Assembly: GCF_016807805.1 (NCBI RefSeq)
Contig: NZ_CP063362.1
Location: 1,612,001-1,676,000 of the forward strand
Direction: 5' to 3'
From: Xanthobacter dioxanivorans
GTDB lineage: Bacteria; Pseudomonadota; Alphaproteobacteria; Rhizobiales; Xanthobacteraceae
Length of the DNA stretch: 64,000 nucleotides
This document shows, in pieces, positions 1-64,000 of this stretch (positions are counted from its first letter, which is position 1; the number at the start of each line of letters is the position of its first letter). The translations under genes and the position numbers were made by a program. The notes under the pieces were generated by a model that ran no database searches, had not been told where the DNA came from, and was given only the letters and a program-made list of their open reading frames with translations.

Positions 1-460
1 GGCCGTGGACCTGCTCGTGGCCATGCAGGCCGCCCGCACCCATCTCGCGCTCGTCATCGACGAGTATGGCGGAACCGATGGCCTCGTCTCCATCGAGGAC
101 GTGGTGGAGGAGATCGTCGGCGAGATCGAGGACGAGCACGACGAGGCCGCCGATACCCTGCTCGTGCGCCAGCCCGACGGCAGCTTCCTCGCCGACGCGC
201 GCACTCCCCTCGAAGCTGCCGTTGAGGTGCTGGGCTCCACCTTCGCCACCGAGGAAGCCCTCGACGAGGTGGACAGTCTGGGCGGCCTTCTGGTGTCGAT
301 CGCCTCGCGCGTGCCGAGGCAGGGCGAGACCATCTCCCTGCCGGGCGGCTTCGCGGCGGAGGTCCTGGAGGCGGATCCCCGCCGGGTCAAGAAGCTGCGC
401 ATCATTCCCCCGCGGGAGGCCCCGATAGGGGCCGACGATGCGGGCGAGCCCCAAGCCTGA
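1..460 (+). CDS. corC: CorC/TlyC-family CBS-domain protein, C-terminal part (5' end outside window)
   Basis: Only the last ~152 codons are present; the frame is open to the first base of the window, so the gene is cut by the window edge. The visible part starts inside the second CBS domain (VIDEYGGTDGLVSIEDVVEE, then IVGEIEDEHD). It continues into the small C-terminal CorC_HlyC domain (DSLGGLLV, GFAAEVLEADPRRVKKLRI). Family members are soluble or membrane-tethered CBS proteins linked to Mg2+/Co2+ efflux; in rhizobia the gene sits between ybeY and lnt, as it does here. The stop lies 8 bases before the lnt start, so the two are probably co-transcribed. The GTG at base 5 is internal, not a real start. 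Confidence 0.9.
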   Translation, partial: AVDLLVAMQAARTHLALVIDEYGGTDGLVSIEDVVEEIVGEIEDEHDEAADTLLVRQPDGSFLADARTPLEAAVEVLGSTFATEEALDEVDSLGGLLVSIASRVPRQGETISLPGGFAAEVLEADPRRVKKLRIIPPREAPIGADDAGEPQA

Positions 461-468
461 CGCCGCAC

Positions 469-2088
469 GTGAGCACTTCGGTGGCGATCGCGTCCCTGCG
501 CGGACGGTTCCTCGTGCTCCGTGCCCTCGCGGGATGGCGCCGGCGCTTTCTGGCCTGTGGCGCCGGGGCGCTCGGCGCCCTCGCCATGCCGCCCTTCGGC
601 CTGTGGCCAATACTGGCGGTGAGCTTTCCGGTACTGGTGCTGCTGCTGGACGCGCCCGCGACTTCCTGGCGGGCGCGCCTGACCGCCGCCGCCGGTGCCG
701 GCTGGTGGTTCGGCTTCGGCTATTTCCTCGCCTCGCTGTGGTGGATCGGCGCCGCGCTGCTGGTGGAAGCGGATGTGTTCGGCTGGCTGTTGCCGTTCGC
801 AGTCATCGCCATGCCGGCGGGCCTTGCCCTGTTCACCGCCCTCGGCGCGGTGATCGCACGGCTCTTGTGGTCCCGCGGGGCCATGCGCCTGTTCGCCTTC
901 GCCTTCGGGCTGACGGTGGCGGAATGGCTACGTGGCCACGTGCTCACCGGCTTTCCCTGGAACACGTTCGGCTATGCCTTCTCGGACTCGCTCGTGCTGC
1001 TGCAGAGCGCCTCGCTGGTTGGCGCCTACGGCCTGACCTTCTTCGCGCTGCTGCTGCTGGCAACCCCGGTGCTGCTGCTGCGGCCGGGGCGCGGCGGCCC
1101 GGCGGGCGTGGCACTGGCCGGCCTGGTGCTGGCCGGGGCGGCGCTGTGGGGCGCCCACCGGCTTGCCGCCACCCCGATACCCGACGTGCCCGGCGTCGCA
1201 CTGCGCGTGATGCAGCCGAACGTGCCGCAGGACAAGAAGTTCGCCTACGACCGGCGGCGGGAGATCCTCAAGGACTATCTGGAGCTCAGCGCGCGGCCCA
1301 GCACGACCTATCCCCGGGGCCTCGCCGACGTGACGGTACTGGTCTGGCCGGAATCCGCCTTTCCCTTCATCTATGAGCGCGAGCCGTGGGCGGCCGAGGA
1401 CATTGCCGCCGCCCTTCCGCCCAACGTGACCCTCGTGACCGGCGCGGTGCGCTACGATTTTCCGCCCAAAGGGCAGGTGTCGCCGTTCTTCAACGCGATC
1501 CGCGTCATCGATGCCGAGGGCCGGGTGCTGCACAACACGGATAAGGTGCACCTCGTGCCCTTCGGCGAGTATCTGCCGTTCCAGGCGACCCTCGAAAGCC
1601 TCGGCCTCGAACAACTTACGCGTGTACGAGGTGGTTTCTCATCCGGGGCGACGTTCGCGCCCCTGAGCGTGCCCGGCCTGCCACCGGTCGCCCCGCTGGT
1701 ATGTTACGAAATTATCTTTCCAGGAAAGGTAGTTCCGGCAGGCCCCCGCCCCGGCCTCATGCTCAATCTTACGAATGACGCATGGTTCGGAACCACGCCC
1801 GGACCCTATCAGCACTTCGCCCAGGCGCGGATGCGAGCGGTGGAGGAAGGTCTTCCGCTGGTGCGCGCGGCCAACACCGGCATCTCGGCCATCATCGATC
1901 CTCTGGGTCGAATCGTCGCACTCTCTCATCTGGGCGAGGAGGGGCTCGTCGACGGGCCTTTGCCACAATCTCTGGAAACGGTTCCCGCTGCGGGGCGTTT
2001 TCCTCAAATCATCCCGGCCATGCTGCTTCTGGCAGCGCTCACGCTTGCTGCAATGCCACTTTCCGGTTGTGTTACACGTTTAGGTTGA
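469..2088 (+). CDS. lnt: Apolipoprotein N-acyltransferase Lnt
   Basis: Inner-membrane enzyme that adds the third acyl chain to the N-terminal cysteine of lipoproteins. At 539 residues it has the usual length. The N-terminal half is a bundle of hydrophobic segments (about residues 30-225) and the C-terminal half a nitrilase-like domain. The catalytic triad is visible: Glu295 in VWPESAFPF, Lys359 in DKVHLVPFGEYLP and Cys412 in LVCYEIIFPG. A short hydrophobic stretch ends the protein. The GTG start at 469 fits the 8-base gap after corC and gives the expected N-terminus. In Sinorhizobium the orthologue (actA) is needed for acid tolerance and lies next to the regulator phrR, matching the next gene. 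Confidence 0.96.
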   Translation: MSTSVAIASLRGRFLVLRALAGWRRRFLACGAGALGALAMPPFGLWPILAVSFPVLVLLLDAPATSWRARLTAAAGAGWWFGFGYFLASLWWIGAALLVEADVFGWLLPFAVIAMPAGLALFTALGAVIARLLWSRGAMRLFAFAFGLTVAEWLRGHVLTGFPWNTFGYAFSDSLVLLQSASLVGAYGLTFFALLLLATPVLLLRPGRGGPAGVALAGLVLAGAALWGAHRLAATPIPDVPGVALRVMQPNVPQDKKFAYDRRREILKDYLELSARPSTTYPRGLADVTVLVWPESAFPFIYEREPWAAEDIAAALPPNVTLVTGAVRYDFPPKGQVSPFFNAIRVIDAEGRVLHNTDKVHLVPFGEYLPFQATLESLGLEQLTRVRGGFSSGATFAPLSVPGLPPVAPLVCYEIIFPGKVVPAGPRPGLMLNLTNDAWFGTTPGPYQHFAQARMRAVEEGLPLVRAANTGISAIIDPLGRIVALSHLGEEGLVDGPLPQSLETVPAAGRFPQIIPAMLLLAALTLAAMPLSGCVTRLG

Positions 2089-2135
2089 TCGACGCTCGCA
2101 CTTTGTATGCCTATGTTCCCGGCGATCAGGGCAGC

Positions 2136-2150
2136 CTTCGCTTTGCGAAG
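2136..2150. promoter_or_regulatory. Short inverted repeat upstream of the PraR-like gene
   Basis: CTTCGC-TTT-GCGAAG, a perfect 6-bp inverted repeat with a 3-base centre, lies 35 bases before the regulator start in the 96-base gap after lnt. It could be an operator (autoregulation) or a small RNA hairpin. There is no T-run, so a terminator is less likely. Confidence 0.35.
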
Positions 2151-2184
2151 TATCGAGTAATCTTTTCCGACAGCCGGAGAGACC

Positions 2185-2592
2185 ATGGTCAAGAAGGCGC
2201 CGAATCCTATCGACAAACACGTCGGCTCACGCGTGCGCATGCGACGCATGATGGTGAGCATGAGCCAGGAGAAACTAGGCGAGCATCTCGGTATCACGTT
2301 CCAGCAGATCCAGAAATACGAAAAAGGAACGAACCGTATCGGCGCCAGCCGGCTGCAGCAGATTTCCATCGTTCTGGGCGTCCCGGTCGCGTTCTTCTTC
2401 GAAGGCGCCCCGACCGTCGGTCCGGAGGGTGAGGGATTTTCTGAGGAACAATCCCCAGCCTACGTTTCCGACTTCCTCGCCACCTCGGACGGGCTGACCT
2501 TGACGCGCAATTTCATGCGCATTCCCGACCCGAAGGTCCGCCGGCGCATCGTCGATCTCGTGATCGCCATTGCCGGAGAAGCCGAAGGCTGA
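2185..2592 (+). CDS. praR: XRE-family DNA-binding regulator, PraR/PhrR-like
   Basis: A 135-residue protein with a Cro/C1-type helix-turn-helix at about residues 12-66 (VRMRRMMVSMSQEKLGEHLG, ITFQQIQKYEKGTNRI, LGVPVAFFFE). The C-terminal half is short and acidic, ending in a helical segment (RRRIVDLVIAIAGEAE). The start is supported by GGAGAG seven bases upstream. Domain layout and position between lnt and metK match the rhizobial regulators PhrR (low-pH induced) and PraR (represses surface, quorum-sensing and, in Azorhizobium, reb genes). Assignment of the symbol rests on this similarity and synteny, not on a search. Perfect inverted repeats flank the gene on both sides. Confidence 0.8.
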   Translation: MVKKAPNPIDKHVGSRVRMRRMMVSMSQEKLGEHLGITFQQIQKYEKGTNRIGASRLQQISIVLGVPVAFFFEGAPTVGPEGEGFSEEQSPAYVSDFLATSDGLTLTRNFMRIPDPKVRRRIVDLVIAIAGEAEG

Positions 2593-2594
2593 AT

Positions 2595-2616
2595 CGTTCG
2601 GTAAACCGAACGTTTT
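2595..2616 (+). terminator. Perfect hairpin plus T-run after the PraR-like gene
   Basis: CGTTCGGT-AA-ACCGAACG followed by TTTT, beginning three bases after the praR stop. The stem is perfect and the U-run short, so it may act as a weak terminator or attenuator before metK. Being a perfect palindrome it could also be a protein-binding site. Confidence 0.5.
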
Positions 2617-2703
2617 CGGCCCGACGATCTTGACCGTTCGCAGCCGCGTTGCCACAAGTGCGGAATGCCGCAACGCGGTACGGACGAAAAAAGGGGCCGA
2701 GAC
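2616..2703 (+). promoter_or_regulatory. Structured metK leader with possible ribosome-site occlusion
   Basis: Two pairings are visible. TCGGCCC (2616-2622) is exactly complementary to GGGCCGA (2694-2700), which covers the metK ribosome-binding site. Inside that, CCGCGTTG (2644-2651) pairs perfectly with CAACGCGG (2671-2678), with a smaller CGG/CCG stem stacked in its loop. This is the layout expected of a translation-controlling leader. It does not match the SAM-II or SAM/SAH consensus as I remember them, so ligand control is only a proposal. Confidence 0.4.
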
Positions 2704-3897
2704 ATGGCGCGTCAGTCCTACCTTTTCACGAGCGAATCCGTCTCCGAAGGCCATCCGGACAAGGTCTGCGACCGTATTTCCGATGAAGTGGTGGACACCT
2801 TCTTCCGCACCGCCGAGGTCGAGGGCTGGGATCCGAGCCAGATCCGCGTCGCCTGCGAGACGCTCGCCACCACCAACAAGGTGGTGATCGCCGGCGAGAC
2901 TCGCGGGCCCTCGTCCATCACCAGGGACCTGCTGTCCCACGCCGCGCGCCTTGCCATCAAGGACATCGGCTACGAGCAGGACGGCTTCCACTGGGAGAAG
3001 GCGGACGTGGACGTGCTGCTGCACGCCCAGTCCGCCGACATCGCCCAGGGTGTGGACATCGCGGGCAACAAGGACGAAGGCGCCGGCGACCAGGGCATCA
3101 TGTTCGGCTACGCCGTCCGCGAGACCCCCGAGCTGATGCCCGCGCCCATCTACTATGCCCACAAGATCCTGAAGACCCTGGCGGAAGCCCGCCATTCCGG
3201 CGAGACGCACGCTCTGGGGCCCGACGCCAAGAGTCAGGTCACCGTCCAGTATGAGGGCGGCAAGCCGGTGGGCGTGACCCAGATCGTGCTGTCCACCCAG
3301 CATCTCGACGAGCACCTCACCTCCCATGACGTGAAGTCCATCGTCGAGCCCTACATCCGCAAGACACTGCCGGATGGCTGGGTGAGCGACGCCACCGTCT
3401 GGCACGTCAACCCCACCGGCAAGTTCGTCATCGGCGGACCGGACGGCGATTGCGGCCTCACTGGCCGCAAGATCATCGTGGACACCTACGGCGGCGCGGC
3501 GCCCCACGGCGGCGGCGCCTTCTCCGGCAAGGATCCGACCAAGGTGGATCGCTCGGCCGCCTATGCCGCGCGCTACCTCGCCAAGAACGTGGTGGCGGCG
3601 GAACTGGCGGATCGCGCCACCATCCAGCTCGCTTACGCCATCGGCGTGTCCGATCCGCTCGCGGTCTATGTGGACCTGCACGGCACTGGCAAGGTGGACG
3701 AGGCCAAGCTCGAGAAGGTGCTGCGCGAGGTCATGAACCTGCGCCCCCGCGGCATCCGCGAGCATCTCGGCCTCACCAAGCCGATTTATGCCCGCACCTC
3801 CGCCTACGGCCATTTCGGCCGCGCGCCGGAAGCCGACGGCGGCTTCTCCTGGGAGAAGACCGACCTGGTGGATGCGCTGAAGTCCGCGGTGGCCTGA
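2704..3897 (+). CDS. metK: S-adenosylmethionine synthetase MetK
   Basis: Makes S-adenosylmethionine from methionine and ATP in the cytosol. The ATG at 2704 gives 397 residues and the standard N-terminus ending in [20 protein letters not shown]; an in-frame upstream ATG at 2665 lies in the leader and is less likely. AAGGGG lies 7-12 bases upstream. Family motifs are visible: the ATP/metal motif GHPDKVCD, the hexapeptide GAGDQG in the middle, and the C-terminal P-loop-like segment [19 protein letters not shown]. The leader folds over the ribosome site (see separate entry). A strong hairpin follows the stop, so metK probably forms its own transcription unit or ends one begun at praR. Confidence 0.97.
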
Positions 3898-3918
3898 GGC
3901 CTCCTCAAGACCCTCAAG

Positions 3919-3957
3919 ACGGCGGCAGGCCTTTGCGGGCCGGCCGCCGTTCTGCTT
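3919..3957 (+). terminator. Rho-independent terminator after metK
   Basis: ACGGCGGC (3919-3926) pairs with GCCGCCGT (3943-3950), with further GGCC pairing inside the loop, followed by a T-rich tail (TTCTGCTTT). It lies 22 bases after the metK stop. Confidence 0.7.
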
Positions 3958-4020
3958 TAAGGCGTGCCTTGCGCGCAGTCCGGCCCGTGCGCACGTCCCT
4001 CGAACGACCACGCTTGTGCG

Positions 4021-4731
4021 ATGCATGTGATGACGCAAGACGAGCAGCGCCACGGCGCCTTCTACGGCCGTCGTGTTGGCAAGGCGCTGCGTGGTGTCCA
4101 GCAGGACGCCATTGCGCGTCTCCTCCCCACCTACCGCCTCGATCTCAAGGACGCCGCGGCACCGCGCGACCTTTTCCCTGGTCCGGTCGCGGGCCTGTGG
4201 CTGGAGATCGGCTTCGGTGGCGGCGAGCACCTTCTCGCCCATGCCATCCGCCGGCCCGACATGGGCTTCATCGGCGTCGAGCCGTTCCTGAACGGCATGG
4301 CGCGGATGCTGGTGGACCTGGAGGCCAGCGCCCTCTCCAACATCCGCCTGTTCGACCAGGATGCCGCACTGCTGCTCGACCGGCTGCCGGCCGGGTGCCT
4401 GGACGGCGCCGACCTGTTCTATCCCGATCCCTGGCCCAAGCGGCGGCACTGGAAACGGCGGTTTGTGCGGCCGGACAATCTCGACCGCCTTGCCCGCGCC
4501 ATCCGTCCCGGCGGGAGCTTCCGCTTCGCCTCGGACGTGACCGACTATGTGGGCTGGACGCTGGCCGCCGTCAGGGATCACGGGGCCTTCCACTGGACCG
4601 CCGAGCGCGCGGACGACTGGCGCCGTCCCTTTCCGCACTGGCCCGGCACGCGCTACGAGGCCAAGGCGGTCGAGGACGGACGCGTTCCCACCTATCTCAC
4701 CTTTGCGCGCGCTCAGGCCCCCGCCGCGTGA
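4021..4731 (+). CDS. trmB: tRNA (guanine-N7-)-methyltransferase TrmB
   Basis: SAM-dependent enzyme that methylates G46 in tRNA variable loops. Visible motifs are the SAM-binding LEIGFGGGEHLLAHA near residue 62 and the family motif YPDPWPKRRHWKRRF further on. The frame is open upstream to a GTG at 3964, but the extra residues have no family likeness. ATG 4021 or ATG 4030 (MTQDEQRHGAFYGRR) are the plausible starts; neither has a strong ribosome site. The last 19 bases overlap the end of the convergent gene on the minus strand. Confidence 0.93.
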   Translation: MHVMTQDEQRHGAFYGRRVGKALRGVQQDAIARLLPTYRLDLKDAAAPRDLFPGPVAGLWLEIGFGGGEHLLAHAIRRPDMGFIGVEPFLNGMARMLVDLEASALSNIRLFDQDAALLLDRLPAGCLDGADLFYPDPWPKRRHWKRRFVRPDNLDRLARAIRPGGSFRFASDVTDYVGWTLAAVRDHGAFHWTAERADDWRRPFPHWPGTRYEAKAVEDGRVPTYLTFARAQAPAA

Positions 4732-5591
4732 AGCGCGCGCAGCCCTTCGCGGTAGGTGGGAAAGGCGAGGCGCACCCCCAGTTCGTCCTTCAGCCGGGCG
4801 TTGGCGACACGCTTGTTGCCGGCCCAGAAGGTGAGCGCCATGGGGCTCATGGTGCGCGCCGCCTCGGCGAAGGGGATGGCGGGCGGCACCGGCACGCCGA
4901 GAAGTTCCGCCGCATAGGCGATGGGATCGGCGGGTGAAGCCGGCAGATCGTCGGTCACGTTGACGATGCCGCCGAAGCGCTGGTCCACCACGGCGAGGAT
5001 GGTGCGCGCGATGTCGTCCACGTGGATGCGGTTGAACACCTGCCCCGGCTTGTCGATGCGCCGCGCCTCCCCCGCCTTCAGCTGCACCAGGGCGTTGCGC
5101 CCGGGACCGTAGATGCCGGCGAGACGCAGAACCGCCACCGGCACGCCGCCCGCCCGGCCGAAGGCCAGCCATTCCTCCTCCGCCTTCAGGCGCCGCTCCA
5201 GCCGCGGGCTGCCGGCGCGCGGCGGGGTCGTCTCATCCACCCATGCCCCGCCGTGGTCGCCATAGACCCCGAGGGTGGTGAGGTAGACCACCTGCCGCAG
5301 CCCCCCCTCCGCCAATACCGTCCGGGCGCAGCGCAACACCGGGTCGCCCCGCTCGTCCGGCGGTGCCGATACCAGCAGCACCTCCGCCGCTTTCAGGGCC
5401 GGGGACAGGTCCTGCGAAAGGCTTTCACCATCAAACAGGTGCGGCGCCACGCCCGCCGGCAGGCCGGCGAGGCGCTCCGCCGTCCGGGCCGTCCCGATGA
5501 CGCGGGGGAAGGCGGCCGGGTGCCGTGCGGCCAGATGGCGGGCGCAATAGCCGAAGCCCAGGGCGGCGAGGCAGGTGGGGGAAGAGCTCAT
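4713..5591 (-). CDS. NAD(P)-binding SDR/epimerase-like protein (YeeZ type)
   Basis: A 292-residue Rossmann-fold protein. The N-terminus has an atypical glycine-rich dinucleotide loop (AALGFGYCARHLA). It is followed by VYLTTLGVYGDHGGAWVDE, the segment that in extended SDR/epimerases carries the catalytic Thr/Ser and Tyr (TLGVYG), then LRLAGIYGPGRN and NRIHVDDIARTI. Members of this group are annotated as NAD-dependent epimerases, but the substrate is unknown. It converges on trmB with a 19-base overlap. plsC ends 49 bases upstream on the same strand, so it may be the last gene of a mur-plsC-SDR unit. Confidence 0.85.
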   Translation of the reverse strand: MSSSPTCLAALGFGYCARHLAARHPAAFPRVIGTARTAERLAGLPAGVAPHLFDGESLSQDLSPALKAAEVLLVSAPPDERGDPVLRCARTVLAEGGLRQVVYLTTLGVYGDHGGAWVDETTPPRAGSPRLERRLKAEEEWLAFGRAGGVPVAVLRLAGIYGPGRNALVQLKAGEARRIDKPGQVFNRIHVDDIARTILAVVDQRFGGIVNVTDDLPASPADPIAYAAELLGVPVPPAIPFAEAARTMSPMALTFWAGNKRVANARLKDELGVRLAFPTYREGLRALHAAGA

Positions 5592-5640
5592 GGTGCGGTG
5601 ATGCCGCAGCCGGAGGCCGCAGACAAGGGCCGACGGCCCC

Positions 5641-6522
5641 TCAGCCGGCGCGGCCGGCGAGGGAGAGGGCGCACATATGGCGCACCGCCGCCTCGCAGGC
5701 CCGCGTCACGCTCTTGCGGTCATGGGCGGCATCGAGTTGCAGCGGCGCGCCGAAGGTCACCTCCACGTCGAGGGCGCCCTGCCGCAGCACGTCGAGAAGA
5801 TGCGGGGCAAGCGACATGTCGCCGAACCAGGCGGCGACGGGTCGGTGTCGGCGTCCCATGGGCACGCCCTGGAGCCGCACATAGGCGACGGCGAGGGGCT
5901 GCACCACCACCTCCTCGGTGGCCGCGAACGCCTCGCGCACCGCCCCCACGAGGGCGGTGCGGAAGGGCAGGACCCGATTGCCATCGCTGGAGGTGCCTTC
6001 GGCGAAGAGCACCACCGGATCGCCCTCGTGCAGGCGGCTGGCGATCTCCCGGTTCACCTCGCCGGTGGCCTGGCGGCGCTGGCGGTCCACGAAGACGGTG
6101 CGCTGGAACCGGGCCAGAAGGCCGATGACCGGCCAGCCGGCCACCTCGCTCTTCGCCACGAAGAACAGAGGCGTGAGCGAACCGACGACCGATATGTCCA
6201 GCCAGGAGGCGTGATTGGCGAGAAGAAGCAGAGGGCGGCCGGAGGCCGGCGCGCCGCGGACGCTCACCCGCACGCCGATCAGCCGCAGCAGCAGGCGGTG
6301 GTAGAGCACCGGAATCCGGCGCCGGGCGGGCAGGCGCAGGCGCAGGGAAAGCCACTGCAGCGGGATGCCGACGATGGTCACCGCCGCCACCAGCACCAGC
6401 ACCGCGCCCATGCGCAGCCGGTCGAGGAGGCGCGACAGGGCCGGCCGTTCGGGACCAAGATCGTCCACGCCTGCGCCGTCACCGGGGGCGGCCCGGGCGC
6501 CGGCACCGCCGGGGGATGTCAC
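5641..6522 (-). CDS. plsC: 1-acyl-sn-glycerol-3-phosphate acyltransferase (PlsC family)
   Basis: Membrane enzyme that acylates lysophosphatidic acid to phosphatidic acid in phospholipid synthesis. The acyltransferase blocks are clear: block I NHASWLD (HX4D), block II near FVDRQRRQATGE, block III FAEGTSSDGNRVLPF, and a proline-containing block IV (VVVQPLAVAYVR). A hydrophobic segment at about residues 35-60 should anchor it. The start overlaps the stop of mur by four bases (ATGA), pointing to translational coupling. The N-terminal ~35 residues are Gly/Ala-rich and poorly conserved. An ornithine-lipid acyltransferase (OlsA) role is possible for this family. Confidence 0.92.
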   Translation of the reverse strand: MTSPGGAGARAAPGDGAGVDDLGPERPALSRLLDRLRMGAVLVLVAAVTIVGIPLQWLSLRLRLPARRRIPVLYHRLLLRLIGVRVSVRGAPASGRPLLLLANHASWLDISVVGSLTPLFFVAKSEVAGWPVIGLLARFQRTVFVDRQRRQATGEVNREIASRLHEGDPVVLFAEGTSSDGNRVLPFRTALVGAVREAFAATEEVVVQPLAVAYVRLQGVPMGRRHRPVAAWFGDMSLAPHLLDVLRQGALDVEVTFGAPLQLDAAHDRKSVTRACEAAVRHMCALSLAGRAG

Positions 6523-6950
6523 GGCTTCTCGTCCTCGTCGAGGGGGACGGCATAGAGTTCGAGCCGATGGCCCCGCAGCTTGAAGCCGAGGCGACGGGCG
6601 ATGGCCTCCTGGAGGGCTTCGATCTCCTCGGAGCGGAACTCGATGACCCGGCCGGTGCGCAGGTCGATGAGGTGGTCGTGGTGCTCGTCGGGCATCTGCT
6701 CGTAGCGGGCCCGGCCGTCGCCGAAATCGTGCCGCTCGATGATGCCGGCGTCCTCCAGCATCTTCACCGTACGGTAGACCGTCGAGATGGAGATGTTGTC
6801 GTCGATGGCGACCGCACGGCGGTGGAGTTCCTCCACGTCCGGATGGTCCTGCGCGCCGGACAGCACGCGGGCGATGATGCGCCGCTGTTCCGTCATCCTC
6901 ATGCCCTTGGCGAGGCAGGCCTCTTCGATGACGCTGATCTTGTCGCTCAA
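6519..6950 (-). CDS. mur: Fur-family metal regulator, Mur/alphaproteobacterial Fur type
   Basis: A 143-residue repressor with the Fur winged helix (RMTEQRRIIARVL, ISISTVYRTVKMLEDAGII) and the dimer/metal domain. The regulatory metal site is HHDHLIDLRTGRVIEF. In classical Fur this stretch reads HHDHLICxxCGxVxEF; both cysteines are absent here, as in the manganese-responsive Mur proteins of rhizobia. The gene probably represses metal uptake in response to Mn2+ (or Fe2+) and is co-transcribed with plsC (4-base overlap). A rimI-mur neighbourhood is common in Hyphomicrobiales. Confidence 0.9.
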   Translation of the reverse strand: MSDKISVIEEACLAKGMRMTEQRRIIARVLSGAQDHPDVEELHRRAVAIDDNISISTVYRTVKMLEDAGIIERHDFGDGRARYEQMPDEHHDHLIDLRTGRVIEFRSEEIEALQEAIARRLGFKLRGHRLELYAVPLDEDEKP

Positions 6951-7029
6951 GCGCGACCTCCGAACGACGGCGGGGGGACTGGCTGCCTTATCGCCCTCCC
7001 GTCCCTTCCCTGCAAGGGGGCCATCCGTC

Positions 7030-7506
7030 TCAGAAATCGCGCCTCAGCATGAGCGCGTCGGCGCCGCCCGCATAGTAGCCGCGCCGCCGCCCGGTCTCCC
7101 GGTAGCCGAGGGTGCGATAAAGGGCGAGGGCGGCGACGTTGGCTTCCTCCACCTCGAGGAACGAGGTGGTGACGCCCTCGCTGGCGAGCCGGGCGAGGTG
7201 GTGGGAGAGCAGCAGCCGGCCGATGCCGCGCCGGCGCCGGTCGGTGACCACCGCCACGGTGAGCACTTCGGCTTCCGGCGGCACCACATGGGAAAGGATG
7301 AAGCCGACCGGCGCGCGGCGCCCGCCGCCACACGCGACGTGAGCCCTCACGGCACGCTCCGCCAGAAGGCGCTCGAACTCATCGACGCCCCAGCCACGGG
7401 CAAAGGCGCGCGCGTGAATCGCCGCAAGATGCGGGATGTCGTCGGCGCAGGCCTCCCTGAGGCGCGGCGGTCGTGGCGGAAAGAGACGGTCGAGGAGGTG
7501 CATCAT
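7030..7506 (-). CDS. rimI: Ribosomal-protein-alanine N-acetyltransferase RimI
   Basis: GNAT-fold acetyltransferase of 158 residues. The acetyl-CoA binding motif is visible as LTVAVVTDRRRRGIGRLLL, followed by FLEVEEANVAALALYRTLGY and a Tyr-containing tail (RRRGYY). RimI acetylates the N-terminal alanine of ribosomal protein S18. The frame is open further upstream into tsaB, but MMHLLDRLF at 7506 is the natural start, 11 bases after the tsaB stop. Pairing of tsaB with rimI is widespread and supports both calls. Confidence 0.92.
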   Translation of the reverse strand: MMHLLDRLFPPRPPRLREACADDIPHLAAIHARAFARGWGVDEFERLLAERAVRAHVACGGGRRAPVGFILSHVVPPEAEVLTVAVVTDRRRRGIGRLLLSHHLARLASEGVTTSFLEVEEANVAALALYRTLGYRETGRRRGYYAGGADALMLRRDF

Positions 7507-7516
7507 GGCGGGCACA

Positions 7517-8200
7517 TCAGCGGCGGGCGATGCGCGCCTTGTCCTGGGGCTTGGCATCCGGCGCGCGCAGATAGAGCGGGCGCGGCTCCGCCGCCTCGGG
7601 ATCCGCGACCGCGCCGAGGCGGGCCACCCAGGCCACATCCGCGGCCGCTGCATCATCCACCGAAAGCGGCTCCTGCTCGGAGGGCGGCCACGCGTCGGCG
7701 ACGAGCTGGGCTCCCGACCCCACCAGACGCACCGCGCCGATGGCCACCGAGCGCGCCGCCTCGCGCACGCTGGTCACCCGCGCGGCGATGAGGGTGCGGG
7801 CGCCGACGCCAAACATCTGCAGATAGACGTGGCCATGCCGCGCGTCGATGGCGCTGACCACGGGCACGGCATCGTCCTGGGCGAGGTAGGGTGCGGCGAG
7901 CGCAGCCAAGGTGGTGACCCCCACCACCGGCCGGTTGGCGGTGAGGCCGAAGCCACGGGCGGCGGAGAGCCCCACGCGCAAGCCGGTGAAGCTGCCGGGG
8001 CCGATGGTCACGGCGATGCGGGCCAGGTGCTCGAAATCGAGCCCGGCCGCCGCCATTACCTGCTCCACGAGCGGGATCAGCGCTTCCGCGTGACCCCGCT
8101 CCATGAGCAGGGAATCACCCGAAACGATCGCATCCGCCTCGGTGTCGAGCACCGCGGCGGAGCAGGCGCCGAGCGCCGTGTCTATGGCAAGAACGTACAT
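7517..8200 (-). CDS. tsaB: tRNA threonylcarbamoyladenosine biosynthesis protein TsaB
   Basis: A 227-residue ASKHA-fold protein that partners TsaD in making the t6A modification of ANN-decoding tRNAs. The N-terminus LAIDTALGACSAAVLD and the motif GPGSFTGLRVGLSAARGF are diagnostic. The start is ATG 8200 (MYVLAIDT); the frame extends 24 codons upstream without family similarity. rimI follows at 11 bases. The C-terminal ~40 residues contain the usual PLYLRAPDAK ending. Confidence 0.94.
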   Translation of the reverse strand: MYVLAIDTALGACSAAVLDTEADAIVSGDSLLMERGHAEALIPLVEQVMAAAGLDFEHLARIAVTIGPGSFTGLRVGLSAARGFGLTANRPVVGVTTLAALAAPYLAQDDAVPVVSAIDARHGHVYLQMFGVGARTLIAARVTSVREAARSVAIGAVRLVGSGAQLVADAWPPSEQEPLSVDDAAAADVAWVARLGAVADPEAAEPRPLYLRAPDAKPQDKARIARR

Positions 8201-8301
8201 GAACGCGGGTGCCCCAATCGCCGCCACGATCAACCGAAACCGGGACGTTGGGAAGCAACCCGACCCGCTCACATTCGAGAAAGGTTAATGGCACCGTTCT
8301 C

Positions 8302-8862
8302 TTATACCGCCTGCACCTCGAGGACCTCGGGAACGAAGTGGCGGAGCAGGTTCTCGATGCCGTTCTTCAGCGTCGCGGTGGAGGAGGGGCAGCCGGAGCA
8401 GGACCCCTTCATGTTGAGGAAGACGGTGCCTTCCTTGAAGCCGCGGAAGGTGATGTCGCCACCGTCATTGGCCACGGCCGGGCGCACGCGGGTGTCGAGC
8501 AGCTCCTTGATGGTGGCGACGACCTCCGCGTCCTTCTCCTCGAAGAACTCGTCCGCATCCGGGGCATCCGGCTTCACGCCCTCGGACAGGACCGGAGCAC
8601 CGGACATGAAGTGCTCCATGATGGCGCCGAGAATGGCCGGCTTGATCTGCGGCCATTCGGCCTCCGCCTTGGTGACGGTGACGAAATCGGAGCCCAGGAA
8701 CACCGCGGAGACGCCGCGCACGTCGAACAGGCGCTGGGCGAGGGGCGACAGGTCCGCGTCCTCGGCCGAGCGCAGATCAAGGGTGCCGTCTCCCAGGACC
8801 GAACGGCCAGGCAGGAACTTGAGCGTTGCGGGGTTCGGCGTGGTTTCCGTCTGAATGAACAT
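8302..8862 (-). CDS. nfu: NifU-like iron-sulfur scaffold/carrier protein (Nfu type)
   Basis: A 186-residue protein with an N-terminal Nfu_N domain (MFIQTETTPNPATLKFLPG) and a C-terminal NifU-like domain. The C-terminal CxxC (GSCSGCPSS) ligates a bridging [4Fe-4S] cluster. It delivers iron-sulfur clusters to target enzymes. ATG 8862 begins the typical MFIQTE sequence; the open frame upstream is intergenic. It stands alone with a ~590-base gap before rho. The tsaB promoter must lie in the ~100 bases downstream of this gene. Confidence 0.94.
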   Translation of the reverse strand: MFIQTETTPNPATLKFLPGRSVLGDGTLDLRSAEDADLSPLAQRLFDVRGVSAVFLGSDFVTVTKAEAEWPQIKPAILGAIMEHFMSGAPVLSEGVKPDAPDADEFFEEKDAEVVATIKELLDTRVRPAVANDGGDITFRGFKEGTVFLNMKGSCSGCPSSTATLKNGIENLLRHFVPEVLEVQAV

Positions 8863-9002
8863 GGCCCAATCCTCAAAAGAACGGTGCGGAACATGGCCCG
8901 CGCATTTGTCTTGAAGATAGGGGCTCCGTCGCCAAACGGAAAGGCCGGCCCCGGTAATGTCCCGAATTGACACGCTGCGCCGGGCGAGCCGGAACGCCGC
9001 CT

Positions 9003-9275
9003 GAACGAAAGGCGGCCGAATCGCTGCCGCCCGGATGTTGCCCGTCTGTTCCGTCCCTCCCGGCAGGGACCGGGCGAAGGGCCTGCGCCGCTGGCCGGCA
9101 GCCAGCACCCGCACGGCGCGCGCAATGGGCTGGCGGTGTGCCGATCCGGGACGCCCCGGCCGCGGCACGGAGAACAGCGGCGGAACGAAAAGAGGGCGAA
9201 TCGGTCGCATCCGCCGGTTGCCCCTTCGTTCCCGGCAGGTTCGTTTTCGGCAGGTCCCGCGTTCCTGGCAGGTCC
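9003..9275. repeat. Pair of imperfect direct repeats plus GGCAGGT tandem units
   Basis: Copy A spans about 9003-9070 and copy B about 9183-9245. Shared blocks in the same order are GAACGAAA, (G)GCGAATCG or GCCGAATCG, GTTGCCC and TCCCGGCAGG. After copy B the unit GGCAGGT recurs three times at 17-18-base spacing. Origin unknown; it could be a degenerate mobile intergenic element or a tandem duplication. Confidence 0.4.
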
Positions 9276-9372
9276 CGACCGATGCGTCTGCAGCTCCGGA
9301 TGGCCAGGATCACGGCCGGTGCCCGGCGCGTGGTCCCAAGGCACGCGGACGGTTGCCCGCCCACAGGCGGCA

Positions 9373-9404
9373 CAAAAGCAAATGCCCCGGCGGAGCCGGG
9401 GCAT
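9373..9404 (-). terminator. Intrinsic terminator downstream of rho
   Basis: On the minus strand ATGCCCCGGC-TCC-GCCGGGGCAT is a perfect 10-bp stem with a 3-base loop, followed by TTGCTTTTG. It lies ~50 bases after the rho stop. Confidence 0.75.
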
Positions 9405-9454
9405 GAGGTTGGGCAGATGGACGGGCGGCCGCGGCGGGCCACCGGCGGCCACCC

Positions 9455-10723
<1,269 letters not shown>

Positions 10724-10973
10724 AAGGGAAAGCCTCGATGGGTCTTGAGTATGCCGGTGCGGATCGCTGTGGGATCGCTACCAGGCGGAGGGGAGGGGTA
10801 CGGGGATCGCAGGTCTTCAGGAGAAGCCGGGGCACGCAGCTGCCGCCTGGCGCTCCCGCCGGACCAATAACGGACCCGAAGTACAGGAAGCGCATTTGCC
10901 TGCGTTTAGGAAAGCGACAGGAGGATAGGCACCCCGGCGGTGCTGCGCAAGCCCTCCTTGAGGCGAAGTGAAA

Positions 10974-11408
10974 TCAAAACGGTTTGACCACAACCAGGAT
11001 GACGATGCCGATCATCAGCACGGTCGGCACCTCGTTGACCATGCGGAAGAAGCGGGCGGGGCGGGTGTTGCGATCCTGTGCGAAGGCGCGCACCCATCGG
11101 CTCTGAAAGCCGTGAGCGGCGGAAAGCGCCAGCACCAGCAGCAGCTTGCCGTGGAACCAGCCGGCCACGAACCAGCCGCCGGCAAAAGCGAGATAGAGGC
11201 CGGCGAGCCAGGTCGCGATCATCGCCGGATTGGCGATGGCCTTGAGCAGCCGGCGTTCCATGACCTTGAACGTCTCCGACTGCACCGAACCGGCCTCGGC
11301 CGCGCAATGATAGACCATCAGCCGCGGCAAATAGAGCAGGGCCGCCATCCAGGAGATCACGGCGATCACGTGCAGCGCTTTGATCCAGCTATATAAATCG
11401 TGAGCCAT
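10974..11408 (-). CDS. hemJ: Protoporphyrinogen IX oxidase HemJ
   Basis: A small (144-residue) integral membrane protein with four predicted helices that oxidises protoporphyrinogen IX in haem synthesis. The family hallmarks are at the N-terminus: the histidine in KALHVIAVISWMAALLYLPR and the following MVYH; a conserved FRMVNEVPT segment lies near the end. It begins 23 bases after hemE, the preceding haem-pathway gene on the same strand, so the two enzymes are likely co-transcribed. ATG 11408 is chosen because the longer frame reads antisense-like sequence inside hemE. Confidence 0.93.
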   Translation of the reverse strand: MAHDLYSWIKALHVIAVISWMAALLYLPRLMVYHCAAEAGSVQSETFKVMERRLLKAIANPAMIATWLAGLYLAFAGGWFVAGWFHGKLLLVLALSAAHGFQSRWVRAFAQDRNTRPARFFRMVNEVPTVLMIGIVILVVVKPF

Positions 11409-11431
11409 AGCGATCCGCTTCCAAGGTCGGG

Positions 11432-12478
11432 TCAAAGCGCGCGGCGAACCGCTTCCACCAGCTTTTCCACATGGGCGAGCGGCGTCTCGGGGCGGATGCC
11501 GTGCCCCAGATTGAAAATGTGGCGGGCACCGGCGAAGTCGGCGCGGATGCGCGCCACCTCCTCCTCCAGAGCAGAACCACCGGCGATCAGCCGCAGGGGA
11601 TCCAGGTTGCCCTGGAGCACCAGCCGGTCGGACAGCCGGGCCCGCGCAGCGCCGCGATCCGCCGCCCAGTCGAGGCCGATGGCGGCGATGCCGGTGTCCT
11701 TCAGGCGCTCCAGCGCTTCCAGCGTCGCCCCCTTCGGAAAGGCGATGACATGCACGTGGGGGTGCAGCGCCTTCAGTCCCGCGACGATGCGGCGCAGGGG
11801 CTCGGCACACCAGCGCTGGAAGGACGCCGGGTCGAGCACGCCGGACCAGGTGTCGAAGATCTGCACCACATCCGCCCCCGCCGCCACCTGGCCGGCGAGG
11901 TGGATGATCGACGCCTCCACCAGCCGGTCGATGAGGCTCTGGAACAGGACCGGATCGCGCAAGGCGAGGAGGCGGGCGGGCGCCTGGTCGTCGGTGCCGT
12001 GGCCGGCCACCATGTAGGTGGCCACCGTCCACGGCGCGCCGCAGAAGCCGATGAGCGCCACGTCCGCCGGCAGCTGCGCCCGCACCAGCGACAGGGCCTC
12101 ATAGACGGGGCCTGTCTTCGCCGGGTCGAGCTCCGCCCGCAGCTCGGCGAGGCTTGAGGCGTCGGCGACGGGAGACAGGCGTGGACCCTCGCCGGCCTCG
12201 AAGCTCAGGTCCACGCCGAGGGCGTGGGGCACCACCAGGATGTCGGAGAAAATGATGGCGGCGTCGAAACCGTAGCGGCGGATGGGCTGGAGCGTCACCT
12301 CGGCGGCGAGCTTCGGCGTGTAGCACAACGTGAGGAAATCGCCGGCCTTTGCCCGGATCTCCCGGTACTCGGGCAGATACCGGCCTGCCTGCCGCATCAT
12401 CCAGAATGGCGGTGGATCGAGCGGAGTGCCGTCGAGCACGGTGAGGAACGGCGACGGCGTGGTGCGAGAGCGGTTCAT
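11432..12478 (-). CDS. hemE: Uroporphyrinogen decarboxylase HemE
   Basis: Cytosolic haem-pathway enzyme converting uroporphyrinogen III to coproporphyrinogen III. It has 348 residues, the full family length. The signatures are WMMRQAGRYLPEYREIR at the N-terminus and GFCGAPWTVATYMV in the middle (both substrate-pocket segments). In alphaproteobacteria hemE flanks the chromosome origin, and its promoter typically lies in the origin; the 337 bases upstream carry the expected origin marks here. Confidence 0.97.
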   Translation of the reverse strand: MNRSRTTPSPFLTVLDGTPLDPPPFWMMRQAGRYLPEYREIRAKAGDFLTLCYTPKLAAEVTLQPIRRYGFDAAIIFSDILVVPHALGVDLSFEAGEGPRLSPVADASSLAELRAELDPAKTGPVYEALSLVRAQLPADVALIGFCGAPWTVATYMVAGHGTDDQAPARLLALRDPVLFQSLIDRLVEASIIHLAGQVAAGADVVQIFDTWSGVLDPASFQRWCAEPLRRIVAGLKALHPHVHVIAFPKGATLEALERLKDTGIAAIGLDWAADRGAARARLSDRLVLQGNLDPLRLIAGGSALEEEVARIRADFAGARHIFNLGHGIRPETPLAHVEKLVEAVRRAL

Positions 12479-12530
12479 CCCGTCCCTTCAATCAAAGAGA
12501 TATATATTTAAGAGAGGAGTCTTTGTTGTC

Positions 12531-12545
12531 TTAACGGTTGATTAA
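12531..12545. promoter_or_regulatory. CtrA box 1 in the origin region
   Basis: TTAA-CGGTTGA-TTAA, an exact match to the TTAA-N7-TTAA CtrA consensus, 50 bases upstream of hemE in a very GC-rich genome. Confidence 0.6.
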
Positions 12546-12634
12546 CCATTCGCCCGGCTCTCGACAACCGATCCACAATTCGACCCGCTGACAAAGGCGC
12601 ACTTGCCGCAGGTGCGAAGCCGGCGAAAGGCCGG

Positions 12635-12649
12635 TTAACAAAGGATTAA
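12635..12649. promoter_or_regulatory. CtrA box 2 in the origin region
   Basis: TTAA-CAAAGGA-TTAA, a second exact TTAA-N7-TTAA site, 104 bases from the first. Confidence 0.6.
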
Positions 12650-12815
12650 GGGGGGAGGGTCGAAACGTCGTCCACATGGACGCACAGGGGGGTGCTGGAA
12701 TCTGTCCCGTGGGGTGTGCATGTGGACGGGATTCGGGGTTATCCAAAGGCCACCCTTGCGCGGCGTTCATGAGCGTGCCTTCTTCAACAGTGTTCCACAG
12801 GAGCGGTGGATAACC

Positions 12816-13670
12816 GTGTCACCTTCGAAGTCGCCCGCCGAAAGCTACTTCCACCTCCATCTCGTCTCCGATGCCACGGGCGAAACCCTCATCAATGTGG
12901 GGCGGGCGGCGTGCGCCCAGTACGTGAACGTGTTGCCCATCGAGCACGTCTACCCGCTGGTGCGCTCCATGAAGCAGCTGGAGCGGGTGCTGAACGAGGT
13001 CGAGAACAATCCCGGCATCGTGCTTTTCACCCTGGTGGACAACGACATCCGCAGCCGGCTCCGGCAGCGCTGCGAGGAGCTGGGTGTCCCGCATCTGTCG
13101 GTGATGGCGCCAGTGGTGCGGCTGTTCCAGTCCTATCTGGGCGGCGAGCCGACCCCGCGCGTGGGCGGCCAGCATTCCCTCGACGCGAGCTATTTCAAGC
13201 GCATCGATGCGCTCAATTTCACCGTCATGCACGACGACGGCCATATGACCGAGGACCTGGAGGCGGCGGACGTGGTGCTGCTCGGCGTATCGCGCACCTC
13301 CAAAACGCCTACCTCCATCTATCTTGCCAACCGGGGCATCAAGACCGCGAACATCCCGCTGGTCCCCAACGTGCCGCTGCCGCCCAACATCGAGAAGCTG
13401 AAGAAGCCGCTTGTGGTCGGCCTGGTGGCGAGCCCGGAGCGGATCGTCGAGATCCGGCAGAACCGCCTGCTCAGCCTCAATGCGGGGGAGGCGGGAAGTT
13501 CCTATACGGACCGCGAGGCGGTGAGCGACGAAATCGCCTTTTCGCGGCGCCTGTGCGCGCGCAACGGCTGGCCGCTCATTGATGTGACCCGCCGGTCCAT
13601 CGAGGAGACGGCGGCCAACATCTATACGCTCTACAGCGAGCGCCGCCGGCGCGAGATTGCCGAAACATGA
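12816..13670 (+). CDS. Pyruvate,phosphate dikinase / PEP synthase regulatory protein (DUF299)
   Basis: Bifunctional ADP-dependent kinase and phosphate-dependent phosphorylase that switches pyruvate,phosphate dikinase (or PEP synthase) off and on. The N-terminus [14 protein letters not shown] and the P-loop-like [18 protein letters not shown] are family signatures; [11 protein letters not shown] follows. GTG 12816 is preceded by AGGAGCGG at 9-base spacing and gives 284 residues; the frame is open back to 12714, but that part lies in the presumed origin. It is first in a plus-strand row with maf, aroE, coaE and dnaQ, the standard set to the right of alphaproteobacterial origins. Confidence 0.92.
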
Positions 13671-13685
13671 GGGGGAGGGACGATC

Positions 13686-14285
13686 GTGTGGCGTGGTGAA
13701 CAGCCGCTGGTGCTCGCGTCCAAGAGCGCAACGCGGTTGAGCCTTCTCGTGCATGCGGGCGTGCCCGTGGAGACGGTGGCCGCCGATGTGGACGAGCGCG
13801 CCCTTCAGGCGGAGGCCGGCGATTTGGACCCCGCCCGCATCGCCCTCCTTCTGGCCCGGGCGAAAGCGCTTTCGGGCGCGACGGCGGCGCCGGGGCGCAT
13901 GGTGCTGGGCGCGGACCAGACCCTGGCCCTCGGGCCGAAGATCTATCACAAGCCGGCCACCATCGAAGCGGCGCGGATCCAGCTGATGGAGCTCGCCGGC
14001 CACACCCATGCTCTGCATTCGGCGGTGGCCGTGGCGTTGGATGGCACGGTGATGTTCGAGACGGTGGTGAGTGCCTTCCTCACCATGCGGCCCTTGTCGG
14101 AAGAAGCGCTCAGCAACTACCTCGTGGCGGCGGGCGCGCGGGTGCTCACCTCGGTGGGTGCCTACCAGCTTGAATCGGTGGGCGTGCACCTGTTCACGCG
14201 CGTGGATGGCGACCACTTCACCATTCTCGGCCTGCCCCTGCTGCAGCTCCTGCCCTTCTTCCGCGAGCAGGGGCTTCTGCCGTGA
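13686..14285 (+). CDS. maf: Maf-family nucleotide pyrophosphatase (YhdE/YceF type)
   Basis: House-cleaning nucleoside-triphosphate pyrophosphatase, 199 residues. Motifs are LASKSATRLSLLVHAGV at the N-terminus and GADQTLAL; YHKPATIEAA and GAYQLESVGVHLF complete the substrate pocket. The GTG start at 13686 lies 15 bases after the preceding gene with GAGGGGGAGG upstream. The stop overlaps the aroE start by four bases (GTGA), so the two are translationally coupled. Confidence 0.92.
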   Translation: MWRGEQPLVLASKSATRLSLLVHAGVPVETVAADVDERALQAEAGDLDPARIALLLARAKALSGATAAPGRMVLGADQTLALGPKIYHKPATIEAARIQLMELAGHTHALHSAVAVALDGTVMFETVVSAFLTMRPLSEEALSNYLVAAGARVLTSVGAYQLESVGVHLFTRVDGDHFTILGLPLLQLLPFFREQGLLP

Positions 14286-15130
14286 GCGTGCGTGTCTGTG
14301 TCACCGGCCAGCCGGTCAGCTATTCCCGCTCGCCCCTTCTGCATGGCTACTGGCTTCGGAAATACGGCATCGACGGCGCCTATGGCCGTGAGGAAGTACC
14401 ACCGTCGGAGGCCGTGGACTTTTATCGCAGCCTCGCCACGCGGGGCTATGTCGGCTGCAACGTGACCGCGCCGAACAAGGAGATCGCCTTCTCGGTCCTC
14501 GACGAGGCGGAGGAGAGCGCGGCGACGCTGGGCGCGGCGAACACCCTGTGGCTCGAGGACGGCAGGCTCTGCGGCGCCAGCACCGACGGTTACGGCTTCA
14601 TCGCCAATCTCGATGCGGGGGCGCTGGGCTGGGACGGGGAGCGCAAGACCGCGCTGGTCCTCGGCGCGGGCGGGGCCTCGCGGGCCATCGTGCATGCGCT
14701 GGTGGCACGCGGATTCGAGCGGGTGGCGCTCGCCAATCGCACGCTGGAGCGGGCGGAGGCGATCGCGGCCATGTTTGGCCCGGTTGTGCGTCCCCTGGCC
14801 CTTGAGCGCATAGGGGACGTGATGCGGGATGCGGACGTCCTGGTGAACTGCACGTCGCTGGGCATGAAGGGGGCGGCCCCGCTCCTGCTTGACCTGTCGG
14901 GGCTGCGGCCCGAGGCGGTGGTGAGCGACATCGTCTACGTGCCGCTGGTGACGCCGCTGCTGAAGATGGCCGCCGGGCAAGGCTTCCGCACCGTGGACGG
15001 GCTCGGCATGCTGCTGCATCAGGGCGTGCCCGGCTTCGAGCGCTGGTTCGGCGTGCGGCCGGAGGTCACGCCGGAACTGCGCGCTCTTCTCGTCGCCGAC
15101 CTGAAGGCCAAGGGCCAGCTGGAGGCCTGA
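14282..15130 (+). CDS. aroE: Shikimate dehydrogenase (NADP+)
   Basis: Reduces 3-dehydroshikimate to shikimate in aromatic amino acid synthesis. It has 282 residues. The substrate-binding N-terminus (QPVSYSRSPLLHGYWLRKYG), the catalytic lysine and partner residues in NVTAPNKE and GASTDGYGF, the NADP-binding loop LGAGGASRAIVHAL with NRT, and the C-terminal GLGMLLHQGV are all present. GTG start overlapping the maf stop. Confidence 0.95.
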   Translation: MSVRVCVTGQPVSYSRSPLLHGYWLRKYGIDGAYGREEVPPSEAVDFYRSLATRGYVGCNVTAPNKEIAFSVLDEAEESAATLGAANTLWLEDGRLCGASTDGYGFIANLDAGALGWDGERKTALVLGAGGASRAIVHALVARGFERVALANRTLERAEAIAAMFGPVVRPLALERIGDVMRDADVLVNCTSLGMKGAAPLLLDLSGLRPEAVVSDIVYVPLVTPLLKMAAGQGFRTVDGLGMLLHQGVPGFERWFGVRPEVTPELRALLVADLKAKGQLEA

Positions 15131-15136
15131 GCAGAC

Positions 15137-15739
15137 ATGTGGATCCTCGGCCTCACCGGCTCCATCGGCATGGGGAAATCGGCGACGGCACGCCTGTTCC
15201 GCGCCCATGGGGTGCCGGTGCACGATGCCGACGCGTCGGTACACGGGCTCTATCGCGGGGCGGCGGTGGGGCCGGTGGAGGCGGCCTTTCCGGGGGTGGC
15301 GCGGGATGGCGCCGTCGACCGGGCGGCGCTTGGCGCCCGGGTGCTCGGCGACGGCGAGGCGATGCGGCGGCTGGAGGCCATCGTGCATCCCCTGGTGCGG
15401 GCCGAGGAGGAATCCTTCCTCGCCAGCGCCCGCGCGGCGGGGGCTCGTCTGGTGGTGCTCGACATCCCGCTCCTGTTCGAAACGGGAGGTGCCGGGCGCG
15501 CCGATGCGATCGCCGTGGTCAGCGCGCCGAAAGCTGTGCAGCGCGCCCGTGTTCTCGACCGGCCGGGCATGACGGACGACAAATTCGAGGCCATCCTCGC
15601 CAAGCAGATGCCCGATGCGGAGAAGCGCCGGCGGGCGCATTTCGTCATCGACACCGGGCGTGGCTACGCTTCGGCCGAGCATCAGGTGGCGGGGATCGTG
15701 CGGGCGCTGGCCGGACCGGGCCGGCGGCGGCCGGAGTAA
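15137..15739 (+). CDS. coaE: Dephospho-CoA kinase
   Basis: Last step of coenzyme A synthesis. It has 200 residues. Walker A is [17 protein letters not shown]; the acceptor-binding [12 protein letters not shown] follows, then the lid/CoA segment [10 protein letters not shown] and [13 protein letters not shown] near the end. It starts six bases after aroE and is 13 bases from dnaQ, in the usual origin-right order. Confidence 0.95.
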
Positions 15740-15752
15740 GGATAGGGAATCC

Positions 15753-16475
15753 ATGCGCGAGATCGTGCTCGATACCGAGACGACGGGCCTCGAGGCCTAT
15801 GGTGGCGACCGGCTCGTGGAGATCGGCTGCGTGGAGATGGTCAACCGCATCCTCACCGGGACGGTGTTCCACGTCTATATCAATCCTGAGCGGGACATGC
15901 CGGTGGAGGCGTTCAACGTCCATGGCCTCTCCGCCGAATTCTTGTCGGACAAGAAGAAATTCGAAGAAGTTGCCGATGAATTCCTGAATTTCATCGCCGA
16001 AGATACCTTGGTCATCCACAATGCCGCGTTCGACATCGGCTTCCTCAATGCCGAGCTGGAGCGTTCCGGCCGGTCCACCATCGCCCGCGACCGGGTGGTG
16101 GACACGCTGGCCCTGGCGCGGCGCAAGCATCCCGGTGGCGGCAACCGCCTCGACGATCTGATGCGGCGCTACGGCATCGACAGCTCCCGCCGGGTGAAGC
16201 ACGGCGCGCTGCTCGATGCGGAGCTGTTGGCGGAAGTCTATGGCGAGCTGCTCGGCGGCAAGCAGGCGAGTCTCATCGGCCTGACCGAGGAGGCGAGCGA
16301 AGCCCCGCGCCTGGTGGTGGAGGCGCGCGCCGCCCATGTTCGGCCCGAGCCGCTCGCCCCCCGCCTCACCGATGCGGAGGCGCAGGCGCATGCGGTGTTC
16401 GTGGCGAGCTTGGGAGAGAAGGCCGTCTGGCTGAAATATGCGGATGCGCCGCCGGTGGAGAAGACCGGAAGCTGA
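15753..16475 (+). CDS. dnaQ: DNA polymerase III epsilon subunit (3'-5' proofreading exonuclease)
   Basis: A 240-residue proofreading subunit of the replicative polymerase. DEDDh motifs are complete: Exo I DTETTGLE, Exo II HNAAFDIGFLN, Exo III HGALLDAELLAEVY (His and Asp present). The C-terminal ~60 residues are the flexible region expected to bind the alpha subunit. The start is ATG 15753 with AAGGATAGGG upstream; the frame extends back into coaE but without similarity. It is the last gene of the run from the PPDK regulator; secB, often next, is not here. Confidence 0.95.
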   Translation: MREIVLDTETTGLEAYGGDRLVEIGCVEMVNRILTGTVFHVYINPERDMPVEAFNVHGLSAEFLSDKKKFEEVADEFLNFIAEDTLVIHNAAFDIGFLNAELERSGRSTIARDRVVDTLALARRKHPGGGNRLDDLMRRYGIDSSRRVKHGALLDAELLAEVYGELLGGKQASLIGLTEEASEAPRLVVEARAAHVRPEPLAPRLTDAEAQAHAVFVASLGEKAVWLKYADAPPVEKTGS

Positions 16476-16665
16476 CACGGCGTCGGAGCAGCTTCCGGTC
16501 GATTTACAACCACAGATCAATCAAAGGTTGATCGAATAGGAAGGCCGCAGGCGGAGAAACGCCCGCCTCTCCGATCCATTCCTCATCCTCTACCGCGAGC
16601 CTGTCCCTGGCTTCCGGATGCGATTTTAGAGGGTGTCGCCCCAGCCTGGCGGATTTAAAGAGGTC

Positions 16666-18681
<2,016 letters not shown>

Positions 18682-18812
18682 GGCTCAAAATCCCTCGGGC
18701 ATTCCCGGCTTTGATGGCAATCGGGTTCGCGACTAAAGGTTCAATCAAGAGACGGCACATGGTCCGCCATCGGGCCGCCCCGTGCAAATCTGCAGCCAAT
18801 GAGGTGCGTGCG

Positions 18813-20108
18813 ATGTCCGACACCATCTTCGCCCTGTCCTCGGGACGCCCGCCGGCGGGTGTCGCGGTGGTGCGTATTTCCGGTCCGCGGGCACAGGCGG
18901 CGGGTCTTGCACTCGCCGGCGTCCTGCCGCCGCCGCGGCTCGCCCGCTACGGCGCCCTGATGGATCCGGCGAGCGGGGAGGTGCTGGACCGCGGGCTGCT
19001 GCTGTTCTTTCCCGGCCCGGCCAGCGCCACCGGGGAGGACGTGGTGGAGCTGCATCTGCATGGCGGCCGGGCCGTGGTGACGGCGGTTCTGCGTGCGCTG
19101 TCCGGCCTGCCGGGCCTGAAGCCGGCGGAGGCCGGGGCGTTCACCCGCCGCGCCCACGCCCATGGCAAGCTCGACCTCGCCGAGGTGGAGGGCCTTGCGG
19201 ATCTGGTGGCGGCGGAGAGCGAGGCGCAGCGGCGCCAGGCCCTCGCGATCGCGTCCGGCGCGCTCTCCCGGCGGGTGGAAGGGTGGCGCGAGGGGCTGAT
19301 CGGAGCACTGGCGTTGCTGGAAGCCACCATCGATTTTTCCGACGAGGGCGACGTGCCGGGGGACCTGGCCGCCCAGGCGGCCGGGGTGATCGGCGGCCTT
19401 CGGTCGGATCTCCTGTCCGCCCTTGCCGATGCGGCGCGGGGCGAGCGGGTGCGCGACGGCCTCGTGGTGGCCATCGCCGGCCCGCCGAATGCCGGCAAGT
19501 CCACGCTGCTGAACCGCCTCGCCGGGCGGGAGGCAGCCATCGTCTCCCCCCTCCCCGGCACCACGCGGGATGTGCTGGAGGTGCATCTGGAACTGGCCGG
19601 ACAGGCGGTGACCCTGCTCGACACCGCCGGCCTGCGGGAGACAACGGACATGGTGGAAGCGGAAGGGGTCCGGCGGGCGCGGGCGCGGGCGGAAGGGGCG
19701 GACCTCGTGCTTTGGCTGTCGGAGGACGCGGCACCCCCGCCCGCGGTCTTTTCCAATGCCATCAAGGTGCGCACCAAGACCGACCAGGGTGGCGCATGTC
19801 CGGCGGACTGGCTCGGCATCTCCGCCGCCACGGGGGCGGGGATCGAGGGGCTGGTTTCGCACCTGGAGCGACGTGCGGGCGAGATCGGCGGCGGCGAGCC
19901 CGCTCTGGTGACGCGGGAGCGCCAGCGGCTCGCCCTGGAGTCTGCGACGGCGCATCTGGAGCGGGCGCTGGGGGATTTCGGCGGGCGCGAGGAATTGCGC
20001 GCAGAAGAAGTGCGCCTGGCGGTGCGGTCGCTCGACCAGACGATCGGCCGGGTGGACGTGGACCAGGTGCTCGATGCGGTGTTCAGCACCTTCTGCATCG
20101 GTAAATAG
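18813..20108 (+). CDS. mnmE: tRNA modification GTPase MnmE
   Basis: With MnmG it installs the 5-carboxymethylaminomethyl group on U34 of tRNAs. It has 431 residues. The N-terminal tetrahydrofolate-binding domain starts TIFALSSGRPPAGVAVVRIS. The G domain has G1 GPPNAGKST, G2 PGTTRD and G3 DTAGLRET, with the alphaproteobacterial variant of G4 (RTKTD). The C-terminus is FCIGK, with the catalytic cysteine. ATG 18813 (MSDTIF) is preferred over in-frame ATGs at 18711/18714. A parS site follows. Confidence 0.96.
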   Translation: MSDTIFALSSGRPPAGVAVVRISGPRAQAAGLALAGVLPPPRLARYGALMDPASGEVLDRGLLLFFPGPASATGEDVVELHLHGGRAVVTAVLRALSGLPGLKPAEAGAFTRRAHAHGKLDLAEVEGLADLVAAESEAQRRQALAIASGALSRRVEGWREGLIGALALLEATIDFSDEGDVPGDLAAQAAGVIGGLRSDLLSALADAARGERVRDGLVVAIAGPPNAGKSTLLNRLAGREAAIVSPLPGTTRDVLEVHLELAGQAVTLLDTAGLRETTDMVEAEGVRRARARAEGADLVLWLSEDAAPPPAVFSNAIKVRTKTDQGGACPADWLGISAATGAGIEGLVSHLERRAGEIGGGEPALVTRERQRLALESATAHLERALGDFGGREELRAEEVRLAVRSLDQTIGRVDVDQVLDAVFSTFCIGK

Positions 20109-20139
20109 GCGCGTGCGCGCCGGGCGCTCCCTCCAAAAC

Positions 20140-20155
20140 TGTTTCACGTGAAACA
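20140..20155. promoter_or_regulatory. parS: parS centromere site 1
   Basis: TGTTTCACGTGAAACA, a perfect 16-base palindrome identical to the universal parS consensus, in the mnmE-mnmG gap. It is the loading site for the ParB encoded at 23941. Confidence 0.95.
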
Positions 20156-20236
20156 TCGTGCGCCTTGCGGCCTTGACGGCGCCGGAAAGTGGGCGTTTCC
20201 AGAAGGGGCGGCACGGGGCCGCGCCTTCTGCCCTGG

Positions 20237-22117
20237 ATGATGATGACCGACACTTTTTCCCGCGCCGCATTCGACGTGATCGTCGTTGGCGGCGGCCATG
20301 CCGGGTGTGAGGCGGCGGCTGCGGCGGCGCGCATCGGCGCGCGTGCGGCCCTCGTCACCCATTCCCGCGCCACCATCGGCGCCATGTCGTGCAATCCCGC
20401 CATCGGCGGGCTCGGCAAGGGTCATCTGGTGCGCGAGATCGATGCGCTGGACGGGCTCATGGGGCGGGTGGCCGACCAGGGCGGCATCCAGTTTCGCGTG
20501 CTCAACCGCCGCAAGGGCCCGGCCGTGCGGGGGCCTCGGGCCCAGGCCGACCGCAAGCTCTACGCCCGCGCCATGCAGGAGGCCCTCGCCGACCAGCCGG
20601 GACTGACGCTGGTGGAGGGCGAGGCGGAGGACCTCCTCGCCGACGGCAGCCGTATCTCCGGCATCCGGCTGGCGGACGGGCGCACGCTGACCTGCGGCGC
20701 GGTGGTGCTCACCACCGGCACATTCCTCAATGGCCTGATCCACATGGGCGAGGTGAGCTGTCCCGCCGGGCGCATGGGCGAGAAGCCGGCGCTCGGCCTC
20801 TCCCCTGCCCTTGCCCGGCTGGGCTTCGCCCTCGGCCGGCTCAAGACCGGAACGCCGGCGCGTCTCGACGGTCGCACCATCGACTGGGCGAGCCTGGAGA
20901 TGCAGGCCGGCGACAATCCGCCGGAAGCCTTCTCGGCGCTGACCACCCATTTGCCCAACCCGCAGGTGGAATGCGGCATCACCCGCACCACGGGCGCGAC
21001 GCACGACCTCATCCGCGCCAACCTTTCCCGCTCGGCCATGTATTCCGGCCGCATCGAGAGCACCGGGCCGCGCTACTGTCCATCCATCGAGGACAAGATC
21101 GTCCGCTTCGGCGACCGTGACGGCCACCAGATCTTCCTGGAGCCGGAGGGGCTGGACGATCCCACCGTCTATCCCAACGGCCTGTCCACCTCCCTGCCCG
21201 AGGAGGTGCAGACCGCCTTCCTGCGAACCATTCCGGGGCTGGAGAAGGTGGCGGTGCTGCGGCCCGGCTACGCCATCGAGTACGACCATGTGGACCCGCG
21301 CGAGCTGGCCCCGACGCTGGAGGCGAAGCGGGTGAAGGGGCTTTTCCTCGCCGGCCAGATCAACGGCACCACCGGCTATGAGGAGGCGGCGGCGCAGGGC
21401 CTCCTCGCCGGGCTCAATGCGGCCCGCAGGGCGGACGGGGTGGAGGGCATCGTCTTCGACCGGGCGCAGGCCTATCTCGGCGTGATGGTGGACGACCTCG
21501 TCACCCGCGGGGTGAGCGAGCCCTATCGCATGTTCACCTCGCGCGCCGAATACCGCCTGACGCTGCGTGCCGACAATGCCGACCAGCGCCTCACCGCGCA
21601 CGGAGAGGCGCTGGGCCTGGTGGGGCGGCAGCGCTCCGCCCATTTCGCCCGTCGGGCCGGGCTGCTGGAGGAGGCGCGGACGCTCGCGCGCCGGCTCAGC
21701 CTCACCCCCACCGAAGGGGCGCGGCACGGCCTTTCGCTGAACCTTGATGGCCAGCGTCGCAGCGCCTTCGACCTTCTCGCCTATCCCGACATCGACATGG
21801 CCCGGCTCTGCGCCATCTGGCCGGAGCTGTCGGCTTTGCCGGCGGACGTGGCGGACCAGGTGGAGATCGATGCCAAGTATGCGGTCTATCTGGAGCGGCA
21901 GGCGGCCGACATCCACATGCTGCGGCGGGACGAGCAGCTCGCCCTGTCGGAGGATCTTGCCTATGCCGACCTGCCGGGGCTTTCCAACGAGCTGAAGCAG
22001 AAGCTCGCCCGGGTGCGTCCGCGCACGGTGGGACAGGCGGGGCGCATGGAGGGCATGACGCCCGCCGCCCTCGCCCTCATCGCCACCCACGCGCGGCGGG
22101 CGGGTTTGGCGCGGTGA
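20237..22117 (+). CDS. mnmG: tRNA uridine-5-carboxymethylaminomethyl modification enzyme MnmG (GidA)
   Basis: FAD-dependent partner of MnmE. The dinucleotide-binding motif [20 protein letters not shown] lies at the N-terminus, then [20 protein letters not shown] and [20 protein letters not shown]. The C-terminal helical domain ends [12 protein letters not shown]. Three consecutive ATGs (20237, 20240, 20243) precede [10 protein letters not shown]; 20237 is given, but 20243 is as likely. The parS palindrome lies in the leader, 82 bases upstream. Confidence 0.95.
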
Positions 22118-22187
22118 GGCGGGGTATCCGGACGGCCGGCTTGTGGAAGACGGGGATGGCGCGCGTCGTCGCAATGTGGGGCCGGGC

Positions 22188-22940
22188 ATGAAGGGGCAGC
22201 GGGAGACGGGAACCGAGCCGGGCCGCGCCGACGCGGAGCGGGCCGTTTCACGTGAAACATTCCGGCGGCTCGACGCCATCGCGCAGCTTCTGGTGAAGTG
22301 GCAGAAGACCATCAATCTGGTGGCTCCCGCCACCCTGCCGGAGCTGTGGCGCCGGCATGTGGGGGATTCTTTACAATTGGTTCACCACGTTTCGAAAAAT
22401 CCCCTGCGCTGGGTGGATCTCGGCTCGGGCGGCGGATTCCCGGGCCTGGTGGTGGCGGCGGTGCTGGCGGAGCGCGGCGGCAGCGCGGTGCATCTGGTGG
22501 AGAGCGACACCCGCAAGGCCGCCTTCCTGCGGGAAGCGGCGCGGGTCGCGGACTTGCCGGTCACCGTCCACGCGGTGCGCATCGAGCAGGTGGCGCAGCA
22601 GCTCGCCCCGGGCACGCATGTGGTCTCGGCCCGGGCGCTCGCGCCACTGCCGAAGCTGCTGGAACTGGCCGCGCCTTTCCTCGAAGCAGGCGCCATCGGC
22701 GTGTTTCCGAAGGGCCGCGACGCCGAGCAAGAATTGACCGACGCCCGCAAAGGCTGGACACTCGACTTTAACCTTCGCGCCAGCGCGAGCGATCCCCACG
22801 GGAAGATCCTCCTGGTGCGGGGCGCGCGGCGCGGGAGCGAAGCTTCCGAATCACTTTTCGGCGCGGGGGGCCTCCAGAAGGAGCCGCGCGCCAGCGGCGA
22901 ACCGCCCGCAGTCGACGCGTCGAGGACCAAGGCGCCATGA
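22188..22940 (+). CDS. rsmG: 16S rRNA (guanine527-N7)-methyltransferase RsmG (GidB)
   Basis: SAM-dependent methylation of G527 in 16S rRNA. Motifs are the SAM site [32 protein letters not shown], and [17 protein letters not shown] with FPKGR. ATG 22188 is chosen; a GTG at 22143 is in frame but less likely. The parS sequence is embedded in the coding region and reads VSRET, a recurring feature of this gene in the lineage. The C-terminus is about 40 residues longer than usual and low in complexity. It overlaps parA by four bases (ATGA). Confidence 0.94.
22244..22259. promoter_or_regulatory. parS: parS centromere site 2 (inside rsmG)
   Basis: CGTTTCACGTGAAACA, 15 of 16 bases identical to the parS consensus, 2.1 kb from site 1 and ~680 bases before parA. 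Confidence 0.9.
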
Positions 22941-23803
22941 CCGAAACTCGCGATCCTTCCCAAACGCACCCCGCCTCCCCTGCCGGCGGCATTCCCGGCA
23001 GCCCCCGGGTGCTCGCGCTGGCCAACCAGAAGGGCGGCGTCGGCAAGACCACCACGGCCATCAATCTCGGCACGGCGCTGGCCGCCATCGGCGAGACGGT
23101 GCTGGTGGTGGACCTCGACCCGCAGGGCAATGCCTCCACCGGCCTCGGCATCGACCGGCGCGCCCGCCGCCTCTCCACCTACGACGTGCTCATCGGCGAG
23201 GCCAGCATGCGCGAGACGGTGATGGAGACCGGCGTGCCGCAGCTTTATGTGGCGCCGTCCACCCTCGATCTGTCGGGCCTGGAGCTGGAGATCGCCGCCG
23301 AGCGCGACCGCGCCTTCCGGCTGCGCAATGCGCTCAAGGCCCTCGCCGAGGATCCCGAGGGGCCGCGCTTCACCTATGTGCTGGTGGACTGCCCCCCGTC
23401 CCTCTCGCTGCTCACGGTGAATGCCATGGCGGCGGCGGATGCCATCGTGGTGCCGCTGCAGTGCGAGTTCTTCGCCCTCGAAGGCCTGTCCCAGCTCTTG
23501 AAGACGGTGGAGCAGGTGCGCACCGGGCTCAATCCGGGCCTGACCATCCACGGCATCGTGCTGACCATGTATGACGGGCGCAACAACCTGTCCGAGCAAG
23601 TGGTGCAGGATGTGCGGCAGTTCATGGGCGACAAGGTCTACGAGACCGTGATCCCGCGCAATGTGCGGGTGTCCGAGGCGCCGTCCTACGGCAAGCCGGT
23701 GCTGCTCTACGACCTCAAGTGCGTGGGCTCGCAGGCCTATCTGCGGCTTGCATCAGAGGTGATCCAGCGCGAGCGCGCGGCGCGGGCGGTGGCTGCCGCC
23801 TGA
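22937..23803 (+). CDS. parA: Chromosome-partitioning ATPase ParA
   Basis: MinD/ParA-type ATPase that moves ParB-parS complexes. It has 288 residues. The deviant Walker [17 protein letters not shown], the [13 protein letters not shown] segment (Walker A') and [15 protein letters not shown] (Walker B) are present. A 25-residue Pro/Gly-rich N-terminal tail precedes the fold. The start overlaps the rsmG stop, and parB follows after 137 bases. Confidence 0.97.
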
Positions 23804-23940
23804 GGTGTGGGAGCCGGACGCCCGGGGATGAGGCGTGCAACGCGCACGCGTCTCAGGGTTGAAGTCTGCTCTCGTGGGGAGTGGGAGCGCGGGCCGCCCT
23901 TCGGGCCGGCCGCGCGCCGGGCAAGCGGAAGAAGAAGACC

Positions 23941-24858
23941 ATGGCGGACGAACAGCGCTCCTCCCGGCTCGGCCGGGGACTTGCGGCGCTCATCGGGGAG
24001 ATGGGGGAGCCCCAGGCGCCGGCGACGGGCCGCGCCCCGGCCGGCCGCGGCGGCCCGCGCCGGGTGCCCATCGAGCACGTCAGGCCCAATCCGCGCAATC
24101 CGCGCCGGGCCTTCCTGGAGGAGGGCCTGGAGGATCTCACCGCCTCGATCCGGGAGAAGGGCATCATCCAGCCCATCGTGGTGCGGCCGCTCAAGGGATC
24201 CGACAGCTTCGAGATCGTCGCTGGCGAGCGGCGCTGGCGCGCGGCCCAGCGCGCCGCGCTGCACGAGGTGCCGGTGGTGGTGCTGGAACTCACCGATCGC
24301 GAGGCGCTCGAGATCGCCATCATCGAAAACGTCCAGCGCGCCGACCTGAACGCGGTGGAAGAAGCGCAGGGCTATGAGGCCCTGATGGAGGAGTTCAAGT
24401 ACAGCCAGAACGATCTCGCCAAGGTCATCGGCAAGAGCCGCAGCCATATCGCTAATACCCTGCGCCTGCTGAAGCTGCCGGCGAGCGTGATGGGGTATCT
24501 GGCGGACGGGCGGCTCACCGCCGGCCATGCCCGCGCGCTGCTGGCCTGCGCCGATCCCGAGCGCATGGCCCGGGACGTGGTGGAGAAGGGCCTGACCGTC
24601 CGCGACGTGGAGGCGCTGTCGAAGACGCGCGCGGCGCTTGTCGCCCCGCCGGCGGCCACGGGTGGCGGCGCGGCCGGCAAGGGGAAGGCCGCACCCGAGC
24701 GCAAGAGCGCGGATGTTCGGGCGCTGGAGAAGCGTCTGTCGGATGCTCTGGGGCTTACTGTGAGCGTCGAGGGGGCGGGCGAAGCCGGCGAACTGAAGAT
24801 CCGCTATGCGAGTCTTGAGCAACTGGACGAGATCTGTCGCCGTCTTGGCCTGGATTGA
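23941..24858 (+). CDS. parB: Chromosome-partitioning protein ParB
   Basis: CTP-dependent parS-binding clamp. It has 305 residues. The ParA-stimulating N-terminus (SSRLGRGLAALIGE), the CTPase/ParB-box (NPRNPRR, GIIQPIVVRPL, GERRWRAAQRA), the helix-turn-helix YSQNDLAKVIGKSRSHIANT and a C-terminal dimerisation domain are all visible. ATG 23941 is directly preceded by AAGAAGAAG-type purines; an upstream GTG at 23881 is in frame but unlikely. A terminator hairpin follows. holA, which often follows parB in relatives, is absent. Confidence 0.97.
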   Translation: MADEQRSSRLGRGLAALIGEMGEPQAPATGRAPAGRGGPRRVPIEHVRPNPRNPRRAFLEEGLEDLTASIREKGIIQPIVVRPLKGSDSFEIVAGERRWRAAQRAALHEVPVVVLELTDREALEIAIIENVQRADLNAVEEAQGYEALMEEFKYSQNDLAKVIGKSRSHIANTLRLLKLPASVMGYLADGRLTAGHARALLACADPERMARDVVEKGLTVRDVEALSKTRAALVAPPAATGGGAAGKGKAAPERKSADVRALEKRLSDALGLTVSVEGAGEAGELKIRYASLEQLDEICRRLGLD

Positions 24859-24922
24859 TGGCAACGGCCCTGCTCTTTTGACCGATGCTGAGAAGCTTCG
24901 CCGGGAGCCACGCAAAATAAAA

Positions 24923-24950
24923 GCCCGGCGCGATGGCCGGGCGGGGTTTT
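24923..24950 (+). terminator. Intrinsic terminator after parB
   Basis: GCCCGGC (24923-24929) pairs with GCCGGGC (24936-24942), followed by GGGGTTTT, about 65 bases after the parB stop. Confidence 0.7.
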
Positions 24951-25129
24951 GAAACGCTCTCCTGAAAGGCCCTGGAGTGCTTGCGTCGCTTCACGGAAAC
25001 GGAAAAACACTCCAAGTCTTTCGGGGTCGCTTTTTCGTCTCGTAACCGGGAAGCGCCCGGCTTGAGAGACCTCAGGGCCGGATCCGATCAGGCTGCAATG
25101 CAATCTGGCCGGTCCGGCGCCCGAGTGGA

Positions 25130-25594
25130 TCAGGCCGCAGCCTTGCGGCGGGTGGGCTTCTTGGCCGGGGCGGGAGCCGCCTTCTTGCGGGTCTGGCCGA
25201 GGCCCATGTTCTTGGCGAGCTCGGAGCGGGCGGCGGCATAGGCCGGGGCCACCATGGGATAGTCCTTGGGCAGGCCCCACTTCTCGCGATAGGCGTCGGG
25301 GGTCATGCCGTAGCTGGTGCGCAGATGGCGCTTCAGCGACTTGAACTTCTTCCCGTCCTCCAGGCAGATGATGTATTCCGGCGTCACCGACTTCTTCAGA
25401 GGAACCGCAGGCTTCTGCTCTTCCACCGGCGCGGCGGCCGGCGTGCCGAGCTGGCCGAGGGCGCGATAGACCGACTCGATGAGGGCGGGAAGCTCGGTCG
25501 CGGCCACGCTGTTGTTGCTGACATAGGCCGCAACGATTTCTGTCGTGAAGTCGATGTGGCCCGTCGACGGAGAATTGGAAGCGGAGTCGCTCAC
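25130..25594 (-). CDS. mucR: MucR/Ros-family transcriptional regulator
   Basis: A 154-residue zinc-finger-like H-NS-type silencer. The N-terminal oligomerisation region ([20 protein letters not shown]) is followed by the zinc-finger region: [20 protein letters not shown] has one cysteine and one histidine of the CxxD/C-H-H pattern, then [15 protein letters not shown]. The tail is Lys/Ala-rich. It starts with GTG at 25594 behind AAGGA. In rhizobia MucR controls exopolysaccharide, motility and virulence by binding AT-rich, T-A-step DNA; the AT-rich sequence upstream (25670-25760, with AAATAGTG twice) could be its own control region. It converges on parB. Confidence 0.93.
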
Positions 25595-26487
25595 GGGAGG
25601 TCCTTTCTGCTTGGTCGTTGCAATGGTCGGAGCCGGAGCATCGCCGCCGACCGATGCCTAGTCGGCATCTGAGCTTTCACAAATAGTGTATAGCACCAGC
25701 CGGAAGAAATACAATCCGTGTTGCGAAAACTCTTGAAGATCCAGAAATAGTGCGGATTTGTGGGCTCTGATCCGGGGCTGTGAGAGTGCGGGCGCGCGTC
25801 ATCTTGATCATTCCGAAGACGGCGAATCGCGGTCCGGACAGTTGAAATCATCGGTAGGGTGAGCTGTTCCCCCGGTGCGGCGCAGGACGCGACCGGCTCC
25901 AGCCCTGTCGGCGGGTCCGCGCGGCCTGCGAAGATCGGGACTTTTTCTGTGCCTCTGCAGGAAAGTACAGCTGAGAAGTCGCGCAACTGAAGGTCGCATG
26001 TCGTGTTCTTGCGCATGGCCCACTCTGGGCACGTCCTGTGCGGCGCGGAGCAGGATGATCTCTATTTTTCCGGGGTCGACGCAAAGTCCAGACGCGTGTT
26101 CACGTAGCGGTATATGGCTGCGCCTCGCCGTTTCCCCCGCATTGGCTGGCTCAGGCGAGACCCGCCAAAGCAAAGGAGGGTGCGCTGGTCCGGTTCAACC
26201 GGATATGCCGGCGAAGGAACGGGTCGGCGGCGCGTCGAAAACAAGCCCGGCTCCTGTCAACCGGATCACAATTATGAGCGTTTTCGCGCGCTCGACGTCG
26301 CTAGCCGCAGGAAGGAAACATACCGCGGCAGGCGGGCGGAGCATCTTCGCGATTCAACGGAGCCGGAAAATGCTCTAGAGAACCTTCGACCATCGAGCTC
26401 ATGGGTGAGCGCGGCGGTCGACCACCGGTTTTTCCCCGGGGAACGCCCGGCATCCGGTCGATCGGGCCTGAAGGAGTTCCCGCGCAC
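25595..26487. other. 893-base region between mucR and recR without a recognised gene
   Basis: Open frames occur on both strands but none has a recognisable domain, plausible start context or family similarity. The first ~150 bases (to about 25760) are AT-rich for this genome and should carry the mucR promoter; AAATAGTG occurs at about 25681 and 25745. On the minus strand near 25850-25920 a frame reads TGLEPVASCAAPGEQLTLP (see findings). A palindrome CCGGTTCAACCGG lies near 26190. No tRNA, signal recognition particle RNA or tmRNA could be recognised. dnaX and the YbaB gene, usual partners upstream of recR, are missing. Confidence 0.5.
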
Positions 26488-27093
26488 ATGCCCCGTGCCG
26501 TCGCCGGTCCAGAGATCGAGCGCCTGATCCAGCTCATCGCGCGGCTGCCCGGCCTTGGGCCGCGTTCTGCCCGCCGGGTGGCGCTGCACCTCATCAAGAA
26601 GCGGGAAGCGCTGATGGCGCCGCTGGCGGCCGCGCTCGCCGATGCGCTGGGCAAGATCGTGGAATGCCGCCGCTGCGGCAATGTGGATGTCTGCGACCCC
26701 TGCACCATCTGCGGCGATCCGCAGCGGGAATCCAGTACACTGGTGGTGGTCGCCGACGTGGGGGATCTGTGGGCGCTCGAGCGGGCGGGTGTGCTGAATG
26801 CGCGCTATCACGTGCTCGGCGGCGTGCTCTCGCCGCTCGACGGGGTCGGGCCCGACGACCTCAACCTGCCGAAACTGGTGGCGCGGGTGCATGAGGACAA
26901 GGTGGCGGAGGTCATCCTCGCCCTCGGCGCCACCGTGGACGGCCAGACCACGGCGCACTACATCACCGATCTTCTGCGCGAGGTCCCGGTGCGCATCACG
27001 CGCCTCGCCCAAGGCGTGCCGGTGGGCGGCGAGCTGGATTATCTGGACGAAGGAACGCTGTCGGCGGCCATTCGCGCGCGCACGCAAATGTGA
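26488..27093 (+). CDS. recR: Recombination protein RecR
   Basis: A 201-residue RecFOR-pathway clamp protein. The helix-hairpin-helix [19 protein letters not shown] lies at the N-terminus. The C4 zinc finger is [19 protein letters not shown] Toprim domain follows ([17 protein letters not shown]) and the C-terminal Walker-B-like segment ends [23 protein letters not shown] 26488 is chosen with GAAGGAG ~12 bases upstream; the frame extends 29 codons further back without similarity. Confidence 0.95.
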
Positions 27094-27129
27094 TCGCGCC
27101 GCCGCCCGGCAGCGGCGAGACGTGCCCGC

Positions 27130-28020
27130 TTACTGCAGCATGCGCTCGAAGTTGATGACGAAGAGCTTGGGATCCGGCCGCTTGTTGACCTGGGCGTTGG
27201 TGAGCGTGACCTGGGTGTCGTAGCCCTGCGGATCGGTGACGATCCACTGTTTCAGCGCCGAAGTCTTGGTGTCGAACAGGATGATCAGGCGGTAGGTCCC
27301 GATCATGGGCACCTGCTCCTGCATCACCACGCTGACGAAGTTGTCGTCTTGGAATACGCCGGTCACGTGCGGGTCGGTGGCCAGGTCGATCTGCTCGGCG
27401 AGCAGGAAGCGCAGCGGCGTCTGCGAGAGCGGCGTGATGTCCTGGGTGTTGAGCTTGCGATCCCGCACCGCCACCGATTGCCCGTTGGAGATCAGTTCCA
27501 CCGGGCTCGGCGGATCGTATTCGAAGCGCACCCGCCCCGGCTTCTGCATGTAGAAGTCGCCGGTGCGGCGAGAGCCGTCGGGGTCGATCTGGGTGAAGTT
27601 GCCGCTCAGGGCCTGCACCGAATTGTAGTAGTTGGTCACCCGGTCGATGGTCGAGCGGGCGGCGCGGCCGTCGGGCGCGGCCGAACCGGGCTTCGCCTGG
27701 CCGGTCGGCTTGGCTTGGGCGAGGGTGATGCCGTCGGCGGACCCGGCTCCGGCTGCCTGGGCCGGGCGGTGCGGCGGCAGCGGAGCGGTGAAGGGCGCGG
27801 CGGGCGTCGCCGGCTTCTGGGCCTGCCCCTGCGGGCGCATCAGGTCGCCGGGGGGCTGGAGCGCCTGGCCGTGCGCGACGGTGCCCGGAAGGAGCGCCAG
27901 CGCCAGCGCGAGGCCGAACCCGCCGATCCCGGCCGCGCGGCGCAATCCCCAGCCCCGCTGCGGCATCGGCGCGATGCCGCGAAGACGGAGGGCGGGGAAG
28001 AGGTGGCGGCTCGGCATCAT
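27130..28020 (-). CDS. LolA-like outer-membrane lipoprotein carrier protein
   Basis: A 296-residue periplasmic protein with an N-terminal signal sequence (hydrophobic core FGLALALALLPGTVAHG, cleavage likely after AHGQA). A Pro/Gln/Ala-rich linker of about 75 residues precedes the LolA beta-barrel domain (NYYNSVQALSGNFTQIDPDG, RTGDFYMQKPGRVRFEYDPP, VRDRKLN). The position directly after ftsK is the normal place for the rhizobial LolA homologue. The start may instead be ATG 27966, which gives a more compact signal peptide; neither has a clear ribosome site. It converges on recR. Confidence 0.88.
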   Translation of the reverse strand: MMPSRHLFPALRLRGIAPMPQRGWGLRRAAGIGGFGLALALALLPGTVAHGQALQPPGDLMRPQGQAQKPATPAAPFTAPLPPHRPAQAAGAGSADGITLAQAKPTGQAKPGSAAPDGRAARSTIDRVTNYYNSVQALSGNFTQIDPDGSRRTGDFYMQKPGRVRFEYDPPSPVELISNGQSVAVRDRKLNTQDITPLSQTPLRFLLAEQIDLATDPHVTGVFQDDNFVSVVMQEQVPMIGTYRLIILFDTKTSALKQWIVTDPQGYDTQVTLTNAQVNKRPDPKLFVINFERMLQ

Positions 28021-28133
28021 GGGGTTCTCTGGGGCGAGGCGTTCGAGGCGGGCGGGAGGGCTCTCCTAGCGCCAGCCTATGGCGATCCTGTGGCCCGGCC
28101 GCGCGTCTTGCAAGGGCCGCGCGGCGGGCGGGG

Positions 28134-30619
28134 TTATTCGGCGGCTTCTTCCGGCATCAGGATTTCCCGCTTGCCGGCATGGTTGGGGGAGCCGACGAGG
28201 CCCTCCTTTTCCATGCGCTCCACCAGTGAGGCGGCCCGGTTGTAGCCGATCTGCAGCCGGCGCTGGATGTAGGAGGTGGAACACTTGCGGTCGCGCACGA
28301 CCACCGCCACCGCCTGGGAATAAAGGTCCTGCCCCTCCTCGCCGAAGCCGCCCTTGTCGAACACGGCGCCGTCGCCGTCCTCGCCTTCGGCGTCGTCCTC
28401 GGCGGTGACCGCCTCCACATACGAGGGAGCGCCCTGGGCCTTGAGGTGCCTCACCACGCTCTCCACCTCCTCGTCGGAGACGAAGGGCCCGTGCACGCGC
28501 GAGATGCGCCCGCCGCCGGCCATGTAGAGCATGTCGCCCTGGCCGAGCAGCTGCTCGGCCCCCATTTCGCCGAGGATGGTGCGGCTGTCGATCTTGGAGG
28601 TGACCTGGAAGGAGATCCGGGTGGGGAAATTGGCCTTGATGGTGCCGGTGATCACGTCCACGGACGGGCGCTGGGTGGCCATCACCAGGTGGATGCCGGC
28701 GGCCCGCGCCATCTGGGCGAGGCGCTGGATGGCGCCCTCGATGTCCTTGCCGGCCACCAGCATCAGATCGGCCATCTCGTCGACGATGACCACGATGTAG
28801 GGCAGAGGCTCGAGGTTCATCTCCTCGCGCTCGTAGATGGCTTCGCCCGTGTCGTGGTCGAAGCCGGTCTGCACGGTGCGGGCGAGGGCCTCGCCGCGCT
28901 CCACCGAATCCTTCACCCGGGCATTGAAGCCATCGATGTTGCGCACCCCGAGCTTCGACATCTTCTTGTAGCGGTCCTCCATCTCCTTCACCGCCCACTT
29001 GAGCGCCACCACCGCCTTCTTCGGATCGGTGACCACGGGGGCGAGGAGATGCGGGATGCCGTCATAGACGGAGAGCTCCAGCATCTTGGGGTCGACCATG
29101 ATCAGCCGGCACTGCTCCGGCTTCAGCCGGTAGAGCAGGGACAGGATCATGGTGTTGATGGCCACCGACTTGCCGGAGCCGGTGGTGCCGGCCACCAGCA
29201 GGTGCGGCATGCGGGCGAGGTCGACGATGACCGGATCGCCGTCGATGGTCTTGCCCAGGGCGATGGCGAGCTTGTGGCCGGAATCGCCGAAGTCCTTGGT
29301 GGCGATCAGCTCGCGCAGCAGCACCTTGTCGCGCTTGGAATTGGGCAGCTCGATGCCGATGGCGTTGCGGCCGGGCACCACGGCGACGCGGGCCGACACG
29401 GCGCTCATGGAGCGGGCGATGTCGTCGGCGAGGCCGATGACGCGGGACGACTTGATGCCGGGCGCCGGCTCCAGCTCATAGAGCGTGACCACCGGGCCGG
29501 GGCGCACCTGGCCAATGTCGCCGCGCACGCCGAAATCCTCGAGGGTGGTTTCGAGCTGCCGCGCGGTTTCCGCCAGCGCCTCCGGGCTCATGGCGGGGGC
29601 CTTGCTCGCCGCCGCAGGGGTGAGAAGGTCGAGGGACGGATGCTGGTAGCCGGCGCGCCGGCCGCTGCGCTTGCCGGAGGCGCGCTCGCGCCCCGGGGCG
29701 GTGCGTTCGGCCGGCGCCGCGACCGGCGCGTCGTCGGACGGGGAGGCGGGGGCGCCGCCGCCCATGCGCGGTTCCACCCGGCCTTCGCTGGCCCGGACCC
29801 GCGCCGCGGCGACGGCGGCGGCGTCGGCCGCGCCGCGCCGCGGCAACGGCTTGCGGCCCAGAAGCCCGGCTCCGGCGAGGCGCGCCTTCCATGACAGGAA
29901 GGTGTGGGTGAGGGCACCGAGGGAGATGGCGGTGCCGTCGTCGTCCTCGTCGTCGCCGCCGATCTCGCCGGGGAGTTCATCGGCGGTGGCGGCCCGGAGC
30001 GGCGTGCGGCGGCCGCCGCTGACCGCGAAGTACAGCCCCGCGGCGCCGATCAGCAGCCCGGCCGTGCCGGCGACGATGTTGTCGAGGGCGCCCACGGCAG
30101 ACCCCGGATCACCCCCATGGCGCGGGGAAACAGGTCGCCCAGCGCCCCGCCGAGCCCGGTGAGGCCGGGCCAGCTCTGGGGTTGCGGCAGCGCGCTCAGG
30201 AACGCGGTGGTGCCGAGCACGCCGAGGATCCAGAAGGTGACGCGCATGCGCTCGTGGGTGAAGGGCCGGTGGGTCACCAGCCGCCAGCCGCAATAGAGCG
30301 GCGGCAGCAGCACCGCGAGGGACGCGAGGCCGAACAGCTGGACCAGCAGGTCAGCCACCACCGCGCCGGGAGCGCCAAGGAGGTTCGCGACCGGCGCGTG
30401 GGTGGCGTTGGACAGGCTCGGATCGGTCACCCGCCAGCTGCCGAGGGCCAGGAAGCTGGTGAGGACGGCGAGGATCAGCAGCGCCCCGACGATCTCGCGC
30501 CCGCGTCGCCGCACGGCGAGCCGCAGGCCCTCGGGAATGAGATCGAACCGCGGGGCGGGGGCGATGGTGCGGGTGTTGAGCACGGCATCGGCAGAGGGTC
30601 GGCGGCGCGCCATCGGCAT
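28134..30619 (-). CDS. ftsK: DNA translocase FtsK, split by an apparent frameshift
   Basis: Division-linked DNA pump that clears and resolves chromosomes at the septum. The N-terminal membrane part (three helices, e.g. [18 protein letters not shown] and [17 protein letters not shown]) is read in one frame from 30619. The fourth helix ([17 protein letters not shown]), the linker and the motor are read in another down to 28134. Motor motifs are Walker A GTTGSGKS, Walker [18 protein letters not shown] and the C-terminal gamma winged helix ([20 protein letters not shown]). Adding one G to the five-G run at 30112-30116 joins the frames ([16 protein letters not shown]) and gives 828 residues. A sequencing error is likelier than a broken gene, because FtsK is normally essential. 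Confidence 0.9.
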
Positions 30620-30634
30620 CGGCTCGGCTCTCCT

Positions 30635-31882
30635 TCACGCGAGGGCGGCGACGAGGCGCTTCAGCACCTCCTCGCAGGTGGGAAGGTCCTGGACCAGGGC
30701 GACGCGCAGGAAATCCGCGCACGGATTGGCGCCGGACAGGTCGCGCCGGGCGAGGTAGCCGCCCGGCACGGTGCGCAGGCCTTGCTCGCGCCACAGCTTC
30801 ACCGCCGCCGCCTCGCCCCCGGAGAGGTTGCCATCGGCGAGGTGCGAGACGTCGAGCCACAGGAAGAAGCCGCCGCCCGGCCGCTCATAGCCGAAGCGGC
30901 CCGCGAGCATGCGGTCGGCGAGGTCGAACTTGGCCTTGTAGAGATCGCGGGAGTGGGTGACGTGCGCCTCGTCCTCCAGCGCCGCCACCGCCACCGCCTG
31001 GAGCGGTTCGGGCACCTGCGGCGCCGCGACCCAGCGGAAGGCGAGGAAATCCTTGAGGAAGGACGGGTCACCCGCGCAGAAGCCGCAGCGCAGCCCGGGC
31101 AGGGACGAGCGCTTGGAGAGTGAGTTGAAGGCCACCGCGCGGCTGAAGTCTCCGCCCGCCACCTCCAGGATGCCGGGCGGCTTTTGCGCGCCCAGATAGA
31201 TCTCCGAATAGCATTCGTCGGAGAACAGGAAGGCGCCGTGGCGGCGGGCCAACTCCAGCGCCCGTCCGAGATAGGCGGCGGAGGCGATGGCGCCCTGCGG
31301 ATTGGCGGGGGAGGCCACGTAGATGGCCACCGTGCGCTCCAGCAAATCGGTGTCGAGGGCGTCGAGATCGGGCAGCCAGCCGCTGTCCCGGGTGGTGGGC
31401 ACCACCACCGCCTCGCACCCGGCGGCCTCGGCCCCGGCAGCATAGGCGGCATAGAAGGGATTGGGCAGCAGCATGGCCGGCCGGCCCTTCGCGCCCTTGT
31501 TTGGATCGGTGAGCCGTCGCGCGACGATGGCGGCGGAGAACAGGCCCTCGCGCGAGCCGTTCAGCGCCAGCACCTCACGCTCCGCGTCGACGGGGCGGGC
31601 GAGGTCGTAGCGCCGCGCCAGCCAGCGGGCGGCGGCGGCGCGGAAGGTCGGCGTTCCCTCGGCGCGGGGATAGCGGCCGAAGCCGGGCAGGGCGGCGGCC
31701 AGCGCCGGACCGACGAAATCGGGCATGGCATGCTGCGGCTCGCCCACGGCGGCGCTGAGCGGCTGGCGGCCGGGATCGATCCCCGCCAGCAGGTCGGCGA
31801 GGCGGATGAAGGGCGAGCGGCGATCCTCGGCGGGCGCTGCGGGGGCTGGCACGGGGGTGCGGACTTTCCTGGCGGCGATCAT
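30635..31882 (-). CDS. Class I/II PLP-dependent aminotransferase (DapC-like)
   Basis: A 415-residue fold-type I aminotransferase. The substrate-side start is AVGEPQHAMPDFV and PLP-contact segments include LNGSREGLFSA, YVASPANPQGA and FSDECYSEIY. The Schiff-base lysine is in FNSLSKRSSLPGLRCGF, and the C-terminal arginine is in FLRVALVQD. The neighbourhood next to ftsK is conserved in rhizobia, where the gene is annotated as succinyldiaminopimelate transaminase or aspartate aminotransferase A. The DapC role fits the surrounding wall-synthesis genes but is inferred. It ends 15 bases before ftsK starts. Confidence 0.88.
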   Translation of the reverse strand: MIAARKVRTPVPAPAAPAEDRRSPFIRLADLLAGIDPGRQPLSAAVGEPQHAMPDFVGPALAAALPGFGRYPRAEGTPTFRAAAARWLARRYDLARPVDAEREVLALNGSREGLFSAAIVARRLTDPNKGAKGRPAMLLPNPFYAAYAAGAEAAGCEAVVVPTTRDSGWLPDLDALDTDLLERTVAIYVASPANPQGAIASAAYLGRALELARRHGAFLFSDECYSEIYLGAQKPPGILEVAGGDFSRAVAFNSLSKRSSLPGLRCGFCAGDPSFLKDFLAFRWVAAPQVPEPLQAVAVAALEDEAHVTHSRDLYKAKFDLADRMLAGRFGYERPGGGFFLWLDVSHLADGNLSGGEAAAVKLWREQGLRTVPGGYLARRDLSGANPCADFLRVALVQDLPTCEEVLKRLVAALA

Positions 31883-31950
31883 GGTCGGCGCCAGAATGGG
31901 GCCCAGCCGGTTAAGGTGCGGCTAACTCAAACCCGCTTCCAGGGGATCGA

Positions 31951-32901
31951 TCACACCTTGGCGAGGACCTCGCGCGCCTGCTCCGCATCCGCCCGGATCT
32001 GGGCGACGAGGGCATCGATGCCGTCGAACTTGAGCTCCGGCCGCAGGAAGGCGTGGAATTCCACGTCCAGCGTCACGCCGTAGAGGTCGCCGGAATAGTC
32101 GAACAGGTGCACCTCAAGCAGGGCGCGGCCGTTGTCGAAGGTAGGCCGGCGCCCGTAATTGGCGACGCCGTCGAACCGGCCGGCGGGAGTGACCGCGCGC
32201 ACTGCGTAGATGCCGAAGGCAAGCTCCAGGTCCGCCGGCAAGGCGAGGTTGGCGGTGGGGAAGCCGATGGTGCGGCCACGCTTGTCGCCGTGGATCACCT
32301 CGGCGGACACCGTGAAGGGCCGCCCCAGCATGTGCGCGGCGTGGCCCACCTGCCCCGATGCGAGGGCCTGGCGGACGGCGGTGGAGGAGATGGCGTCGTC
32401 CTCGTCGCGCATGGGCTCCACCACCTTCACCTGGAAGCCATGGCGGCGCCCGGCCTCCTGGAGGAAGGCGGGTGAGCCGGCGCGGCCACGGCCGAAATGG
32501 AAATCGAACCCCACCGCCACGCCGGTGACCGCATAGCGCTCCACCAGGATCCGGCGCACGAAGTCCTCCGCCTCCATGGACGCCAGGGCCGCGTCGAACG
32601 GCAGCACGATGGCGCCGGCAAGGCCGGTTTCGGCGATGTACTGGAGCTTCTGCGGCTCGGGGGTGAGGCGGAACGGCGCGGTGGCCGGATTGAAGAAGGT
32701 GCGCGGGTGCGGCTCGAAGGTCAGCGCGAGGGCGGGAACCCCGCCGTCCCGCGCCATGGTGCGGGCGGTGTCGAACACCGCACGGTGACCGCGGTGCACG
32801 CCGTCGAAATTGCCGATGGCGATCACCGGGTGCGCGAGGGCCGGCGGCAGCGGCTCGGCATCGCGGACCAGGACGAAGGCGGAAGATGGCGTCTGTGTCA
32901 T
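31951..32901 (-). CDS. ribF: Bifunctional riboflavin kinase / FAD synthetase
   Basis: Makes FMN and FAD from riboflavin. It has 316 residues. The N-terminal FAD synthetase domain has AIGNFDGVHRGHRAVFDTA (the HxGH-like nucleotidyltransferase motif), LTFEPHPRTFF and STAVRQALASG. The C-terminal flavokinase domain has GRTIGFPTANL and NYGRRPTF. It is followed by the aminotransferase gene and preceded by the TIGR01459 gene, all on the minus strand. Confidence 0.96.
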   Translation of the reverse strand: MTQTPSSAFVLVRDAEPLPPALAHPVIAIGNFDGVHRGHRAVFDTARTMARDGGVPALALTFEPHPRTFFNPATAPFRLTPEPQKLQYIAETGLAGAIVLPFDAALASMEAEDFVRRILVERYAVTGVAVGFDFHFGRGRAGSPAFLQEAGRRHGFQVKVVEPMRDEDDAISSTAVRQALASGQVGHAAHMLGRPFTVSAEVIHGDKRGRTIGFPTANLALPADLELAFGIYAVRAVTPAGRFDGVANYGRRPTFDNGRALLEVHLFDYSGDLYGVTLDVEFHAFLRPELKFDGIDALVAQIRADAEQAREVLAKV

Positions 32902-32992
32902 CGGCGGGCGGGGGCCTTGCCTTCGGCTTCGGCGGAATGTCCTGCGTTCGGCTCTAGGCTTTGACGGGCAGCGGCGTCAAGGCCGCCGCGCC

Positions 32993-33895
32993 TCACCAGG
33001 CGAGACGGGGCATGACGCCGCGCGGATGAGCGTGGCCGGTGAACAGGTCGGCGAGGGATTCGGTGTCCGGAATGGCGCCGTCCATGGATTTCAGCTCCTG
33101 GGCATGGATGCCGCCGGAGATGAACAGGCTGTCGAAGCCGGCATCGTTGGCGCCGGTGATGTCGGTGCGCAGGGCGTCGCCGATGCCCAGGATCCGGGCG
33201 CGGTCGATGGCCTTGCCGCGGATCGCCTCGCCGCGCACCAGGGCGGTGTCGTAGATCGGGCGGTAGGGCTTGCCGCACCAGATGGCCTCGCCGCCCATCT
33301 CCTCATAAGCGAGGGCGATGGCGCCGGCGCAGTAGATGAGCTTGTCGCCCCGTTCCACCACCAGATCCGGATTGGCGCACACCAGCGGGATCTTGCGGGC
33401 TTTCATGGCCGCGAGGGTCGCCTGATAGTCGTCCGGCGTCTCCACGTCATCGTCGACGAGCCCGGTGCAGACCACGATCTGGGCTTCGTCGAGGCCGGAG
33501 GCGACGAGGTCGAGGTCCTCGAAGGTGCCGAGGTCGCGGGGCGGGCCCAGGTGGAACATGCGTGCGCCCGGCCGCGCCGCCAGCACGTCGCGGGTGACGT
33601 CGCCGGAGGTGACGATGGCGTCATAGGCGGTGCGCGGCACGCCGAAGCCGTCCAGCATCTGCTGGACGAATCGGTTCGGCCGCGGCGCATTGGAGACGAG
33701 GACCACCGTCGCCCCGCCCGCCCGGGCGCGGGCGAGGGCATCGCAGGCGGCGGGGAATGCCGCGACGCCGTTGTGGATCACGCCCCAGACGTCGCACAAG
33801 ATCAGGTCGTACGCGTCGGCGAAGGCGGAGAGGCCGGACACCATGGGCGGCGCGTGCGGGCGTGTCCGTGTCGTTCCGTTGCTGCCGTCGGCCAT
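32993..33895 (-). CDS. TIGR01459-family HAD-like hydrolase
   Basis: A 300-residue HAD subclass IIA protein. Motif I is LILCDVWGVIHNG (nucleophile Asp), motif II VVLVSNAPRPN, and the C-terminal motif has GIGDALRTDITGANDAGFDS with ISGGIHA. The function is unknown; the family is found mostly in alphaproteobacteria next to ribF, as here. ATG 33895 is chosen over 33931 because AAGAGGAGAGG lies just upstream of it. Confidence 0.9.
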   Translation of the reverse strand: MADGSNGTTRTRPHAPPMVSGLSAFADAYDLILCDVWGVIHNGVAAFPAACDALARARAGGATVVLVSNAPRPNRFVQQMLDGFGVPRTAYDAIVTSGDVTRDVLAARPGARMFHLGPPRDLGTFEDLDLVASGLDEAQIVVCTGLVDDDVETPDDYQATLAAMKARKIPLVCANPDLVVERGDKLIYCAGAIALAYEEMGGEAIWCGKPYRPIYDTALVRGEAIRGKAIDRARILGIGDALRTDITGANDAGFDSLFISGGIHAQELKSMDGAIPDTESLADLFTGHAHPRGVMPRLAW

Positions 33896-33990
33896 CGTGT
33901 CCTCTCCTCTTGTGCGGCGCACAGGTGCCATGACGGGAAGGGAACGACAAGGGCGGGTGATCGGTTCGCGGGGCCGCGGAGGCTCCGGCC

Positions 33991-35559
33991 TCAGGGATGT
34001 CCTTTGCCCGGATGACCCGCGCCATGGGGATGGCCGCCGCCATGGGGATTGCCCATGCCATGCGGCGCGCCGCCGGGGTGGCCCCCGGGATGCCCGCCCG
34101 GGTGCGCGCCTGGGTGTGCGCCCTTGGGCGGCTCCTTCTGGGCGGCGGGGGTGGTGGATTTCGTGCGCACCTCGACCCCCGGCACCTGCTTCACCGCCGC
34201 GCGGAAGGCGTCGCCGCGCACCTCGAAATTGGGGAACTGGTCGAAGCTGGCGCAGGCCGGCGACAACAGGACCACCGGCTCGGGCCGGCCGGAGGCTTCC
34301 GCATCGCGGGCCGCCGCCGCCACCGCGGTGTCGAGGGTGCCGGCGATCTCGTGGGGAACCGCCGCGCCCAGAGTCGCCGCGAAGTCGTCCGCCGCCTCGC
34401 CGATGAGGTAGGCTTTCACCACCCGGTCAAACAGGGGGGCCAGCGGTGCGATGCCGCCCATCTTGGGCTTGCCGCCGACGATCCAGAAGATGTCCTTGAA
34501 GCTCGACAGCGCCCGCTCGGCCGCGTCGGCATTGGTGGCCTTGCTGTCGTTGACGAACAGCACCGGGCCCTTGTTGGCCACTTCCTCCATGCGGTGGGCG
34601 AGGCCGGGGAAGCGCTTCATGGCCACCGCGATCACCTCCGGGGCGACGCCCACGGCGCGGCAGGCGGCGTAGGCGGCGGCGGCGTTCTGGGCGTTGTGGG
34701 CCCCGCGCAGGGAGCCGATGCCGCCGAGCGGCAGGCGGAATCGCTCGGCGCCGCCCTCGGACACCACCAGCGTCTCGCCCTCGCGCCAGACGCCGTCCGC
34801 CAGCGGCCGCTTCACCGAGACGCGCACCACGTGGGTGCCGGCCTGCTCGGCGCGATCGGCCATGGCGGCGGAGAAGGTGTCGTCGACACCCACCACGGCG
34901 GTGCCGGTGCCCTCGACGCCGGTGACGAGGCGTTCCTTGACCGCCGCGTAATTTTCCAGCGTGCCATGCCGGTCGAGATGGTCGGGGGTGACGTTGAGCA
35001 TCACGCCCACGGACGGGTCGAGGCTGGGGGCAAGGTCGATCTGGTAGGAAGAGCACTCCACCACGTGCACCCGGCTCGGCTTGGGCGGGGCCAGCGACAG
35101 GATGGCGGTGCCGATGTTGCCGCCCATCTGCACGTCGCGCCCGGCCACCCGCAGGATGTGGGTGATCAGCGCCGTGGTCGTGGACTTGCCGTTGGTGCCG
35201 GTGATAGCGATGAACGGCGAGCGCCGGGCGATGGCGTGCCGCTCCCGGCAGAACAATTCGATGTCGCCGATGACCTCGACGCCCGCGCCGCGCGCGAGCT
35301 TCACCGACCAGTGCGGCTCGGGATGCGTCAGTGGCACGCCGGGCGCGAGGACGAGGGCCCGGACGATGGTCCAGTCGATGGAGCGGAGGTCCTGGACGGT
35401 GATATCCGCCTCGCCGGCCTTGCGGCGGGAGGCTTCGGCATCGTCATAGGCGATGACATGCGCCCCGCCGGCCTTGAGCGCCTCGGCGGTGGCGAGCCCG
35501 GAGCCGCCCAGCCCGAAAAGGGCGACGGTCTGGTCCTTGAAGACGGTGACGGGGATCAT
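33991..35559 (-). CDS. murD: UDP-N-acetylmuramoylalanine-D-glutamate ligase MurD with a His-rich tail
   Basis: Cytosolic wall-precursor ligase adding D-glutamate. ATG 35559 gives 522 residues. The N-terminal Rossmann-like domain ([17 protein letters not shown]), the ATP loop [15 protein letters not shown], the central [18 protein letters not shown] and [11 protein letters not shown] with the C-terminal [12 protein letters not shown] are intact. After the expected end (about residue 475) there is a ~45-residue tail made of Gly, His, Pro and Ala with ten histidines (for example [18 protein letters not shown]). Such a tail is not part of MurD as known and looks like a metal-binding or solubility segment. 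murD is separated from mraY by an oppositely oriented gene. Confidence 0.93.
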
Positions 35560-35736
35560 GGCGGTGCGAAAAATCCGGTGCGGCAATGGAACGTCAGCTT
35601 CCCGTCTAGAACAAAGCCGCGGAAAGCGCGACCGCCTTTCGCATCCACAGGCGACCTACGGGAAATCCCGCCCTTGACCCATGTCGACATTCAGAACACT
35701 GAATGTCTGATGAGTGGCGAGGGTGGAGGATAGGCC

Positions 35737-35955
35737 ATGAGCAATGTGGGTGGCGTCGACCGCGTGCTGCGGTTCATCGTCGGTGTCGCGCTGATCCTGG
35801 TGCCGTTCGCGGCGCCGGCCGTGCCGGCGCTGGCGGGTCTCGGCAACTGGGCCTGGGTGATCGGGGCGGTGGGGCTGGTGATGCTGCTCACCGCCGTGTT
35901 CCGCTTCTGCCCGGCCTATGTGCCGTTCGGGGTGAATACCTGCGACACCAAGTGA
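35737..35955 (+). CDS. Small DUF2892 (YgaP-type) membrane protein
   Basis: A 72-residue protein with two hydrophobic segments (FIVGVALILVPFAAPAVPAL, WAWVIGAVGLVMLLTAVFRF) and the DUF2892 ending CPAYVPFGVNTC. Members are inner-membrane proteins sometimes fused to rhodanese domains; the function is unknown. It is on the plus strand in the middle of the minus-strand wall-synthesis cluster, 177 bases from murD and 70 from mraY, suggesting insertion after the cluster formed. ATG 35737 follows AGGGTGGAGGAT. Confidence 0.85.
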   Translation: MSNVGGVDRVLRFIVGVALILVPFAAPAVPALAGLGNWAWVIGAVGLVMLLTAVFRFCPAYVPFGVNTCDTK

Positions 35956-35968
35956 ACCGAACATGAGA

Positions 35969-36000
35969 AAGGGCCCGGGGAGACATTCCCGCGGGCCCTT
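35969..36000. terminator. Bidirectional-type hairpin between the DUF2892 gene and mraY
   Basis: AAGGGCCCG (35969-35977) is the perfect complement of CGGGCCCTT (35992-36000) between two convergent gene ends, with short A/T flanks on both sides. Confidence 0.6.
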
Positions 36001-36025
36001 CCCGTCTCGGGGAAAGATGCCGGCC

Positions 36026-37111
36026 TCACCTGAGCTTCAGCGTTGCCAGCCCGGCCAGCGCCAGCACCACGGCGACGATCCAGAAGCGGATCACCACCTG
36101 CGGCTCGGTCCAGCCGAGCTGCTCGAAATGGTGGTGGATGGGGGCCATCTTGAACACGCGCTTGCCGGTGAGCTTGAACGAAACCACCTGCACGATCACC
36201 GACACCGCCTCCAGCACGAACAGGCCGCCGATGACCGCCAGCACGATCTCGTGCTTGGTCGCCACCGCCACCGTGCCGAGCAGGCCGCCCAGCGCCAGCG
36301 AGCCGGTGTCGCCCATGAACACCTGGGCCGGGGGCGCGTTGAACCACAGGAAGCCGAGGCCAGCCCCCATCAGCGCGCCGCACACCACCGCCAGCTCGCC
36401 GACGCCGGCCACGTAGTTGATCTGCAGGTAGTCGGCGAACACCACGTTGCCGGCGAGGTAGGCGATGAAGCCGAACGAGCCGGCCGCGATCATCACCGGC
36501 ACGATGGCGAGGCCGTCGAGCCCGTCGGTGAGGTTCACCGCATTGCCCGCCGCCACGATGACGAACATGCCGAAGATGGCGAAGAAGATGCCGAGGTTCA
36601 GCAGCAGGTCCTTGAAGAAGGGGAAGGCGACGGAGGTGGAGAGCCCCGGCTTGCCCACGTGCATGATGACCGCCACCGCGGCCCCCGCGATCACCGCCTC
36701 GATGGCGAGGCGGGCCTTGCCGGACAGGCCGTTGTGGGTCTGCTTGGTCACCTTCAGGTAGTCGTCGTAGAAGCCGATGAGGCCGAAGCCGAGCGTCACC
36801 AGCAGCACCACCCAGACGTAGGGGTTGGAGAGGTTCGCCCACAGCAGGGTGGCGACGACGATGCCCGACAGGATCATCAGCCCGCCCATGGTGGGCGTGC
36901 CCTTCTTGGTCAGAAGGTGCGACTGCGGCCCGTCGGTGCGGATCGGCTGGCCCTTGCCCTGCTTGAGGCGGAGCGTGGAGATCATGCCCGGCCCGAACAG
37001 GAACACGAACAGCAGCGCGGTGACCATCGCGCCGCCGGTGCGGAAGGTGATGTAGCGGAAGACGTTGAACGCGGAAAACGACGCGTGAAACTCGGTAAGC
37101 CACTGGAGCAT
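36026..37111 (-). CDS. mraY: Phospho-N-acetylmuramoyl-pentapeptide-transferase MraY
   Basis: Inner-membrane enzyme that forms lipid I on undecaprenyl phosphate. It has 361 residues and about ten helices. Signatures are [13 protein letters not shown], the Asp-rich [39 protein letters not shown] and the late HHHFE ([11 protein letters not shown]). It starts eight bases after murF and ends in a gap holding a bidirectional terminator, so it closes the transcription unit begun at mraZ. Confidence 0.97.
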
Positions 37112-37118
37112 AAGAAGA

Positions 37119-38573
37119 TTATCCTTCGAGCAGCGCGTCCTCGCCGGCGCGGAAGCGCTCCGAGAGGCTTTTGACCAGCGGACCCATGCGGCTGCCGTTG
37201 GATCCCTTCACCATGAGCGTGTCCCCGGCCCTGATGGCCACTGCCACCATGGGTTCGAGATGGGTCGCGTGGATGGCATAACCGCCACGCCGTTCCGAGG
37301 GAAGGGCCTGCCACAAGGCGTGCATCTGCGGCCCGCAGCAATAGACCTGGTCGATCTTCGCCGTCTTGATCGCCTCGGCGAGGCCGGCATGGTGCGCCTC
37401 GCCGTCCGGGCCCAGCTCCAGCATGTCGCCGAGCACCGCGATGCGCCGTCCGCGTGTCCCCACCGGGGTGCGGCTCAGCACGTCGAGGGCGGCGCGCATG
37501 GAGGCGGGGTTGGCGTTGTAGCTCTCGTCCAGCAGCGTCGCCGGTCCGCCCTTCACCTGCAGCCGGATCGGCACCCCGCGCCCCGGCGGCGGCTTCAGCC
37601 GCGACAAGGCCAGGGCGGCCAGCGCCAGATCGGCGCCCACGAGCTTGGCCGCGGCGAGCACCGCCAGCATGTTCTGCACGATGTGCCGGCCGGGCATGCC
37701 CACCTTGAAGGTCACCGGGGTGCCCATCACGTCGGCCACCCCCACCGAGCAGTAGGACTGCAGCGCCACATCCTTCAGCCGCACGTCCGCCGCCTCGGCG
37801 GAGCCGAAGGTGACGATGCGTTCGATGCCGCGGGCCTGTGCCGCCGCCTTCAGGCGGGGGAACAGCGGATTGTCGAGGTTGAGCACCGCCGCGCCGCCGT
37901 CCTCCATGCCGTCGAAGATCTCCGCCTTGGCGTCGGCGATCTCCTCGATGGAGGAGAACTGGGCGATGTGCACCGGCTCGACGGTGGTGACGATGGCCAC
38001 GTGCGGGCGCACCAGCCGGACCAGCGGGGTGATCTCGCCGGGATGGTTCATGCCGATCTCGAACACGCCGTAGCGCGCCTCGCGCGGCAGCCGGGCGAGG
38101 GAGAGCGGCACGCCCCAGTGATTGTTGTAGGAGGCGGCGGAGGCGTGGGTTTCGCCATCGGCGCCGAGGGCGATGCGCAGGGCCTCCTTGGTGGTGGTCT
38201 TGCCCACCGATCCGGTGACGGCCACGATCTGCGCGGAGGTGCGCGCCCGGCTGGCGCGGGCAAGGTCGGCGAGGCCGGCGAGCACATCATCCACCACCAG
38301 GAGCGGGGCGTCCTCGGGCAAGTCGTCCTCGGGCAATGCGCCGGCCTTCTCGCGCGACACCACCGCCAGCGCGGCGCCGGCGGCCAGCGCCTTCGCCACA
38401 TAGGCATGGCCGTCGCTGTTCTCGCCGGCGATGGCGAAGAAGGCGTCGCCCGGCGCGAGCGTCCGGCTGTCGATGGAGATGCCGGTGGCGTCGGCGGGTG
38501 TGCCGCGCACCTCCGCGCCCATCGCCGCCGCCATCTCTGCGACGGTGTGGAGGATCCGACCGCTCAAGCTCAT
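37119..38573 (-). CDS. murF: UDP-N-acetylmuramoyl-tripeptide-D-alanyl-D-alanine ligase MurF
   Basis: Adds D-Ala-D-Ala to the wall precursor. It has 484 residues from ATG 38573, which has a strong GGAGGAGGT just upstream; the frame is open 38 codons further but without similarity. Motifs are [23 protein letters not shown] loop [41 protein letters not shown] and [15 protein letters not shown]. The gap from murE is 123 bases, longer than the others in the cluster. Confidence 0.96.
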
Positions 38574-38696
38574 GCCGCTACCTCCTCCGGAGCACGCGCC
38601 GATCGTCTCGCTGGGCAAGCCGATCGGAGAACGCGGGGCTCCTTGACTCCAGGTTGAAAGACGGACCGACCGCTCCGGTTGATGCAACCCGACCGG

Positions 38697-40148
38697 TCAG
38701 CCTGCCTCGAGGGCGGCGAGAACTTCCGCCGCATCCGAGAACGGATATGTCCGGTCGCCGATGATTTGGCCGGTTTCGTGACCCTTGCCGGCAACAAGCA
38801 ATACATCCCCCGGCTGGAGCATGGCCACGCCCGCCCGGATGGCTTCCGCCCGGTCGCCGATCTCCCGCGCCCCGGGGGCCCCGGCGAGGATCTCGGCGCG
38901 GATGCCGGCGGGGTCCTCGCTGCGGGGATTGTCGTCGGTGACGATGACCACATCCGCCTTGGCGCCGGCGATGGCGCCCATGATCGGCCGCTTGCCCTTG
39001 TCCCGGTCGCCGCCGCATCCGAAGGCCACCACCAGACGGCCCGGCACGGACGCACGCAGGGTGTTGAGCACGGTGGCGAGGGCCTCGGGCTTGTGGGCGT
39101 AGTCCACGAAGACCAGCCGGCGCGGGTCCTCGCCGATGCGCTCGAGTCGCCCGGGCACGCCCTTGAGGGTGGCAAGCGCCGCGAGCACCGGCGCCCGCTC
39201 GGCCCCGCAGGCGATGGCAAGGCCCGCCGCGAGCAGGGCGTTGTCGAGCTGGAAGCGGCCCACCAGCGGCACCACGGCGCTGGTGCCGTCGGCGAACATC
39301 ACCTTCTGTCCGGCGCCCGCGCCGGTGACGCCGAAGATGTCGAGCCCCGCTCCCTCGCCGATGGGCAGCAGGCTCAGGCCCCGTGTTTCCGCCCAGGCGA
39401 GGGCGGTGGCGGCGAACGGGGCGGCGGTGACCGCCACCGCGGTGCCATGGTCCGGCATCACTTCGGTGAACAGCCGCAGCTTGGCCCGGAAGTAGGCATC
39501 CATGGTGGGATGGTAGTCGAGATGGTCGCGGCCGAGATTGGTGAAGCCGCCGGCGACGATGCGCACCCCGTCGAGGCGCTTCTGGTCGAGCCCGTGGGAG
39601 GAGGCCTCCAGCGCCATGTGGGTGACGCCTTCCCCGGCCAGCCGGTCGAGGGTGGCGTGCAGTTCCAACGGGTCGGGCGTGGTGAGGCTACCATAGGCGG
39701 CGCCATCCGGCGCCACGAGGCCGATGGTGCCGAGATACGCCGCCTTGTGCCCGAGCCGCTCCCAGATCTGCCGCAGGAAGACCGCGACGGAGGTCTTGCC
39801 GGCGGTGCCGGTCACGGCGGCGACGGTGGCCGGCTGGCGCGGATGAAGGCGCGCCGCCGCTAGAGCCAGGGAGCGCCGCGCATCAAGGGAGAACGCGAGC
39901 GCCACCTGCGGCGGCAGAGCGGGCCGGGGGGCGGCAGGCTCCATGAGCACCGCCGATGCGCCGCGGGCCACCGCGTCGGCGATGAAGCGGGTGCCGTCGG
40001 CATGGGTGCCGGGAACCGCCACGAAGAGGTCGCCGGGCGTGATCCGGCGGCTGTCCGCGGAGAGGCCGAAGACGGGATCGGCGCCCGCGCCTTCGGTCAT
40101 GATGCGGGCGTGGCCGTCGAGAAGCTGTCCAAGAGGAAGATTGGTCAT
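38697..40148 (-). CDS. murE: UDP-N-acetylmuramoylalanyl-D-glutamate-2,6-diaminopimelate ligase MurE
   Basis: Adds meso-diaminopimelate to the wall precursor. It has 483 residues from ATG 40148 (MTNLPLGQLL); seven extra codons upstream are possible. Visible are LSADSRRITPGDLFVAV, ATP loop AVTGTAGKTSVAVFL, EASSHGLDQKRLDG, FTNLGRDHLDYH, and the DAP-specifying motif DNPRSEDP near the C-terminus (DDNPRSEDPAGI). Confidence 0.97.
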   Translation of the reverse strand: MTNLPLGQLLDGHARIMTEGAGADPVFGLSADSRRITPGDLFVAVPGTHADGTRFIADAVARGASAVLMEPAAPRPALPPQVALAFSLDARRSLALAAARLHPRQPATVAAVTGTAGKTSVAVFLRQIWERLGHKAAYLGTIGLVAPDGAAYGSLTTPDPLELHATLDRLAGEGVTHMALEASSHGLDQKRLDGVRIVAGGFTNLGRDHLDYHPTMDAYFRAKLRLFTEVMPDHGTAVAVTAAPFAATALAWAETRGLSLLPIGEGAGLDIFGVTGAGAGQKVMFADGTSAVVPLVGRFQLDNALLAAGLAIACGAERAPVLAALATLKGVPGRLERIGEDPRRLVFVDYAHKPEALATVLNTLRASVPGRLVVAFGCGGDRDKGKRPIMGAIAGAKADVVIVTDDNPRSEDPAGIRAEILAGAPGAREIGDRAEAIRAGVAMLQPGDVLLVAGKGHETGQIIGDRTYPFSDAAEVLAALEAG

Positions 40149-40231
40149 CGGACCTCTTTTGGCATCCACCCGCGCCGGTTGTCACGCCGCCGTCGTCAGT
40201 CCCTGGCGGCGGCGGTATCAAGTTGAGCCCC

Positions 40232-42178
40232 TCAGTGCCGGTCGGCCACCTTCAGCGGCATGCGCAGCATCTGCTCGGCCGTGGGCAGGTTCTGCCGGGG
40301 GGCGATGTTGAGCAAGGGGGCGATGCGCTCGACGATCTTGCCGGCCGTGGGCGCCGCGTTCCAGCCGGACGTGGCGAAGCCGTAGGTTTCCGACGTGGCC
40401 TTCGGCTCGTCCAGCATGACCAGGACGAGGTAGCGCGGCCTGTCCATGGGGAACACCGCGGTGAAGGAGGTCAGGAGCTTGTTCTTGGCGTAGCGCCCGT
40501 TCACCACCTTCTCGGCGGTGCCGGTCTTGCCGCCGACCATATAGCCGGGAACCTCCGCCTTGGTGGCGGTGCCCTTCTCGGCATTGAGGCGCATGATGTA
40601 GCGCATCTTGTCCGAGGTCTCCGGCTTCAGCACCCGCACCGCCACCTTCTGCGCCTCCTCCGGGCTGCGCTTCAAGAAGGTGGGCGGGATGAGGAAGCCG
40701 CCGTTCATCATGGAGTTCACCGCCATCACCGCCTGCAGCGGGGCGACGGAGAGGCCGTGGCCGAAGGCGATGGTGGCGGAGTTCAGCTCGCCCCAGCGCT
40801 TAGGCACGATGGGCTCGGAGCTTTCCGGCAGCTCGGTGCGCAGCCGGTCGAGCTGGCCCATCTTCTTGAGGAACTGCTTGTGCGCCTCCACGCCGAGCGA
40901 GAGCACCATCTTCGCCGTGCCCACGTTGGACGAGACGAGGAAGATCTCCGGCACCGTCAGCACCCGGTTCTCCGCGTGGTAGTCGGAAATCTTGAAGCGG
41001 CCGAAATGCAGCGCGCCGCGGGCGTCGAACGAGGAGCTGAGGCCGATCTTGCCGGAATCCAGCGCCATGGCGAAGGACAGGGCCTTGAAGGTGGAGCCCA
41101 TCTCGTAGACGCCGGTGGTGAGGCGGTTGAGATAGGCGTCGTCGGTGGGGTTTCCGGACACGTTGGGGTCGAAGTCCGGGAGCGAGACCATGGAGACGAT
41201 CTCGCCGGTGTTCACCTCCGTCACCACGGCCATGGCGTGGAGGGCGGAGAACTTGTTCTTGGCCCGCAGCAGCTCGTCGCGCACCGCGTGCTGCACGCGC
41301 ATGTCCATGGACAGCTGGACCGGCGCCTGCTGGAGGTCGGTGGCGAAGCCGGCGAGGTGGAGCTCGGCGAGGCCGCGCCCGTCGATCCATTTCTCGAGGC
41401 CGGAAATCCCCTGGTTGTCCACGTTCACGCCGCCGATGACGTGGGAGAGGATGGGCCCGTCCGGGTAGATGCGGCGGTTCTCCTTCAGGAAGCCGATGCC
41501 GGGGATGCCGAGCCGGTGGATGGCGCGCATCTGGGACGGGGTGATCTCGCGCTTGAGCCAGGCGAAGCCCTTGCCGGAGTTCAGCCGGGCGCGCGCCTCG
41601 GCCACGTTCAGGTCGGGCAGCACCTTGAGCAGGCCCTCCAGCGCCTCGTCGGGATCGATGAGGCGCTTGGGCTCGGCGAACAAGGATGGCGACTTCACGT
41701 CGATGGCGACGATGTCGCCGTTGCGGTCGATCACGTCCGGGCGGGCGGAGGACACCGCGTCCGAGCCACGCCCGCGCGTTGCGCCGGGGTCGGAGGTGAA
41801 GGCGAGGTGGGCGAGCTGCGCGCCGATGGCGACGAACACGGCGCAGAAGGCCGCCATGATCAGCTTGATTCGCCCGCGCGCCACCGTCTCGGCGTCGCCG
41901 CGGCCGATGCCGAGCAGGCCGCGCACCATGTGCCGGCAGCCGCGATATGCGGCTCGGGCCGCCAGGACGGTGATCGCCTGCGCGACGCGCCCGGCGAAGA
42001 GGAGGGTGCGGCCGAGGCCGCTCGCGGTGGCGCGGCTGCCCGACGCGATGGAACGCCCGCCGGCGGCGAGCAGATCGGCGGACATGGCGTCGAGGCGCGC
42101 GACCACGGGGCCGGCGGCGGTGGCGGCCCGCGCGGCGAAGCCGGAGAGACGGGCGGAAAGGGATGTCTTCTCGACCAT
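40232..42178 (-). CDS. ftsI: Septal peptidoglycan transpeptidase FtsI (PBP3)
   Basis: Class B penicillin-binding protein of the division septum. ATG 42178 (MVEKTSLSARL), ten bases after the expected ftsL stop, gives 648 residues. One membrane helix (IKLIMAAFCAVFVAIGAQLA) follows an unusually long cytoplasmic tail of about 110 residues. The transpeptidase motifs are complete: Ser362-xx-Lys365 in GSTFKALS, SSN in VSSNVGTAKM and KTG in GGKTGTAEKV. The same frame stays open upstream through most of ftsL, so an 854-residue FtsL-FtsI reading is possible on paper; the ftsL frameshift explains this better than a fusion. Confidence 0.95.
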   Translation of the reverse strand: MVEKTSLSARLSGFAARAATAAGPVVARLDAMSADLLAAGGRSIASGSRATASGLGRTLLFAGRVAQAITVLAARAAYRGCRHMVRGLLGIGRGDAETVARGRIKLIMAAFCAVFVAIGAQLAHLAFTSDPGATRGRGSDAVSSARPDVIDRNGDIVAIDVKSPSLFAEPKRLIDPDEALEGLLKVLPDLNVAEARARLNSGKGFAWLKREITPSQMRAIHRLGIPGIGFLKENRRIYPDGPILSHVIGGVNVDNQGISGLEKWIDGRGLAELHLAGFATDLQQAPVQLSMDMRVQHAVRDELLRAKNKFSALHAMAVVTEVNTGEIVSMVSLPDFDPNVSGNPTDDAYLNRLTTGVYEMGSTFKALSFAMALDSGKIGLSSSFDARGALHFGRFKISDYHAENRVLTVPEIFLVSSNVGTAKMVLSLGVEAHKQFLKKMGQLDRLRTELPESSEPIVPKRWGELNSATIAFGHGLSVAPLQAVMAVNSMMNGGFLIPPTFLKRSPEEAQKVAVRVLKPETSDKMRYIMRLNAEKGTATKAEVPGYMVGGKTGTAEKVVNGRYAKNKLLTSFTAVFPMDRPRYLVLVMLDEPKATSETYGFATSGWNAAPTAGKIVERIAPLLNIAPRQNLPTAEQMLRMPLKVADRH

Positions 42179-42188
42179 GGCGACCTCG

Positions 42189-42796
42189 TCAGCGGAAACC
42201 GGACAGGAAGCCGGGGGGCAGCAGACGCTCCAGGGGATTGGTGGATTCGGGCTGGGGCGCCGGGGCCGCGGCGGGCGGAGCGGCGGGGGCCGGCTGGACC
42301 ACCGGCGCGGGACGCGGCGCCTGCGGCCGGGGTGCCGCCGCCGCGCTCGCGGACGGCTTCGGCGGGGTGGCGGGCCTGAGCGCGGAGGTCGCGGGCACGG
42401 TGGCGCCCCCGAGCTGGTGGGCGCGGTCGGCGAGGCTGCCGGCTTGCCGGTGGAGGAGGTGACGAGCGGGGCGTCCACCAGGGCCTCGATCATGCCGCCG
42501 ATGCCGTCCGAGTTGCCGCCCGGCTTCTCGGGCAGGTCGTCGAGGCTGGAGATGGAATCCACGTCGAGGCGCTTCATGTCGAGGTGCCGCTCGGCGAGCC
42601 CCTGGATGTAGACGGGCGAGGTGCGGCGCGCCCACTCGGCCTTCATGAGGGACATGGCATCGCGCTCCTTGCGGATGCCGGCGCGCAGGGTGGCCAGGCG
42701 CTCGGCTTCGGCGGTGGAGGCGTATTTCAGCTGGTAGACCACCGCGGCGGTCACCAGCAGCGCGACGATCATCACGACGTTGGCGACACGAAACAT
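42189..42796 (-). CDS. ftsL: Cell division protein FtsL, with an apparent frameshift
   Basis: Bitopic division protein. One N-terminal helix (VANVVMIVALLVTAAVVYQL) is followed by a coiled-coil region (STAEAERLATLRAGIRKERD) and AERHLDMKRLDVDSISSLDDLP. The first ~127 codons are in the ftsI frame. The Ala/Pro-rich remainder, ending PLERLLPPGFLSGF and a TGA at 42189, is in another frame. Adding one G to the five-G run at 42406-42410 joins them (SSGGATVPATS) and gives 202 residues. The shift has the same kind and sign as that in ftsK. It starts five bases after rsmH. Confidence 0.85.
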
Positions 42797-42801
42797 CTGT
42801 C

Positions 42802-43839
42802 CTAGCGTCTCCGCCCGTGGCGTTGCGGTGGTGGGGCGGGAAGAAGCCCCATCAGGTCACCGCCCGGATGCGCCGGGGCCTCCGTGCGCTCGGCCGCGCG
42901 AAGCTTCGCGGACCTTGCACGCGGATTTCCTGCCACTTCGTCGGGGCCGGCTTCCACCGCACCCTTCGCCACGAGGCGGAAGGAGGGCTCCGGCCCTTCC
43001 GCTTGCGGCATGTGGCGCGAGGCGGATGGTGCCTTTGCCCGGTGTGACAGAAAAGTCTTAACGATCCTGTCCTCGAGGGAATGGAAGGTGACCACCACCA
43101 GCCGTCCCCCCGGGGCCAGCGCCCGCTCGGCGGCCGCCAGCGCCCGTACCAGCTCGTCCAGCTCCTCGTTCACCGCGATGCGCAGGGCCTGAAACGTGCG
43201 GGTGGCGGGATGGATCTCGCCGGGCTTGGCCCAGACGACGCGCGACACGATCTCGGCCAATTGCGCGGTGCGGGTGATGGGCGCCTCGGCCCGCGCCTTC
43301 ACGATGGCCTTGGCGATGGCGCGCGATTGCCGCTCTTCCCCCAGCGACCAGATGACATGGGCGAGGCTGACCTCGTCGAGCTCGGCCACCAGGTCGGCGG
43401 CGGAGGGGCCGGCATCGCCCATGCGCATGTCGAGGGGGCCGTCGCGGCGGAAGGAGAAGCCGCGCTCCGCCTCGTCGAGCTGCATGGAGGAGACGCCGAT
43501 GTCGAGGACCACGCCGTCGAGGGGGCCGAAGTTCGCCTCTTCGGCCAGCGCGTCGAGCCGGGAGAAGCGGTCCTGGGCGAGGACGAGGCGGCCGGCGGAC
43601 GCGGCGACGAGGCCCTGTCCCGCCGCGATGGCGGTGGGGTCGCGGTCGATGGCGAGCACGCGGCAGTCGGCGGCGGCGAGGATCGCCCGCGTGTAGCCTC
43701 CCGCGCCGAAGGTGCCGTCCACGTAGCGGCCGGCGTCCTTCGGCGCGAGATGCGCGAGGACTTCGGCGAGCATCACGGGCAGATGACGGGCCGGTCCGCC
43801 AGCGGCGTCGGCAGGGCCCACGCCGTGGCCCGTCGTCAT
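42802..43839 (-). CDS. rsmH: 16S rRNA (cytosine1402-N4)-methyltransferase RsmH (MraW)
   Basis: 345 residues. Motifs are [13 protein letters not shown], the SAM loop [42 protein letters not shown] and [13 protein letters not shown]. The start ATG 43839 overlaps the mraZ stop by four bases. The C-terminus ends in a Pro/Arg-rich tail ([12 protein letters not shown]). Confidence 0.96.
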
Positions 43840-44309
43840 GCCCCGGTGCTCCCCGGGTCCTGCGCTTGGGAGCCGATGGCCCGGCGCAGCTCGCGCACCC
43901 TTCGGGTGGCCTCCGCGAGATGCGCCTTTAGCCGCTCCGGTTCCCAGATCCGGAACTTGTGCCCGAGCCCCACGAAGGCCACCTCGCCGGCGACCCCCGC
44001 GTGGGACTTGAGGGTTTCGGTCAGCACCACCCGGCCTTCCGGGTCGATGCGCAGGGTCTCGCTGGTGCCGTAGAGGGCGGCGGCCAGCTCCTCGCGCGCC
44101 TCCGAATAAGGCGGATAGCGCCCGATCAGGGCGTCGATCTCGCCGATGAGCCGGTTTCCGCCCGCATCCAGCGCGGGCTCGGCAAGGCTCGGATGGCAAT
44201 AGAGGCCGTCCGCGCCGTCCTTGGCCAGCACCGTGCGGTAGGGCGCGGGGATGGAGACCCGGCCCTTGGCGTCGAGGCGCATCGTGTAGGTGGACACGAA
44301 GCGGTCCAT
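43836..44309 (-). CDS. mraZ: MraZ, transcriptional regulator of the division/cell wall cluster
   Basis: A 157-residue protein with two SpoVT-AbrB-like domains; the first has [19 protein letters not shown], the second the [12 protein letters not shown] repeat of the same fold. It binds TGGG repeats upstream of its own gene and represses the cluster in E. coli. Four TGGG repeats are present 80-115 bases upstream here (separate entry). It is first in the minus-strand order mraZ-rsmH-ftsL-ftsI-murE-murF-mraY. Confidence 0.95.
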
Positions 44310-44388
44310 GGCGCCCGGGTGCCCCTTCTTGCGGCGGCCGGCCTCTCGGTACCGTCCGCGCGACGGCGAGAGCCGTCCAACGTGTTCT

Positions 44389-44428
44389 TGGGTGATAATG
44401 GGCTAACATGGGATCTGATGGGCGTCAA
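44389..44428 (-). promoter_or_regulatory. MraZ operator: four TGGG repeats at 10-bp spacing over the mraZ promoter
   Basis: On the plus strand TGGG occurs at 44389, 44399, 44409 and 44419, exactly one helical turn apart, as known for MraZ sites. On the minus strand a possible -35 (TTGACG, 44423-44428) abuts the array, with the -10 within it, so MraZ binding should block RNA polymerase. The repeats read on the strand opposite to mraZ. Confidence 0.7.
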
Positions 44429-44456
44429 CGGAACGACGGTGAGTGACCGTGTCCCG

Positions 44457-44547
44457 GTTTGAAAACACGGGTCTCGCCTTCCACTGCGCCGGAGACCCCT
44501 CTCCCGCCTGCCGGGGGAAGGGGCGCGGCACAGCGCCGTTTTCAAAC
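44457..44547. repeat. Element bounded by GTTTGAAAAC inverted repeats
   Basis: Perfect 10-base terminal inverted repeats enclose about 70 GC-rich bases, including a CCCCTCTCCCGC...GGGGGAAGGGG partial hairpin of the type scattered in intergenic regions of related genomes. The function is unknown. Confidence 0.35.
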
Positions 44548-44556
44548 TGAGACCCC

Positions 44557-44604
44557 CCCACGGGGCAGCGGCGTGCGCAGAGCCCCCCGCCGCTGCCCCG
44601 TGGG
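44557..44604 (+). terminator. Perfect 16-bp stem-loop upstream of the cyclase gene
   Basis: CCCACGGGGCAGCGGC (44557-44572) is fully complementary to 44589-44604, with a 16-base loop. It has no U-run, so it may be a structural repeat rather than a terminator. Confidence 0.35.
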
Positions 44605-44690
44605 CAGGCGCCCGGCCGGGACGGACCGCCTTTTCCCCTTTCCCCGAAACGCGCTAGGCTCGCGCGCTCACAACGGAATCCGCCCGCCAC

Positions 44691-46883
44691 ATGTGGTCCC
44701 GCCTCTACTGGCTCGCCGTGGGCGGCCCGCTCGCCGCCGGCCTCGTCCTTATGGGCGCCGATCCCGGCCCCCTGGCCGATGCGCGTAACGGCCTGTTCGA
44801 TCTCTACCAGCGCGCCGCGCCGCGCCCCTATGATCCGGATCTTCCGGTGCGCATCGTTGACGTGGACGAGGCCTCGCTGGCCCGCATCGGCCAGTGGCCA
44901 TGGCCGCGCGCCACCATCGCGGCGCTGCTCGACCGCCTCGCCGGCCTTGGAGCGGGCGCCATCGCCTTCGACATGGTCTTCTCCGAGCCAGACCGCCTCG
45001 ACCCCGTCGCGGTGGCCGCCCTCCTGCCCGAGGAGGTCCGCGCGCCGGTGGTGGCCGCCCTGGTCGGCCGGGAGGGGAACGACGCGCGCTTCGCCGGGGT
45101 GCTGGCCGCCAGCCCCTCGGTCCTCGGCGCGGTGCTGACCGACGCCCAAACAGGGACCAAGGCCGGCGGGGCCTATCCGGCCAAATGGGGCCTCGCCAGC
45201 GCCGGCGACGATCCCCTCGCCTTCGTGCCGCGCTTTTCCGGAGCCGTCGCGCCGCTGCCGGTGCTGGCCGAGGCGGCCAAGGGCATCGGTGCGCTCAACT
45301 GGCTGCCGGACCGCGACCAGGTGGTGCGTCGGGTGCCGCTGCTGCTCGGCCTCGAAGGCAAGCTCGTGCCGGGCCTCGGGGCCGAGGCGCTGCGGGTGGC
45401 GCAGGGGGCGTCCACCTATGTGGTGCGGGCCTCCAATGCCAGCGGCGACGCCGGCTTCGGCACCAGATCGGGCATCACCGCTGTGAAGATCGGCGCCCTC
45501 GACGTGCCCACCGACGCCATGGGGGAGGTGCGGGTGCGCTTTTCTCCCACCGATCCGCGGCGCTTCCTGTCCGCCGCCGCCGTGCTCGACGGCACGGTGG
45601 CGCGCGATGAGGTGGAAGGCCGCATCATCCTGGTGGGCACCAGCGCCGCCGGGCTCATGGACACGCGGGCGACGCCCCTCGATGCGGCGGTGGCGGGGGT
45701 GGAGATCCAGGCCCAGCTCATCGAGCACGTGATCACCGGCGCCGGTCTCGCCCGGCCGGACTGGGCGCGCGGGGCGGAGATGGTGCTCACCGCCGTGCTC
45801 GGCGTCCTCCTCGCTCTGGTGCTGCCGCGGGTTTCGGCGGTGACGGCGGGGCTCGCCGGCGTGCTGGTGCTGGCGGCGCTGGGGGCCGGCGCCTGGTTCG
45901 CCTTCACCCGGCTCGACCTGCTGCTCGACCCCATGGGGCCCGGCGCGGCGGTGCTGGGAGTCTATCTCCTCGGCGTGCTGGCGCTTTATCGCGACGAGCA
46001 GCAGCAGAAGAAGTGGGTGCGCTCGGTGTTCGGCCGCTTCGTATCGCCCAAGGTGGTGGAGCGCCTCGCGGAAAATCCCGAGCGCCTCGTCCTCGGCGGC
46101 GAGACGCGGGAGATCACCATCCTGTTCTGCGACCTGCGCGACTTCACCTCCCTGTCGGAGACCATGGACGCCCAGGCCCTCACCCGCTTCATGAACGCCT
46201 ACCTCACCCCCATGACCGAGGTGGTGCTGAGCCACGGGGGGACCATCGACAAATATATCGGCGACGCCATCATGGCCTTCTGGAATGCGCCGATGGACGA
46301 TCCCCACCACGCCCGCAACGCCGCCGCCTGCGCGCTGGCCATGTCCCGGCGGCTCGACGCCCTGAACGAGGACTGGCGCCGCGCGGCGGAGGCGGCCGGC
46401 CGGCCCTATGCCCCGGTGCGCTGCGGCATCGGTCTCGCCACCGGGCCGTGCTGCGTGGGCAATCTGGGTTCCGATCAGCGGCTCGAATACTCCTGCCTCG
46501 GCGACGACGTGAACCTCGCCTCACGCATCGAGGGGGCGACGAAATCCATGCGCGTGGACATCCTCGTCTCCGAGGCGACCCGCGACGCGGCCGCCGGCCT
46601 CGCCTTCATCGAGGCGGACATGCTGATGCTGAAGGGCAAGTCGCGGGCGAGCCAGCTCCACCTTCTCGCCGGCGACGCCGCCTTCGCCATCTCCGACGAC
46701 TTCGCGGCGCTGGCGCGCGACCATGCCGCGCTCATGTCGGCCTACGGCGCCGGTGACTTCGCGGCCGCCGGCGCGCTGGCGGCGGCGCTGGAGCACAACT
46801 GCCCGCCGCGCCTCTCCCGCTTCTATGCCCTTTATGCCGAGCGCAGCCGCGAGGGCCGCGAGGTGCCCTCGGCAAGTGCCTGA
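44691..46883 (+). CDS. CHASE2-domain class III adenylate cyclase
   Basis: A 730-residue membrane sensor cyclase. One helix near the N-terminus (LYWLAVGGPLAAGLVLMG) is followed by an extracytoplasmic CHASE2 domain (about residues 30-345; VRIVDVDEASLARIGQWPWP, GRIILVGTSAAGLMDTRATP). Three helices (about 360-430) and a cytoplasmic cyclase domain follow. Both metal aspartates (Asp481 in FCDLRDFTSL, Asp525 in YIGDAIMAFW), the purine-selecting Lys521 and Asp606, and the transition-state Asn608/Arg612 (DVNLASRIEG) are present, so it should be an active adenylate cyclase. It lies 63 bases before the ABC gene and ~2.8 kb before a cyclic-nucleotide-binding gene on the same strand, suggesting a shared cAMP circuit. 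Confidence 0.92.
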   Translation: MWSRLYWLAVGGPLAAGLVLMGADPGPLADARNGLFDLYQRAAPRPYDPDLPVRIVDVDEASLARIGQWPWPRATIAALLDRLAGLGAGAIAFDMVFSEPDRLDPVAVAALLPEEVRAPVVAALVGREGNDARFAGVLAASPSVLGAVLTDAQTGTKAGGAYPAKWGLASAGDDPLAFVPRFSGAVAPLPVLAEAAKGIGALNWLPDRDQVVRRVPLLLGLEGKLVPGLGAEALRVAQGASTYVVRASNASGDAGFGTRSGITAVKIGALDVPTDAMGEVRVRFSPTDPRRFLSAAAVLDGTVARDEVEGRIILVGTSAAGLMDTRATPLDAAVAGVEIQAQLIEHVITGAGLARPDWARGAEMVLTAVLGVLLALVLPRVSAVTAGLAGVLVLAALGAGAWFAFTRLDLLLDPMGPGAAVLGVYLLGVLALYRDEQQQKKWVRSVFGRFVSPKVVERLAENPERLVLGGETREITILFCDLRDFTSLSETMDAQALTRFMNAYLTPMTEVVLSHGGTIDKYIGDAIMAFWNAPMDDPHHARNAAACALAMSRRLDALNEDWRRAAEAAGRPYAPVRCGIGLATGPCCVGNLGSDQRLEYSCLGDDVNLASRIEGATKSMRVDILVSEATRDAAAGLAFIEADMLMLKGKSRASQLHLLAGDAAFAISDDFAALARDHAALMSAYGAGDFAAAGALAAALEHNCPPRLSRFYALYAERSREGREVPSASA

Positions 46884-46946
46884 GATCCATGCGTTTGACG
46901 CGGTTTTGCGCTTGCCAACCGGGAGCGTCCCCAGCAAGAAGGTTGC

Positions 46947-49622
46947 ATGAGCGGCGCGGACCCCACGTCACCTTCCGACGGAACGGACCCTTCGGCGCAC
47001 GGCGGGACGGGCCCGGCCCGCGCCATGCCGCGCGCCATGCTCACCTATCTCTGGCGGGCGGCACCGGCGAGCCACATCAAGCTGTTCGCGCTGGTGCTGC
47101 TGCTGCTGCCCTTCAACTACGCCTCGCTCGAGCTGCCGCGCCTCATCGTGAACGGCGTGACCGACGCCATCGGCGGCACGGTCCCCCGCCTCCTCGCCTT
47201 CGACCTTGCCTTGCCGGATTTTCTCGGCGGGGCGAGGTTCTACAGCTTTCCCGGCTTCGAGGTGACTGCCTTCGGGCTTCTGGCGGGCCTGGCCCTGGTG
47301 CTGTTCGCCCTCCAGCTCATCCAGCAGCACATCTCCCGGCTGATCGAGATGGCGAAGGCGCGGCTCGGCGAGCGCATCTTGGTGGGCCTGCGCCGCCAGC
47401 TGTTCGACATCATCCAGCGGCTGCGCCCCGAGGCGCCCATGAAGAGCAAGGCCCTGGAAGTGGGCAACATGCTGCGGTTCGAGGTGGGGCCCATCGCCCC
47501 CTTCGCCGGCATGGCCTTCGCCCAGCCGCTGAAATCGGCCGGCCTCATCGGCTCGGCGACGCTGCTGATCTTCACCCAGAACGCGGCGCTGGGCGCCTGC
47601 GCCATCGGCATCCTGGCGCTGAACCACGTGCTGCTCGGCATCCAGCGCCGCGACAACGAGAAGAAGCTGCAGATCTACCAGCGCGAGGCCGTGGCCCTCG
47701 GCAAACGCGTCATGTCCGGCATCGACCGGCTGCCCCTCGTCCACGGCTTCGCCACCAGCCCCTTCGAGCGCGCCGAGGTGGACGGCCGCCTCGCCATCGT
47801 CTCCGAGGCGAGCCTCGACATGAAGCGGCAGAACGCCACCGACCGCATCCTCAACCTGCTGATGTCGGACGTGCCCACCCTGGTCTTCTATTCGGTGGGC
47901 GGATGGCTCGCGTTGTCGGGCGCCATCAATATCGGCCAGCTGGTGGCGGTGGTGGCCGCCTACGGCCAGATTCCCGAGCCGCTCAAGGAGCTGATTGACT
48001 GGGACGAGAAGCGCGTGGTGGCGCAGGTGCGCTACGACTTCGCCCGTTATTATCTGGAAACCCGCGAGGTCTGGCCCGAGGGGGTGCAGGACGTCGCCGA
48101 GGGGCCGGAGCCCGCCTTCGACGGTTCCATCAAGGTGGCCGACCTCGGCATCGTCGATCCGGCGGGCGGGGCGCTGGTGGATGGGGTGAGCTTCGACGTC
48201 GCGGCCGGACGCGCCGTGGCGCTGAAGGGTCCAGATGCCGGCGGCAAGCACGCGGTGGCCAAGGTATGCGGGCGCGCCATCTCGCTCTACAGCGGCACGG
48301 TGCGCGTCGGCGGGCACGATCTTGCCAGCATGTCCGAGGGGCTCTACGGCCGGCACGTGGCCTATGCGGGCGGCGACCCCATCGTGATCAACGGCACGCT
48401 GCGGGAGAACCTCGCCTGCGCCCTGCTCCGCCGGCCCCGTCGGACGACGGGGGAGGCCGCCGACCTTGCGGCCATGGGCGCCCGCGATGCGGCCGACCTC
48501 GACCAGCGCGCGCTCGCCGCCTTGTCGCTCGCCGGCCTCGGCGACCTCGTGGTGCGGCTGGGGCTGGAGCGGCGGCTCGATCCCGAACGGGAGAGCGCGC
48601 TCACCTCGCGCCTCGTCTCGCAGCGCGCCGCCGTCACCGACGCGGTGGCACGCCGGCAGACGCAGACCGGGCGCGTGCTGATGGAGCCGTTCCGCTTCGC
48701 CGCCTTCAACCGGTGGATGACGCTCGCCGAGAACATCCTGTTCGCCACCCCGCTGAACGACGGGCGCGGGGCCTCCTCCCTGCTCGCCGATCCGGGACTT
48801 GGCCCGCAGCTGACCAAGATCGGCCTCGCCGGGGACCTGCCGCGCTTCGGCCGGGCCGCGCTCGGCATCCTCGTGGACCTGGCCGGCGGGCCGGAGGAGC
48901 TGGCGGGCATCGACACCAAGGGCCTGCTGCGGGCCGAGGAGATGCGCGCCGCCGGGCGCATCGCCGCCCGCGCCGTGGAGGAGATGACCACCGGGGAGCG
49001 GGCGCTGCTCGTGCGCATCGCCGGGCGCTATTGCGAGCCGCGCCACCGCTTCGGCCTGCTGGACGAGGCGTGGCAGGAGCGGACGCTGGCGGCGCGGGCG
49101 CATCTGGCGCACGTCACCGAGGTGTCGGGCATCCGCCTCGCCCGCTACCAGCCGGATGCCTATTGCCAGGCCCTCACCGTGCGCGACAACCTGCTGTTCG
49201 GCCGCATCGCCGCCGACCGGGCGGGGGCGGCCGCCGCGGTGGACGAGATCGTGCGCGAATGCCTGGCGCAGGAAGGCCTCATCGGGCAGGTGGAGCGGCT
49301 CTGCCTCGACGTGACGGTGGGCGAGGGCGGGCTGCCGCTCTCCGCCGCCGAGCGCGGCAAGCTGACGCTGGCGCGCTGCCTGCTCGCCGATCCCGACATC
49401 CTGGTGATCGACGATGCGCTGGTGCCGCTCGCCCCGGCGGAACAGAGCACCCTCATCGACGCGGTGCTCGCCCGGCGCACTGGACGCACCACGCTCGTCG
49501 TCCTAGATGCGGGAGAGCCGCTGCATCTGTTCCGCGAGGTCATCGTGATGACCCACGGCCAGATCGAGCGCATCGAGGAGCCCGGTGCGGGGGCAGTGTC
49601 GCCACAGGCGGCCCGGGCCTGA
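46947..49622 (+). CDS. Large ABC-transporter-like protein with degenerate nucleotide-binding region
   Basis: An 891-residue protein. The first ~350 residues resemble an ABC exporter membrane domain (ASHIKLFALVLLLLPFNYAS, AYGQIPEPLKELIDWDEKR). The rest is NBD-like but altered: Walker A is GPDAGGKHA (428-436, His instead of Ser/Thr), the signature is LSAAERGK (798-805) instead of LSGGQ, Walker B ends DD (DILVIDDAL, 817-825) without the usual Glu, and the switch His is absent (LVVLDAGEPL). About 300 residues separate the first ENL segment (TLRENLACAL, ~482) from the signature, and similar segments recur (TLAENILFATP ~592; TVRDNLLFGRI ~745), suggesting internal duplication. ATP hydrolysis looks doubtful. 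It sits between a cAMP-making and a cNMP-binding gene. Confidence 0.85.
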   Translation: MSGADPTSPSDGTDPSAHGGTGPARAMPRAMLTYLWRAAPASHIKLFALVLLLLPFNYASLELPRLIVNGVTDAIGGTVPRLLAFDLALPDFLGGARFYSFPGFEVTAFGLLAGLALVLFALQLIQQHISRLIEMAKARLGERILVGLRRQLFDIIQRLRPEAPMKSKALEVGNMLRFEVGPIAPFAGMAFAQPLKSAGLIGSATLLIFTQNAALGACAIGILALNHVLLGIQRRDNEKKLQIYQREAVALGKRVMSGIDRLPLVHGFATSPFERAEVDGRLAIVSEASLDMKRQNATDRILNLLMSDVPTLVFYSVGGWLALSGAINIGQLVAVVAAYGQIPEPLKELIDWDEKRVVAQVRYDFARYYLETREVWPEGVQDVAEGPEPAFDGSIKVADLGIVDPAGGALVDGVSFDVAAGRAVALKGPDAGGKHAVAKVCGRAISLYSGTVRVGGHDLASMSEGLYGRHVAYAGGDPIVINGTLRENLACALLRRPRRTTGEAADLAAMGARDAADLDQRALAALSLAGLGDLVVRLGLERRLDPERESALTSRLVSQRAAVTDAVARRQTQTGRVLMEPFRFAAFNRWMTLAENILFATPLNDGRGASSLLADPGLGPQLTKIGLAGDLPRFGRAALGILVDLAGGPEELAGIDTKGLLRAEEMRAAGRIAARAVEEMTTGERALLVRIAGRYCEPRHRFGLLDEAWQERTLAARAHLAHVTEVSGIRLARYQPDAYCQALTVRDNLLFGRIAADRAGAAAAVDEIVRECLAQEGLIGQVERLCLDVTVGEGGLPLSAAERGKLTLARCLLADPDILVIDDALVPLAPAEQSTLIDAVLARRTGRTTLVVLDAGEPLHLFREVIVMTHGQIERIEEPGAGAVSPQAARA

Positions 49623-49682
49623 GGAGAAGACCATGTGTCCGTCGCGCGGTGCGCGTGGACCATCTGCGGGAGGAATGCCCCC

Positions 49683-50126
49683 ATGAGCATCGAGGACGAG
49701 GCGCGGACACTGGCCCGCATCCCCATGTTCCGCGATCTCGAGCCGAGCCAGCTGCGGCTGCTCGCCTTTTCCGCCAGCCGGCTCGACGTGGCGGCGGGCG
49801 ATGTGCTGTTCCACCAGGGTGACGTGCCGGATGCCGCCTATGTGGTGCTCGACGGGACGGCGGTGATCGAGGTGGCGGCGGGCGGCGCCGCGCACGAGGT
49901 GGCGCGGCTCGGTCGCGACACGGTGGTGGGCGAGATGGGCGTGCTCACCGGCGAGCCGCGCACCGCCACGGTGCGCGCCGGCGACCCCATGAGCGTCCTG
50001 CGCATCGAGACCGATCTCTTCCTGTCGCTGCTCGACAAGACCCCCTCCCTCGCCCGCTCGGTGCTGCGCGACCTCGCCATGAGGCTCCAGCAGACGACGC
50101 AGGCCCTGGTGCGGGCGCGCGGCTGA
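49683..50126 (+). CDS. Stand-alone cyclic-nucleotide-binding domain protein
   Basis: A 147-residue protein made almost entirely of one CRP-type cNMP-binding domain ([40 protein letters not shown]). The phosphate-binding cassette [17 protein letters not shown] has the key Glu and Arg. There is no DNA-binding helix-turn-helix, so it is not a CRP-like activator; it probably binds a protein partner. It starts at ATG 49683, 60 bases after the ABC-like gene. The likely ligand is cAMP from the cyclase two genes upstream, and the ABC-like protein is the obvious candidate partner (inference). Confidence 0.9.
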
Positions 50127-50289
50127 TGCCCAGCGAGGCACGGACCCCGGAGGGCACGGGTTCCGGGAGCAGGCATATGGTCGGCATCGCCGGGCCGTGA
50201 GCCGGCAAATCCGATTGTTTCGCCCGTCCCTTGCGTCCCGTAACGGCAAGCGTCACCATGCCGCGCCATTCTTCCTGGGGGGTATCGGG

Positions 50290-50727
50290 ATGCGATTCAT
50301 AAAGCTCATCGTCGGGCTCGTGCTGGCCTTGTCTCTGGCCGCCTGTTTCGAGGGGGCGCAGGGCCCCGCTGGCCCGCAGGGCGCGGCTGGCGCTGCCGGT
50401 CCGCAGGGGCCCGCCGGCGTGGCCGGCCCGGTCGGTGCGGCTGGTCCCGCAGGTCCGGCCGGCCCCCAGGGCGCGGTCGGACCCGCCGGTCCGCAAGGGA
50501 TCCAGGGCGTGCCCGCTGCCGCCAACATCGCCGTGCGCGCCTCGGATTGCCCGGCGGCCGGGTGCCTCGCCGGCTGCGAGAGCGGCGAAAGCGTGATCGG
50601 CGGCTATTGCGTCAACCATGACCGGGGCATGCAGCACATCGCCGTGTTCTCGGCCCGGGACGGCAAGACCGAGGTGGAATGCCTCAATCCGGTCAAGCAG
50701 GTGGTGGCGGTCTGCCTCAAGCCCTGA
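50290..50727 (+). CDS. Collagen-like repeat lipoprotein
   Basis: A 145-residue predicted lipoprotein. The signal sequence [19 protein letters not shown] has a lipobox (LAAC). It is followed by 18 uninterrupted Gly-X-Y triplets (GAQ GPA GPQ ... GIQ GVP), a collagen-like triple-helix sequence. A C-terminal domain of about 70 residues has six cysteines ([26 protein letters not shown]) that could form three disulfides. ATG 50290 is preferred over in-frame 50197 because it begins the signal peptide. The function is unknown; a trimeric surface stalk is plausible. It is 163 bases after the cNMP-binding gene, so co-transcription is uncertain. Confidence 0.85.
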
Positions 50728-50755
50728 TGGGTCGGCGCGACGCCAACCCGTCGGC

Positions 50756-51121
50756 TCAGGCCCGCTTGCGCAGGATCTTGAGCCGGCCGAGCAGCTCCGC
50801 CACCGCCTCCGGCGGCAGGTGGCGGATCTCCCGGGCAATGAGGTTGGCAAGCTCCGTAGCCTGTGGGCTCAGGTCCGCGGTGTCCACCACCACCCGCGGC
50901 CGGGACAGTTCGGCGAGGCGCTGGAGATCCTCCGCCTCGTCCCAGATCACGTTGAAATAGGCAATGATGCGCTGCACCAGCGCCCAGGTGGGCTTGCCGC
51001 GCTTGCCGGTCTCCAGCGCCGAGAGATAAGTGGGCGTGACCCCGATGGCGCGCGCCATTTCGGTGAGGGTCACGCCGCGTTGGGCGCGCAGGTCGCGCAC
51101 CCGGCTTCCGAACGGCGTCAT
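50756..51121 (-). CDS. XRE-family helix-turn-helix regulator
   Basis: A 121-residue protein with an N-terminal Cro/C1 helix-turn-helix (FGSRVRDLRAQRGVTLTEMA, VTPTYLSALETGKRGKP) and a C-terminal helical region (ATELANLIAREIRHLPPEAV, LLGRLKILRKRA). ATG 51121 is chosen; the frame is open 80 codons further upstream but that part is low-complexity. It converges on the collagen-like gene. The target is unknown. Confidence 0.82.
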   Translation of the reverse strand: MTPFGSRVRDLRAQRGVTLTEMARAIGVTPTYLSALETGKRGKPTWALVQRIIAYFNVIWDEAEDLQRLAELSRPRVVVDTADLSPQATELANLIAREIRHLPPEAVAELLGRLKILRKRA

Positions 51122-51333
51122 GTTCCCAAGGGTGTCATGGCCGGCCTTCCTGCCGCCGCCGTCCGGCGCGGGCACCTTCTTCGAGCCTGGAGGCACAGGG
51201 TTCTGCAGGGGGGATTCGCCCCCCTTGATCCCGCTCCGAGCGCCCGAGGGTAGAATACCGGCGAAAGGAACGGAAGCCGGCGCCGCAGCAGCGCCCCACC
51301 GGTTCGATCGACGGGACGGATCATTCCGCACGC

Positions 51334-51365
51334 AAAGAAAAACGGCGGTGCGATGCACCGCCGTT
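51334..51365 (-). terminator. Intrinsic terminator of the DUF2076 gene
   Basis: On the minus strand AACGGCGGTGC-ATC-GCACCGCCGTT, an 11-bp perfect stem with a 3-base loop, is followed by TTTTTCTTTG. It lies ~32 bases after the DUF2076 stop. Confidence 0.8.
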
Positions 51366-51396
51366 CGCGTCTTTCTGGCTCGATTTCGCCGGGACT

Positions 51397-52248
51397 TCAG
51401 GTCCAGGAGCTGTCGTCGGACCCGTCGTCACCGCCCCAATCGCCGCCGTCGTCGAAGGAGGCCTCCTGCGGATCGGTGCTCTGCGGATCGGCATTCCAGA
51501 AATTGCCGCCATCCTGCCCCTGATCCTGGGGGGCATCGCCGCCCAGGGCGGTCTGGGCATCCTGGCCGAGATTCCCGCTGGCCGGCTCGGCGGCCGGCTT
51601 GCCGTATTCGGCGGCCGCATGCTGGGCGAGCGCTCCACCGCCGCCGGTCATCATGCCCTTGATGCCGTCGAACAGAAGCGCGCCGCCGGCAACGCCCGCC
51701 GCCGTGGCGAGGGCGCCCTGGAGAAATCCGCCGCCGCCGAAACCGCGCTGCTGCGGGGGCTGCTGCTGAGCCCAGGGTCCGCCCTGCTGAGGCGGATAGC
51801 CGCCCTGCTGGCCATAGCCCTGCTGGGGATACCCCTGCTGGCCTGGCGGGTAGCCGCCACCCTGCTGCGCGTAGCCCTGCTGGCCATAGCCCTGGGGCAG
51901 GCCCATGGGTTCGCCCGCGCTCCGGCCGCCGGTGGAGGGAACGGAGGGGCGGGCGCTGCCGCCACCGAACAATCCGCCGAGGAAGCCGCCGGAAGGGCGC
52001 GACTGGGCCTCCGCCGCGCGGGCCTCGGCATCCTGAAGCTGGGCTTCCAGCTCCTGGATGTGGGCATAGGTCTGCTGCAGCGCGTGCTCCTGCACGATCA
52101 CGCTCTGGGCGAGGGCATAGGTGGCATGGGGGGACTCGGCGACGCGGCGCGCAATCAGCGCTTCGGCCTCCGGGTCACGCGGCTGGTTCGCGACACCGCG
52201 CATGCGGTCGAACAGGCCGTCGATCAGGGCACGTTCCTCGGGGGTCAT
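51397..52248 (-). CDS. DUF2076 domain protein with Gln/Gly/Tyr-rich middle
   Basis: A 283-residue protein. The N-terminal ~90 residues match DUF2076 (MTPEERALIDGLFDRMRGV, ESPHATYALAQSVIVQEHAL, coiled-coil QELEAQLQDAEARAAEAQ). The middle is a low-complexity Gly/Gln/Tyr/Pro region (repeats like QQGYGQQGGYPPQ), followed by a hydrophobic Gly-rich segment (LQGALATAAGVAGGALLFDG) and an acidic tail (DDGGDWGGDDGSDDSS). The function is unknown. ATG 52248 is chosen from the domain start. It has its own terminator. Confidence 0.85.
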   Translation of the reverse strand: MTPEERALIDGLFDRMRGVANQPRDPEAEALIARRVAESPHATYALAQSVIVQEHALQQTYAHIQELEAQLQDAEARAAEAQSRPSGGFLGGLFGGGSARPSVPSTGGRSAGEPMGLPQGYGQQGYAQQGGGYPPGQQGYPQQGYGQQGGYPPQQGGPWAQQQPPQQRGFGGGGFLQGALATAAGVAGGALLFDGIKGMMTGGGGALAQHAAAEYGKPAAEPASGNLGQDAQTALGGDAPQDQGQDGGNFWNADPQSTDPQEASFDDGGDWGGDDGSDDSSWT

Positions 52249-52351
52249 ATCCGTCTCCGGTGGTTGGACCACCGAGCATATGAGCAGCCGTCCGTGACGG
52301 AGGAAGGGCGCCCCGGATGAAATTTTGGTAACGCAGCGGTAGCCGGGCGCG

Positions 52352-53659
52352 CTACTCCGCGGCGTCGGCCGGAGAGCGCCCGGCTGCCGGGGCTTGCCCG
52401 GGAATGCCGAAGCGCCGCTCCACATAGGCTTCCACCAGCTGGCGGAACTCGTCCTGGATGTTGGCGCCGCGCAGGGTGGCGGCCTTTTTGCCGTCGATGA
52501 AGACCGGGGCGGAGGGGGTCTCGCCGGTGCCGGGCAGGGAGATGCCGATGTCGGCGTGCTTGCTCTCGCCCGGTCCGTTCACGATGCAGCCCATGACCGC
52601 CACGTTCAGGGTCTCGACGCCGGGATACTTCGCCTTCCACACCGGCATGCGGGTGCGGATCATGTCCTGCACGCTCTGCGCCAGCTCCTGGAACACGGTG
52701 GAGGTGGTGCGCCCGCACCCGGGACACGCCGCCACCAGCGGCACGAAGGTGCGCAGGCCCATGGTCTGCAGGATCTCCTGCGCCACCTGCACCTCGCGGG
52801 TGCGGTCGCCGTTGGGCTCGGGGGTCAGCGACACGCGGATGGTGTCGCCGATGCCCTGCTGCAGCACCACGCCCATGGCGGCGGTGGAGGCGACGATGCC
52901 CTTCGAGCCCATGCCCGCCTCGGTGAGGCCGAGATGCAGCGCATAGTCCGAGCGGCGCGCCAGCTCGCCATAGACCGCCACCAGGTCCTGCACCGCCGAG
53001 ACCTTGGCGGAGAGGATGATGCGGTTGCGGCCGAGCCCGATCTCCTCCGCCAGCGCCGCCGACAGCAGGGCCGAGCGGACCAGCGCTTCGCGGGTCACCG
53101 CCCGCGCCTCGGCCGGGTTCGGCAGGCGGGCATTCTCGTCCATGAGGCGGGTGAGGAGCTCGCCGTCGAGGGAGCCCCAGTTGGCGCCGATGCGCACCGG
53201 CTTGTCGTGGCGTATGGCGGTTTCCACGATGGCGGCGAACTGCCGGTCCTTCTTGTCGCCAAAGCCCACGTTGCCCGGATTGATTCGGTATTTGTCGAGG
53301 GCCTGCGCGCAGGCCGGATGATCGGCGAGCAGGGTGTGGCCGATATAATGGAAGTCGCCCACCAGCGGCACGTCGAGGCCCTGGGCCAGCAGCTTCTCCT
53401 TGATGTGCGGCACGGCGGCGGCGGCCTCGTCGCGGTCGACGGTGATGCGCACCAGCTCGGAGCCCGCGCGGGCGAGGGCCGCCACCTGGCGGACGGTGCC
53501 GGCGATGTCGGCGGTGTCGGTATTGGTCATGGACTGGACCACCACCGGCGCGCCGCCGCCGACCATGACCCCGCCCACCGGCACGCCCACGGTGTCGCGG
53601 CGCGGCGCGGGACCGGCCTGGAGAAGCTCGGCGGGAACCACGGGCACGGGGCTGGTCAT
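52352..53659 (-). CDS. ispG: 4-hydroxy-3-methylbut-2-enyl-diphosphate synthase IspG (GcpE)
   Basis: Iron-sulfur enzyme of the methylerythritol phosphate isoprenoid pathway. The start region is [20 protein letters not shown]; the body has [18 protein letters not shown] and [17 protein letters not shown]. The C-terminal [4Fe-4S] ligands are in ACPGCGRTT and [14 protein letters not shown] 53659 (MTSPVPVV) gives 435 residues, close to the family length; ATGs at 53695 and 53743 are also in frame, and no start has a clear ribosome site. Confidence 0.94.
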
Positions 53660-53800
53660 GAATTTCGCATCCTCGGGCACTGCGTCCTCGGGCATTTCAG
53701 CTGCGGCGTGGGGGGATCGTCCCCGGCCATCGATACGTCCCATCGATACGCCCCCGGCGCCGCGCGGGCGCATTCGAGTTAGGCCGGGGCGCGGCGAGCG

Positions 53801-54307
53801 TCAACCCGCGCCGGCCGGCGCGGCGTCCGCCTCGCGGCACCGGGCGCAGCTCCCGGCCACCTCCAGCACCCTCTGGCGCGGCTCGAAGCCCGCCGCCCGC
53901 GCCGCCCAGGCGAGGTCCCGCCCGATGGCGTGGGAGGCCACCTCCTTGGTGTCGCTGCAGCGCTCGCAGATGAGGAAGATCACCACCTCGCCCGCTTCGT
54001 GGGGATGGGTGCAGGCGAGATAGGCGTTGCGGCTCTCGATGCGGTGGGCGAGGCCCTCCGCCACGAGGAAGTCGAGCACCCGATACACCGACATAGGCGG
54101 CGTCGGCTCGCCCGCGGCCGTGAGGCGCTGGACGATGTCGTAGGCGCCCACCGGCGCATGGCTCTCGGCCAGGGCCTTCATCACGCTGCGGCGGAGCGGC
54201 GTGAGGCGCAGGCCCCTTTCGGCGCAGCACTGCTCCACGCGCGCCATGGCACCGGCCACGCATTGGCCGTGATCATGGTCGAGAAGGGAAGGCACGGGAT
54301 CGCTCAC
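53801..54307 (-). CDS. zur: Fur-family regulator, Zur type
   Basis: A 168-residue regulator with a winged helix (RGLRLTPLRRSVMKALAESH, MSVYRVLDFLVAEGLAHR) and a metal domain with two CxxC pairs (CERC and SCARC). It also has an N-terminal HDHGQC and the HPH segment (CTHPHEAG), the zinc-site layout of Zur proteins. It probably represses zinc uptake genes. A GTG start at 54307 is chosen because the frame upstream has no similarity. It is divergent from bdhA; the shared ~200-base gap has a GCGTTGCA direct repeat. Confidence 0.85.
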   Translation of the reverse strand: MSDPVPSLLDHDHGQCVAGAMARVEQCCAERGLRLTPLRRSVMKALAESHAPVGAYDIVQRLTAAGEPTPPMSVYRVLDFLVAEGLAHRIESRNAYLACTHPHEAGEVVIFLICERCSDTKEVASHAIGRDLAWAARAAGFEPRQRVLEVAGSCARCREADAAPAGAG

Positions 54308-54369
54308 GCCCGTAAATCTAGTGCATGTCGTGCGATCCCGCCATCCGTGCGCCGATGGCGCCGCCACAT

Positions 54370-54397
54370 GCGTTGCACCGCGGAAAGGAGCGTTGCA
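54370..54397. promoter_or_regulatory. Direct repeat GCGTTGCA x2 at 20-bp spacing between zur and bdhA
   Basis: GCGTTGCA at 54370-54377 and again at 54390-54397, exactly two helical turns apart, in the divergent promoter region. This is a candidate regulator site for bdhA or zur. Confidence 0.35.
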
Positions 54398-54510
54398 ATC
54401 TGCCGCCCGCAGGATCACCTGTGCGCGTGACAGCATCGTCACACCGCTCCGCTACATCGTGAGCTCCGGCGTCGGGCCGGGGCCACGCCGCGCCTTTTTG
54501 GGGAACAGCC

Positions 54511-55293
54511 ATGCTCAAGGGGAAGGTCGCCGTCGTCACCGGGTCCACCAGCGGGATCGGGCTCGCTTATGCCCGCGCCTTCGCCAAGGAGGGCGCCAAC
54601 GTCGTCCTCAACGGCCTCGGTGACGCCGCCGCCATCGAGAAGGAGCGCTCCGCCATCGAGACCGAGTTCGGCGTGAAGGCGCTCTATTCGCCGGCCAACA
54701 TGCTGAAGGCGGACGAGATCGCCGACATGGTGAAGCTGGCCGAGACCGAGCTCGGCGCCTGCGACATCCTGGTGAACAATGCCGGCATCCAGCACGTGGC
54801 GCCGATCGAGGAATTCCCGATCGACACCTGGAACACCATCATCGCCATCAACCTGTCGGCGGCCTTCTTCGCCATGCGCGCGGCCATTCCCGGCATGAAG
54901 GCGCGCAAATGGGGCCGCATCATCAGCACCGCCTCGGCCCATGCGCTGGTCGCCTCGCCGTTCAAGTCCGCCTACGTGTCGGCCAAGCACGGCATCGCCG
55001 GCCTGACCAAGACGGCGGCGCTGGAAACGGCGCAGTTCGGCATCACGGTCAACGCCATCTGCCCCGGCTATGTGTGGACGCCTCTCGTCGAGAAGCAGAT
55101 CCCCGATACCGCCAAGGCCCGCGGCATGACCGAGGAGCAGGTGAAGAAGGACGTGCTGCTCGCCGCCCAGCCCACCAAGGAGTTCGTGACGGTGGAAGAG
55201 GTTGCGGCCCTCGCCGTGTTCCTCGCCTCCGACAATGCCCGCTCCATCACCGGGTCCCTGCAGCAGATCGACGGCGGCTGGGTCGCCGAGTGA
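54511..55293 (+). CDS. bdhA: 3-hydroxybutyrate dehydrogenase
   Basis: Classical SDR of 260 residues that oxidises D-3-hydroxybutyrate to acetoacetate, used in polyhydroxybutyrate breakdown. The NAD loop TGSTSGIGLAYARAFA and NNAGIQHVAPIEEFP lead to catalytic Ser and Tyr/Lys in STASAHALVAS and YVSAKHGI. NAICPGYVWTPLVEKQIPDT and the ending SLQQIDGGWVAE are typical of this enzyme. The patatin-like gene starts 25 bases after its stop, an arrangement that fits a polyhydroxybutyrate-mobilising pair. Confidence 0.93.
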   Translation: MLKGKVAVVTGSTSGIGLAYARAFAKEGANVVLNGLGDAAAIEKERSAIETEFGVKALYSPANMLKADEIADMVKLAETELGACDILVNNAGIQHVAPIEEFPIDTWNTIIAINLSAAFFAMRAAIPGMKARKWGRIISTASAHALVASPFKSAYVSAKHGIAGLTKTAALETAQFGITVNAICPGYVWTPLVEKQIPDTAKARGMTEEQVKKDVLLAAQPTKEFVTVEEVAALAVFLASDNARSITGSLQQIDGGWVAE

Positions 55294-55318
55294 GCGCCGG
55301 CCCGTCGGGACGACGGTC

Positions 55319-56359
55319 GTGAGCCGGCGCGAGGGCGTGAAGCCGTTGAGCCTGGCCCTGCAAGGGGGAGGCGCCCATGGCGCCTTCACCTGGGGCGTGC
55401 TCGACCGTCTCCTGCAGGACGAGCGGATTGCCATTGCCGGCATCACCGGCACCAGCGCCGGCGCCATGAACGCGGTGGTGCTGGCCGCCGGCCTCGCCAA
55501 GGGCGACCCGGAAGAGGCGCGCCATGCCCTGACCCAGTTCTGGCGCGACGTTTCCCGCGACGGGCGGATGTCGCCGCTCCAGCGCACGGCGTTCGACCGG
55601 CTGATGGGCAACTGGTCCCTGGCGCGCAACCCGGCCTATCTCGCCTTCGAAGTGGCCTCGCGCTTCTTCTCGCCCTACGACTTCAACCCGCTCAACATCA
55701 ATCCCCTGCGCGAGATCCTGGAAGCGCACGTGGATTTCGAGGCCCTGCGCCAGTCGAAGGTGAAGGTCTTCATCTCCGCCACCAACGTGCACACCGGGCG
55801 GGCGCGCATCTTCGGCCGCGAGGAGATGACCGCCGACGCGGTGATGGCCTCCGCCTGCCTGCCGTTCCTGTTCCAGGCGGTGGAGATCGACGGCGTGCCC
55901 TACTGGGACGGCGGCTACATGGGCAACCCGCCGCTGTTTCCGCTCTATGAGCAGGCGGACGCGGACGACATCCTCCTGGTCCAGATCAATCCGGTGGCGC
56001 GCGAGACCACGCCGCGCACCGCCTCCGAGATCCAGAACCGGATCAACGAGATCACCTTCAACGCCTCCCTGCTGTCCCAGCTGCGCGCCATCGACCATGC
56101 GACGAAGCTCATCGAGCAGGGGCTTCTCACCCGCTGGACGCTGGGTGGGTCGAGCTTCCGCCGGGTGCGGCTCCACCGCATCGGCGGGGCGGACCAGCTG
56201 GTGGCCCTGGATGCCACCTCGAAGATGAATGCCGAATGGTCCTTCCTCCAGCACCTGCGCGATCTTGGCCGCTCCGCGGCGGATGGCTTCCTCGAAGCGC
56301 ACTTCGACGATATCGGCCGCCGCTCGACGCTGGATCTCAAGCTGGAACTGGCGGACTGA
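55319..56359 (+). CDS. Patatin-like phospholipase/esterase
   Basis: A 346-residue patatin-fold hydrolase. The oxyanion-hole loop LQGGGAHGAF, nucleophile GTSAG (GITGTSAGAMNAV) and catalytic Asp in DGGYMGN are present. A C-terminal helical region follows (EITFNASLLSQLRAIDHATK). The GTG start at 55319 is preferred, as the frame upstream overlaps bdhA. Linked to bdhA; in related genomes such proteins are annotated as patatin-like phospholipases, and a role at polyhydroxybutyrate granules is possible but inferred. Confidence 0.9.
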   Translation: MSRREGVKPLSLALQGGGAHGAFTWGVLDRLLQDERIAIAGITGTSAGAMNAVVLAAGLAKGDPEEARHALTQFWRDVSRDGRMSPLQRTAFDRLMGNWSLARNPAYLAFEVASRFFSPYDFNPLNINPLREILEAHVDFEALRQSKVKVFISATNVHTGRARIFGREEMTADAVMASACLPFLFQAVEIDGVPYWDGGYMGNPPLFPLYEQADADDILLVQINPVARETTPRTASEIQNRINEITFNASLLSQLRAIDHATKLIEQGLLTRWTLGGSSFRRVRLHRIGGADQLVALDATSKMNAEWSFLQHLRDLGRSAADGFLEAHFDDIGRRSTLDLKLELAD

Positions 56360-56443
56360 GGCGGGCTTGAGCCCGCCTGCCGGGCGTGGTCGAGAGTGTA
56401 TCGAAAGCCGGGGGCGTGGAGGGCCGGGGCAGACCCGGCCCTC
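56360..56443. terminator. Two strong hairpins between convergent genes
   Basis: GGCGGGCT-TG-AGCCCGCC (56360-56377) starts at the end of the patatin gene. GAGGGCCGGG-GCAGA-CCCGGCCCTC (56419-56443) follows. Neither has a long U-run, but together they probably end transcription from both sides. Confidence 0.5.
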
Positions 56444-56480
56444 CCAGTGGTCGCCCGATCGAATTGCGCGTCGATCGGTC

Positions 56481-57005
56481 CTAGCCGCGCGAATCCTTGC
56501 GCGCCTGCGCCATCGCCACGAACTTGGTGACCCGCCCGGCCTCGCCCGCCGCGCCGATGGGGTCGATCCGCGTCCGCGCCTTGGACCGCATGCCCTGGTT
56601 CGGCCGCGGCAGGTTGGCGGGGCGCTTGGCCCGCTTGGAATCGCGCTTCAGCTCCAGCGCGCGGTGGGCGTTCGCCATCAGCTCCGCCCGCGCCGCCTCG
56701 TCCTTGCGACGGGTCAGCTCGCGCCGGGCGCGGGTGAGCGCGTCGGTCAGCACGGCGGCCTTCTGGCGGTTGCCCGAATCCGCCTTCTCGAACGTCACCT
56801 CGCCGCGCCCGCCCTTGCCGCGCAAGGCCCGGCGCTGGTTGTTGGCGATGGTGAGGGCCCGCTCGCGCCGTTCGCGCAGGCGAGTGACGAGGCCGTGAAG
56901 GTCATCGTCCGACAGCTCCGCGAGCGCGGGATGGCGGGCCTTGTCGACGAACTCCATCTCGGTGTCGTCCAGCAGGCGGCGTTCCGTCTTGCGTGTATGC
57001 GCCAT
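56481..57005 (-). CDS. Conserved hypothetical basic protein
   Basis: A 174-residue, highly charged, mostly helical protein (MAHTRKTERRLLDDTEMEFV, LVTRLRERRERALTIANNQR, RARRELTRRKDEAARAE) with no membrane segment or catalytic motif. It resembles a hypothetical family I recall from rhizobial genomes; the Arg/Lys richness suggests nucleic-acid or ribosome contact, but nothing is established. It is alone, on the minus strand, between the bdhA pair and the macro gene. Confidence 0.75.
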   Translation of the reverse strand: MAHTRKTERRLLDDTEMEFVDKARHPALAELSDDDLHGLVTRLRERRERALTIANNQRRALRGKGGRGEVTFEKADSGNRQKAAVLTDALTRARRELTRRKDEAARAELMANAHRALELKRDSKRAKRPANLPRPNQGMRSKARTRIDPIGAAGEAGRVTKFVAMAQARKDSRG

Positions 57006-57115
57006 GGTCGAGCTCCTCCCCTTTTTTATCGAAGGTCATGGCTACGCCTTGGAAATATGAAGATCTTGCGACGCCTGGGGCACGCATCCCCAGGCACATC
57101 CGGCGAGCGGCGGCC

Positions 57116-57683
57116 ATGTCCGATCCTTCGATACCCCTTGTGCACGCTCCGCGCCCCGCGCGCCTGGAGATTCTGCGAGCGGACATCACCGGCCTCGCGG
57201 TTGACGCCATCGTGAACGCCGCCAATGCCAGCGCTGCTGGGCGGAGGCGGCGTGGACGGGGCCATTCACCGGGCGGCGGGGCCGGAGCTGCTCGCTTATT
57301 GCCGCGCCCTCGGCGGTTGCCCAACGGGGGAGGCGCGCCTCACCCCCGGCTTCCGCCTGCCGGCCCGCCATGTGATCCACACGGTGGGACCGGTCTGGCG
57401 CGGCGGCGGCTTCGGCGAGGATGCGCTGCTCGTCTCCTGCTATCGCGAGAGCCTCAGGCTGGCCGACGAGGCCGGCCTCGCCTCCATCGCCTTTCCCGCT
57501 ATCTCCACCGGCATCTATGGCTTTCCGGCGGATCGGGCCGCGCCACTGGCGGTGGAAAGCGTCCTCGCGCATCTTGCGGTTCCCGGCAGCGTCACCCGCG
57601 TGGTGTTCTGCTGCTTCTCAGCTGAGGCCGCCGACCTGCACCATGACGCCTTCCGTGCCCACGGCATTGTCCCGTCCAATTGA
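57116..57683 (+). pseudogene. Macro-domain (ADP-ribose-binding) protein, frameshifted
   Basis: The N-terminal part, ending in [18 protein letters not shown], is read from ATG 57116. The rest, starting [20 protein letters not shown] and ending [10 protein letters not shown], is in another frame. The two meet at about 57230-57236 (AGCGCTGCTG), where one extra base or two missing bases break the conserved NAANASLLGGGG stretch that binds ADP-ribose. Apart from this the domain is complete ([19 protein letters not shown]). Intact homologues hydrolyse ADP-ribosyl or O-acetyl-ADP-ribose bonds. The shift is not in a homopolymer, so it may be a real mutation. The end overlaps the pseudouridine synthase start. 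Confidence 0.8.
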
Positions 57684-58419
57684 GCCCGCGCCGGATCTGC
57701 CGATCCTCCACCGCGACGGCATGATGCTCATCATCGACAAGCCTTGCGGCCTCCCGGTGCATGCGGGCCCCAAGGGTGGCGAGACCCTCGCCGACCATCT
57801 CGACGCCCTGCGCTTCGGCCTGCCGCGGGCGCCGGAGCTGGCGCACCGGCTCGACAAGGACACCTCCGGCTGCCTGGTGCTCGGCCGGCACCCGAAGGCC
57901 CTGGCCCTGCTCGGAAAGCTGTTTGCCAGCGGGGTGGTGGGCAAGACCTACGTGGCGCTCACCCACGGGGCGCCGGCGCAGGATGAAGGCCGCATCGACC
58001 AGCCCTTGGCCAAGCGCTCCCCCCAGCGCGGCTGGTGGATGCAGGCGGTGCCGAAGGGCACGCCGGGGGCCCAGGAGGCGATTACCGACTACCGCGTGCT
58101 CCACCGCGCCGGCGGCTTCGCCGTGCTGGCGCTGTCGCCGCTCACCGGCCGCACCCACCAGCTGCGGGCGCACCTGTCCACCCTCGGCCACCCGATCCTC
58201 GGCGATGCCATCTATGGCGGGGCCTCGCGCCTGCCGGGCGGACCGAGGCTGCACCTGCATTCGCGGCGCGTCGTGGTGCCCCTGGCGCGCAACGGGCCGC
58301 CGGTGGACGTGAGCGCCCCTTTGCCGCCGCATATGTGCGAGACGCTGGCGCATCTCGATCTTTCGCCGGAGGACGTCGGTCGCGCCGCCGATGCCTTTCG
58401 CCCGGACGGGAAGACCTGA
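57643..58419 (+). CDS. RluA-family RNA pseudouridine synthase
   Basis: A 258-residue enzyme. The catalytic motif is [16 protein letters not shown] (Asp is the nucleophile). Surrounding motifs are [32 protein letters not shown] and [14 protein letters not shown] 57643 overlaps the macro gene by 41 bases; ATG 57721 is a possible later start. The RNA target (rRNA or tRNA) cannot be told from sequence. Confidence 0.92.
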
Positions 58420-58596
58420 GGCGTGGGCGGACCGCCTGACCGGGATGTGAAGCGCGGGTGTGACCGGGTGCGCTGGCCCGCTCCTTGCTACGTGCTAAGC
58501 TGATCTTTCGCCGCCATCGGCGCGCGCAGCGGATGCCCATGTGCCGGCCTCTTACAGGGCGGTGGAGGCCCCGAGCGCGCGGAGAAAGGGAATGAT

Positions 58597-61254
58597 GTGA
58601 GCGCATCTCGCGACAGGAAGCTCCCGCGTCCGCCGGAAGACGACGCCCGCCTGCTCCTGGCGCGCGCCACCGGCCGGGCCAGCCTCGCCGTGTTCTGGGA
58701 ACGCGCGTGGCCTGCTTTCGTGCAGGCTGGCGTGGTGCTCGCGGCCTTCCTCGCGGTCTCGTTCGCCGGCCTGTGGCTGGTGCTGCCGGCGCTGCTGAAG
58801 ATCGCGGGGGTCGGCGCCTTCGCGCTGCTGTTCGCCTTCGCCGCGCGACCGCTTTTCGCCTTGCGCTGGCCGAGCCGGGAAGAGGCCGTGGCACGGCTCG
58901 ATCGCCACAGCGCCGCCGCCCATCGTCCTGCCACCGCCATCTCCGACAGCCTCGCCACCCGTCCCGACGACCCGGTGGGCGCCGCGCTCTGGCGCGCGCA
59001 CCTTTCGCGGGCGCTGGCAGCGGCGCGCGTGCTCAAGGCCGGCGCACCCGAGCCGGGCCTCGCCCGCCGCGACCCGCGCGCCTTCCGCGCCATCGCCGTT
59101 CTGGCGCTCTTCGCCACCTTCTTCATGGCACCCGGCGAGCACCTGTCCCGCCTGCGGGCCGCCTTCGACTGGCATGCGCTGACCCCGCCCGCGCCCTATC
59201 GCCTCGATGCCTGGGTGGACCCGCCGGGCTATACGGGCCGCCCGCCCATCGTGCTGCCGGGCCTGCGCTCGGACGAGCCGACCTCCCTCAACGCGGCCGC
59301 GCTCCAGGTGCCCGCCGGCAGCGTGCTGGTGGTGCGCGGGGCCGGCATCGACACCTCCGCCCTCAAGCTGGAGGGCGGTATCGCGCAGGAGAAGGTGAAC
59401 GAGGAGAAGGCGGAGGGCGCGGGGGCCGAAGGTGAGACGGCGACCGCCGCGAAGGTGCCGCCCGCGACCCTTGCGCCGGGCGAGCAGCGCTATGTCATCC
59501 GCGGCGACGCGGACGTCTCGTTCCTCAGCCCGGACCAGCGGCGTCTCTCCTGGCGCTTCAAGGCGGTGCCGGACCTGAAGCCGTCCATCGCCTTCGCCAA
59601 GGAGCCGCAGACCGGCGCGCGCAACGTGCTCGTCCTCGCCTACAAGGTGGAGGACGACTACGGCGTGAAGGACGCCGAGGCGACCTTCGCGGCCGCGCCG
59701 GCGGACCCGCCTGTATTCCCCCGGCCGGGCGCCGAGCCGCGCAAGGCGGCCCAGCCCCTGGTGCCGCCGCCCAACTTCAAGCTGGCGCTGCCGCCGGGCG
59801 GGCGCACCGGCGCCGCCCAGACCACCAAGGATCTCGTCGCCCACCCGTGGGCGGGGGCGAAGGTCGACGTGACGCTGGTGGCCCGCGACGAGGCCGGCAA
59901 CGCGGCCAGGAGCGAGACCAAGACGGTGCGGCTGCCGGCCCGCACCTTCACCAAGCCCATGGCGCGGGCGCTCATCGACGAGCGGCGGCGGCTCGCGCTT
60001 GACGTGAACAACCGGCCCCGCCTGGTGCGGGCGCTGGAGGCCCTGACCTTCGCCCCGCAGCAGGTTTCGCTGCCCGCCGGCCAGTATCTCGGCCTGCGCA
60101 CGGCGCTGATGCGCGCCAAGATCGCCCGCACCGACGACGAGCTGCGTTCGCTCCTCGACTATCTGTGGGACATCGCGGTGCGCATCGAGGACGGCACCCT
60201 CACCGAGGCCGAGCGCGACCTGCGCGCGGCGCAGGAAGCCCTGCGCGAGGCGCTGGAGCGGGGCGCCAGCGACGAGGAGATCAAGCGCCTCACCCAGGAC
60301 CTGCGCGCCGCCATGGACAAGATGATGCGCCAGCTGGCCGAGCAGGCGCGCCGCGATCCGGGCAACGACCGTCCGCTCGATCCGCAGGCGCGCATCGTGC
60401 GCCCGCAGGACATCCAGCGGATGATGGACCAGATCGAGAATCTCGCCCGCTCCGGCAACCGCGACGCCGCGCGCCAGCTGCTCGACCAGCTGCAGGCCAT
60501 GATGGAGAACATGCGTCCCGGCGGCCGCCAGGCGGGGCGCCAGCAGGGCCAGCAGGGCGAGCTGGGCAAGATGATCCAGGAACAGCAGCAGCTGCGCGAC
60601 CGCACCTATCGCCAGGGTCGCCAGGGGCAGCAGGGCCAACAAGGACAGCAGGGGCAGCAGGGGCAACGTGGCCAGCAGGGCCAGCAGGGCCAGCAAGGCG
60701 AAGGCCAGCAGGGCGAGAACGGCTTCGGCGAGCTCCAGCAGGGCCAGCAGGAGCTGCGCCGCCGGCTCGGCCGCATGCTCGACGACCTGCGCCGCATGCA
60801 GCCCGGCCAGCAGCAGGGCGAGAATGGCGAAGGCGGGCAGCCCGGTGGCGATCCCATGGGCCGCGCCGGGGACGCCCTCGGCCGCGCCGAGCAGGCCATG
60901 CGCGACGCCGAGGAGGCGCTCGGGCGCGGCGACGGGCAGGGTGCCCTCGACGCCGAGGGCCGCGCCCTCCAGTCCATGCGCCAGGGCGCGCAGTCCCTCG
61001 CCGAAGCCCAGCGCGGCAATGACGGTGGTCCAGGACCGGGCGGGCCGGGAGAGGAGACGGCGCAGCGCACCGATCCCCTCGGCCGTCCGCTGCGCAACCA
61101 GGATTACGGCGACGACTTCACCGTGAAGGTGCCGGACGAGGTGGATGCGCAGCGCGCCCGCCGCGTGCTGGAGGAGCTGCGCCGCCGGCTGGAGCAGCCG
61201 GACCGGCCGCAGCTCGAGCTCGATTATCTCGAGCGGCTGCTGCAGGGCCTCTGA
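58597..61254 (+). CDS. TIGR02302 / DUF4175-family membrane protein
   Basis: An 885-residue protein of unknown function. Two N-terminal helices (QAGVVLAAFLAVSFAGLWLV, VGAFALLFAFAARPLFAL) and a third near residue 170 (FRAIAVLALFATFFMAP) precede a beta-rich extracytoplasmic part (YRLDAWVDPPGYTGRPPIVL). A long helical region follows, then a Gln/Gly tract of GQQ repeats (about residues 670-710). The end (LRRRLEQPDRPQLELDYLER) is typical of the family. GTG 58597 follows AAGGGA at 5-base spacing. A short hairpin (61255-61272) begins within the stop region. Confidence 0.9.
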   Translation: MSASRDRKLPRPPEDDARLLLARATGRASLAVFWERAWPAFVQAGVVLAAFLAVSFAGLWLVLPALLKIAGVGAFALLFAFAARPLFALRWPSREEAVARLDRHSAAAHRPATAISDSLATRPDDPVGAALWRAHLSRALAAARVLKAGAPEPGLARRDPRAFRAIAVLALFATFFMAPGEHLSRLRAAFDWHALTPPAPYRLDAWVDPPGYTGRPPIVLPGLRSDEPTSLNAAALQVPAGSVLVVRGAGIDTSALKLEGGIAQEKVNEEKAEGAGAEGETATAAKVPPATLAPGEQRYVIRGDADVSFLSPDQRRLSWRFKAVPDLKPSIAFAKEPQTGARNVLVLAYKVEDDYGVKDAEATFAAAPADPPVFPRPGAEPRKAAQPLVPPPNFKLALPPGGRTGAAQTTKDLVAHPWAGAKVDVTLVARDEAGNAARSETKTVRLPARTFTKPMARALIDERRRLALDVNNRPRLVRALEALTFAPQQVSLPAGQYLGLRTALMRAKIARTDDELRSLLDYLWDIAVRIEDGTLTEAERDLRAAQEALREALERGASDEEIKRLTQDLRAAMDKMMRQLAEQARRDPGNDRPLDPQARIVRPQDIQRMMDQIENLARSGNRDAARQLLDQLQAMMENMRPGGRQAGRQQGQQGELGKMIQEQQQLRDRTYRQGRQGQQGQQGQQGQQGQRGQQGQQGQQGEGQQGENGFGELQQGQQELRRRLGRMLDDLRRMQPGQQQGENGEGGQPGGDPMGRAGDALGRAEQAMRDAEEALGRGDGQGALDAEGRALQSMRQGAQSLAEAQRGNDGGPGPGGPGEETAQRTDPLGRPLRNQDYGDDFTVKVPDEVDAQRARRVLEELRRRLEQPDRPQLELDYLERLLQGL

Positions 61255-61658
61255 GCCCGGTTTCGGCCGGGCGATCCCGCCCACCCGTCGCGAGGCCGCA
61301 GCCGGTCACAGCCCTGCAAGCGCCCGGGGTCGGACACCGGGACGCCAAGCCGCGTGCGGCCGGGCGGCAGGGCGCTTTCGAGCGAAGGGGAGTCTGGTTC
61401 GCGTAAGGAAAACGCGCCGGCGCCCGTGTCGACCGCCTGCGGTGCAAGCGGGTTGGAAACGCGTTTTTTAACGAGGAGTTAGGGGGCGATTCGCCAAGCA
61501 ATCAGGCTCCATTTGCCCGGATCGCGCGCGTGCCCTGTGGATGAGCGCCGTCGCCCGGTTCCTCAGACAGCCTGTGGTAACCTTTTCCGGACAAGCGTGA
61601 GCGCTGCTGTCGCAGCGCCGGCCGCGATCCACTATGCTCGCGCCGACCGGGGGAAGAG
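61255..61658. other. 404-base intergenic region before the GGDEF-EAL gene
   Basis: It starts with the hairpin GCCCGG-TTTCGG-CCGGGC at 61255-61272. A T-run (TTTTTT, about 61464-61469) after a weak GC stem may end transcription. No gene, tRNA or clear promoter was recognised. Confidence 0.4.
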
Positions 61659-64000
61659 ATGTCCGAGGACCTGCTTTCTGTCGAACCGGACCGAACCGAT
61701 TCGGGGCGAGGGAAAGGCGTCGTCGCCGGCCCTGGCGGCGCCCGGTCCTGGCTGATTGGCGCGGCCGCGACCGTGTTCATCCTGATCACGGCCCTCGTGG
61801 CCTTCATCGCCGGGCAGCTGCACGCGCGCGCCGTCGCGCAGTCCGGAGCCGTGGTCGCGCGGATGGCGGACCTCTTCACCCGATATGCCGACGACACCTT
61901 CGCCGCCGTGGGCGCCTTCCAGGGCGCGCTCATCGGCGAGATCGTCGGCGCCCACCTCACGGCGGACGCATTCGCGAGTGCGGCGCGGGGGCTGGAAGGC
62001 GGCCACCTCGAGCGGATGGCCGCCGCCGTGCCCACCGTCGCCGGCCTCATCATCGTCGATGGCGCCGGGCATCTTCTCGTTGCCACCCGGGCCGGGGAGG
62101 CGGCGGCCGGAGTGATCGCGGCGGTGCCCTTCGCCGACCTCCGGCCCGGCCGTCCCTTCCTCACCGCGCCGATCCGCACCGCGTCCGACGGCCGCGTGGT
62201 CTTCGGCCTGGTCCGGGCCGTCTTCGGTGCCGAAGGCGGCCTCATCGGCGCGTCGATCGTGGTGATGGACGAGAGCGCGACCGAGACCCTGCTCGCGCGG
62301 TTCGCCCTGCGCGACGGCGATGCGGTCGCCCTCGCCACCGCCGACGGGACGGTGCTTGCCCGCTTCCCCCATGTGGACGGCGTGGTCGGGCGCAGGGTGC
62401 CGCGGGAATGGAACCTCCTGCAGGTCGAGGGCTACGCCCACGCGCCAGGGCTCGTGGATGCGGCCGATCGCCTGGTGGCCTTGCGCCGGCTGCCCACGGT
62501 CCCGGCCGTCGCCGTGGTCAGCACCGGCCTCGACAATACCCCCTGGTGGTCGCAGGCCTGGCTGATTCTCGCCGGCGCGGCGCTGCTGGTCCTCTCGTCG
62601 CTCGCACTGGTGGTGCTTTCCGCGCGCCATGCGCGGAGCCTGCGCAACCTGCGCGAAGCGCGCGAGGCCGGCCGGCTGGCGGAGGGGCATCTCGCCCTCG
62701 CCCGGGCGCACCAGCGGCTGGAGGATCAACGCGAGCTCGTTCAACTGCGCTTCGAGATCGCCATCCAGGCCATGCCGCAGGGGTTGTGCTGCTACGACGC
62801 GGAGGGCCGCCTCGTCGTCTTCAATGCGCGCTACGCGGAACTCTACCGCATTCCGCCGGAGCAGCTCCGGCCGGGCATGACCCTGGCCGAGGTCGTCGCC
62901 CTGAGGGAGGAGGCGGGCGTCGCCCCGAACATGCCCGCCACCGAATATCTCGCCTGGCGGGAGCGGATCACCAAGGGGGAGCCGTCGCCGCCCGAGACCG
63001 CCGTGAACCTCGTGGACGGCCGCACCTTCGTCATCAAGCACCAGAATCTTCCCGGCGGCGGGTGGGTTGCGACCCATGAGGACGTGACCGACCAACGCCG
63101 CATCGCCACCCTCCTGTCGCGCATGGCGCTCAACGACGAGCTGACCAGCCTGCCCAACCGCGTATTGTTCCGCAAACGCCTCGAGCAGGCGGCGGTGGAG
63201 GGCGGCAACGGCACGACCTTTGCGGTACTGCTGCTCGATCTCGATCATTTCAAGACCATCAACGATACGCTCGGCCACAGCGCCGGCGACCGGCTGCTCC
63301 AGCAGGTCGGCCTGAAACTTAGGGATACGATCGCCACCGGCGACGTGATCGCCCGCATCGGCGGCGACGAATTCGGCATCCTGCAGTGCGGCGGCACCCA
63401 GCCCGCCGCCGCCATCGCCTTGGCGCAGCGGCTCATCGGCGTGCTCGATGTGCCGTTCCACGTGGACGGACAGCAGGTGGTGGTGGGCGTCACCATCGGC
63501 ATCGCCCTGCTTCCGCACGACGGCCGGGAGCCCGACGACGTGCTGAAATGCGCGGACCTCGCCCTCTACCGCACCAAGGAGGAGGGGCGGGGCCACTACC
63601 GGCTGTTCGAGCCGGAGATGAAGGTCGCCATGCAGCACCGCCGGACGCTGGAGGTGGAATTGCGCCGCGCCGCTGTGGCCGGCGAGTTCGAGATCTTCTA
63701 TCAGCCGGTGGTCAGCGTGCCCGAGAGGGAGGTGGTGGGGCATGAGGCGCTGTTGCGCTGGCGCCATCCCGAGCGTGGCCTCGTCGCGCCCGACCGGTTC
63801 ATCCCGCTGGCCGAGGAGATCGGGGTCATTGAGCCGATCAGCGAATGGGTGCTCGCCCAGGCCTGCACCGCCGCCGCCCGCCATCCGGGGGAGGGCCGGA
63901 TCGCGGTGAACCTCTCGGCCGTCCAGTTCACCAGCCGCCGGTCGGACCTGGTGAAGGTGGTCGCCTCGGCACTCGGCGCCAGCGGCCTGTCGCCGGAGCG
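61659..64000 (+). CDS. PAS-GGDEF-EAL cyclic-di-GMP signalling protein (3' end outside window)
   Basis: About 780 codons are visible and the frame is open at the window end. A helix (WLIGAAATVFILITALVAFI) and a second one at about residues 300-325 enclose an extracytoplasmic sensor region of ~240 residues. A PAS-like segment (AMPQGLCCYDAEGRLVVFNA, residue ~370) follows, then a GGDEF domain with the intact active site IGGDEFGI. The beginning of an EAL domain has the signature as GHEALLRW and the conserved NLSAVQF. It may make and/or break cyclic di-GMP; the catalytic EAL residues beyond the window cannot be judged. ATG 61659 with GGGAAGAG upstream is the start. Confidence 0.92.
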   Translation, partial: MSEDLLSVEPDRTDSGRGKGVVAGPGGARSWLIGAAATVFILITALVAFIAGQLHARAVAQSGAVVARMADLFTRYADDTFAAVGAFQGALIGEIVGAHLTADAFASAARGLEGGHLERMAAAVPTVAGLIIVDGAGHLLVATRAGEAAAGVIAAVPFADLRPGRPFLTAPIRTASDGRVVFGLVRAVFGAEGGLIGASIVVMDESATETLLARFALRDGDAVALATADGTVLARFPHVDGVVGRRVPREWNLLQVEGYAHAPGLVDAADRLVALRRLPTVPAVAVVSTGLDNTPWWSQAWLILAGAALLVLSSLALVVLSARHARSLRNLREAREAGRLAEGHLALARAHQRLEDQRELVQLRFEIAIQAMPQGLCCYDAEGRLVVFNARYAELYRIPPEQLRPGMTLAEVVALREEAGVAPNMPATEYLAWRERITKGEPSPPETAVNLVDGRTFVIKHQNLPGGGWVATHEDVTDQRRIATLLSRMALNDELTSLPNRVLFRKRLEQAAVEGGNGTTFAVLLLDLDHFKTINDTLGHSAGDRLLQQVGLKLRDTIATGDVIARIGGDEFGILQCGGTQPAAAIALAQRLIGVLDVPFHVDGQQVVVGVTIGIALLPHDGREPDDVLKCADLALYRTKEEGRGHYRLFEPEMKVAMQHRRTLEVELRRAAVAGEFEIFYQPVVSVPEREVVGHEALLRWRHPERGLVAPDRFIPLAEEIGVIEPISEWVLAQACTAAARHPGEGRIAVNLSAVQFTSRRSDLVKVVASALGASGLSPE

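What the first reader, a model, noticed from the sequence alone, without database searches (positions are those of the whole stretch)
44691..50126. Candidate cAMP-linked membrane module: CHASE2 adenylate cyclase, degenerate ABC-like protein and stand-alone cNMP-binding protein
Seen: three same-strand genes with gaps of 63 and 60 bases. The first has every catalytic residue of an adenylate cyclase plus an extracytoplasmic CHASE2 sensor. The third is a bare cAMP-binding domain with an intact phosphate-binding cassette but no DNA-binding part. The one between them looks like an ABC exporter whose ATP-binding motifs are altered. Known: CHASE2 cyclases are membrane sensors, and cNMP domains gate partner proteins. 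Inferred: the cyclase makes a local cAMP signal that the small protein reads and passes to the ABC-like membrane protein, either to control transport or to use the protein as a sensor or scaffold. I know of no described system with these three parts.
Basis: partly seen in the sequence, partly recalled or inferred. Interest (0 to 1): 0.72.

Follow-up and report, generated by a model that had tools for sequence, protein, structure and literature searches.

The report
cAMP-linked, ATPase-dead ABC membrane pair
Next to a gene for a cAMP-making enzyme sit two genes that travel together across many bacteria: one resembles a drug-pump protein whose fuel-burning site has decayed, the other is a small protein with an intact cAMP pocket, which suggests a membrane protein switched by cAMP instead of powered by ATP.

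Summary
The three genes are real, with gaps of exactly 63 and 60 bases. The conserved unit, however, is genes 2 and 3; the cyclase is a recurrent but optional neighbour. The ABC-like protein belongs to a large family that our paper searches did not find described. It has a type IV exporter fold and a ~230-residue insert; a Q-loop segment is present three times. None of 91 representatives keeps all six ATPase residues. The cNMP protein keeps its phosphate-binding Glu in 125 and Arg in 126 of 127 sequences. It lies directly downstream of, or fused to, the ABC-like protein in 124 of 130 loci and in 30 of 30 fetched from another draw, 24 of them new. Class III cyclases with different sensor domains recur beside the pair. 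In six Xanthobacter genomes the neighbour is the only class III cyclase; three congeners keep the cyclase but lack the pair. Best reading: a cyclic-nucleotide-switched, ATPase-dead ABC-fold membrane protein. Cargo, ligand and ATP independence are untested.

The parts
44691..46883 (+). CHASE2 class III nucleotide cyclase, 730 aa
   Evidence: ORF; Pfam CHASE2 and Guanylate_cyc; one of two PF00211 places in the 6.65-Mb genome
44742..45806 (+). CHASE2 extracytoplasmic sensor domain
   Evidence: PF05226, residues 18-372, E 7e-54
46104..46652 (+). Cyclase catalytic domain
   Evidence: PF00211, residues 472-654; aligned with solved cyclases
46947..49622 (+). ABC-exporter-like protein, 891 aa, predicted ATPase-dead
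   Evidence: PF00664 and PF00005; AlphaFold mean pLDDT 82.1; exporter fold; family
47019..48086 (+). Transmembrane domain (residues ~25-380), on average the most conserved part of the family
   Evidence: PF00664; model; 2.6-3.0 bits per column against 1.7-2.7 in the NBD segments
48228..48254 (+). Degenerate Walker A (GPDAGGKHA)
48342..48428 (+). Q-loop segment, copy 1 (Gln replaced by Gly)
48678..48752 (+). Q-loop-like segment, copy 2, inside the insert
   Evidence: HHalign against copy 3: 98.5% probability; against copy 1: 86.8%
49128..49208 (+). Q-loop-like segment, copy 3
   Evidence: HHalign against copy 1: 95.7% probability
49335..49421 (+). Degenerate signature (LSAAE) and Walker B (ILVIDD)
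49683..50126 (+). Stand-alone cNMP-binding protein, 147 aa, no DNA-binding domain found
   Evidence: PF00027 alone; solved relatives
49929..49979 (+). Phosphate-binding cassette [17 protein letters not shown]
   Evidence: Gly 127/127, Glu 125/127, Arg 126/127 in the aligned set

Best explanation
Genes 2 and 3 encode a two-part membrane effector. Gene 2 is an ABC exporter fold, probably a homodimer, whose nucleotide-binding domain has lost ATPase chemistry and gained two extra Q-loop-like segments. Gene 3 is its cyclic-nucleotide-binding subunit. A class III cyclase (here the CHASE2 sensor cyclase) makes cAMP or cGMP; the cNMP subunit binds it and changes the state of the pseudo-NBD and so of the transmembrane domain. 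This opens or closes a transport path, or exposes a binding surface, without ATP hydrolysis. In many relatives the partner pathway may be an envelope glycan made by a neighbouring glycosyltransferase cluster; in Xanthobacter that cluster was not found at the locus. Shown by computation: gene content, fold, loss of the motifs, conserved pairing and fusion, retained cNMP pocket residues, recurrent cyclase adjacency. Inferred: cAMP or cGMP as ligand, physical docking, loss of ATP turnover, switching and cargo.
Against: No biochemistry. 75 of 91 full-flank non-Xanthobacter loci have no cyclase within 3 kb, although cAMP diffuses and all 40 genomes searched hold at least one class III cyclase. Four relatives lack the cNMP gene with flank available (L049, L058, L062, L065). 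Residual motifs persist in part: Walker A Lys in 27 of 91, Walker B Asp in 43 of 91, so ATP binding without hydrolysis is possible. A cNMP domain fused to the exporter HetC binds ppGpp and not cAMP (PMC10986499, passages). The cyclase exists without the pair in three congeners. No background rate was measured for the glycosyltransferase and oligopeptide-ABC neighbours, and gtA has no match in the window genome. No complex was modelled.
Confidence: 0.52

Rival explanations
1. Non-transporting receptor or scaffold: the exporter fold is frozen and only anchors the cNMP sensor at the membrane, where cyclic nucleotide controls a partner such as the neighbouring glycosyltransferases or oligopeptide-type ABC transporter.
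For: Loss of ATPase motifs; a well-folded ~230-residue insert that could bind partners (ten-residue pLDDT means 84 or more except one block of 70); two or more glycosyltransferase homologues in 65 of 100 loci and an oligopeptide ABC ATPase homologue in 69 of 100 (no background rate measured).
Against: The transmembrane domain is on average the most conserved part, unlike a mere anchor; the glycosyltransferase neighbours were not found at the Xanthobacter loci and gtA has no match in the window genome.
Confidence: 0.2
2. Ordinary ATP-driven exporter with non-canonical motifs; the cNMP subunit is an allosteric regulator of an ATPase, as the cNMP domain may be in HetC.
For: Exporter fold; Walker A Lys kept in 27 of 91 and Walker B Asp in 43 of 91; some members without cNMP keep Lys, Glu and His (L049, L058, L062).
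Against: None of 91 keeps all six residues; catalytic Glu in 14, His in 6, Gln in 11; seven loci of other ABC proteins of the same genome have standard motifs.
Confidence: 0.13
3. Same pair, but the ligand is not a cyclic mononucleotide (for example ppGpp as in HetC), and the cyclases are neighbours for other reasons.
For: The HetC cNMP domain binds ppGpp and not cAMP (PMC10986499, passages); 75 of 91 full-flank non-Xanthobacter loci have no cyclase within 3 kb.
Against: Phosphate-cassette Glu and Arg kept in 125 and 126 of 127; repeated cyclase adjacency; sole genomic class III cyclase adjacent in six Xanthobacter genomes.
Confidence: 0.1
4. One reading: an obligate three-gene module in which the CHASE2 cyclase exists to serve the pair.
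For: Order cyclase, ABC-like, cNMP in the window and in six further Xanthobacter genomes with flank on both sides (L163, L164, L165, L168, L169, L170); gaps of 63 and 60 bases.
Against: Three congeners carry the CHASE2 cyclase beside the same downstream neighbours without the pair; 75 of 91 non-Xanthobacter loci have the ABC-like gene without a cyclase within 3 kb; adjacent cyclases elsewhere carry different sensors.
Confidence: 0.04
5. Pycsar-like anti-phage system (cyclase plus cNMP-binding effector).
For: The cyclase and cNMP protein match PADLOC PycC and effector models at the domain level.
Against: The ABC-like protein matches no PADLOC model; the pair often stands beside glycosyltransferase genes and mostly without a near cyclase.
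Confidence: 0.01

Closest known systems
HetC of Nostoc PCC 7120 (peptidase-containing ABC exporter with N-terminal cNMP domain; PMC10986499, passages seen)
   Same: A cNMP-type domain coupled to an ABC exporter fold.
   Different: HetC has a C39 peptidase, needs its ATPase residue for function, has the cNMP domain at the N-terminus of the same chain, and binds ppGpp and not cAMP.
NHLM bacteriocin export system and its cNMP-domain protein (TIGR03796, TIGR03896)
   Same: Best NCBIfam hits of both proteins; an ABC exporter with an accessory cNMP protein (system description recalled).
   Different: Scores far below the curated cut-offs (98 against 853 and 62 against 161 bits).
Heterodimeric ABC exporters with one degenerate nucleotide site (TmrAB, BmrCD, TM287/288, MsRv1273c/72c)
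   Same: Among the closest folds; loss of motifs at one site (PMC12038006, start of abstract in the listing, and general knowledge).
   Different: They keep one working site; in a homodimer of this protein both sites would be degenerate. Insert and cNMP subunit are not known in them (recalled).
Cyclic-nucleotide-gated channels such as Mll3241/MloK1 (PDB entries)
   Same: A cNMP domain gates a membrane protein; sequence-related cNMP domain (E about 1e-9).
   Different: The membrane part is a K+ channel, not an ABC exporter fold.
SbmA/BacA peptide transporters and CFTR (recalled, not tested)
   Same: Exporter-fold transmembrane domains working without ATP-driven pumping (SbmA/BacA) or as a channel under cAMP control (CFTR, through PKA).
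   Different: SbmA/BacA have no NBD; CFTR binds ATP and has no cNMP subunit.

Membership tests
Type IV ABC exporters | Transmembrane domain of the ABC_membrane type | tested here: met
   PF00664 30.2 bits, cut-off 28; AlphaFold model matches exporters
Type IV ABC exporters | ABC NBD fold | tested here: met
Type IV ABC exporters | Working ATP site: Walker A GK[ST], Q-loop Gln, Walker B DE, H-loop His | tested here: not met
   Window protein lacks S/T, Gln, Glu and His; none of 91 representatives has all six residues
NHLM export system (TIGR03796/TIGR03896) | Score above curated cut-off | tested here: not met
   98.4 against 853.3 and 62.3 against 161.05 bits
HetC-type PCAT exporters | C39 peptidase domain | tested here: not met
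   No peptidase in Pfam scans of the window protein or of four fused relatives
HetC-type PCAT exporters | cNMP domain functionally coupled to the exporter | not testable with these tools
   Fusion and adjacency support coupling but no assay was possible
Crp/Fnr transcription regulators | DNA-binding helix-turn-helix after the cNMP domain | tested here: not met
   Only PF00027 found; 147 aa
Pycsar | Cyclase plus known Pycsar effector | tested here: not met
   The ABC-like protein matches no PADLOC model; the cNMP protein matches effector models only over their cNMP part
CHASE2 class III cyclases | CHASE2 plus class III catalytic domain | tested here: met
   PF05226 and PF00211; alignment with solved cyclases

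The most novel reading that the evidence does not exclude
A very large, undescribed family of ABC exporter folds in Alpha- and Betaproteobacteria has replaced its ATP engine with a cyclic-nucleotide input: the nucleotide site decayed, the Q-loop coupling segment was tripled, and a dedicated cNMP-binding subunit (sometimes fused) now drives the conformational switch of the transmembrane domain. It would be a non-transcriptional cAMP/cGMP effector, in effect a cyclic-nucleotide-gated channel, flippase or receptor built on an ABC exporter, fed by whichever cyclase the genome places beside it.
Probability: 0.35. Interest if true: 0.9.

Novelty: new variant of a known kind. Interest (0 to 1): 0.74.

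Why it matters
Alphaproteobacteria can hold many class III cyclases (28 in Sinorhizobium meliloti, PMC13001267 introduction; up to 35 in one of the 40 genomes), yet that introduction says that cAMP acts primarily through CRP-family transcription factors. A widespread membrane effector with an intact cNMP pocket would give many of these cyclases a direct, non-transcriptional target. A S. meliloti strain carries the pair on pSymB, where the cNMP subunit is annotated as a Crp/Fnr transcription regulator, so the idea can be tested in a genetic model. It would also be an unusual case of an ABC exporter fold that lost ATPase chemistry across a whole family but stayed conserved, which bears on how exporters can be driven or gated.

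Tried and rejected
Rejected: the obligate three-gene module. Rejected: degeneration by pseudogene decay; the frame is open, the transmembrane domain is on average the most conserved part and loss of the motifs is family-wide. Rejected: anti-phage Pycsar. Considered and not settled: a second half-transporter as heterodimer partner; none was recognised beside the pair, but only selected neighbours were annotated.

Led nowhere: paper searches for a description of the pair. Searches found no paper. The listings (6 papers; 1; 15 of 22 shown; 4; 12 of 303 shown) showed no such pair by title and abstract start; HetC came. A search with S. meliloti locus tags recalled from memory hit a different gene: the tag read is a dehydrogenase. 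One search opened the 1021 pSymB record, which carries no gene table; one search opened a record without annotation. In one search the mraZ query found nothing in the other Xanthobacter stretches and the mraW query was cut out of frame, so conservation of the upstream flank was not tested. The gtA search in the window genome was empty, but the tool had no positive control.

Caveats on counts: the 80 named loci are the best matches to an alignment headed by the window protein, not an even sample. The 130 loci include the window and some loci from the same or near-identical genomes (for example L083/L167, L084/L166, L085/L168, L047/L134), and its 127 cNMP sequences include P0040, which comes from the same fused gene as L153. 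Six of the 30 loci are genomes already in that set (L187, L196, L198, L200, L202 and the window as L209), and 30 of the 45 matching places listed were fetched. L090 and L116 were flagged as fused by the script; I treat these as overlapping-frame artefacts and do not count them as fusions. One search left out sequences under 800 aa; one search left out L083-L085, L166 and L167, and its tree is a quick one in which the window's branch is long and several long branches meet, so the counts of changes are approximate. The chance estimate assumes cyclase genes spread evenly over each genome; no such estimate was made for the 80 named loci, and no background was measured for the glycosyltransferase and oligopeptide-ABC neighbours.
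Full report
What is there. The window comes from a Xanthobacter-type genome: the nearest named proteins are from Xanthobacter. Three ORFs lie on the + strand at 44691-46883, 46947-49622 and 49683-50126, with gaps of 63 and 60 bases. Gene 1 is a CHASE2 class III cyclase. Gene 2 has an ABC exporter transmembrane region and an ABC domain, both modestly above Pfam cut-offs. Gene 3 is a bare cNMP-binding domain. In NCBIfam none of the 25 best models shown (of 115 matched) reaches its cut-off for gene 2 and none of 6 for gene 3; the best are the NHLM exporter and its cNMP partner, far below cut-off.

Gene 2 defines a large family. It was found at E<=1e-60 in 27 of 289 genomes of the class, the window's own among them, and at E<=1e-100 in 35 of 397 genomes drawn over the phylum, again with the window's own and all 35 from the same class. 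A search with a relative (L058) gave 4132 protein clusters at E<=1e-60 among the 7995 candidates scored; only the best 120 were seen. Within the genus 9 of 14 genomes have it and in the other genera of the family none of 35.

The ATP site is lost family-wide. Of 91 representatives under 70% identity (from 182 sequences of more than 800 aa), the Walker A Lys is kept in 27, the S/T in 19, the Q-loop Gln in 11, the Walker B Asp in 43, the catalytic Glu in 14, the His in 6; none keeps all six and three keep four. The 120 further sequences keep at most four. Seven loci of other ABC proteins of the same genome (L004 and L008 are the same ORF) show standard Walker A, signature and Walker B. The transmembrane domain is on average the best-conserved part, 2.6-3.0 bits per column against 1.7-2.7 in NBD segments, with Q-loop copy 2 and the signature/Walker B stretch near the top of the latter. 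So this is not decay of the whole gene.

Gene 3 belongs to gene 2. In 130 loci examined, 124 have the cNMP gene directly downstream or fused; of the six without, two end at a contig edge (L084, L166) and four lack it (L049, L058, L062, L065). In the phylum draw 30 of 30 fetched loci have it, 24 adjacent and 6 fused; 24 of the 30 were not in the earlier set, and 30 of 45 matching places were fetched. Many of the gene pairs overlap by four bases. Fusions with all three Pfam domains were confirmed in P0037 (Labrys), P0033, L181 (Ruegeria plasmid) and L176, and fusion needs at least two changes on the tree. The cNMP pocket is intact: Gly 127, Glu 125 and Arg 126 of 127.

The cyclase is a recurrent, optional neighbour. 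Outside Xanthobacter, 16 of 91 loci with 3 kb on both sides have a class III cyclase within 3 kb (18 of 93 with two cut loci), 13 of the 18 on the same strand downstream of the cNMP gene. In the unnamed class and order genomes 4 of 35 loci have one against 0.58 expected from genome-wide counts (Poisson P 0.003). On a quick tree of 125 rows adjacency, scored in 100 of them, changes at least 11 times. The neighbouring cyclases carry different inputs: CHASE2 (Xanthobacter, L110), 2Fe-2S (L036, L100, L119, L131, and the second of two tandem cyclases in L097), response regulator (L153), GAF (L038), or none recognised (L042, L089, L129, L178). In L131 the Pfam scan found only the 2Fe-2S domain at the threshold used; its cyclase domain rests on the tblastn hit. 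The 2Fe-2S type recalls CyaC of S. meliloti, described as a redox-responsive cyclase with a [2Fe-2S] cluster (PMC10463352, passages); the two were not compared directly. A common messenger with interchangeable sensors is what one expects if the pair reads the cyclic nucleotide.

Xanthobacter gives a natural experiment. Six congeners with the pair (G289, G290, G291, G293, G298, G300) have exactly one PF00211 match each, the one upstream of the pair; the window genome has two, and G295 and G297 two each. Of five congeners without the ABC-like gene, G292 and G301 have no PF00211 match, and G294, G296 and G299 have the CHASE2 cyclase beside the same downstream neighbours but neither ABC-like nor cNMP gene in the stretches read. 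So the pair comes or goes as a unit, beside a cyclase that also exists alone.

What it may act on. In 65 of 100 loci with at least 6 kb upstream there are two or more homologues of a glycosyltransferase cluster, and in 69 an oligopeptide-type ABC ATPase homologue; no background rate was measured. Reference members of the cluster carry GT4 and GT28-type domains and a histidine phosphatase; gtA has no Pfam match. Rhizobiaceae plasmids show a similar setting in annotated records. In Xanthobacter the cluster was not found at the locus and gtA has no match in the window genome, so the pair can work without it or with something else.

Mechanism. Most likely (0.52) the cNMP subunit docks on the pseudo-NBD and cyclic-nucleotide binding replaces ATP-driven dimerisation as the switch for the transmembrane domain. 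Gene content, fold, motif loss, pairing, fusion and pocket conservation are computed results; ligand identity, docking, lack of ATP turnover, switching and cargo are inference. The strongest caution is HetC, whose cNMP domain binds ppGpp and not cAMP and whose ATPase residue is needed (PMC10986499, passages).

Novelty. Exporters with cNMP domains are known (HetC; the NHLM system, recalled and by the names), so this is scored as a new variant of a known kind. The features that I found in no described system in our searches are the family-wide loss of the ATP site, the tripled Q-loop segment and the strictly paired cNMP subunit.

Noticed in passing
50197-50727 (+): Small collagen-repeat protein with a lipoprotein-like N-terminus directly downstream of the pair; found in some congeners (L168-L170) and not in others (L163-L165).
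   Followed up: partly
L049, L058, L062: A clade of relatives without the cNMP gene keeps more ATPase residues (Lys, Glu and His present) than most members; possibly loss of the cNMP subunit goes with retention of ATP chemistry. L065, also without cNMP, does not fit this.
   Followed up: partly
L179:12809-13273 (S. meliloti R14 pSymB): The 154-aa cNMP subunit is annotated as a Crp/Fnr family transcriptional regulator; by length it has no room for a DNA-binding part, but this copy was not scanned.
   Followed up: no
L047:1084-8714, L064:2-7828 and many loci: Conserved cluster of glycosyltransferases, a histidine phosphatase, a protein without Pfam match (c8) and an oligopeptide-type ABC transporter of unknown product, next to the pair.
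   Followed up: partly
L212-L216 and second copies in the same genomes: Six of seven genomes of one family (f24) carry two ABC-like places with open frames of about 1010-1080 aa; the five first copies fetched are fused to cNMP, the second copies were not fetched.
   Followed up: no
L065: Methylobacterium radiotolerans 48-kb plasmid carries a strongly degenerate ABC-like gene with no cNMP partner beside it, near a VapC-type toxin gene and a recombinase gene.
   Followed up: no
42802-44309 (-): The mra/cell-division genes (names recalled) lie upstream of the cyclase here, but an MraZ query found nothing in the stretches fetched from other Xanthobacter genomes.
   Followed up: no
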